From assembly GCA_015065175.1 (NCBI GenBank), contig SVQV01000011.1:1-35820 (forward strand): a DNA stretch of 35,820 nt, given 5' to 3'. Source of the stretch: Oscillospiraceae bacterium. GTDB lineage: Bacteria; Bacillota; Clostridia; Oscillospirales; CAG-272. This document shows, piece after piece, positions 1-35,820 of this stretch (within the stretch, counting starts at the first letter, position 1; each line of letters opens with the position of its first letter). The position numbers and the translations under genes are program-made. The notes beneath the pieces were generated by a model that was not told the origin of the DNA, made no database searches, and was given only the letters and a program-made list of their open reading frames with translations.

Positions 1-533
1 TTCTGAAATCAGACGGCGTGTTCCGTACCGATCATCCTACACATTCGGTTGCTCTGCGCGGAAAACTTGTTGCTCAGCTGGTGGAAAATGAGCTTCTGAA
101 CGACACTCCTATGGGAAAGAACTCTCCGTACAGACGGCTCCCCGATGTTGGCGCAAAAATACTTGCGCTTGGTTGTTCTTTGTCACACAATTCCTTTATG
201 CACGCTTTAGAGGAAGAAGCGGGCGTCGAATATGCTCTTGGAGATCATAAGGAGTATACGGTAATCGATGCGGACGGGAATGTATTAAAGCGCCGTATAA
301 GACGTCACAAATTTATACACCCCGACAGGCGAATTTATCAAAGATATGACCGCACGCTCAGCGTGCTTGATGAAGGCGATTATAAAATTGCCAGAATACA
401 CGGCGCAGAGTCTGTACTGATCGACAGTGTCGCGCTAAAGGAAAAGGCTCTTAAAAAAATGAAGGAAAATCCGCTTTATTTTGTGGACGATCCAAGCGGA
501 TTTTATGCAAATGGGTGCCGCTCCAATCTTTAA
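1..533 (+). CDS. AAC(3)-family N-acetyltransferase, C-terminal part
   Basis: The reading frame is open from the left edge, so the gene starts outside the window; a GTG at 18 is in frame but is very unlikely to be the start. The visible 170 or so residues carry the marks of aminoglycoside 3-N-acetyltransferase-like enzymes: an RTDHPTHSVAL segment, then GKNSPYRRL, then ILALGCSLSHNSFMHALEEEAG. The family transfers acetyl from acetyl-CoA to an amino group, classically of aminoglycosides. Many chromosomal clostridial members have no proven link to resistance, so the substrate is open. The stop is 41 bases before the acyltransferase gene, so the two may be co-transcribed. Family is fairly sure, substrate is not. 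Confidence 0.8.
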   Translation, partial: LKSDGVFRTDHPTHSVALRGKLVAQLVENELLNDTPMGKNSPYRRLPDVGAKILALGCSLSHNSFMHALEEEAGVEYALGDHKEYTVIDADGNVLKRRIRRHKFIHPDRRIYQRYDRTLSVLDEGDYKIARIHGAESVLIDSVALKEKALKKMKENPLYFVDDPSGFYANGCRSNL

Positions 534-574
534 GCGCATTATTTTGTTTTTGCGGAGATGGGAATTTTTGAACA

Positions 575-1873
575 ATGAAAAAAGATCTGAAAACAAGATT
601 GATAAATAGGAAAATAAAAAAGCCGGATCCGATCATTATGACTATATGTATGTGGATCATGGGTATTATAAACAGAATTTACGGTGTGGAATTCGAATAT
701 GACTATGACCCAAAGGCTATCAAGGATCAGCCGACGGTCTTGCTCTCCTCGCATGCGTCACGGCTTGAATTTATCTATACACTTTACGGCTTCGGGCGTA
801 AGGATACCAATATGGTATGCGGTTATCAGAATATACTCAAAAAAGGAATTTACAGTTTACTTATCAAGCTCGGTGTAATATCCAAATATTTATATCAGCC
901 TGATTTTATGTGTGTAAAAAACATGCTGAAGGTTCTCAGGCGTAACGGCGCGCTCGGTCTTTTTCCCGAAGGTATCCAGTCAACGAGCGGAAGCACACAC
1001 CCTATAAATCCCGCGACGGCTCAGTTCATCAAAAGAAGCCGTGCAAATATCGTGGTATGTACTTCAAAGGGGGCGTATCTGGCAACAAACAGGTATTCCT
1101 CGGATCGTAAAAAAGGGTATGTGGGTATAAGCTACAGTCTGCTTTTTACTCCCGAAATGTTAGAGGAGCTTACCGAAGAGCAGATATATGATGCTATTTT
1201 GCAAAAGATCAGCTATAACGATTTCGCTTTTAACAAGGTCGCGCGGCATAAGTACATCGGAAAAAAGCCGAACGCCTTCGGTATTGACAAAATACTCTAT
1301 AAGTGTCCCGACTGCAAAAAAGAATATACTCTGCAAGTCGAAAACGATACTGTTGTATGTAAAAGCTGCGGCTTTGGTGTAAGGATAAATGAATATTACG
1401 ATCTTGTTGATATAAAAGGGAAGGGCTGCCCTGCCGATATTGACGAATGGTATAAATGGCAGCGCAAATGCGTAGCAAAAGAGGTTGCGGATGACAGCTT
1501 TGAGCTGGTCTTGCAGGGGAGTCTGTGTGCGCTGAAGCTCGATAAATTAAGAAAGTCTCCAAATGACAAAAAGACACTGTCGGTAGGAACGGCTCGTCTT
1601 ACTAATAAAGGGCTTTCTTTTTCGGGTGTGCTTGACGGGGATGCCGTTAATTTCGATTTTTCTGCAAAATCGGTATATTCGCTTACCTTTTCGACACAAG
1701 GGTATCTGGAGTTCTACTGTAACAATGATTACTTCATGATAATTCCCGATGAGGAGGGTCACTGTCGCATTAAATGGACACTTGCGGCAGAGGAAATACA
1801 CAATCTTTATGATGAAAAGTGGAGGTCTGCCTGCGCAGATGTCTATGGCATAGGAGAAATGAGCTATGAATAA
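575..1873 (+). CDS. PlsC-like lysophospholipid acyltransferase with zinc-ribbon insert
   Basis: A 432-residue protein. Its N-terminal half resembles 1-acyl-glycerol-3-phosphate acyltransferases: a histidine motif near residues 60-65 (HASRLE, where the family has HX4D) and LFPEG near 129-133, the acyl-acceptor binding motif. Around residues 244-266 two CxxC pairs (KCPDCKK and VCKSCGFG) form a likely zinc ribbon. The last 150 residues are a beta-rich region I do not recognise. Usual family members are about 200-250 residues, so this one is roughly doubled. Known role of the family: acyl transfer in membrane lipid synthesis at the inner membrane face. The gene overlaps the next one by 8 bases and is probably co-transcribed with it. 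The start is chosen at the first ATG after the upstream stop; the ribosome site is weak. Confidence 0.75.
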   Translation: MKKDLKTRLINRKIKKPDPIIMTICMWIMGIINRIYGVEFEYDYDPKAIKDQPTVLLSSHASRLEFIYTLYGFGRKDTNMVCGYQNILKKGIYSLLIKLGVISKYLYQPDFMCVKNMLKVLRRNGALGLFPEGIQSTSGSTHPINPATAQFIKRSRANIVVCTSKGAYLATNRYSSDRKKGYVGISYSLLFTPEMLEELTEEQIYDAILQKISYNDFAFNKVARHKYIGKKPNAFGIDKILYKCPDCKKEYTLQVENDTVVCKSCGFGVRINEYYDLVDIKGKGCPADIDEWYKWQRKCVAKEVADDSFELVLQGSLCALKLDKLRKSPNDKKTLSVGTARLTNKGLSFSGVLDGDAVNFDFSAKSVYSLTFSTQGYLEFYCNNDYFMIIPDEEGHCRIKWTLAAEEIHNLYDEKWRSACADVYGIGEMSYE

Positions 1874-3347
1874 TTCAAAAGAATTAAATGTAAAAGTAAA
1901 ATTCGGACTCAGAAGCTTTATTGCGGTAGTGGCAATCCTGCTGGCGGTGTTGATAGCGGTCGGCGTACTTACTTTTGCAATACCTGCGGGAAGATATACT
2001 ATTTATACCACAGATGAAGCAAAGGCGCAGCAGCCTTTTTATCAATACACGGATGACGTATCCCTCAACAAGCAGATAGTTATAGATTCCTACCGTGAGC
2101 TTGCCGATGAGGAAAACACATCACGATTGCCCGTGATACGTTGGTTCACTTCGCCGTTTGAGGCTTTGCTTTTCGGTAGCAACAGCACAAATATGATCAT
2201 GATAATTGCGCTTTTGCTTGTGCTTGGCGGTACTTTCAAGGTGCTTGAGGAAAGCGGAGGACTCGTTTCGCTTGTCAGAGTGATAATGGTGAAGCTTCAC
2301 TCAAGGAGATTTGCCGCTATATGGATCATTACCGCTATTATTATGGCTTTATCTGCCGTGTTCGGTCTTCAGGAGCAGTTGCTTATTTTGTATCCCGTAT
2401 TTGCTATGCTTTGTACGGCGCTTAACTGGTCGCGATTTACCGCTATATCGCTTGTTCTTGTTGCGTCGGGAGTAGGCTTTACTACAGCTATTACAAATCC
2501 TCTGACTATAGGGACGGCATCAATTGCCGCAGGCGTAAGCGTCTCCGACGGTTTGTGGTACAGATGTATTATCTTTTGCGTGATGTACGTTGTGACCTCA
2601 CTGTTTTTGATGTATCTGGCAAAAAGCGATGAGAGAAAGGCGAGTGAAAGGTTTGACATTGAGGGCTTTTCTATGGTTTCCGACGAGGAACGTGCAGAGG
2701 ATATCCGCAAGGCGAGAATGATCGTCGCTCTGTTTTCTCTTGCTCTTTTATCTGTTATCGTTGCCACGGCAATAGATGCGCTCAGATCGCTTGCAATGGT
2801 GTTTATGGCAGTTGCATTTATCGTAGGCACGGTTATTGTAGGAAAAATACTTTTAGGTACATATAAGCGTCTCGGCAAGTGCTTCCTCGGGGGAGTAACA
2901 GACGTTCTTCCCTCTATTGTTATCATAATGATAGCCTTCGGTATTACACACGTGGCGCAACAGGGAAATATATTGCATACGATATTCTACTATTTCTATA
3001 ATTCCGTTACGAACATTTCACCTTATATTGCGGTAGTTGTTCTTTATGTATTTGTGCTTATCGTTGAATTCTTTATCCCGAGCGCATCCGCGAAGGCGGT
3101 TCTTATCATACCTATGCTTACCCTCGCGCCGATAGAGGGAATAAGTAAAACGGTCATCATTCTGACCTATCTGTTCGCTGACGGATATACAAATGTATTA
3201 TATCCTACCTGCGGCACACTGCTCGTCGGCTTGGGACTTGCCAATATAAGCTTTGCGGAATGGTTTAAGAAAACGATACTGTTCCAGTTGATTCTGTTTG
3301 TTTTGTCTCTTGCATTCCTGATGATCGCAGTTTTTATAGGTCTGTAG
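1866..3347 (+). CDS. YfcC-family integral membrane transporter
   Basis: A 493-residue polytopic membrane protein with about a dozen hydrophobic segments. After the first helix it has TFAIPAGRYTIY, which matches the YfcC/DcuC-like group (C4-dicarboxylate anaerobic carrier superfamily), whose members start with a similar VPAGxY segment. Further marks are SNSTNMIMIIALLLVLGG, EFFIPSASAKAVLIIPM and FADGYTNVLYPT, the re-entrant-loop-like segments typical of this superfamily. YfcC proteins are often annotated as arginine/ornithine antiporters or basic amino acid carriers, but the substrate cannot be read from the sequence. AGGAGAA lies about eight bases before the ATG, inside the upstream gene, so translation is coupled to the acyltransferase. 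Confidence 0.8.
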   Translation: MNNSKELNVKVKFGLRSFIAVVAILLAVLIAVGVLTFAIPAGRYTIYTTDEAKAQQPFYQYTDDVSLNKQIVIDSYRELADEENTSRLPVIRWFTSPFEALLFGSNSTNMIMIIALLLVLGGTFKVLEESGGLVSLVRVIMVKLHSRRFAAIWIITAIIMALSAVFGLQEQLLILYPVFAMLCTALNWSRFTAISLVLVASGVGFTTAITNPLTIGTASIAAGVSVSDGLWYRCIIFCVMYVVTSLFLMYLAKSDERKASERFDIEGFSMVSDEERAEDIRKARMIVALFSLALLSVIVATAIDALRSLAMVFMAVAFIVGTVIVGKILLGTYKRLGKCFLGGVTDVLPSIVIIMIAFGITHVAQQGNILHTIFYYFYNSVTNISPYIAVVVLYVFVLIVEFFIPSASAKAVLIIPMLTLAPIEGISKTVIILTYLFADGYTNVLYPTCGTLLVGLGLANISFAEWFKKTILFQLILFVLSLAFLMIAVFIGL

Positions 3348-3373
3348 CAGAGGACAATAAATTTATATGAACA

Positions 3374-3420
3374 AAGCGGATGCTCTTGCTTTTCAGTAAA
3401 GGGTATCTGCTTTAGTTATT
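3374..3420 (+). terminator. Weak rho-independent terminator after the YfcC gene
   Basis: AAGCGGATGC at 3374-3383 pairs with GTATCTGCTT at 3403-3412 (two G-U pairs), followed by a broken T-run TTTAGTTATTTT. The stem resembles that of the much stronger terminator at 20677-20730. The rest of 3348-3548 holds no gene that I can see. Confidence 0.5.
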
Positions 3421-3548
3421 TTAGCACTTATAAGACTTTTGATTTTAGCGAAGCAGGGTGCATCTTACCGCTGTAACTTGTATCAAAAACTGCCATATAC
3501 TAAAACGTTGCACTTTTTTACTAATCTGTTAATTATATGATTATAATA

Positions 3549-3577
3549 TTTACTTTTTTGAAAAAAAGTTGTATAGT
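3549..3577 (+). promoter_or_regulatory. Candidate sigma-A promoter of the giant surface-protein gene
   Basis: TTTACT at 3549-3554, a 17-base A/T-rich spacer, and TATAGT at 3572-3577. The element is nearly the same, spacer included, as the promoter in front of rhaB at 15751-15779. An AGGAGG-type ribosome site precedes the GTG start at 3660, leaving an 80-base untranslated leader. Confidence 0.5.
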
Positions 3578-3659
3578 ACTGTAATGCGAATTTTAATCTT
3601 TATAAAGTCGGTAAAAGTATTACAATTCCATTTTTTAAATAAAAAGGAGGTCGAAGAAC

Positions 3660-6600
3660 GTGAAGCTTGCATTGAATTTTATTAAGCAGAATGCTGATTC
3701 GTTATTTAAAAAATCAATTTCTGTTTTGCTTGTTATTTCTATGCTCTTTCAGATGTGTTATTTTATGGCAATGAGATCAAGCGCGGAAGAAATATATGAA
3801 GTATCTTCAATGTCGGCCCACAGTCAGGATTACATATCTGTAAACGGCGTAGTGATTGACCGTAATGTCACGCTTTCAGACAACGGAGACGGAACCTTTA
3901 CTCTCGACCTTCGTTTAAGCTCATCTTATTCAAAAGAAATTGAAAACGCTAAAACTTTGGTAGCAGAAAACGGAACCCACACGATAACCCATGACGGCTG
4001 GTATCTTTTGGAGCTTTGGGGCGGTAAAGGCGCAAGTGTAGACGGCGCAGGTGTAGGAGGTAACGAAGGTCACGTTTATGCAAAGGTATATCTTCGTGCA
4101 GGACAGACGCTTTTTTATTCGCTCGGCAGTAACGGACAAACAACTCAGAAAAGCAATACGGGCGGTGGCGCTAACGGATCGGGCGGCGGTCACGGCCTTG
4201 TAGGCAGTTCTACTGTTGGCGGTGGCGGAGGTTATTCCGCTGTATTCCTTTATGGCAACGGTGAATTTGAAAAATCATACGGCTCACTTGATGCTACTGA
4301 TATAACAGAAGCTGATAGAACTTCAAAATATATAATGATAGCCGGCGGCGGAGGAGGCGGCGGCGGAAAAGAAAATGGCTCCTCAAGAACCGCAAACGGC
4401 GGTGCGGGCGGAAACAATTCAAGCGCAAGCGGCACTGTCGGCGGTGAAAATTCTGTAGCCGGTGTGTACTTCGCAGGACAAAACGGTACTTCAAGTGGAA
4501 ACTCCACCTCTTACGTCGGAAAAGGAGGAACAAACGTTCCCGGTGTTACTTCTGACAGTATATTAGGTATCACAGACGCTGACTATATACCTCCTGATAA
4601 CTGGTTTGGAACGGTTGGTGGCACGGGTGGCGCAGGCGGTTCGGGCGAGTTGCTCGGTGGCGGTGGCGGCGCAGGATTTGCCGGTGGTTCGGGTGGACTT
4701 ATGAGGAGTGTCATTTTAACATCCAATATAGGAGGCGGCGGTGGCGGTTCATCATTCATTGCCAACACGGTAAATGACGAAAGCGTTATATACTCTCTTG
4801 ACGGTGAAGATAAAGAATATCTTGTTAGCACTAATCCTTCCAGCACAGGCGGCGCTTTGCGTGTTACATATCTTGATGGAGAAGACCTCTCTTTCCTTGA
4901 CAATATGACTGTCAAAGGATGCTTAAGCCCTTACGTTTTGCCGCTTGCAGGCGGATTTTATGCAGAAGATGGCAATTCCGACTCCAATATTGAAATATCG
5001 TATGAGATAGTGGAGCATAACCACGAGACACTCATAATTTCCGGATTTTCTCTGTTGAACGATGACGGCAGCATTGGCGGCTCTTTGCACATACAAATGA
5101 AATTTGGCTATAGCTCGGGATTTCTCGGAGGAAACAACGTACCCATACTTTACAATCACGGATATGAGCTGGACTCACCTCTCACTTTGTTTTTTGGCGA
5201 TGGAAAAGAGGCTGTTTTCGAGCTTGGGAAAACATGTGGATATGTGAACTTCCCATATAAGATTGAAGCTCACGGTCACTCAAATGAATCTAACTCACCG
5301 GGAACGAGTTTTCCCGTTAATGCGCTTTATTATGACCAGTTTGCAACTGTCAGAGCCTCTTTTGAGGATCTCATTGTTGATGACGCTGAGAGATATAAGT
5401 ATGGTCGTATATTGGAAATAGGAGAATATGAGGTCTACGATATGTCTGGCAAAAAGCTTGACGTAAACGGAACTGTATCACCGAATACCACTACACACTA
5501 TACTGTAGTGCTTCCTGTAAAAATGAAACCGACATCTGAGACGGGATTTGCAGCGGTAGGTACCAGAAATATTCCCGATGCAGACGGATGGATCCGTTTC
5601 ACAAAGGACATCTCTATAATTGTTCCAGGCTCGCGTGTTGAGCAGCTCGGAAAATTCCTTGTCACGTACACAAAAACTCTTGACTTTGACGGAGATAACT
5701 ATATATTCTCTCTTGAGGTGAAATCTTCGACAACCAAGGAGCATAACATTACGACAGAGTCCGAAGGCGTAAACCACGTTATGAACTTCGACTCTACGGC
5801 GGTTGTGGAATACGAGCATGTTATTGAAGTAACGGGCTGGTATCTCATACAGGCGTGGGGCGGTAACGGAGGTGCAGGCGGTAACTCACTTGTAGGAAGC
5901 GGCTCAGGTGGTGCAGGCGGCAAAGGCGGATACGTGCAAGGCTATGTACACCTTGACCGAGGCGACACAATAAACATATTTATGGGTGTCAACGGAACGG
6001 ACAATAGCAGTAAATGGACACAGGAGGGCCCCGGAGGAAAGCACTCGCGCGTTTCTGTCATAGATAAGGATACCGGAGCTTCCACCGTGCTTATGATAGC
6101 AGGCGGAGGCGGCGGAGGCGGCGCGTATAACTGGGGCAGCGGTTATAAGGGAAATGATGTTCCCTCAAGCTATACAACGACCACGCCAAACTCTGCAAAC
6201 GAATATTCCGCTTATGACGGCAAGACAGGAAACAACCGTAACGGTGGCGCAGCAGGCTCTAATTACATAAATACAGCATTAGTCAAAACCTCGATAGATC
6301 AAAATGACAGCTTTGACGATTATGCGGAAAATCTGTTCAACGGCGCACAAAACAGTGACTATTCTGCCGATACACACGGCGGCGGTACTTCACATATAAG
6401 ATGTCTGAAAATAACCGATGACGGAGCATCCGAGGTACTTCAGGAAATCGGAGCAACCCTGACCGATTATTATATAGACACAACGATATCAAAATATTTC
6501 AAAATCGAGAGTGTTACCTTCGGTAACGGTGAGTTAGACACTAATTTTCCCGTGCCGAATATATCTTATACCTACGAAAACGGAAGCGATACTATCCTTT

Positions 6601-9038
6601 CAATTAGCAAAATCTATCCGATCGTAACGACCGGTACGTCGGCAGACGGCAAGACACACTCCGCTTCGGCTGAGTTTAACGTCTACGTTAAGCTTTCGGT
6701 GTCTGACGGTTTTTTGGGAGGAAATGATGTGCCGCTGTTCTTGAACGGTGTAACACTTTCTCATACTCAATACGAGCTTATAGATGACGTAGCTACTCCA
6801 ATAGAGCCTCGTCCGTCTATACAGCTTGGCGCAAACGATGCTACAGACTATGCAAACGTAGCTATAGATATTAGTGTTTTGCCTTCTTATATTTTGGCGA
6901 ATAAGCTCTTTTATCAAGAAGGCGAGCCTGCAATTGCAAAGGCTGAGCTTTACAGCAGCGATAAGGCTCTTCCGATTGCGCCTGCTGAAAATGATGTCAA
7001 TGCTTGGAAATATAACTACGTTGACATCATAAATACGGTTACTGTAATTCCCGAAGAACTCTCTCCCGAGCACACGACAGAATACGATATATCTGTCGGA
7101 ATATTGCCGAAGACAGCGGCTACAAAGGCAGTAGTTATAGATAGCCAAGAGGGAAAACAGCTTTCGGATACGGCTATAATCATCGTCGGACACGAGGTCG
7201 TATTTGATCTGACCGAGCTTTCCCATAACGTAGAAGATCTTCACGGCAAATACGTTGCGGAGATTGGCAATGATTTCGAATTCACGCTCGTTCCTACGGA
7301 AAATCATTTCCTTCCCGACAATATAACAGTGAAGGTCGGAGATGACGTTATTCCCGAAGGGGAAGACACGTATATTTATACACGCGGCTCGGGTGAGATC
7401 GTCATAAAAGAAGCGGCTATAACCGATGATATAACCGTAATTGCAATAGGAAAAGCAAAAAAACACAACCTGAATTATTACTATGCGGAAACTCCCGACG
7501 CTACCGATTATGAAAAGCGGACAGAAGAATACGAGGAGGGCGAGTCTCTCGAAAACGCATTCCATAACAAACATGATCCAAACTTTGAAGGATATGAATT
7601 TTCGTGGGATTGGGGAGACGGAAACACGGAAGCGCCTACGGTAATGCCCGAAAATGACCTGTTTGCTATAGGTAAATTTACTCCCAAGAAGTATACCGTC
7701 ACAGTATACTATAATTACGAAAACGGCACTGTTGCAAAGGAAACTCAGTTTTACACTTACCTCTACAAAGAGGATTACAGCATTAATCTTCCGTACATTG
7801 AAGGTCACCTTGCTTATGTAAATGAAAGCGAGACGGCATCTACCTCATTTGCAGGACAAATGGGCGCAGAGAATATTACTGTAAACGTAACGTATGTTGC
7901 AAGTAAAAGTAAAGCGCCTCTTACTATTATTTACATTCATGCAAAAACAGGTGAGGAAATGAAGTCATATATCCTGTCGGATAAATATTCGACAGGTCAG
8001 ACGTATACAGAGCTTATTGATATGCCCGAGGGGTACCTTCAGTCTAAAGACGGGATGACATCAGATTCCGAATGGACAGAGATTACCGGAACAATGCCGG
8101 CAGGCGGGGCATCGGTAACTGTTTACTGTATACCCAAGACCTATACTGTTATATTCGAATCTACCGACGACAACGGAAACCCCTATGAATATGCACGTCG
8201 TCAGGTGGCTTTCGGTGAAATATACGGAGAGGACGAAAACGGTGTCTATTCGGTGTTCGGAGAGCCCGCGCGTGCTCATCATACCTTCCTTGGATGGTAC
8301 ATAAAGGATACGGAAACAATGATAGAAGAAGATGACGTCGTGGGCGACAACGGAGATCAGACACTTGTCGCAAAATGGGAAGCACATACTTATACTATAA
8401 CTATAAGGTATTTGTTCGAGGACGGAAGCGAGGTTTTTGAAGAAGAATTAAACCAGCTCGTCCACGGCACTGAATATACGTTTATAGCGAAGGATTATTC
8501 GGGATATACTCCTACTCCACCTTCGGTGAGCGGCAGGGTGGAAGGACAGGATATGGTATTTGTGTTTACCTACATATCGGATTATCCGACAGAACCGATA
8601 ATAGCGGCAACAGTCGCATGGGGAGATTTGTCATTCAGCTTCGAAGCGGGAATGTGGGATCCCGAAACTCACACCTATGAGGATGATACATTCACTCCAA
8701 ATACCGAGGGCGAAAATACGATAACTATAACCAATGATGATTCTCATGTTTACGTAAAGAATGGCGATGAGTATGAGAAAAAGAGTATTTTGCTTAACGC
8801 TGAAATAATCTTTAGTGCGTTGTATGAATTCAGAGACCTCTCTGGACGTTTTACAAGCTCCTCTTCTCCCGAAAGCATTGAGATAGAGGGAAAAGATGAG
8901 TTTGACGCCGTTATTGCCACAACAGAATCCAAAACGGCATACTTCTGGCTTGTAGGCAATTTTGAGCCCACCGCCATAGGAAACTATGCGATAGGCTCCT
9001 GTACAGTCACCTTGCGAGGAGGCGATATAGAAGAATGA
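3660..9038 (+). CDS. Giant secreted Gly-rich surface protein (1792 aa)
   Basis: Starts at GTG behind AAAAGGAGG. Residues 1-43 are a signal peptide (basic start, ISVLLVISMLFQMCYFMA core, cleavage near RSSA-EE). Two glycine-rich domains of the ALK/LTK-like Gly_rich type lie at about 112-405 and 723-916; each opens with GWYL(L/I)xxWGG and contains IMIAGGGGGGGG or LMIAGGGGGGGG. Each is followed by a beta-rich module containing GFLGGN(N/D)VP (near 487 and 1016), so the front two thirds look duplicated. Residues about 1340-1640 contain MucBP- and InlB-B-like repeats (YTVTVYYNYENG, YTVIFEST, HHTFLGWY, YTITIRYLFEDG), typical of adhesins. The last 145 residues match the small secreted protein at 10160. 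There is no LPxTG motif or C-terminal membrane helix, so how it is held at the surface is unclear. Its stop overlaps the next ATG (ATGA). Probable adhesin or matrix protein; ligand unknown. Confidence 0.85.
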   Translation: MKLALNFIKQNADSLFKKSISVLLVISMLFQMCYFMAMRSSAEEIYEVSSMSAHSQDYISVNGVVIDRNVTLSDNGDGTFTLDLRLSSSYSKEIENAKTLVAENGTHTITHDGWYLLELWGGKGASVDGAGVGGNEGHVYAKVYLRAGQTLFYSLGSNGQTTQKSNTGGGANGSGGGHGLVGSSTVGGGGGYSAVFLYGNGEFEKSYGSLDATDITEADRTSKYIMIAGGGGGGGGKENGSSRTANGGAGGNNSSASGTVGGENSVAGVYFAGQNGTSSGNSTSYVGKGGTNVPGVTSDSILGITDADYIPPDNWFGTVGGTGGAGGSGELLGGGGGAGFAGGSGGLMRSVILTSNIGGGGGGSSFIANTVNDESVIYSLDGEDKEYLVSTNPSSTGGALRVTYLDGEDLSFLDNMTVKGCLSPYVLPLAGGFYAEDGNSDSNIEISYEIVEHNHETLIISGFSLLNDDGSIGGSLHIQMKFGYSSGFLGGNNVPILYNHGYELDSPLTLFFGDGKEAVFELGKTCGYVNFPYKIEAHGHSNESNSPGTSFPVNALYYDQFATVRASFEDLIVDDAERYKYGRILEIGEYEVYDMSGKKLDVNGTVSPNTTTHYTVVLPVKMKPTSETGFAAVGTRNIPDADGWIRFTKDISIIVPGSRVEQLGKFLVTYTKTLDFDGDNYIFSLEVKSSTTKEHNITTESEGVNHVMNFDSTAVVEYEHVIEVTGWYLIQAWGGNGGAGGNSLVGSGSGGAGGKGGYVQGYVHLDRGDTINIFMGVNGTDNSSKWTQEGPGGKHSRVSVIDKDTGASTVLMIAGGGGGGGAYNWGSGYKGNDVPSSYTTTTPNSANEYSAYDGKTGNNRNGGAAGSNYINTALVKTSIDQNDSFDDYAENLFNGAQNSDYSADTHGGGTSHIRCLKITDDGASEVLQEIGATLTDYYIDTTISKYFKIESVTFGNGELDTNFPVPNISYTYENGSDTILSISKIYPIVTTGTSADGKTHSASAEFNVYVKLSVSDGFLGGNDVPLFLNGVTLSHTQYELIDDVATPIEPRPSIQLGANDATDYANVAIDISVLPSYILANKLFYQEGEPAIAKAELYSSDKALPIAPAENDVNAWKYNYVDIINTVTVIPEELSPEHTTEYDISVGILPKTAATKAVVIDSQEGKQLSDTAIIIVGHEVVFDLTELSHNVEDLHGKYVAEIGNDFEFTLVPTENHFLPDNITVKVGDDVIPEGEDTYIYTRGSGEIVIKEAAITDDITVIAIGKAKKHNLNYYYAETPDATDYEKRTEEYEEGESLENAFHNKHDPNFEGYEFSWDWGDGNTEAPTVMPENDLFAIGKFTPKKYTVTVYYNYENGTVAKETQFYTYLYKEDYSINLPYIEGHLAYVNESETASTSFAGQMGAENITVNVTYVASKSKAPLTIIYIHAKTGEEMKSYILSDKYSTGQTYTELIDMPEGYLQSKDGMTSDSEWTEITGTMPAGGASVTVYCIPKTYTVIFESTDDNGNPYEYARRQVAFGEIYGEDENGVYSVFGEPARAHHTFLGWYIKDTETMIEEDDVVGDNGDQTLVAKWEAHTYTITIRYLFEDGSEVFEEELNQLVHGTEYTFIAKDYSGYTPTPPSVSGRVEGQDMVFVFTYISDYPTEPIIAATVAWGDLSFSFEAGMWDPETHTYEDDTFTPNTEGENTITITNDDSHVYVKNGDEYEKKSILLNAEIIFSALYEFRDLSGRFTSSSSPESIEIEGKDEFDAVIATTESKTAYFWLVGNFEPTAIGNYAIGSCTVTLRGGDIEE

Positions 9039-10075
9039 CGAATTACAGTTACAGATTTAACCATGATTATGATAAGCAGATAAACGTGGGCGAAAAGTGC
9101 CTCCGCTGCTATTCAAAAGAAAAACTAAGCGAGCTTTATCCCGAGGACAATTACAGCATTGTCGGCGAGATGAAATGCGCCGCTAAAAAGGCAGACGAAC
9201 AAAAAAAGAAAAAGAGAAAGAGAAAGAGAAAGAGGATACCGATAGGGCAGACAGATATAGAAAACACGATTTTTGAAGTCTTTTCTATGGGAACCTTTGG
9301 AAGCTTTTTAAATAAGGATGTCGGCTACGTTTGTGTAGGAGAGGACAAGTTTCTCATAGTAAAGCAGAGCCGAGTTCCGTTTATTGCCGCATTTTTGCCC
9401 ATGACTATCGCTATTGCGGCTTGTATCGTTGTTATTTTGCTTCTTCTTTTGAGACAAACCGATTTTCAGGATGAGGGGACTTATCATCCACTGCCGAGCG
9501 TTGACCCTAACATCGAGGTTATAGAACCCGATGTTACAACAACGGTTGGAGGAGGCGGACCCAGTATCCCTGTCGATCCTTCAGTTACAACTACAGTTGG
9601 CGGAGGCACAGATATTCCAATCGATCCTTCGATCACAACAGCAGTCGGAGGCGGATCGGACAATCCTATAGATCCCGCAGTGACGACTGCCGCGAGCAGC
9701 GGAACGAATACACCTACCCAAAATACTCCCGAAAACGGCGGAGGTTCCGTATCTATCATATACACTATGACAGCAAGCTATAATGAGGGAGACGACGAGA
9801 TTACAATCTATTTCAAAAACCCGAAAAAGTCCAATCACGATATGGTGCTTGAGCTTTACGCTATAGCGACCGACGGCTCTCGCGTGCTTATGGCAAAGAG
9901 CGGAAGAATACCTATAGGATACGGCATTGAAAAAATGAAACTGCTTGACTCCGCACCCGCCCTGACAAAGAATACCTATAAGGGCTTATATAGAATAACC
10001 TTCTATGATCCCAAAACGGGAGAGCTTGCGACGGTTGACACGGAAATCCCCGACATAAATATAACCGTCAAATAA
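9035..10075 (+). CDS. Single-pass membrane protein with repeat linker and beta ectodomain
   Basis: A 346-residue protein, translationally coupled to the giant gene (ATGA overlap). Residues 1-112 are cytoplasmic, with KCLRC at 21-25 and a long basic run at 57-67. A single helix follows at about 114-139. Outside the membrane comes a linker of four 16-17 residue repeats of the type (V/I)TTxVGGGxxxPIDPS (about residues 165-235), then a domain of about 105 residues ending in YRITFYDPKTGE and a final beta strand. That ectodomain resembles the one in the protein at 10823. I do not know a named family. From its position it could anchor or assemble the giant protein or the small secreted protein; that is inference. 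Confidence 0.75.
   Translation: MTNYSYRFNHDYDKQINVGEKCLRCYSKEKLSELYPEDNYSIVGEMKCAAKKADEQKKKKRKRKRKRIPIGQTDIENTIFEVFSMGTFGSFLNKDVGYVCVGEDKFLIVKQSRVPFIAAFLPMTIAIAACIVVILLLLLRQTDFQDEGTYHPLPSVDPNIEVIEPDVTTTVGGGGPSIPVDPSVTTTVGGGTDIPIDPSITTAVGGGSDNPIDPAVTTAASSGTNTPTQNTPENGGGSVSIIYTMTASYNEGDDEITIYFKNPKKSNHDMVLELYAIATDGSRVLMAKSGRIPIGYGIEKMKLLDSAPALTKNTYKGLYRITFYDPKTGELATVDTEIPDINITVK
9201..9235 (+). repeat. A/G-only hexamer-like microsatellite inside the 9035 gene
   Basis: A run containing only A and G, built on repeats of AGAGAA, encodes the Lys/Arg stretch before the membrane helix. Its unit of six bases means that slippage by whole units would lengthen or shorten the basic run without shifting the frame. 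Confidence 0.6.
9533..9716 (+). repeat. Degenerate tandem repeats coding the TTxVGGG linker
   Basis: Four diverged units of about 48-51 bases encode the extracellular linker repeats (VTTTVGGG, ITTAVGGG and so on, each followed by PxDP). They are conserved better in protein than in DNA, so this is an old coding repeat and not a recent expansion. Confidence 0.6.
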
Positions 10076-10091
10076 TAGTATTTATTACTCC

Positions 10092-10121
10092 TTGACAAAG
10101 GCAGGGAGCTGTAAATAAAAT
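10092..10121 (+). promoter_or_regulatory. Candidate internal promoter for the small secreted protein
   Basis: TTGACA at 10092-10097 and TAAAAT at 10116-10121 with an 18-base spacer, in the 84-base gap before the small secreted gene. AAAGGAAA at about 10144 is the ribosome site for the ATG at 10160. This would let the small protein be made in excess over the giant. Confidence 0.45.
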
Positions 10122-10159
10122 AAAACAAAAATCAATTATTATGAAAGGAAAACACACAA

Positions 10160-10705
10160 ATGAAGAAAATTTTTGCAATCACACTTGTACTCGTTATGAT
10201 GCTTGCTATGTCTGTTACTGTATTTGCGGAGGGCGAAATCACAAGCATAACTGAAAACAACACGAAAGAAAATAACATTGTTGTCACTGTTACTAGTGAG
10301 TATGTTGACCCTGATAAAACGTACTATGTAGTCGTAGACTGGACAGATACTACTATTGAAATTAAAAACACAGTATCAGGAGCTACATGGAACCCCGAAG
10401 ATCACATATATGAAGATGGAAACACAACATCTTCGGTAGAAGGTCAAGCTGCTGTAACGGTAACTAACCATTCTAACGCTGCGGTTAAGGCAACTGTTTC
10501 AGCTCTCAATTTTAATGTGACTGGTTTGACAGTCGATTGCGAAGGTCCTGCTGTTCTTGATGACGCTTCTGAGGTAGCTTATGGTGCTCCCGGTTCTGCT
10601 GATTCCGAAGAAATTGCCATCACTGTTGCAAAGGATACCAATGAAACTGTAATTGCTGAAGGAACATATAATTTTACTGTTACAGTAACTATTACAGCAC
10701 CGTAA
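10160..10705 (+). CDS. Small secreted surface protein with WxPExHxYED domain
   Basis: A 181-residue protein with a textbook signal peptide (KKIFAITLVLVMMLAMSVTVFA, cut before EGEI). The mature 157 residues are beta-rich, acidic and free of lysine clusters, with one Cys. The core VVDWTD, then ATWNPEDHIYEDG, then VEGQAAVTVTNHSNAAVKATV matches the C-terminal domain of the giant protein (VAWGD, MWDPETHTYEDD, TEGENTITITND). From memory, similar short secreted proteins with a W-x-P-E-x-H-x-Y core are common in gut clostridia, without a named function. Its own putative promoter and the strong hairpin after the stop suggest high expression, as for a subunit of a surface layer or fibre; that is inference. 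Confidence 0.8.
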   Translation: MKKIFAITLVLVMMLAMSVTVFAEGEITSITENNTKENNIVVTVTSEYVDPDKTYYVVVDWTDTTIEIKNTVSGATWNPEDHIYEDGNTTSSVEGQAAVTVTNHSNAAVKATVSALNFNVTGLTVDCEGPAVLDDASEVAYGAPGSADSEEIAITVAKDTNETVIAEGTYNFTVTVTITAP

Positions 10706-10736
10706 ATCTATTTACCGCAAGTAATTTTCATGCTCT

Positions 10737-10796
10737 AAGCGGAGCTTTCGCTCCGCTTGGAGAAACCGTATTGGCATAGCCGACCTTTGAATACGG
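10737..10796 (+). promoter_or_regulatory. Two adjacent RNA hairpins between two surface-protein genes
   Basis: AAGCGGAGC at 10737-10745 pairs perfectly with GCTCCGCTT at 10750-10758 around a TTTC loop. A second pair, CCGTATT at 10766-10772 with AATACGG at 10790-10796, follows. No T-run follows either stem, so they look less like a simple terminator than like an mRNA 3' end stabiliser or a partial attenuator. Confidence 0.6.
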
Positions 10797-10822
10797 AAAA
10801 CAAAAGAATTACAAAAGATAAT

Positions 10823-11326
10823 ATGGATAAAAAAGAAAAAACAATTATCACGGTCACGGCTGCCCTTCTTGTCGTTGCTCTTGTTGCGACAGCGGTAGTA
10901 TTTTTCGTTCAAAAGAAAAAGAACGATTTCACACCGCCTCCGTTTGACAAAGGCGCGATAAGTGGGAAGCCTGCCGTAGATAATGAAGCTTTCCAATATC
11001 GAAAGGTAACAGTTTCGGAGGATCTTATCTTTTCTTTATGTATGTGTCCCTTGTATGAAGCAGGAAATGCTGATGTCTTTTTAACAAATGACGAAAGCAG
11101 TAATGCTTACATCAGAATAGTGCTTTTTGACGCAGAAGACAATCCCATTGGAGAAAGCGGCCTCTTAAAGCCGGGAGAATATATAGAGAGCGTTTCTCTT
11201 TCTATATCTCCCGAAAAGGATACGAGCATAAAGGCAAAGATATTGTCATACGACAAAAAGACCTATTACAGCAAGGGAACTTCAGACGGAAATTTGAGTC
11301 TTATTATGAGTGATCAGTTTGAATGA
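10823..11326 (+). CDS. Single-pass membrane protein, ectodomain like the 9035 product
   Basis: I choose the ATG at 10823 (MDKKEKTIITV). The frame is open back to a TTG at 10757, but that start would lie in the hairpin region. This gives 167 residues: a short basic N-terminus, one membrane helix at about 7-28 (VTAALLVVALVATAVVFFV), then an outside domain of about 135 residues with VFLTNDESSNAYIRIVLFDA, SGLLKPGEYIESVSL and an AKILSYDKKTYY strand. The order N(D/P)xxSN, SGxxxPGxxIE, xSYDxxT parallels the ectodomain of the 9035 gene product, so the two look paralogous. There is no clear ribosome site, so the upstream hairpins may matter. Function unknown; likely part of the same surface system. 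Confidence 0.7.
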   Translation: MDKKEKTIITVTAALLVVALVATAVVFFVQKKKNDFTPPPFDKGAISGKPAVDNEAFQYRKVTVSEDLIFSLCMCPLYEAGNADVFLTNDESSNAYIRIVLFDAEDNPIGESGLLKPGEYIESVSLSISPEKDTSIKAKILSYDKKTYYSKGTSDGNLSLIMSDQFE

Positions 11327-11398
11327 GGCTCAATAAAATTACAAGAAAAATATAAAAGCTGTTATTGAAATAAAAACAGCGAAAAGAGAAAACACCTT

Positions 11399-11442
11399 AA
11401 AAGGAGTACGAGCATTTCACTTGTACTCCTTTTGTTTTATCA
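11399..11442 (+). terminator. Rho-independent terminator ending the surface-protein cluster
   Basis: AAAAGGAGTAC at 11399-11409 pairs perfectly with GTACTCCTTTT at 11423-11433, followed by GTTTTATC. The flanking A-run would also make it work on the other strand. Confidence 0.8.
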
Positions 11443-11751
11443 TTTTTTCGGGGAACTTGATAACAGGAAAACTGTCTAAAACTATTATCTGTAAAAAAAA
11501 TCAATATTATGCAAATACTTTTATACGAATGTATGATAGAATATTTCGCTTGGCGGCGAAATTTGCTCGATAGGCGATGAATTTTTTCCAAGAATTCAGA
11601 AAAGCCTCGCGGAAAAAGGCGTTTCGCAACTCCTCTGCGGCTGTATACTATGTTACTACACTATACACTGTTGTCGCCCGCAGGCGTTCAAAGAATTAGC
11701 CCTACGGCAGAGCCGAAAAATAAAATTTGCCTTTTTAGTCTTACTATTCAA
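11443..11751. other. Non-coding stretch with short palindromes
   Basis: About 300 bases without a convincing gene on either strand. The middle (about 11550-11720) is richer in G and C than its flanks and holds small palindromes such as TTCGC/GCGAA around 11546-11561. It could be a decayed gene or a short repeated element; I cannot place it. Confidence 0.4.
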
Positions 11752-11793
11752 TTGACTTTTGGCAAGCGGTGTGCTATAATGTAAAAAACGTTT
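11752..11793 (+). promoter_or_regulatory. Strong sigma-A promoter with AAACGTTT box
   Basis: TTGACT at 11752-11757, exactly 17 bases, TATAAT at 11775-11780. Six bases further on the palindrome AAACGTTT (11786-11793) sits near the expected transcription start, where a LacI-type repressor could bind. It now drives a broken gene and probably the deacetylase and C39-like genes behind it. Confidence 0.75.
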
Positions 11794-11819
11794 CAATAGC
11801 ATACATATTGAGGTAATAT

Positions 11820-12242
11820 ATGAGTAAATTTGTACTTATTCCCGATTCTTTCAAAGGAACGCTGTCCTCGCTTGAAATTTGTAGAATTGCGAAGGACAAA
11901 ATAGAAAGCTTTTATCCCGAAGCGGAAATTCTCTCTATTCCCGTCGCTGACAGAGGAGAGGGAAGCGTTGACTGCTTTATATCCGCATTGGGCGGAGAAA
12001 AAATATCCGTTGACTGCAAAGGTCCGTATATGGAGGATATTACATCATTTTACGGCTTTCTGCCGTACGGCGCACAGCTTCTTGTAGCTCTGTCGGCGGT
12101 AAGCGCTATGAATCTTACGCTCGGCGCTTTTGAAATTATCTCTCATATGTTCTATCCTATGATGCTTCTTTTAAGCTCTCTTGTGTTTATGTTTATCATT
12201 CCCGAAAGAAGAAAAACGATATGTCGGCAGAAGCAAATGTAA
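11820..12242 (+). pseudogene. Glycerate kinase N-terminus fused to a membrane-protein end (chimeric remnant)
   Basis: Residues 1-82 match the start of glycerate kinases of the GlxK/GarK type: KFVLIPDSFKGTLSS, then PVADRGEGSVDCFISALGG, then a conserved FYGFLP. At about nt 12065 the resemblance stops abruptly, and the remaining 58 residues are two hydrophobic segments (GAQLLVALSAVSAMNLTLGA and YPMMLLLSSLVFMFIIP) ending RRKTICRQKQM, like the last helices of a multi-pass transporter. Full glycerate kinases are about 370-380 residues, so most of the enzyme is missing and it cannot be active. The simplest explanation is a deletion that joined two genes in frame. The source of the second half is not recognised. 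The end overlaps the deacetylase ORF by 22 bases. Confidence 0.75.
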
Positions 12243-12955
12243 ATAAAAGTTGTCAAAATAAATGGTGTGGAAAGAAAAAGGCGGTCACATTCAGCTTTGA
12301 TGACGGTGTCACGCAGGATATCCGCCTGATAGAAATTTTGAACCGCTATAATTTAAAGGGCACGTTCAATATAAATTCCGATTTGCTCGGCAGATCGGGA
12401 GAGCTGAACCGAAACGGCAGGGATGTGCGGCATGATAAGGTTCAGCCATGTGACTTGAGGGCAATTTACGAGGGACACGAAATTGCTGTTCACACACTCA
12501 CACATCCTAATCTCACTCAGCTTGACGGGGACGAGATCATCCGACAGGTAGAACAGGATAGAAAACAGCTCTCACAGCTTTGCGGTTACGAGGTCGTCGG
12601 AATGGCTTATCCCTGCGGCGGTGTGAACAATGATGAAAGAGTCGCGGAGATAATAAAGAATAATACGGGAGTAAAGTACGCAAGAACAATAACTTCGACG
12701 CATAAGTTTGACATGCAGACTGAGCTTTTCCGTTTTAACCCGTCTGTTTACTATATTGAGGAAAATCTTGGAGAGGTTATAGACTCTTTTCTTAGGATAA
12801 AATCAGACGAGCCGCAGCTTTTGTATATCTGGGGACATTCCTACGAAATGGATGCGGAATATATTACCTGGGAAAAATTCGAATCGTTATGCGCTGTTCT
12901 TGCAAACAGAGACGAAATTTTTTACGGAACAAACCGTGAAGTGTTCGGAGTTTAA
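12221..12955 (+). CDS. Polysaccharide deacetylase (NodB/CE4-type)
   Basis: A 244-residue protein with the NodB fold motifs: TFSFDDG at 23-29 (catalytic base and metal aspartates), HTLTHPN at 91-97 (the HxxxH metal histidines) and MAYPCGG at 128-134 in place of the usual RxPY/F motif 3. The family removes N- or O-acetyl groups from chitin-, peptidoglycan- or xylan-type sugars. There is no signal peptide, so it is either cytoplasmic or acts on small imported sugars. The start at 12221 lies inside the chimeric remnant; a later ATG, or the segment just before KKKAVTFSFDDG, could be the true start. The peptidase-like gene follows 11 bases after the stop. Deacetylase function likely, substrate unknown. 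Confidence 0.8.
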   Translation: MSAEANVNKSCQNKWCGKKKAVTFSFDDGVTQDIRLIEILNRYNLKGTFNINSDLLGRSGELNRNGRDVRHDKVQPCDLRAIYEGHEIAVHTLTHPNLTQLDGDEIIRQVEQDRKQLSQLCGYEVVGMAYPCGGVNNDERVAEIIKNNTGVKYARTITSTHKFDMQTELFRFNPSVYYIEENLGEVIDSFLRIKSDEPQLLYIWGHSYEMDAEYITWEKFESLCAVLANRDEIFYGTNREVFGV

Positions 12956-12966
12956 AGGAGAAAATT

Positions 12967-13620
12967 ATGGAATACGCAGAGTATAAGCTTACAAATGACG
13001 ACTTTATACCCGCTATAGTCACGCTTGGAGAGAAAAGCACTCCCGTGTGGAGACAAAACAGGTGGGAGACGGGTGAATACCGTGATTATGTGAGAAACAA
13101 CGGATGCGGACATTGTTGCGCGGCTATGGCGCTTAATCTTTACGGTGTAAAAACAGATCCGCACGAAGAATATTCACTCTGCCGAACGCTCTGGGGCGCG
13201 CCCGATAAGCAGAGGGAGCATCCTCAGGGAAATTATCAGTCTGTTTCGGGGATCACCAGGATACTGAAGCATTACGGTGTCAAGGCTGAATACTTCGGAG
13301 TACCCGACCTTGAAAGCGTGGAAAAGCATATTGATAAGTCGCTCAAAGAGGGTAAGCAGGTTATTTTCTGGTCTCATTCAACTCCCGCCTTTCCCGAAAA
13401 TCCTTTTTCCAAAAACGAGCATTATGTTATGGCGGTAGGCTATACAAGGGATAATAAAATTCTGATAGCCAACAGCGCAGAGATGTGGACAAAGGAGGGC
13501 GTACAGCTTGTAGAGATGAACAGTATATTACGCGCTCTGTTTTTCGGCGCAGACCCTATAGACACCACATGGGGACAGGACGGCTTTGAAATGTGCGCAG
13601 GCTACGTTGTCGTCGGTTGA
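12967..13620 (+). CDS. C39-like papain-fold cysteine peptidase domain protein
   Basis: A 217-residue protein. NNGCGHCCAAMALNLYGV (about 44-61) resembles the active-site cysteine helix of peptidase C39-like proteins, with Cys47 or Cys50 as candidate nucleophile. EHYVMAVGY (151-159) supplies the catalytic His152, and ILIANSAEMW resembles the strand carrying the third catalytic residue, with Asn or Ser in place of Asp. No signal peptide or membrane helix is visible. AAAGGAG sits eight bases before the ATG, and the gene follows the deacetylase by 11 bases, so they are an operon. Such stand-alone domains are found in many clostridia, mostly without known substrates. It is not next to an ABC transporter, so a bacteriocin-leader role is unlikely. 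Confidence 0.7.
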   Translation: MEYAEYKLTNDDFIPAIVTLGEKSTPVWRQNRWETGEYRDYVRNNGCGHCCAAMALNLYGVKTDPHEEYSLCRTLWGAPDKQREHPQGNYQSVSGITRILKHYGVKAEYFGVPDLESVEKHIDKSLKEGKQVIFWSHSTPAFPENPFSKNEHYVMAVGYTRDNKILIANSAEMWTKEGVQLVEMNSILRALFFGADPIDTTWGQDGFEMCAGYVVVG

Positions 13621-13686
13621 ATAAGGCGTAAAATAAACTATTACGGGCATATTCGGTATATAGTTTGCTTTTTGGCAAAATAAAAT

Positions 13687-13722
13687 CACCCGCTGCTTTT
13701 TATGGCAGCGGGTGTTTCTTTT
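13687..13722. terminator. Bidirectional terminator between convergent genes
   Basis: CACCCGCTGC at 13687-13696 pairs perfectly with GCAGCGGGTG at 13705-13714, followed by TTTCTTTT and preceded by an A-rich run. It sits between the C39-like gene and the end of fucI, which converge here. Confidence 0.85.
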
Positions 13723-13766
13723 AATTTATAACAGTCAGTGCTTCAAAATTATTTGGCACAAGCCGT

Positions 13767-15599
13767 TTATATTTTCTTGAAGAGAGGACCGTAAGCCGCG
13801 CAGGCTCTGTAGTCCTGACCTTCCTTGTCGGAGCCGAATGCGTTCCAAGCGGCAGGACGGAAGATGTCGTCCAAGGGTACGTTGTGCATAGAAACGGGGA
13901 TGCGGAGCATAGAGCAGAGAGTGATAAGGTCTGCGCCTATGTGTCCGTAGGAGATCGCGCCGTGGTTAGCGCCCCAGTTGTTCATTACGTCATATGCGGT
14001 CTTGAAGGGACTGCCCTCCTTGCCGTCACAGCGAGGTGTGAACCATGTGCAGGGCCATGTGGGATTAGTGCGCTCCATAAGAGCATCGGAAACATCGTCG
14101 GGAAGCTTAACTGTCCAGCCTTCAGCTATCTGAAGAACAGGACCGAGACCCTTAACGAGATTCAGACGGATCATAGTAACGGGCATTTCCGCTCTTGTTG
14201 TGAAGTGGGAGGAGAATCCGCCGCCTCTGAAGTTATCGAAGCCTGCTTCGCACCAAACTGTTGCGTCGGTCATCTTCTTGATATCCTCATCGGTTACATC
14301 CCACCACTGCTTCATTACGTGGTTGCCGTTTTCGTCAACACACTCGCCGCAAGCATCGAGACAAGCCGCGCCTGAGTTGAGAAGGTGGATGATACCACCG
14401 TTTTCCTTTGCGAGACCTTCAAATTCATAGCCTGTAACACGCTTTGTAGCCTCGGGTGACCAGAAGGTACGAACGTCTGCAAAGATCTGCGCGCGGTTTG
14501 TAAGAAGCTTACAGAAGAGCATTCCGAGACCGTTTAAGATATCGTTTTCTGTTGCGAGAATGAGGGGTTCCTTCTTACCTTCAAAGTCGAATGAGGAGTT
14601 GAGAACAGCTTCGGGGTAATCGCAGTTGGGCCAATGGTCTGTCCACTGACGCTGTCCCTGGAAGCCTGCCGCGATAGCGTTATGTCCCACCATTTCCTCC
14701 TCGAAGCCTTCGGGAAGATTGGGGTTGCCCTTCATCAAGTCTTTGATAATGCAGTACATCTTGATAGTGAATTCCCACTGCTTTTCCTTTTCCTCGGGAG
14801 TGAACTTGATGCGGCGCTCCTTGCCCAAGAACTCTACGGAGTCGGGGTTGTCGTCACGGCCTTCCTTGCAGTGCGCTTTTGTCCAAGCGAGAGCCTTTTC
14901 GTACTGCTCTTTGTTGTAAATGCCTTCTTCCATACGGCGAAGAATTTCGACCTCGTCGATAGATTCAACACGCATTCCGAGATAGTCTTCGATGAAGTCC
15001 TGATCCATAATGGAGCCGCCTATACCCATACAAACAGAGCCGATCTGGAGGTAAGACTTGCCTCTCATGGTAGCTGCCGCTACAGCCGCGCGACCGAAGC
15101 GGAGAAGCTTTTCCTTAACATCCTCGGGGATCTTTGTTACATCGTCACGGTCCTGAACCTCGTGTCCGTAAATTCCGAATGCGGGGAGTCCTTTCTGCGC
15201 ATGAGTAGCAAGAACCGACGCGAGATATACGGCGCCGGGACGCTCTGTTCCGTTAAAGCCCCATACACCCTTGATAGTATAAGGGTTCATGTCCATGGTT
15301 TCCGCGCCGTAGCACCAGCAGGGAGTAACAGAAAGCGTGATGTCAACTCCCGCCTTCTTGAACTTTTCCTCGCAAGCCGCCGTCTCGGGCGCGCGTCCTA
15401 TTGTAGTATCCGCTATAATTACCTTAACGGGCTCGCCGTTAGAATAGCGGAGATTTTCCTCAAAAAGCTTTTTTGCGGCTTCTGCCAAAGCCATTGTCTG
15501 TCCTTCAAGGGATTCGCGGAGTCTCATCGGTCCGCGTCTGCCGTCGATTACCGGGCGTATACCTATTACGGGATATCCGCCTATCAATTTGTCTGCCAT
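13767..15599 (-). CDS. fucI: L-fucose isomerase
   Basis: A 610-residue protein, close to the 591 residues of E. coli FucI, with strong similarity throughout: [20 protein letters not shown] at the N-terminus, [68 protein letters not shown] and [17 protein letters not shown] at the C-terminus. The manganese ligands known in E. coli (Glu337, Asp361, a His near 528) correspond to Glu351, Asp375 and probably His546 here. The enzyme interconverts L-fucose and L-fuculose in the cytoplasm and also accepts D-arabinose. It lies divergent from rhaB-rhaA, with its own promoter in the shared gap. The start follows GAAAGGAAC by eight bases. Confidence 0.95.
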
Positions 15600-15659
15600 A
15601 ACTGTGTTCCTTTCTTATATGTATTTGTTATAAAAATTCAAAAATATACCTTTTTTTCA

Positions 15660-15688
15660 ATTATAGCATATTTTTTTTACTGTTACAA
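15660..15688 (-). promoter_or_regulatory. Promoter of fucI
   Basis: On the minus strand: TTGTAA (15688-15683), 17 bases, TATAAT (15665-15660). An AACGTT core overlaps the -35 side. The ribosome site is AAGGAAC about eight bases before the ATG at 15599. The 227-base gap 15600-15826 holds this promoter and the rhaB promoter and nothing else that I can see. Confidence 0.7.
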
Positions 15689-15750
15689 CGTTTTTTATTG
15701 AAATATTTTACTAAAAAATTGATTAAACCTAATTAATTTATATTTACTTA

Positions 15751-15779
15751 TTTACTTTTTTAAAAAAATATAGTATACT
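15751..15779 (+). promoter_or_regulatory. Promoter of the rhaB-rhaA operon
   Basis: TTTACT at 15751-15756, 17 bases, TATACT at 15774-15779. AAAAGGAGAT precedes the ATG at 15827. The element is strikingly like that at 3549-3577. Confidence 0.6.
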
Positions 15780-15826
15780 AAGGGTGTCAGATCAAAATAA
15801 AACTATCAAGTAAAAGGAGATCTATT

Positions 15827-17308
15827 ATGGCAAAGAAGGTTCTTGCATTTGACTTCGGAGCATCAAGCGGAAGAGCTATGCTCGGAGAATTTGACGGCAA
15901 AATGATAAATATGACGGAGATACACCGTTTTTCCAACGATCCCGTTATCGTAAACGGTACGATGTACTGGGATGCATTGCGCCTTTTCCACGAGGTAAAG
16001 CAGGGCATTATAAAAGCGCTTCAGGAGACTAAGATAGACGCTATAGGTATCGATACATGGGGCGTTGACTTTGGTCTGCTCGACAAAAACGGTGAGCTGC
16101 TTTCCACTCCCGTGAACTACCGTGACGAGAGAACAGTCGGAATGCCCGAGGAGGTTTCCGAGATCATTTCCGCTCACGACCTCTATAGCAGAACAGGTAC
16201 GCAGACTATGCGTATAAACACCATTTATCAGCTTTATTATCTGTTCAAGTATCGCCCCGAGCTTATGAAGCTCTGCGATAAGATACTGTTCATGCCCGAC
16301 CTTTTCGCATACTTCCTTACAGGCGTAAAGCGTGCGGAGGAAACAATTGCTTCCACATCCAACTTCCTTGATCCCTACAAGAAGACATGGGCAACTGATA
16401 TTCTGGAGAAGATCGGCATAGAGTCGAGAATTTTGCCCGAGCTTATCAAGCCGGGTGAAGTATACGGAATGCTTTCCGACGAGCTTTGCACAGAGTTCTC
16501 CTGTGATAAGATCCCTGTAATTGCTGTATGTACTCACGATACCGCAAGCGCAGTAACTGCGGCTCCCGCAAAGGACGATTTCGTTTACATAAGCTGCGGA
16601 ACATGGAGCTTGTTCGGTACAGAGCTTAAAGAGCCTCTCATCAACGAGCAGAGCGAGGCTATTCAGTATACAAACGAGGGCGGTCATACCTCTACCACAA
16701 GATTTTTGAAGAACATTATGGGTCTCTGGCTCATCCAGGAATCCCGCAGACAGTGGATAAAGGAAGGCTCACCCGTAACATACGCCGACCTTGAAAGAGA
16801 AGCGCTTGCGGCAGAGCCATTCAAGTGCTTTATAGACTGTGATGCTCCCGAGTTCGCTATTGCGGGAAATATCCCGAAGCGTGTACAGAAGTTCTGTGAG
16901 GTAACAGGACAGTACGTGCCTCAGACCAGAGGCGAGATCATGCGCTGTATCTATCAGAGCCTTGCTATGAAGTATAAGCTCAACTTCAGCATGCTCCGCG
17001 ATATCTCGGGCAAGGATTTTGCTCAGATAAATATGCTCGGCGGCGGTATCAAGGATACCCTTCTTTGCCGTATGACCGCAAGCAGCACAGGCGCACGTGT
17101 ATGTGCAGGACCTATTGAGGCGACCGTTATGGGTAATATAGCGGTACAGCTTATGGCTCTCGGTGAAATAAAGGATGTTCCCGAAGCAAGAGAAATAATC
17201 AAGAATTCGGTAGACTTCAATACATACGAGCCCGAAAACGCTGATGAATGGGATAAGTATTACGAGGAATACAGTAAGTACCTCGGCAAGAGCGGCGAAA
17301 ACGCATAA
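15827..17308 (+). CDS. rhaB: Rhamnulokinase (FGGY family)
   Basis: A 493-residue protein, the normal length for RhaB. It opens with [19 protein letters not shown], the family's phosphate-binding start, followed by [40 protein letters not shown] and [10 protein letters not shown], all typical of rhamnulokinases and not of FucK or Xyl[12 protein letters not shown] carries the catalytic aspartate, [10 protein letters not shown] and [17 protein letters not shown] the ATP site. It phosphorylates L-rhamnulose with ATP in the cytoplasm; clostridial members may also take L-fuculose, which would tie it to the divergent fucI. AAGGAGA overlapping the stop serves the next gene, rhaA, which starts 10 bases after the stop. 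Confidence 0.92.
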
Positions 17309-17318
17309 GGAGAAAACA

Positions 17319-18581
17319 ATGAAGACATTGAAAGCATATGAGTTAGCAAAGGCTCAGTACGCCGAGATAGGCGTAGACACCGACAAAGCGCTTGACGCTA
17401 TGCAGAAGCTCTCTGTTTCCGTAAACTGCTGGCAGGGAGATGACGTTCTCGGATTTTTGTTTGCGGATACCGCGCTTTCGGGCGGTATTCAGACCACGGG
17501 AAATTACTTGGGACGCGCACGTACAGCCTCCGAGCTTCGCGCAGACCTTGATGTTGCGCTTTCGCTCATTCCGGGTACTCACCGCTTGAATTTGCACGCT
17601 ATTTATGCGGACACCAGCGAAAAGGTAGACCTTAACGAGCTTGAGCCCAAGCATTTTGCATCCTGGGTAGACTGGGCGAAGGAAAGAAAAATGGGACTCG
17701 ATTTCAATCCCACCTGCTTCTCGCACCCTATGGCAGACAGCGGATTTACAATTTCCTCCTCCGATAAAAATATAAGAGATTTCTGGATAGAGCATTGCAA
17801 GAGAGCGAGACGTATAGGCGAATATTTCGGAAAGTCGCTCAACAGCAAATGTGTGACTAACCATTGGTTCCCCGACGGATACAAGGATATTCCCGTGGAC
17901 AGAGAAGCACCCCGTCAGCGTATGGCGGCGGCACTTGACGAGGTCTTTGCCGACAAGGTAGATAAGAATTACAACCTTGACGCTCTTGAGAGTAAGGTGT
18001 TTGGAATCGGCGCGGAGAGCTATACCGTTTCCTCAAACGAGTTTGCTCTCGGATACGCGGCGACAAGAGATATAGCATACTGTCTCGACGCGGGACATTT
18101 CCATCCCACAGAGGTGATTTCGGATAAGATATCCTCGGTGCTTATGTTCACGAAGGAGCTTCTGCTCCACGTAAGCCGTCCTGTAAGATGGGACAGTGAC
18201 CACGTAGTTATATTTGACGACGAGCTTAACGCTATTGCGCAGAGCCTTGTTCGCACAAATCTTATAGAACGCACTCACGTAGGACTCGATTACTTTGATG
18301 CTTCGATAAACAGAATAGCGGCTTGGGTCATAGGCGTGAGAAATATGCAGAAGGCTATGCTTAAGGCTTACCTTGAGCCTATCGATATGCTGAAGAAGCT
18401 TGAGCTTGAAGGCGACTATACAAGCAGACTTGCGCTTGTCGAGGAGCTTAAGTCTTATCCCTTCGGCGCAGTTTGGGATTATTTCTGCGAAAAGAACAAT
18501 GTTCCTGTACGCGAAGCATGGCTTTCACAGGTTCAGGATTACGAAAGCAAGGTTTTGGCTTCGAGGAGGATAAATATATGA
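17319..18581 (+). CDS. rhaA: L-rhamnose isomerase
   Basis: The start at ATG 17319 ([10 protein letters not shown]) is chosen because it follows AAGGAGA and gives 420 residues, matching E. coli RhaA (419). The frame is open 25 codons further up inside rhaB. Marks of the family are [11 protein letters not shown] near residue 37, the [11 protein letters not shown] strand, [33 protein letters not shown] and [11 protein letters not shown], which hold the metal-binding and catalytic Glu/Asp/His residues of this TIM-barrel enzyme. It converts L-rhamnose to L-rhamnulose, the substrate of the preceding rhaB. The stop TGA overlaps the start of the lipoprotein gene (ATGA). Confidence 0.95.
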
Positions 18582-20632
18582 AGAAGCAGCTTTTTGTCAC
18601 GGTTATTATGCTTGCTATGCTGATGCTCCTTTTCAATGCATGCGGCTTGCCCGAGGCTTCTTCGGGCGATGAGAATTCGGGCATGTCCGAGGCTTCTTCG
18701 GGCGATGAGAATTCGGGCATGTCCGAGTCCTCTTCTGCTTCCTTAGAAACACAAGCGGTAGTGTTAAACCCAATCACAGAGGTGGAATTTATGAATAACG
18801 GGCTTGAGTTGACACTTGAGAACGGAAAAAAGCTCACGGTAGAGTCGGGAATTCATGTCGAGGACGGATATAACAGTGTTAGTTATACTCATGACTTTGA
18901 CGCCGAAAGCGGAGTTCTTACACTTACTCTGCTTGACGGTATGAAGAGCAATGTTGCGCTTGAATTCTTGGGATGTGAGCTTCCCGATGCGGCAATGGCT
19001 ATTCTTTTGCGTTCAAACGGTGATATTATCGAATGGACCTATGAGGATGATATTGCGTGGCGTGAGCTTTGCCGAGCGGACGATGAGTCGGCTAAGCCGC
19101 TTGCGCTGATTGTCGCAAAAACAGGCTTTGGTGCCGCAGACGCGCAGACAGGCGAGGGAGTTACCTTTGTTATCTCGGGAAACAATCTCCGCTTCCGCGC
19201 AAGAAATTGGCAAAACGAGGGATATGACCTGTGTAACGATGCAATATTGCACGGCCCTGTTAATGCGTCAAACGAAAACTTCCTTTTAAGGGGTATTCGT
19301 GAGATAAGATCGACTTTGCCGCCTTCCGCAGTAAGCGGCGGAACGCTCTTTAAGAACGCGAGCGACGAGATTCCGTCTATATGCATTAACGGTACTTATA
19401 TAGCGGCGCTTCACGGCTACTATCTGATTTCAAGTGTGCCTAACGGTGATTTTACCGAAGCGGATATAGGTCGTGTATTTACACGTGAGAGCGACGGGCA
19501 GAGATACGTGCTTGTAAAGGTTCTGGATAAGGTCTGGTTCTGTCCCTTTGATGATGCGGCAATGGAAAGCGGAGATTTTACCCCTTACGGCTGGCCTGCA
19601 AAGGGAAAGCTCAAGAAGGATGACCTGCTTACCTATGAAGCAGACGGAAGTAAAAAGAACTTTACCGTTTCTGCAGATGCAACGCAGGAGCAATTCCGCA
19701 GTGCCGCAAACCATATTGTACAGAGAGCTTTTCTTGACGGAACTATCGAGGTCGATCTTACGAAGGACGGAGTTTACAATGCCGAGTTCGTGGATTTTTG
19801 CGAGAGCTACGATATCCTTTATCTGCCGTCCGTATTAAAGTGTCTGATGAATAATGTAGGCGAAAATACGAACGAAACCTCTCATAACGAGAGTATTGAC
19901 GATCGCTATTTATCCTATGTTTATACATTCCGTTTCCTGAAAAACGGCTCGTTTACCGTATATCAGAGGGTAGATTTCCATACGGATCTCAAAAACGTAC
20001 ATTATTACGGAGTTATGTCCGAATCGTTTGGCGGAGAGGAGCAATACGTGTATGCGCCGGGCGCGAATAATTGCGGTACGGTCACGAACGATAAAAAGGG
20101 CGACTATTTCTACGTGGAGGGGGATGCCTCCGTACGAAGCTTCTATCATTTTCCCGACGAAAATTGTTCTAAGGGTATGAACGTCGGCTATTATCCCTAT
20201 TTCGGGGTTGCTACCGACACAGAACGCAGTGCGCATCTGAAGGCTTACGGCAGTTCGGGTGCTGGCGAATGGTCTCATATACTTAAGATGTATCCGCATC
20301 TTTATAAGGCGAATACAGTCAAGAGTGGGGATTCACTTTCTTTTATAGGCTATCATTGTCCTACTGTGCGCTTTGATGACGACTTTTTTGCTGTTAACTG
20401 GTACTTTGTGGGGGATGAGATATATTTGTCGCTTCACACAGACAAAGAAACACCGATTGAGGAAAGAACACTTTCGCTTCCTGATTCCGAGTATCTTGTC
20501 GGACTTGCGATAGAGCCCGACGGAGAAAGCAAGGGAATTACCGTACATTCTACCGAGGTAGGCGAGGACGGTATCCGTGTTTCCTCGACAGGTGCGGGTT
20601 ATATCACCCTGCGCCTTACGGCAAAAAAATAA
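18578..20632 (+). CDS. Putative lipoprotein coupled to rhaA, function unknown
   Basis: The start at ATG 18578 overlaps the rhaA stop (ATGA) and follows GAGGAGGA; this gives 684 residues. The N-terminus is [22 protein letters not shown], a lipoprotein signal with a lipobox-like LFNAC (Phe at -3 is less usual). A Ser/Glu/Gly linker with two perfect 12-residue repeats follows. The rest is a large soluble beta-rich region that I do not recognise, with segments such as [20 protein letters not shown] and [19 protein letters not shown]. It would sit on the outer face of the membrane. Coupling to rhaA argues for a role in capturing or breaking down a rhamnose-containing glycan; that is inference. Confidence 0.75.
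18653..18724 (+). repeat. Perfect 36-bp tandem repeat (2 copies)
   Basis: Two identical 36-base units, 18653-18688 and 18689-18724, each coding 12 residues of a Glu/Ser/Gly-rich spacer just after the lipobox. Perfect identity points to a recent duplication; copy number could vary between strains without breaking the frame. Confidence 0.9.
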
Positions 20633-20676
20633 AATTTATCATTTTCCTTTTTGTCAATTCAATCATAAATAAACAG

Positions 20677-20730
20677 AGCGGATGCTTCTACCCCTTCGGT
20701 AAAAAACATCCGCTTTTTTCTTTTTTTATT
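20677..20730 (+). terminator. Strong rho-independent terminator after the rha operon
   Basis: AGCGGATG at 20677-20684 pairs with CATCCGCT at 20707-20714, with an inner ACC/GGT stem and a following run TTTTTTCTTTTTTT. It separates the rha operon from the converging sialidase-like gene. Confidence 0.9.
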
Positions 20731-20800
20731 TTATTGATACTCCGCTTCGGTACATCGAAGTGCCGTCTTTGCATTTTACGGAGAAAAGCATTTTCGGGCT

Positions 20801-21964
20801 TTACTTTCTTACTGTGTCTATTTTTGCTTTGCTGATAACCTTCTGCAAAAAAGAGCCTTCGGACAATGTGTTGCTTTTCACATCGTCAACTGAAATTCTG
20901 CAAATAAGAATTTCCTTCGCCGCCTCGGATAACCATGTTTCCCTGTTTAACTTTATGCGGTTGTCCCGTTCACGGTCATAAACAATATAGAGGTTTCCGT
21001 TTTCATCCTCGGCAAGATCGGGATAAGATGCGTTTTCACGATCGTCAAGTACCATTTCATAGGGGAAGGTATCGCCGCCATCCTCGGAAAGACATATTTT
21101 CATGCCGCATCTTTTTGCATCTGACAGGTTGCGGACATAAGCGATCATGCCGTTTTTTAATCTGCCGTAATAGCATCTTGAGCAAGGAGCCTTTTCGTAT
21201 TCCTTTGCATCGCTCCATGTGTTTCCGTCGTCAAAGGAATCCGAATAAACATAATACCCCCGCTTTGTACGTGCAAGGAAGCGAAGCTCACCCGCACGGC
21301 GCTCGCAAACAGCTATCTCATCAAACATGTTTACATCAGGCTTGCCTTCAACTGTGACGGTGTGAAAGCTCTCGCCGTTGTTTTCCGAATATCTGAGCTT
21401 GTACTGTTCGCCGTTATAATCATATGCGGGTGCAATTATTTTGCCGCTCAAGGTGTTTATAGGCTTGTTCCTCATGAAGCCATCGCATAGCTTTCGTGGC
21501 TTTTCCCAGATAAGCTGCTCGTCATCGGGATTTCTGCATACCATAACTTCGGTATAAGGGAACTCCCGCTGATAGTCATATTCAAAGGGGGTCTTTATAG
21601 TGGCAGGAGTGGATTTTTCGGTATAAGGTGACACTATCCACATTGCCCACAGAGAATTATCCTTATCTGTCCAAAGCTCGATGTCTATTTTGCGGAGCCT
21701 GTTTTCCTCGTCTGCACCAACGGTAAGAATAGGAGCGGACCAGCTTTTTCCGTTATCGTCACTCTTTACCAGAACGTTGTAATTGCAGATACAAGGCTCA
21801 AACTCTCCTCCCGTTAACCAAGCGGAAAACAGCCTGCCCTTTTTTGTAATGGCAACCGACGGACATCCCTGCCAGGCTCTGTTCTCCTCGCTGAATTTTG
21901 CATCAGGCGAAAAATTGATGTAGGGATATGAGTCAGGCGTCCAATTATTACAAATATTTTTCAT
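20801..21964 (-). CDS. BNR-repeat sialidase-like (exo-alpha-sialidase superfamily) protein
   Basis: A 387-residue protein with a six-bladed propeller pattern. Four Asp-box-like turns are visible: SDDNGKSWS at 68-76, SENNGESFH at 193-201, SFDDGNTWS at 243-251 and SEDGGDTFP at 293-301. It belongs to the BNR_2 group, which holds sialidases and other glycan-cleaving or binding propellers. I do not see the full arginine triad with certainty, so sialidase activity is not proved. There is no signal peptide, so it would act on imported oligosaccharides. Its ATG lies 17 bases inside the end of the kinase-aldolase gene, with AAGGAGC in front, so the two are translated as an operon. Confidence 0.75.
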   Translation of the reverse strand: MKNICNNWTPDSYPYINFSPDAKFSEENRAWQGCPSVAITKKGRLFSAWLTGGEFEPCICNYNVLVKSDDNGKSWSAPILTVGADEENRLRKIDIELWTDKDNSLWAMWIVSPYTEKSTPATIKTPFEYDYQREFPYTEVMVCRNPDDEQLIWEKPRKLCDGFMRNKPINTLSGKIIAPAYDYNGEQYKLRYSENNGESFHTVTVEGKPDVNMFDEIAVCERRAGELRFLARTKRGYYVYSDSFDDGNTWSDAKEYEKAPCSRCYYGRLKNGMIAYVRNLSDAKRCGMKICLSEDGGDTFPYEMVLDDRENASYPDLAEDENGNLYIVYDRERDNRIKLNRETWLSEAAKEILICRISVDDVKSNTLSEGSFLQKVISKAKIDTVRK

Positions 21965-23660
21965 GCGTTATTTCCGTTGCTCCTTTCTTTAACATGTTTA
22001 TTTCACTTCCGTAGCTTACCATTGAACAACCGCACAGAAGCGCATGTTTTATCAATTCTTTGTCTGTTGTAATAATTCCGCAGGGCTTGTTTTTCTTTAC
22101 ACTCGCCGAACTTATTACAGAAATAAGCTCCTTGATTTTTTCGGTATCGCCCATACAGCTGTAATCACATGAGAGGTCGTTTGGACCTATGAAAATGCCC
22201 TCAAGCTCAGGCACATCCAATATTTTTTCCACATTCTCTACACCTGCGCGGGTTTCGATCTGCGCATATAGCTTCATCCTCTGGTTTGCCAGCTTCATAT
22301 ATTCGTTGATATCGGTAACTCCGTATCCTGTATGAGCTCTCGTGGTTGAAATTCCTCTCTTACCTGCGGGAGAATATTTGGCGTATTCAACAACCTTTTC
22401 TATATCCTCTTTACGGTTTGTCATTGGCAACAGAAAGGCGCTGACTCCTCCGTCGGCGAGCTTTGTTATCATTGCTCTGTCGTTGTTCGGCAATCTTACG
22501 ATGGCTTGAATATCGACAGATCTTGCATTCATCGCAAGAGCCATTACAGTCTTGTTTTCAAAGCTTCCATGCTCGTTGTCTATGATGAAAAAGTCCAGTT
22601 CCGCTTTTTTGAGAATGAATGGGAAATTGACGAACTCAATTTCTGACAGCATAGTTCCCCTGCGAGAATAGACGCTGTCGGCTATCCTTCTGAGCCCGTC
22701 GTTTCCGACATTTTGACGGCACAGCTCAAGCTCATAACCGAGCGTTTTCAGCTCACTTTCAAAAAAAGAGTATATGTCGGTTGCGCCACCGCTTATCAAT
22801 ATCCGTTGTATTTTTCCTAATTTACCTGCGGTGTCCTTTATTCGTGATATAAGCGCCTCTTTGTCTGCACTGCAAATCCCCGAAATGGTTGCAAGCCGCT
22901 GTTTTTTAACAAAATACGGTCTGTATTCAATGCCTTCAAAGCACTCTGCGCTTTTATCTGTCAAGGCACAGAGCTGAGCCGCAGTTCCGAGGTTCAGCAC
23001 CGCATCCCCTTTAAACGCACCTGCTCCCAAAAAGCTGACCTGATGGTCTCCCATAGGCGGATAGATCTCTATGCCTTTATATTTGCCGCAGGACTTGATT
23101 TCTCCGAGTGCAGTCGGCAAGGAGAGCCCTTCAAACGGGTTGTCGGGTGCGCACGTATCGGCATTAAACAGTCCGCTTGCGCACGCATCGGTGATATGCG
23201 TTTCGTTTTTTCCTGTCAGGACATATGTAATATAGGATCCGAGCGTGAAAAATTCCCCGCCCGAAAGTGAAGGGAAGCTTTGCAATGATACACGCGGCAG
23301 ATTGGCCTTTAACACCGTTCCGTTGTTAAAAAGCTCTCTGCATTCGACAGAATTCAGATACGCAAGCCCGCGTTTATCCTTCCATGAGATATAATTTGAG
23401 AAGCCGCCCTGATATTTTATGAGGTAACCGTGCATCTGTACACAGATAAATGCGGCGGTACATCCACCCGCCTCCGCATCATCCATGATGCGAAGCAATG
23501 CCTCGTCTATTTTGCGGCGATCCACTTCATAGCGACCGTCGGAATCAATGACGGGCTTCGGAAAGGCAAGCGAAAAAATATCAGAGTTTGTTCTTTCCAG
23601 GTTATCGTAAAATGAGTATTTTATAAAGCTGCTTCCTAAATCCAATAATAAAATCTTCAT
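21948..23660 (-). CDS. Fusion of FGGY-type sugar kinase and HpcH/HpaI aldolase
   Basis: A 570-residue protein with two enzyme domains. Residues 1-334 are a compact FGGY kinase: LLLDLGSSFIKYSFYD at the start, MGDHQVSFLGAG (203-214) with candidate catalytic Asp205, LNLGTAAQL (222-230) as in sedoheptulokinase-like members, and LISGGATD (288-295) in the ATP site. Normal FGGY kinases are about 450-500 residues, so it is shortened. Residues 335-570 are an HpcH/HpaI aldolase: IDNEHGSF, VRLPNND, IETRAGVENVEKIL and FIGPNDLS. His364, Arg389, Glu469 and Asp495 keep almost exactly the spacing of HpaI His45, Arg70, Glu149 and Asp175. The family splits 2-keto-3-deoxy acids to pyruvate and an aldehyde. The two domains may act in sequence on one sugar acid or ketose; the substrate is unknown. 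AAGGAGA lies seven bases before the ATG. Confidence 0.85.
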   Translation of the reverse strand: MKILLLDLGSSFIKYSFYDNLERTNSDIFSLAFPKPVIDSDGRYEVDRRKIDEALLRIMDDAEAGGCTAAFICVQMHGYLIKYQGGFSNYISWKDKRGLAYLNSVECRELFNNGTVLKANLPRVSLQSFPSLSGGEFFTLGSYITYVLTGKNETHITDACASGLFNADTCAPDNPFEGLSLPTALGEIKSCGKYKGIEIYPPMGDHQVSFLGAGAFKGDAVLNLGTAAQLCALTDKSAECFEGIEYRPYFVKKQRLATISGICSADKEALISRIKDTAGKLGKIQRILISGGATDIYSFFESELKTLGYELELCRQNVGNDGLRRIADSVYSRRGTMLSEIEFVNFPFILKKAELDFFIIDNEHGSFENKTVMALAMNARSVDIQAIVRLPNNDRAMITKLADGGVSAFLLPMTNRKEDIEKVVEYAKYSPAGKRGISTTRAHTGYGVTDINEYMKLANQRMKLYAQIETRAGVENVEKILDVPELEGIFIGPNDLSCDYSCMGDTEKIKELISVISSASVKKNKPCGIITTDKELIKHALLCGCSMVSYGSEINMLKKGATEITHEKYL

Positions 23661-23679
23661 AAGTGTCTCCTTTTTTAAA

Positions 23680-23708
23680 ATTATATATCAAACAAATAAC
23701 AAAGTATA
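23680..23708 (-). promoter_or_regulatory. Weak promoter of the kinase-aldolase gene
   Basis: On the minus strand TATACT (23708-23703), 17 bases, TATAAT (23685-23680). The -10 is perfect and the -35 poor, as expected of a promoter that needs an activator. The direct repeats at 23709-23744 lie right next to the -35. Confidence 0.5.
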
Positions 23709-23744
23709 TTGCAATTTTTGCATTTTTCATTGTAATTTGTGCAT
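23709..23744. promoter_or_regulatory. Direct-repeat operator, probable AraC-regulator site
   Basis: Two 15-base direct repeats, TTGCAATTTTTGCAT (23709-23723) and TTGTAATTTGTGCAT (23730-23744), start 21 bases apart, two helical turns. This is the usual spacing for an AraC-family half-site pair. The site touches the -35 of the kinase-aldolase promoter on one side and contains the -35 of the regulator's own promoter (TTGTAA at 23730, 17 bases, TATAAT at 23753-23758) on the other. Confidence 0.7.
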
Positions 23745-23789
23745 CAATATGCTATAATTGAAATACTGTATTACAAAGCGGAGAGATAT

Positions 23790-24581
23790 ATGAAGGAAAT
23801 TTTTGAACACATCATACAAACACCGAATATCAAATACAAGCACGCCAAGGGGATGCGTGATATATTCGGAAAAGAGTTTCACCAATTTCACGAAATTTTT
23901 CTTTTTATAAGCGGAAACGCATTTTTTATAACAGAAGAAAAAACAGTTAAGCTGAAGCCGAGCACGTTAATAATAATTCCGCAGAACACCTTTCACGGCT
24001 TTCACGTAGAGGGATGCGAGGATGATTATGAGAGATACGTGTTCAATTTTTATGACACGAAGGAGATAGATAAGCTAACCTCAAAAAACATGCCGTGTGT
24101 AAGGATTATCGAGAACTTGTCTGAGAGCATCATAAAGGAATTTACCTCGCTTGATGATAATAAATATTCGGATTTTGAAAAAGAGCTTCTTACACCTGCG
24201 AGGCTTATGTCTGTATTGGTAGAGCTTGGGCATCTGTTGCCGAGCGAGGAAAATATCACTTCCAAATTCAGCATTATAACCGCAAAATGCCTGAATTATA
24301 TAAATCAAAATATTTATTCTCCGTTGACAGTCTCCGAGCTGTCTAAAAAGCTTAATTATTCGAGGTCAAGCATAATGCACTCTTTTAAAGCTGACCTGGA
24401 TATGACGCTGTATAAATATATCATTGAGAAAAAGCTGATATATGCTCATAAGGATGTGGAATCGGGAGTATCGGCAACCGAGGTAAGCCGAAAATACGGT
24501 TTTTCCGACTATTCGTGCTTTTACCGACATTATAAGAAATACTTCGGCTTTTCTCCGTCGGCGAAAAATTCAAAATGGTGA
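23790..24581 (+). CDS. AraC-family transcriptional regulator
   Basis: The start at ATG 23790 (MKEIFEHIIQ) follows GCGGAGAG; the frame opens 17 codons earlier at 23739, but that lies inside the promoter. The protein has 263 residues: an N-terminal cupin-like sensor (residues about 20-110, with KLKPSTLIIIPQNTFHGFHV) and a C-terminal pair of helix-turn-helix motifs, LTVSELSKKLNYSRSSIMHS and ATEVSRKYGFSDYSCFYRHY, ending in KYFGFSPS. Members of this group bind a sugar and activate catabolic genes. The divergent kinase-aldolase/sialidase-like operon and the direct repeats between them are the likely target, and the regulator probably controls itself too. Confidence 0.9.
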   Translation: MKEIFEHIIQTPNIKYKHAKGMRDIFGKEFHQFHEIFLFISGNAFFITEEKTVKLKPSTLIIIPQNTFHGFHVEGCEDDYERYVFNFYDTKEIDKLTSKNMPCVRIIENLSESIIKEFTSLDDNKYSDFEKELLTPARLMSVLVELGHLLPSEENITSKFSIITAKCLNYINQNIYSPLTVSELSKKLNYSRSSIMHSFKADLDMTLYKYIIEKKLIYAHKDVESGVSATEVSRKYGFSDYSCFYRHYKKYFGFSPSAKNSKW

Positions 24582-24599
24582 CAGCCTTTTTTGCAATCG

Positions 24600-25093
24600 G
24601 GGGAGTGAATACGGGGAAAAATGCGGAAGAAGCTCGGCTTCGCCTCTGGCGATAGACGTTATTCATCATCGTGTAGTATTCGTCCTTTGTAGTTCCGACT
24701 CGGGGGGGCAACCATAAATCCGAGTAAATGCTCGTCGCAAAGTCCTTCTTCAAGGAACGTCCGGGTAGTCTATGCCGTACAAGGGCGGTAGCAGAAGTCG
24801 GAGGCGCAGGGAATCCGGTCATAGCCCATTCTTGAGAAATCTACATAGGACTTATAGCCCTGCGGAAATTCTCCGTTTGCATCTTTAAGAGGCAAGGCTT
24901 CATATTGCCGGTTGGACTGTACACAGTCTTTCGGCATTTTCTTTTCCCGGTCAACAGGGTGTCTTTGGTGGTAATCGCTCCATATCCACGGACGACAGCT
25001 GTATTTTTCAACCCCGTTGAATTAGAAGTAGAGGTCTCTTTGCAAATTTGTACCCAAGCTGATAAAAAACGCCCATATCTTGTTGTTTTCCAT
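24600..25093 (-). pseudogene. Decayed glycosidase-like gene
   Basis: On the minus strand a good ribosome site (AAAGGAG) precedes ATG 25093 and MENNKIWAFFISLGTNLQRD, but a TAA follows at codon 24. The same frame then goes on with RPWIWSDYHQRHP, KKMPKDCVQSN, GYDRIPCASDF, a TAG, and EEGLCDEHLLGFMVAP. At a run of seven C the frame shifts by one to GTTKDEYYTMMNNVYR. These segments, in this order, resemble a large clostridial family of GH20-like cytoplasmic proteins (from memory: RPWIWSDY, MPKxVVQSN, GYDQIP, ERLLGFM). Compared with that family the part between LGTN and RPWIWSDY is also missing. So there are two stops, one frameshift and a probable internal deletion. Confidence 0.75.
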
Positions 25094-25131
25094 AATAAAG
25101 CTCCTTTGTAAAAGCGTTTTTATTCGGGTAC

Positions 25132-25160
25132 ATTATAGCACTTTTCTCAAAGTGTGTCAA
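25132..25160 (-). promoter_or_regulatory. Perfect consensus promoter of the decayed gene with palindromic spacer
   Basis: On the minus strand TTGACA (25160-25155), 17 bases, TATAAT (25137-25132), a full consensus match. The spacer holds CACTTT-TCTC-AAAGTG (25139-25154), a perfect six-base inverted repeat placed between -35 and -10 where a repressor would block polymerase. Confidence 0.85.
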
Positions 25161-25235
25161 CACGTTTTCTTTTTCGATCGATTTTTTCAGACCTGTATTT
25201 TTGAGCGATTTTTCTGTGAAAAATGTGCGAAGCGA

Positions 25236-25264
25236 TTGACAAAAAAGGCACTTTCTGCTATAAT
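25236..25264 (+). promoter_or_regulatory. Perfect consensus promoter of the 25301 operon
   Basis: TTGACA at 25236-25241, 17 bases, TATAAT at 25259-25264. The spacer also contains a CACTTT half-site, as in the divergent promoter, so the same regulator may act on both. GGGAG precedes the ATG at 25301. In 25094-25300 nothing beyond the two promoters was seen. Confidence 0.85.
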
Positions 25265-25300
25265 GAAACAAAGAAATCAGTATCTTCGGGAGAATGAAAG

Positions 25301-27481
25301 ATGGAACAAAATTATGATTTCAGACAACGCATGTGCGAGGTACACCGCCCCGCTATTTTTTGTGAGGAGGCATATCACACTTATGACGGTCTGCGCCTGG
25401 ACGACAGCTTTTCTGTTCTTATTTCCCCTTCGGCAGGAGAGGTCGCAAGGATAGCGGCAGAGGATTTTTGCGATTACCTTTTTGTATCGCACGGACTTAA
25501 GATTTCTGTTACTTCAGCTCATACGGGCGGAAGGTGTATCCGTTTTCTCAATTCCGAGCATGAAAAAAGACTTGCGCCTTCGGGAAAGGAAGAGCGTGCT
25601 TACCGCATCAATGTAACCGAGCAGGGCGTGGATATTTGCGCCAACAGCGAAAAGGGAATTTTTGCCGCTACGGTATATTTAGAAGAGCTGATGAGCGAAG
25701 CCGGGTGTCCTGCGCTTCCGTACGGAGATATTGACCGCAGACCGCTTTTCTCACCCCGTATGGTACATTCGGGCTATGAGATAGATGTTTTTCCCGATGA
25801 ATATCTGAACCGTATTGCGCATGACGGATATGATACACTCCTGGTATTTGTAAAGGGAGTCAACCTTTCCACACGAGGAGAATGTGACTTCAACGATATA
25901 TGTCGCCGTGCCGCACGTTACGGTCTTGATGTCTATGCATACAGCTATATAGTGAGCGAGAAAAATCCGCTCGACGAGGGGGCGGAGGAATATTACAGTA
26001 ATACCTACGGTGCGCTTTTCCGTTCCTGTCCCGGCTTCCGAGGCGTAGTTTTTGTCGGCGAGTCCTGTGAATTTCCTTCAAGGGATCCGCGTGTTATGCC
26101 TTGGCTGAGCCGATATAATCGCAATTCCGACGGTACTCTTCGCTCAAATCTGCCCAGCTCGGCAGGTTTCCCTGCGTCCGATTATCCCGATTGGCTTAAT
26201 TTTGTCAAGCGTATAATTCGCAAGGAAAGCCCCGATGCGGATATTATTTTCTGGACTTATAACTGGGGCTACCGCTCTGCGGAGGAACGTATTCCGCTTA
26301 TAGAAAATCTGCCGCTTGATGTTTCCTTACAAGCGACCTTTGAAATGTTTGAGACGTTGAAAACTCCCGAAAATGTCCATGAGTTTATTGCAGACTATTC
26401 GCTGTCTATTCCCGGACCGGGTGTGTATTTCCGCTCCGAAGCAGAGGCGGCGGCAAAACGCGGCCTGCGTCTTTACACTATGTCAAATACGGCAGGGCGC
26501 ACATGGGATCTCGGTATAGTTCCTTACATTCCCGCACCTGGTGTATGGTGTGAGCGTTACGATGCTCTTATTGATTGCCATGAGCGATACGGTCTTTCGG
26601 GGCTTATGGAATGTCACCATTACGGCGCATATCATTCCTTCATCTCGGAGCTTACCAAGGAGATGGGCTGGGCGCCGAGGCGTGATCCGAGTGAGCATCT
26701 TGCCGCAATAGGCGCACGTGAGTTCGGTAAAGAAAATGTAGCAAAGGCTCTTGAGGCGTGGAAGTATGCGTCAGAGGGAATCCGTCACTGTATGCCGACA
26801 GGAGAGGATCAATACGGGCCTTTGCGTGTCGGACCCGCTTATCCGTTTTTTACCAAGACCATCTGGCGTATGCCCTCTCTGCCGACTGCACACTTTGGCG
26901 GCGGAATATGCGTTACAAGCTACGGAGTATATCCACAGTGGCCTAAGCTCAAGGTCTTTGAGAATTACCGCAATGTGCTTTATGAGATTGAGGAATTCAC
27001 TAAGATGCGCGACTGCTACGATAAGGCGGCAGCCTTGTTTAAAGAGATAGCCGAGAGCCTTTCCAATCGTCGCCGCACCGAAGCGGGACGTCAAGCCGCT
27101 CTTCTTTACCTTATGGCACGTACAGCCGAGACGACAGTTAATGTCAAGCGTTTCACCATGCTTCGTGAGATGATTATGGAGCTTGCGGGAGAACAGCCGA
27201 GGGTTCTTATCGACAGCGATGAGTGGTTGTCCGAGGCTCTGAAGCTTTACGGTGTAGACGAGCTTACTCCGAGCCTTATGTATTCGCTTTGCGAGACAAT
27301 AGCTGACGAGGAGTGTGATAATGCCTTACGCACTATTCCTGCGGTGGAATATGACTCTGCACTCGGATATGAGCCAAGCATGGAATATATGTGCGACCGT
27401 GAGCATCTGCTCTGGAAGATAGAGCGCACGAAGGATGCATTGAGCGAGCTTGCAGAGGTTTTCTCTCGGTTAAACGGATAA
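25301..27481 (+). CDS. Glycoside hydrolase-like protein (GH20-related)
   Basis: A 726-residue protein with no signal peptide. Residues about 40-150 look like the GH20b-type alpha/beta domain that precedes many hexosaminidase and glucuronidase barrels (RIAAEDFCDYLF, AYRINVTEQGVDICANSEKG, FAATVYLEELM). The TIM-barrel part follows with GVVFVGESCEFPSRDPR (a glutamate in GES as a candidate catalytic residue), IIFWTYNWGYRS, LYTMSNTAGRTWD and GLSGLMECHHYGAYHSFISE. The C-terminal 200 residues are helical. I recall this family from gut clostridia and Paenibacillus as an unnamed hydrolase, so the substrate cannot be given. It leads an operon with the 27558 gene, 76 bases behind it. Confidence 0.7.
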   Translation: MEQNYDFRQRMCEVHRPAIFCEEAYHTYDGLRLDDSFSVLISPSAGEVARIAAEDFCDYLFVSHGLKISVTSAHTGGRCIRFLNSEHEKRLAPSGKEERAYRINVTEQGVDICANSEKGIFAATVYLEELMSEAGCPALPYGDIDRRPLFSPRMVHSGYEIDVFPDEYLNRIAHDGYDTLLVFVKGVNLSTRGECDFNDICRRAARYGLDVYAYSYIVSEKNPLDEGAEEYYSNTYGALFRSCPGFRGVVFVGESCEFPSRDPRVMPWLSRYNRNSDGTLRSNLPSSAGFPASDYPDWLNFVKRIIRKESPDADIIFWTYNWGYRSAEERIPLIENLPLDVSLQATFEMFETLKTPENVHEFIADYSLSIPGPGVYFRSEAEAAAKRGLRLYTMSNTAGRTWDLGIVPYIPAPGVWCERYDALIDCHERYGLSGLMECHHYGAYHSFISELTKEMGWAPRRDPSEHLAAIGAREFGKENVAKALEAWKYASEGIRHCMPTGEDQYGPLRVGPAYPFFTKTIWRMPSLPTAHFGGGICVTSYGVYPQWPKLKVFENYRNVLYEIEEFTKMRDCYDKAAALFKEIAESLSNRRRTEAGRQAALLYLMARTAETTVNVKRFTMLREMIMELAGEQPRVLIDSDEWLSEALKLYGVDELTPSLMYSLCETIADEECDNALRTIPAVEYDSALGYEPSMEYMCDREHLLWKIERTKDALSELAEVFSRLNG

Positions 27482-27557
27482 TCAGCAAAGAAAATCCGCA
27501 AGACGATATTCGAATACTTGAAGATATAAAAATTACAAGATCAAGGAGCAACAAATT

Positions 27558-29444
27558 ATGAATTATAAGCTTTTAAAAAGACCTGAGGGCGAAACCGCCA
27601 AATATGCCGCAGAGGAGCTGTTAAGATGCCTTTCGGCTATGGACGCATCTGTTTGCGAGGGCGAGGGCGGTATTGAGCTTTCACTTGTAATTCGCGAGAG
27701 CGATTTGAATAATGACAGAATAATGATTTCGGTGAAGGACGGCCGTGGAGAAATAGCCGCATCAAACGAGGGCGCACTTCTCATAGCCGTATACCGTTTC
27801 CTTTATGAGCTTGGCTGCCGTTGGACACATCCCGGCGAGGGTGGTGAGCATATCCCCGTGCGAAGCTTTGAAAAGGATATGCCTAATGTCGTTTTGGACG
27901 AGACCCCCTCATACAAGCACCGCGGTGTATGCATCGAGGGTGCAGTTTCTGAGGAGAATGCTCTTGAAATGATTGAATTTCTGCCTCGTGTAGGTATGAA
28001 TTCTTATTTTATACAGTTCTTCCGCCCTACCGTGTTCTTCCAGCGTTGGTATGAGCATTGGCAGAGCCTCACCTTGCCGAAAAAGACTCTTACTGCCGAG
28101 GATGTAGACGGTATCCGTGACCGACTTGTCGGTGAAATACACCGTAGAGGACTTCGCTATCACGCAGTAGGTCATGGGTGGACCTGCGTGCCCTTCGGCG
28201 TAGCAGGCGACGGCTGGCAGAAGGACGAGGATGAGAATTATCCCGAAGAGTATCTCAGCGCGATAGCCGAACTTGACGGCGAGCGTAAGCCCTGGAACGG
28301 TGTTACCTTGAACACTAACCTTTGCTATTCTCAGCCTGTGGTTCGCACTAAGATCGCGCAAGCGGTTGTCGATTATTGTCGTGAGCATTCGGGCATTTCC
28401 GCACTTCACCTATGGCTTGCCGACGGCTCAAACAATCAGTGCGAGTGTCCCGCCTGCCGCGATACACGCCCGTCGGATTATTATGTTATGCTTCTTAACG
28501 AGATAGACGAGCTTATGACAGCGCAGGGAATAGACACGAAGGTGGTTTTCCTTGCGTACGTAGATCTGCTTTGGGCACCCGAGCGTGAGACTATCAAAAA
28601 TCCCGATCGCTTTATTCTGATGTTCGCACCTATTACGCGTACCTATTCTAAAACGATACGTGAGAGCGTTGACGAGGAACGTGATTTCACCATGCTTCCG
28701 TTTGAACGCAACAAGCTCGTTTTCCCCCGTCCTGTAGGACAGAGCGTTACTTATCTGCGTGAATGGCAGAAGAACTTCTCGGGCGACGGCTTCATTTTTG
28801 ACTATCATCTTATGTGGGATCACGCAAAGGACGTAAGCTATATGGAGGCTTCCCGTACTTTGTTTGACGATATGAAAAATCTTGACCTTATCGGTCTTGA
28901 CGGTATGATAAGCTGCCAGCTTTCACGCTCGGCGTTCCCGACAGGTCTCCCTATCTACGGAATGGCTCGTGCGCTTTGGGATAAGCACGCAGATTTTGAT
29001 GCGACTGCCGACGAGTATTTTACCGCCGAATTCGGTAAGGACGGAGCGGATGTGCGCGCTTATCTTGAAGGCATAAGAGAAAGACTTTTGCCCGATTATA
29101 TTCGTCACCGTATTGGTACTCATGATTCTCATGTGGCAGAGCTTGCTTCGTCTGTGCCTGCTTTTGTTGAGGAGTTTTGCACTTCTCATCCCGAAATCAA
29201 GGAAAAGGCGACAGAGCCGTGGCGCACGCTTGCCGTACACGCCGAATATTGCGTTTTGCTCTCGCGTCTTGTAAAGGCGAGCGCAGAGGGAGCTTCCTGC
29301 GAAGAGGTGGCGAAAGAGCTTCACGTATATCTTTCCGAGCATGAGATGGAGGTACAGCACCGTATGGACCTCTGGAACACGATGTGTGTCGTAGTTCACG
29401 CGATTCGTTTGTCAAGCAAGCCCTTTCCTGAAAATCTTGACTGA
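27558..29444 (+). CDS. DUF4838-like / GH20-related glycan-active protein
   Basis: A 628-residue cytoplasmic protein. The N-terminal 100 residues form a GH20b- or GH67N-like domain (AKYAAEELLRCLSAM, GALLIAVYRFLYELGCRWTHPG). The barrel part has RGVCIEGAVSEENALEMIEF, GMNSYFIQFFRP and then LHLWLADGSNNQCECPAC around residue 290, the aspartate-plus-Cys motif typical of the DUF4838 group, followed by DYYVMLLNEIDELM. Members are found in polysaccharide loci and are believed to be glycosidases of the alpha-glucuronidase/hexosaminidase kind, but few have been assayed. AAGGAGC lies about nine bases before the ATG. It very likely works with the 25301 product on one substrate. Confidence 0.7.
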   Translation: MNYKLLKRPEGETAKYAAEELLRCLSAMDASVCEGEGGIELSLVIRESDLNNDRIMISVKDGRGEIAASNEGALLIAVYRFLYELGCRWTHPGEGGEHIPVRSFEKDMPNVVLDETPSYKHRGVCIEGAVSEENALEMIEFLPRVGMNSYFIQFFRPTVFFQRWYEHWQSLTLPKKTLTAEDVDGIRDRLVGEIHRRGLRYHAVGHGWTCVPFGVAGDGWQKDEDENYPEEYLSAIAELDGERKPWNGVTLNTNLCYSQPVVRTKIAQAVVDYCREHSGISALHLWLADGSNNQCECPACRDTRPSDYYVMLLNEIDELMTAQGIDTKVVFLAYVDLLWAPERETIKNPDRFILMFAPITRTYSKTIRESVDEERDFTMLPFERNKLVFPRPVGQSVTYLREWQKNFSGDGFIFDYHLMWDHAKDVSYMEASRTLFDDMKNLDLIGLDGMISCQLSRSAFPTGLPIYGMARALWDKHADFDATADEYFTAEFGKDGADVRAYLEGIRERLLPDYIRHRIGTHDSHVAELASSVPAFVEEFCTSHPEIKEKATEPWRTLAVHAEYCVLLSRLVKASAEGASCEEVAKELHVYLSEHEMEVQHRMDLWNTMCVVVHAIRLSSKPFPENLD

Positions 29445-29516
29445 AAATATTCTTAATAAATGTCAAGAAATGTGAGACAATACAATATATAATGTAGTAT
29501 TTTTTAGGAGATATTT

Positions 29517-30992
29517 ATGGAAAATAAAAAGAACGGCTTTGCCAGCGGTATAGGGTTTATCCTTTCTGCCGCAGGCTCGGCTGTAGGACTTGGAAATCTT
29601 TGGGGATTTCCCTATAAAACAGCGGCAAACGGTGGAGCCGCATTTGTCTTGATTTATATTATATGCGTTTTGTTTATAGGCTTTGTTACTATGCTTTGTG
29701 AGTTTCATATCGGACGCCGCTCAGCCGCAAACCCCGTAACAGCATATAAGAGAATAAATAAGAATATAGGCTGGTTTGGTCTTGTCGGTGTTCTTATTCC
29801 TACATTTATCATCTGTTATTATTCCGTGCTTGGCGGTTATACCGTTAAGTATACCTTGAACTCTTTCTCGGGCAACGCGGGACTTCTCGGCAGCTTTTCG
29901 ACAAATGTGGGCGAGGTCATTCTATTTACAGCTATCTTTATAGTCCTTGCGCTCGTTATCATTATGGGCGGAGTCAAGGACGGAATTGAGAAGATGTCTA
30001 AGGTGCTTATGCCTGTGCTGTTTCTTATTCTTCTGTCGGTAGCTGTATATTCGCTATGTCTTGGCGAGGGAGTAAGAGAGGGTCTTAACTTTTATCTTAA
30101 CCCCGACTTTTCAAATATAGGCTTTTCCGCTGTGCTTGCCGCTATGGGACAGGCGTTTTTCTCGCTCTCTCTCGGCATGGGAACTATGATATCCTACGGC
30201 TCGTACACCGGACGCGAGATAAATATTGTGAAATCCACAGCAATGATATGTATTTTTGATACATTTGTGGCGCTCCTTTCGGGACTTGCTATTTTCCCCG
30301 CCGTTGCGCACTTTGATCCCTCACTTCTTGAGAACGCACAGGGACTTACTCTTATGTTCAGCATTCTCCCTGAGGTCTTCAATTCTATGGGCGCTTTCGG
30401 TCAGATCATTTCTTTCCTTTTCTTTGCTATGGTAGTTATAGCGGCGCTTACATCTGTCGTATCGCTTGTTGAGGTTGCGACACAGTTTATTATTCAGCGC
30501 TTCAAGTCAGACCGTAAACGCTCTGCACTCGGAGTAGTTCTTGTTTGCTTTGCTGTTTCCATTCCTGTCGGAATGTCTCTCGGTCGTGTTGCTATTGCGG
30601 GAGAAAGAGGAATTTCTATCTTCGGTATGGACCTTCTCACCTTCTTTGACGAGGTGACTAATACGGTGCTTATGCCTGTATGCGCATTCTTTGCCTGCTT
30701 AGTTATCGGTTGGATAATCAAGCCGAAAAACGCCATGGCGGAAATAGAGGAGAGCGGTACACCGCTCGGCTTCCTTCGTAAGATATTCCCTATAATGGTG
30801 CGCTTCGTAACACCCTTGCTTATCATCGTTGTAGAGATAGGCGGTGTCGTTACAAAAATACGCGCAGGGCAGTGGTTTGTGGTTGTTGCCGCTTACGCAT
30901 TGCTTGCAATTGCCGCAGTCGCTTATTTCATTTTCTGCAAAAATGCTGAAACCGGTACAAATGCCGACGAGGAGCTTAAGACTGCCAAATAA
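29517..30992 (+). CDS. Neurotransmitter:sodium symporter (NSS) family transporter
   Basis: A 491-residue polytopic protein with 11-12 hydrophobic segments. FILSAAGSAVGLGNLWGFPY at residues about 12-31 is the unwound first helix that binds sodium and substrate in LeuT-type transporters; NGGAAFVLIY and CEFHIGRRSA follow as in bacterial members. FFSLSLGMGTMISYGSY carries the conserved sixth-helix segment. Bacterial NSS proteins take up amino acids such as tryptophan, tyrosine or leucine with sodium. The substrate cannot be told from the sequence. AGGAGA lies seven bases before the ATG, and a TATAAT at 29488 in the 72-base gap suggests its own promoter, though no good -35 is visible. A role in the neighbouring glycan genes is not evident. 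Confidence 0.92.
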   Translation: MENKKNGFASGIGFILSAAGSAVGLGNLWGFPYKTAANGGAAFVLIYIICVLFIGFVTMLCEFHIGRRSAANPVTAYKRINKNIGWFGLVGVLIPTFIICYYSVLGGYTVKYTLNSFSGNAGLLGSFSTNVGEVILFTAIFIVLALVIIMGGVKDGIEKMSKVLMPVLFLILLSVAVYSLCLGEGVREGLNFYLNPDFSNIGFSAVLAAMGQAFFSLSLGMGTMISYGSYTGREINIVKSTAMICIFDTFVALLSGLAIFPAVAHFDPSLLENAQGLTLMFSILPEVFNSMGAFGQIISFLFFAMVVIAALTSVVSLVEVATQFIIQRFKSDRKRSALGVVLVCFAVSIPVGMSLGRVAIAGERGISIFGMDLLTFFDEVTNTVLMPVCAFFACLVIGWIIKPKNAMAEIEESGTPLGFLRKIFPIMVRFVTPLLIIVVEIGGVVTKIRAGQWFVVVAAYALLAIAAVAYFIFCKNAETGTNADEELKTAK

Positions 30993-31024
30993 ATAAAAAA
31001 GGCTCTATTTAAGAAGCCTGAAAG

Positions 31025-31075
31025 AAAAGCGATCGTTCTTTACCGCAAAAGGTATTGAGCAATCGCTTTTTTGCT
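31025..31075. terminator. Terminator between NSS and AbrB-like genes
   Basis: AAAAGCGAT at 31025-31033 pairs with ATCGCTTTT at 31062-31070 followed by TT; the loop is long (28 bases). The A-run on the left would give T's on the minus strand, so it may also end the converging AbrB-like transcript. Confidence 0.75.
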
Positions 31076-31125
31076 ATGTTTTGTCATAAAAAAGAAAACA
31101 TGCGAATAGAATTGAGTTAAGAGCC

Positions 31126-31395
31126 TTACTCTTGTTCTTCATCCTTTTTTTCTGTCATAGCGCCTATTTTTTCACGGCAGGCGCGGCAGAGGTATTTTCC
31201 TTCAAAGGGCTGAAGGTCGTCCTTGCCCGAGCAGAATACGCAATAGGGAATGTATTTTTTCACAAGAATACCGTCCTCTGTAAAGAGAATTTCGACCTCG
31301 TCGCCGTTCTCGATAGAAAGGGACTTGCGCATCTCCTTGGGAACTACTATTCTTCCAAGCTCATCTATTTTTCTTACTATACCGAAGGTTCTCAT
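31126..31395 (-). CDS. AbrB/SpoVT-type transition-state regulator with Cys4 tail
   Basis: An 89-residue protein. Residues 1-50 are the swapped-hairpin AbrB DNA-binding domain (GIVRKIDELGRIVVPKEMRKSL, then GDEVEIL and GILVKKY). The tail has CVFC and CRAC separated by about 20 residues, a small zinc-knuckle-like unit. Such AbrB proteins with a Cys4 tail are common in clostridia and usually act as growth-phase or sporulation-timing regulators. The gene is divergent from spoIIIAA, with its promoter in the shared 144-base gap. AAGGAG stands a few bases before the ATG. Confidence 0.9.
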   Translation of the reverse strand: MRTFGIVRKIDELGRIVVPKEMRKSLSIENGDEVEILFTEDGILVKKYIPYCVFCSGKDDLQPFEGKYLCRACREKIGAMTEKKDEEQE

Positions 31396-31428
31396 ATATT
31401 TTTACTCCTTATAACCTTTATTTACTAA

Positions 31429-31457
31429 ATTATACCATATCCGTCTCGATAAGTCAA
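31429..31457 (-). promoter_or_regulatory. Sigma-A promoter of the AbrB-like gene
   Basis: On the minus strand TTGACT (31457-31452), 17 bases, TATAAT (31434-31429). The untranslated leader is short (about 30 bases). Confidence 0.8.
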
Positions 31458-31494
31458 CATTTTTTGTGAAAAAATGTAGAACATTGTAAAATAA

Positions 31495-31530
31495 AAAATA
31501 TTCTGAAGGTGTATATGCTCATATGTATTT
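31495..31530 (+). promoter_or_regulatory. Possible sigma-E-type promoter of the spoIIIA operon
   Basis: The spoIIIA operon is known to be read by sigma-E in Bacillus. AATATT near 31497 and CATATGTAT near 31520 loosely recall the sigma-E -35 and -10 boxes, but the spacing is about three bases longer than usual. Treat as a guess. Confidence 0.25.
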
Positions 31531-31539
31531 ATCCCACTC

Positions 31540-32460
31540 ATGCCGTTTGCGGAAGGATCCTCTGCTGATATGTTCTCTGAAAATACGGAAAATCTGTTTT
31601 TATGTCTGCCGCCTCAGATAGTGAGAGAGGTAAGACGGATATCCGAGAGCTATACCGACTTTGAAGAAAAGCTTTCCGAGATAAGAATACGCGCGGGACG
31701 GCTTTCCTCTGTAAGCTTAAGAGGCAGAGTGATACCCCTATCGGTATTTGTCACGGAAGAACAGATAAGAGACTCCTTGAAGCTTTTTTGCCGAGGCTCA
31801 GTCTATGCTTACAGTGAGTCGCTTAAAGAAGGGTATATTGCCTTTGAGGGCGGATATCGCGTCGGTGTTTCGGGCAGAGCGGTATACGAAAACGGAATTA
31901 TCTGCGGTGTGGGCGAGGTCTCCTCTCTTTGTGTGAGAATACCGCATAATATAAGAGGGGCAGCGGATATAGTCATAGAGACCTTTGAGCGTCTTGAATT
32001 CAGGCAGGGGATACTTATATATTCTCAACCCGGTAATGGAAAGACGACGATGTTAAGAGACTGCGCGTTACAGCTATCATCGGGAAAATATCATAAAACG
32101 GTCGCGCTGATAGACACGAGAGAGGAGCTGTCGGGGAGCTTTATCGGACGCGAATGCGCTATCGACGTTTTAAAGGGATATCCGAAGGCGGCGGGAATAG
32201 AGATAGCCACCCGCACGCTTTCTCCCGATGTTATCATATGCGACGAAATAGGGGGATATGAGGAGGCGCTTTCTATTTTAGAGACGCAGAGCTGCGGAGT
32301 GCCTCTTATAGCTTCGGCGCACGGAGGAAGCCTTTCGGAGATATTTTCGCGCGGCTCTGTAAAAATTCTCGCCGAAAACGGAGTTTTCGGTGCTTACATA
32401 TATGTGAAGCGGGAAAACGAAAATAAATATACCTATACTGTGAATTACTCTGAAATTTAA
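31540..32460 (+). CDS. spoIIIAA: Stage III sporulation protein AA (ATPase)
   Basis: Up to 306 residues. ATG 31540 has no ribosome site; ATG 31570 (MFSENTENLF) has GGAAGGA about a dozen bases upstream and may be the real start. The protein shows the SpoIIIAA pattern: EIRIRAGRLSSVSLRG, GYRVGVSGRAV, a Walker A SQPGNGKTTMLRD near 162-174 from the first ATG, LIDTREELSG, PDVIICDEIGG (Walker B) and ASAHGGSLSEIF. In Bacillus it is the ATPase of the SpoIIIA-SpoIIQ channel that joins mother cell and forespore. It heads the operon spoIIIAA-AG read from here to the right edge. Confidence 0.95.
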   Translation: MPFAEGSSADMFSENTENLFLCLPPQIVREVRRISESYTDFEEKLSEIRIRAGRLSSVSLRGRVIPLSVFVTEEQIRDSLKLFCRGSVYAYSESLKEGYIAFEGGYRVGVSGRAVYENGIICGVGEVSSLCVRIPHNIRGAADIVIETFERLEFRQGILIYSQPGNGKTTMLRDCALQLSSGKYHKTVALIDTREELSGSFIGRECAIDVLKGYPKAAGIEIATRTLSPDVIICDEIGGYEEALSILETQSCGVPLIASAHGGSLSEIFSRGSVKILAENGVFGAYIYVKRENENKYTYTVNYSEI

Positions 32461-32477
32461 ATATCGGGGGTATAATT

Positions 32478-32963
32478 ATGCTGCTTAAAGGGTGCGGTTC
32501 TTTGACACTTTTGATTTTAACTCTTTATCTGTGCTATCAGGCAAGCTCTATGGAGAAAAGACGTGTAAGGCAGACAGAAGGGTTTTTGCTCCTCTTACGT
32601 CACATAAAGGCTCAGATATCATGCTTTTGCACACCTGTGCGCGATATTTTTTTCTCGTTTGAGAATGAGGCGCTCGAAAGGTCGGGCTTTCTTTGCGAGG
32701 CAAAAAAATGCGACTTTGTTTCGGCTCTGAATTTATGCAGAGACAAAATATATCTTGACACCGAGGAAATAAATTTACTGCTCGCTTTTGGCGAGGAATT
32801 GGGAAAAAGCTACAGGGAGGAACAGATAGAAAACTGTGATTATTACATAGGGGAGCTTGAAGGGCTATATAGCAAGCGCAGAGAGGAGCAACCGAAAAAG
32901 ACCCGTCTTTACCGCTCGCTTGTACTAAGCTGCGGTCTTATGATAATTATAGTTTTTCTTTAA
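32478..32963 (+). CDS. spoIIIAB: Stage III sporulation protein AB
   Basis: A 161-residue protein, near the usual 170. An N-terminal membrane helix (LTLLILTLYLCYQASSM), a helical middle with EGFLLLLRHIKAQISCFCTPVRDIF, and a C-terminal helix (LYRSLVLSCGLMIIIVFL) match SpoIIIAB, a GspF-like membrane component of the SpoIIIA complex. AFGEELGKS is the conserved piece. It follows spoIIIAA by 17 bases. After it comes an unusual 99-base gap with a GC-rich hairpin. Confidence 0.88.
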   Translation: MLLKGCGSLTLLILTLYLCYQASSMEKRRVRQTEGFLLLLRHIKAQISCFCTPVRDIFFSFENEALERSGFLCEAKKCDFVSALNLCRDKIYLDTEEINLLLAFGEELGKSYREEQIENCDYYIGELEGLYSKRREEQPKKTRLYRSLVLSCGLMIIIVFL

Positions 32964-32993
32964 TTTTATACAGTACAGAGTAGTTCACGAGGG

Positions 32994-33010
32994 GGGCGCG
33001 CTGCGCGCCC
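32994..33010 (+). repeat. GC-rich hairpin between spoIIIAB and spoIIIAC
   Basis: GGGCGCG at 32994-33000 pairs with CGCGCCC at 33004-33010 across a CTG loop, within an otherwise A/T-rich gap. No T-run follows, so it is not a standard terminator. It may be a small mobile palindrome or an RNA element tuning the amounts of the downstream proteins. Confidence 0.75.
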
Positions 33011-33062
33011 TATAAAATAAAGCAAAAATAAGACAAGTTTGAGGACAGGGAGAGGGACGAGA

Positions 33063-33257
33063 ATGGAAGTAGGACTTATTTTGAAGGTTGCGGGCGTTGG
33101 AATGCTTATCGCCGTATCTCATCAGATATTATCAAAATCGGGTAGAGACGAGCAGGCTATGCTTCTCTCACTTTGCGGTATAATTATCGTGCTTATTCTT
33201 TTAGTGCAGGAGCTGGGAACGCTTTATGACACCATAAGGGATGTGTTCGGGCTTTAA
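33063..33257 (+). CDS. spoIIIAC: Stage III sporulation protein AC
   Basis: I choose ATG 33063 (MEVGLILKVAGVGM) behind GGGAGAGGGA; the frame also opens 8 codons earlier. This gives 64 residues with two membrane helices, the normal SpoIIIAC size and pattern (VGMLIAVSHQILSKSGRDEQAML, then SLCGIIIVLILLV). It is a small membrane part of the SpoIIIA channel complex. The stop TAA overlaps the next ATG (TAATG), so spoIIIAD is coupled to it. Confidence 0.93.
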   Translation: MEVGLILKVAGVGMLIAVSHQILSKSGRDEQAMLLSLCGIIIVLILLVQELGTLYDTIRDVFGL

Positions 33258-33640
33258 TGGAAATATACAGACTTTGCGGAATGGCGCTTGTTGCCGCTCT
33301 TTGCGCTATGATAGTCAAGGAGTGCGGCGGAAAAATGTCTGTGCTTGTGGGTGTTATCGGCGGTCTTGTCATATTCTTCTATGCGCTTGTGTCATTTTCC
33401 GAGACGTTTTCGCTTCTCGGTGAATTTACGTATGCGGAGAGTCTTTCTCCGTATGTCAGCACAATAATGAAAATATTGGCAGTCGGCTACTGCGTGAGCC
33501 TTACATCAGAGACATGTCGGGAGCTGGGAGAGGCGGGAATAGCTTCAAAGCTTGAAATTTTAGGAAAGGCAGAAGTGCTTCTTCTGTGCCTGCCCGAGAT
33601 GAAAAAGATAATTGAGCTGGCGATTTCTATTGCCGAATGA
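33257..33640 (+). CDS. spoIIIAD: Stage III sporulation protein AD
   Basis: A 127-residue membrane protein of usual length. Helices at about 5-20 (LCGMALVAALCAMIV) and 28-50 (VLVGVIGGLVIFFYALVSF), then SPYVSTIMKILAVGYCVSLTSETCRELGEAGIASKLE and KAEVLLLCLPEMKKIIELA: the conserved SpoIIIAD pattern with its SETCRELGE segment. Coupled to spoIIIAC by a one-base overlap. Confidence 0.93.
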   Translation: MEIYRLCGMALVAALCAMIVKECGGKMSVLVGVIGGLVIFFYALVSFSETFSLLGEFTYAESLSPYVSTIMKILAVGYCVSLTSETCRELGEAGIASKLEILGKAEVLLLCLPEMKKIIELAISIAE

Positions 33641-33655
33641 GGAACAGATAAGCAG

Positions 33656-34774
33656 ATGAGTATAAAAAGAAAAGCCGTATTTTTATTATCATTTACTGTT
33701 TTATTTATCTCGGCGGTTGCTTTCAGGGCAAGCGCATATGAAAGCGGACAGGAGACATTTTCCGAGCTTATAGATATTTTGCCCGATGAGGTCCGTGACA
33801 GAATAGAGCCGAGTCTGCGGGAGAATAAGGTCTCCGAGCTGCTTCGCGCGGAGTTCCTTTTGGATGCTGTAATATCCTGCTTTTGTGGCGAGATTACAAG
33901 CATAGGCAGTATTTTGTGTACGCTTCTGGCGCTTACCGTGTTTTTTGCCGTCGCTTCTATGATAAAAACCGGAATAGGGAACGAGAGCATAGGAAAAATT
34001 GTAGACAATGCGCTTCTCATAGCTTCGGCGCTCGCGGTATATTCTCTTTTTTCGTCGGGGCTTACTCGGGTATATACATATATAGAGGATATAAAAAGAT
34101 TTCAGAACGGACTGATTCCTATAATGACGGGTCTTTATTTCAGCGGTGGAAATACCGCAACTGCGATAAGCGCAAGCGCAGGTGTGGGGGCGGCTCTCGT
34201 TATGACCGAAAACCTGTGCGCAAGAACCCTTCCAGTGCTTGTAAAGGTTTGCTTTGCGCTAACGCTTATAGGAGCTGTCGGAGCGGAAATAAATTATTCT
34301 GCTCTTTGCAGGTCGGTAAGAAATCTATATATGACTCTGCTTTCCTTTTTTACTATGATACTTTCGATATCTATGAGCTTCGGACAGGCGCTTGCGTCGT
34401 CTGCCGACTCGGTGGCGGCAAGGACTGTGAAATTTGCAATAGGAAATATGATTCCTATTGTGGGCAGCACTGTGAATTCGGCATACGGAACTCTTGCATC
34501 ATCTCTGTCACTTATAAAAAGCACATTGGGGGCATCTTCAATAGTGGCGCTTCTTTTGCTCACCTTGCCCGTAATTATATATCTTCTCTTGCTCAGGCTC
34601 TCTTTGAATATTTGCGCTTCGGTTTCAGACATGCTCGGCTGCGCGAAAATCGGGAAGCTGTACACCGATTTCCGCACTGTGTACGATCTGGCATTAGCGG
34701 CGGTCATTTTCTGCACTCTCGTTTTTATTATCATTATATCCCTGTTTGTAAAATGCGCATGGGCGGTGGCGTGA
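33656..34774 (+). CDS. spoIIIAE: Stage III sporulation protein AE
   Basis: A 372-residue protein, slightly shorter than the 400 or so of Bacillus SpoIIIAE. A signal-like N-terminal helix ends near AFRASAYE; after an outside segment of about 60 residues come several membrane helices, with LIPIMTGLYFSGGNTATAIS, SFFTMILSISMSFGQ and FAIGNMIPIVGSTVNSAYGT as family marks. It is a multi-pass part of the SpoIIIA channel. GAGGAA stands before the ATG 15 bases after spoIIIAD, and its stop overlaps the spoIIIAF start (TGATG). Confidence 0.93.
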   Translation: MSIKRKAVFLLSFTVLFISAVAFRASAYESGQETFSELIDILPDEVRDRIEPSLRENKVSELLRAEFLLDAVISCFCGEITSIGSILCTLLALTVFFAVASMIKTGIGNESIGKIVDNALLIASALAVYSLFSSGLTRVYTYIEDIKRFQNGLIPIMTGLYFSGGNTATAISASAGVGAALVMTENLCARTLPVLVKVCFALTLIGAVGAEINYSALCRSVRNLYMTLLSFFTMILSISMSFGQALASSADSVAARTVKFAIGNMIPIVGSTVNSAYGTLASSLSLIKSTLGASSIVALLLLTLPVIIYLLLLRLSLNICASVSDMLGCAKIGKLYTDFRTVYDLALAAVIFCTLVFIIIISLFVKCAWAVA

Positions 34775-35250
34775 TGAGAGAATACGCGATTTCATTTATC
34801 ATGGTTTCTCTGCTTTGCGCGGTGGTTTCGGTGCTTTCACCCGAAGGAAAAATGAAAAAGTCGGTTTCCTTTTCACTCTCGCTTGTTCTCATTTGTGTTC
34901 TTATCTTCCCCCTTTTCGGTGCGCTTGGAGATATAGAGAATATAAGTCAGGATTTTTTCGGAGAAATTGATATTTCCGACAGTGGCGAGATAGTAAATTC
35001 TGATTTTGAGAGGGAGACGGAAGTGGCGATATGCGACGGGCTTGTAAATGCTCTGAGCGATAAATTCGGCATAAGCAAGGATAATATGAGCGTTGACTGC
35101 GGCATAAGAATTATAGGCAGCGACCTGATTTTTGAAAACGTGGAAATAACGCTTTTCGGCAGAGCGGTATTCTCGGATATAAATAAGATAGAAGATTATA
35201 TTGAGGACTCGCTCGGATGCGAATGTGAGGTGTATTTACTTGAAGCTTGA
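34774..35250 (+). CDS. spoIIIAF: Stage III sporulation protein AF
   Basis: A 158-residue protein from ATG 34774 (MREYAISFIMVSLL); two in-frame ATGs lie up to 7 codons upstream inside spoIIIAE, but the one-base overlap fits the operon's pattern. Two N-terminal helices (YAISFIMVSLLCAVVSVLSP and SFSLSLVLICVLIFPLFGAL) and an outside domain of about 100 residues with a ring-building-motif-like end (DNMSVDCGIRI, IEDYIEDSLGCECEVYLLEA) match SpoIIIAF. In Bacillus this domain is thought to form a ring in the SpoIIIA complex. Confidence 0.9.
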   Translation: MREYAISFIMVSLLCAVVSVLSPEGKMKKSVSFSLSLVLICVLIFPLFGALGDIENISQDFFGEIDISDSGEIVNSDFERETEVAICDGLVNALSDKFGISKDNMSVDCGIRIIGSDLIFENVEITLFGRAVFSDINKIEDYIEDSLGCECEVYLLEA

Positions 35251-35716
35251 TAATTCAATACTGAAATATATAAAGAACCTGAAAGGCAAGTGGGCTATAT
35301 GTCTTTTGGCGGTAGTGGGAGTTTTGCTCCTTTTGTTGGGAGGCGGAATGTCGGATGCTAAAGAAAATGGCGTGCGTTCGGGTAATGAATACGCCGAGGA
35401 GAGCGAAAAATACAGGTCTGAGCTTGAAGATAAAATATCTCAGATATGCAAAAGAGTAAGCGGAGACGAAAGCCCGACGGTAATTGTGACGCTTGATTGC
35501 GGAGAAGAATACATCTACGCCAAGCGCTCGGACGGAAGCTATATAGTTTCATCGGGAGAGGGCGTTCTGCTCTGCCGAAGGATGCCGCAGGTCTGCGGAG
35601 TCGCTGTAGTCTGCCGAAACGGAGACGAGCCGACAGTACAAAGCTGTATAACAGAGCATATCTGCGCCCTCTTGGGTATAGGCACAAACAGAGTCTGCGT
35701 AAGCGCGTCAAGATAA
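35240..35716 (+). CDS. spoIIIAG: Stage III sporulation protein AG, TTG start
   Basis: No ATG is available near the N-terminus. TTG 35240 (MKLDNSILKYIKNLKGKW) is chosen because GTGAGGTG lies about eight bases upstream and the product starts just before the membrane helix (AICLLAVVGVLLLLLGGGM). The 158-residue product then has an outside domain with YRSELEDKISQICKRVSGDESPTVIVTLDCG, RRMPQVCGVAVVCRNGDEP and HICALLGIGTNRVCVSA, the ring-building motif pattern of SpoIIIAG. It is shorter than Bacillus SpoIIIAG (229) but normal for clostridia. It overlaps spoIIIAF by 11 bases. The 104 bases after it hold no start codon that I can defend; spoIIIAH should follow outside. Confidence 0.88.
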   Translation: MKLDNSILKYIKNLKGKWAICLLAVVGVLLLLLGGGMSDAKENGVRSGNEYAEESEKYRSELEDKISQICKRVSGDESPTVIVTLDCGEEYIYAKRSDGSYIVSSGEGVLLCRRMPQVCGVAVVCRNGDEPTVQSCITEHICALLGIGTNRVCVSASR

Positions 35717-35820
35717 ATAGACGGTGTAATCAAACTTTTTCAAATTTTGATTTACGGTGTGGGCGACGCCTTTGGGCATAACCACAAGCAAAAAGGATTT
35801 TTATATATTTTATCTTTAAG

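Follow-up and report, generated by a model that had tools for sequence, protein, structure and literature searches.

The window analysed here, a 35,820-nucleotide stretch of an Oscillospiraceae genome, was found to carry a cluster of four adjacent genes that is real and conserved. Comparison with relatives in the Clostridia showed that a set of genes is kept together in order, namely a large secreted protein with an exchangeable passenger and a domain here designated W, a membrane protein (A), one to four W proteins, a second membrane protein (B) and often a protein with a sortase-type tail. As far as searched the cluster is undescribed, as no published description was found in open-licence papers. 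It is likely that the four genes constitute one surface-assembly system, and the proposal of the initial annotation that the giant, the small subunit and the membrane anchors belong together is well supported; the fibre or surface layer proposed there as their product is more conjectural.

In the window the four ORFs are all present, co-directional and free of stops, and the giant has the length first assigned to it (Table 1). The giant gene starts with GTG behind AAAGGAGG, and its stop codon is overlapped by the start codon of A (ATGA). The ORF of gene B ends as annotated, but the TTG at position 10757 that had been taken as its start lies within the hairpin found between the small gene and B, and the ATG at 10823 is most likely the start. 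The strong terminator reported behind the cluster was recovered, its stem having the most pairs of the terminators found in the region. Of the two reported promoters, the site before the giant exists but is on its own not above chance, 25 sites with 9/12 matches being found in the region scan versus 17.5 ± 4.0 expected. The internal site before the small gene is closer to consensus in the window, but a conserved promoter in the gap between A and the small gene was sought across relatives and was not evident, a site of at least 10/12 occurring in 3/27 gaps (window included) where 0.65 were expected. The transporter gene adjoining the cluster (1866–3347) has a match at E ≤ 1e-60 in 6 of 60 genomes of the genus, its own included. 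An ORF further along the window (11820–12242) has, by eye, an N-terminus like that of what we take to be the glycerate kinase family and an unrelated membrane-protein-like tail, and it looks like a deletion fusion.

Table 1 Features of the four-gene cluster, with positions counted from the first nucleotide of the window.
Feature	Position	Strand	Remarks
Promoter-like site before the giant	3549–3577	+	TTTACT-17-TATAGT, 9/12; weak
Giant secreted protein, 1792 aa	3660–9038	+	Signal peptide by eye; Pfam and NCBIfam matches
C-terminal W domain of the giant	8568–9017	+	Profile of small proteins, E 3.9e-13
Anchor A, 346 aa	9035–10075	+	N-terminal domain, one transmembrane segment (TM), repeat linker, ectodomain
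Internal promoter-like site	10092–10121	+	TTGACA-18-TAAAAT, 11/12
Small secreted W-domain protein, 181 aa	10160–10705	+	
RNA hairpin between the small gene and B	10733–10762	+	13 bp, -23.4 kcal/mol
Anchor B, 167 aa (most likely start)	10823–11326	+	N-terminal TM, ectodomain with SGLLKPGEY motif
Intrinsic terminator-like stem	11398–11434	+	15 pairs, T run

A profile of B, run over the genome collection, disclosed 54 loci in Clostridia, which by title belong to Oscillospiraceae, Lachnospiraceae and other Clostridia and are mostly metagenome-assembled genomes (MAGs). Many came from ruminants and deer and some from other animals; one locus (L079) is that of Pseudoflavonifractor capillosus An386a, a cultured isolate. 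Gene order was counted in the 40 loci in which 3 kb or more of sequence precedes B; here A was found in 33, a small W gene in 33 and a large W gene in 27. Both A and W occurred in 30 loci, and in all 30 W was located between A and B, as a single gene in 9 loci, two genes in 13, three in 7 and four in 1, with a large W gene before A in 18 of the 30. As in the window, W and A overlapped or lay no more than 5 nt apart in 8 of 19 pairs. A, W or both were missing in 10/40 loci (L040, L041, L053, L054, L056, L071, L077, L078, L082 and L085), of which L077, L078 and L085 have A and B with W not detected. Failure of the genes to occur together elsewhere had been set beforehand as the refuting result; they were found together, and the cluster survives. 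Among 473 flanking ORFs, grouped by homology, one group, the fifth gene, recurs in 16 loci and the next families in at most 6/54. Integrase-like ORFs were seen by eye next to the clusters of L028 (1340–2883) and L030 (13016–14248).

The other proteins were also used as queries. Protein A hit 13 of 295 genomes of the order, own included; at the loci so recovered the series large W, A, small W and B is seen in families other than that of the window, and the gene after it often encodes an xxTGD-hydrophobic tail. In the search of the order for strong A matches, 13 of 29 genomes were kept and 16 dropped. A occurs alone, in other gene neighbourhoods, in L022 (9233–9766), L024 (3030–3554) and L029 (9019–9549). 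The W profile passed E ≤ 0.001 in 100 of the 295 genomes; 16 with E < 1e-20 were kept and 84 dropped, most of the weak matches listed covering signal-peptide columns only. All 13 A-positive genomes were also W-positive. Since several of the clusters concerned had gone into the profiles, this overlap is in part circular, and the independent support for co-occurrence is confined to three unlinked genomes (G112, G166 and G187), which have a solo A and, on a different contig, W genes (L099, L101 and L103). Single proteins were also searched for in 59 genomes (the window's own, 35 from its genus and 23 of the order). The small protein was recovered from the own genome and, weakly, from G005 (E 4e-4), and B from the own genome only; such queries have little sensitivity at about 30% identity. 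Three loci of the window's family (L100, L102 and L106) form a second, divergent cluster type, in which a protein of about 500 aa ends like A, the giant matches W weakly and there are several small proteins resembling W. Distant B proteins are present in L100 and L102, and the weak B match of G096 adjoins such a cluster.

A search for a mobile-element origin revealed no relatives of B in viral contigs or plasmids, and the phage collection gave two W matches, both in unannotated faecal contigs. One of them, a human faecal contig filed as 'Bacteriophage sp.' (L118, MT837052.1), carries at 1987–6125 the series W, A, W, W and B, with a weak W match after B; given this gene content in an unannotated contig it is probably bacterial DNA, and it suggests that the human gut also harbours the cluster.

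The composite consensus of the W domain is IDVxAxY...VYSVDIxWGxMxFTY...WNPxTHxY...W...ITVTNHSN...GTITVTI, and the WxPE motif noted earlier for the small protein is part of its WNPxTH element. That the giant and the small protein have a domain in common, as first annotated, was confirmed with a profile made from small proteins only, which matches the giant (Table 1). Proteins of at least 270 aa gave 41 W hits; in 32 the domain lies deep in the protein, 29 of these being no more than 30 residues from the C-terminus, and in 9 it comes first with an extra C-terminal part. No Pfam match better than E 0.001 was obtained among 49 W, 51 B and 38 A members, and the window's own A, small protein and B could not be assigned convincingly to any family of Pfam or NCBIfam. 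A, W and B are three families without a Pfam name.

Several candidate assignments were considered and rejected. DUF7096 for W (2/49 members, best E 0.0012), DUF5719 for B (5/51, best E 0.0016), and FixH (3/38, best E 0.002) and Tetraspanin (1/38, E 0.0013) for A were taken for chance. In NCBIfam, W gave weak matches to ExtJ (22/49, best 1.1e-5), which in the small protein of the window cover aa 1–33 only at 18.4 bits versus a cut-off of 52.5, and to acid_shock_Asr (10/49, weak); B gave one stray match to TraE, and A, for which the window protein alone was scanned, gave no hit. The PDB profile matches of W were mostly antibody constructs over columns 1–60, the site of the signal peptide, while those of A were three designed proteins and the search with B gave no match.

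The large proteins differ widely in what precedes W. The giant of the window has an ALK_LTK_GRD-type glycine-rich domain at aa 111–371 (57.6 bits versus a Pfam cut-off of 24.5), a weaker Gly_rich_2-like stretch at aa 730–909 and weak List_Bact/MucBP-like repeats, the latter two below cut-off. A scan of 13 proteins assigned Metallophos, Pur_ac_phosph_N and Big_2 to the large protein of L079, ALK_LTK_GRD and MucBP to that of L081, BspA-type LRR to L073, YDG and MBG to L058, DUF4886 to L048 and a weak cohesin match to the large W protein of L074 (4975–7506), and found no domain in some of the others. The protein scanned from L070 (1127–6760) is itself no W protein and is a subtilase with a weak dockerin match, encoded next to a W gene. 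Passengers before W, whether Gly-rich/MucBP, phosphoesterase, BspA-type LRR, YDG/MBG or weakly cohesin-like, are unrelated to one another, and giants with a W domain reach at least 2902 aa.

The ectodomain that the two membrane proteins were said to have in common was substantiated by comparison of the A and B profiles, which are homologous (hhalign probability 98.8, E 6e-17), and in both proteins the TM precedes the ectodomain. Protein A has a further domain of about 110 residues before its TM, absent from the initial annotation, which the topology would place in the cytoplasm. This N-terminal domain is common to the window, L020, L081 and L084, a subtype in which the giants visible next to A (L020 and L081) are Gly-rich as in the window.

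The gap between W and B is unusually structured. Among relatives, 26 of 36 such gaps had z-scores below -3, versus 19 of 68 co-directional control gaps (p 4e-5), while the gap between A and W was no more structured than the controls (8/25 with z < -3, p 0.093); the gap holding the window hairpin had a z-score of -5.5. Seven hairpins could be aligned, with conserved feet CTYTKAT...ATRAGAG and 92% of cells paired, and 24 cells were changed on both sides versus 8.8 ± 2.4 in shuffles, a signal that was lost when the partners were slid. The covariance model gave 29 matches at E ≤ 1 in 799 kb (loci and window, both strands counted), all of them just before B, so that 16 of 54 loci have the covarying hairpin in front of B; the model itself was made from seven of these. 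A regular expression for the hairpin found 9 sites in 55 sources, eight before B and one in L035, 2.5 kb past B. The window hairpin occupies the same gap as the conserved hairpin of relatives and is unmatched by the covariance model; no Rfam family was found at the hairpin. The hairpin may act in processing, attenuation or translation of B.

A second conserved element is a strand motif at the N-terminus of the small proteins. Scored with a position matrix, leaving out one locus at a time and with a 5% shuffle threshold, the motif was present in 56/62 small W proteins versus 5/32 large ones, the latter not clearly different from shuffles (p 0.08); the small protein of the window is among the 6/62 without it. 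With an AxA site as a crude proxy for signal-peptide cleavage, the median distance from this site to the start of the motif is 10 residues. Along the alignment of A the motif scores best at the strand that comes first behind the linker (GGAVSLTY), with a mean of 0.75 and the next column at -6.23; this was equalled by 30/2000 column permutations (p about 0.015, uncorrected for several motifs and families), versus 1128/2000 for B, the control, and 54/2000 for the internal match of large W. The likeness of the A strand to the small-W motif, resting on two positions (V and Y), is suggestive only. Scanning A and B for the best match per sequence was uninformative, since A scored above shuffled sequences, yet frequently with the last strand (EIPVTITV) as the best hit.

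The initial annotation had described the cluster as having no sortase and no LPxTG. This is correct for the window, where no fifth gene and, in the four proteins, no LPxTG or other sorting signal was found, and for its own genome (92% complete, 5.7% contaminated), which gave no match to PF04203 (sortase), but it does not extend to the family. In 19 of 47 loci a downstream gene encodes a protein of 221–507 aa with an xxTG[D/E]-hydrophobic tail, for instance SPQTGD or IPQTGD, and a true LPxTG in L050 and L072. A sortase match was found in 18/19 genomes with the fifth gene versus 16/26 without it (Fisher p 0.014) and was absent in 11/45, many of these relatives' genomes being incomplete MAGs; of the 54 loci, 45 entered this test, seven being left out for having less than 1.5 kb after B and two for an assembly prefix in common with another locus. 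With this skew the fifth gene looks like a sortase-linked option. The core of W, A and B does not seem to need it, within the limits that genes missing from MAGs set on this inference.

As a mechanism, assembly by beta-strand complementation outside the membrane is the best single proposal, to which we give a nearly even chance. The N-terminal strand of a small W protein, lying shortly behind the signal peptide, would complete the W fold of its neighbour, and the terminal W domain of the giant, usually without the motif, would be the distal acceptor. Protein A would supply a strand at the base, which B would hold or orient, and the relative amounts of subunit and anchor would be set by the hairpin that precedes B. 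The fifth protein would tie the assembly to the wall in bacteria with a sortase, the window's version doing without. In such a scheme the W domain would be a docking module. The motif in small W proteins and its frequent lack in large ones are what donor-strand assembly would predict, and in the giants the preceding domain may supply a strand that is not conserved. The 9 of 41 long proteins in which W comes first are not explained by a giant at the tip, and the end product may be either a long fibre or a short complex for display. The complete model, a sortase-independent, membrane-nucleated donor-strand fibre of gut Clostridia with a W shaft, a base strand from A, the giant at the tip and the ratio set by the hairpin, is put forward tentatively and would be somewhat doubtful if taken as a whole.

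A possible, if not quite probable, alternative is a display platform like that of csc/WxL systems, without polymerisation, in which one large W protein and one to four further W proteins stand side by side on the envelope, held by A and B. The gene plan matches the csc/WxL clusters part for part (PMC1534035, PMC10599100), and there too the large protein carries the shorter domain, so that the asymmetry between small and large W need not mean a fibre; against it, a repeating subunit would better account for the strand motif and for the run of one to four W genes between A and B. A sortase-assembled pilus, or a covalently wall-anchored surface protein cluster, would account for the sorting-tail gene in 19/47 loci and its association with sortase genes, but it is improbable given that the window's four proteins carry no sorting signal and that a sortase match is missing from its genome and from 11/45 relatives.

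Similarly improbable is an S-layer with small W as the lattice protein. W is indeed small, secreted and sometimes present in several copies, but the Pfam scans gave no S-layer family and the distribution is patchy, with a strong A match in 13/295 genomes of the order; we know of no S-layer with two dedicated TM anchors. The asymmetry of the strand motif between small and large W would likewise favour strand-complemented assembly over an S-layer. The patchy distribution might also suggest that there is no joint machine and that independent surface genes became neighbours by linkage or transfer, and the 35 other species of the genus gave no B match and one weak small-protein match (G005), though with insensitive queries. 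Since the flanks vary while A, W and B are kept, and A and W co-occur even when unlinked (G112, G166 and G187), this explanation also seems unlikely.

As it recurs in dozens of relatives while the giants differ greatly, the gene set looks like a kit for displaying proteins on the cell surface. If this is so, large clostridial surface proteins without a sorting signal would have a common docking module and partners recognisable from sequence, which would predict the place of attachment for dozens of giants that resemble adhesins or enzymes, and the cluster would be a clostridial counterpart of the WxL clusters with parts unrelated by sequence. Strand donation, if it occurs, would be directly testable by comparing small with large W domains. 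The cluster also brings three families without a Pfam name and a hairpin element without an Rfam name.

The csc/WxL clusters of Lactobacillales and Bacillales comprise (PMC1534035, PMC10599100) a DUF916-DUF3324 'WxLIP' protein, a small WxL, a large WxL and a short LPxTG protein (CscA-D), the WxL2 domain of the large protein (130–140 residues) being shorter than the WxL1 of the small one (160–190). Both systems have a large protein, whose N-terminal part is exchangeable and whose C-terminal domain recurs in the small proteins, a small secreted protein consisting of that domain alone, a membrane-anchored partner and, in many clusters, a sortase-type protein. They differ in that A and B are two homologous genes with the TM before the ectodomain, whereas that of WxLIP comes after, in the length of the fifth protein (90–140 residues for CscD) and in that the loci described here are clostridial; PMC1534035 (2006) found no csc genes in clostridia. 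The WxL domain (PF13731), which has two Trp-x-Leu motifs and binds peptidoglycan, gave no hit in the four window proteins and was absent when the 49 W members were put to Pfam, where 24 families were listed at E ≤ 0.1; hhalign gave a probability of 0.04 for W against a profile of five WxL domains from G572, and the Pfam scans gave no match of A or B to DUF916 or DUF3324. WxL was above cut-off in 2/299 genomes of a phylum sample and was not found in the window's own genome.

The F-ENA endospore fibres (DUF4183), which occur in some Clostridia, likewise combine a small subunit with an anchor carrying the subunit's domain, according to the preprint PMC11952670, but they are a spore-surface system with a collagen-like anchor, whereas the cluster here encodes signal peptides and TM anchors; no DUF4183 match was found in the Pfam scan of 49 W members. 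Sortase-dependent pili are resembled by many relatives in the sortase-type tail of the fifth gene, but not by the window, whose four proteins lack a sorting signal and whose genome gave no sortase match. The Pfam scans of the four window proteins and 49 small W proteins found neither SLH nor CWB2 nor any other S-layer family. The same scans gave no match to the camelysin family, which we take to be PF12389, and no TasA-named chain was among the PDB profile matches of W. In the TasA/camelysin-TapA system of Bacillus, as presented in PMC9674648 and PMC13082335, a small secreted protein has an N-terminal strand near the signal peptide that is the proposed donor, and a second protein has a similar strand; residues 28–38 of TasA form the donor strand, which the N-terminus of TapA resembles (PMC9674648). 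A dedicated signal peptidase, SipW, beside the gene is a further mark of TasA fibres; among the flanks of the loci described here, grouped by homology, the fifth gene is the one family that recurs in more than 6 of 54 loci. The giant passenger and the two TM anchors are without a TasA counterpart, but TasA-type fibres are the nearest mechanism to the one proposed here.
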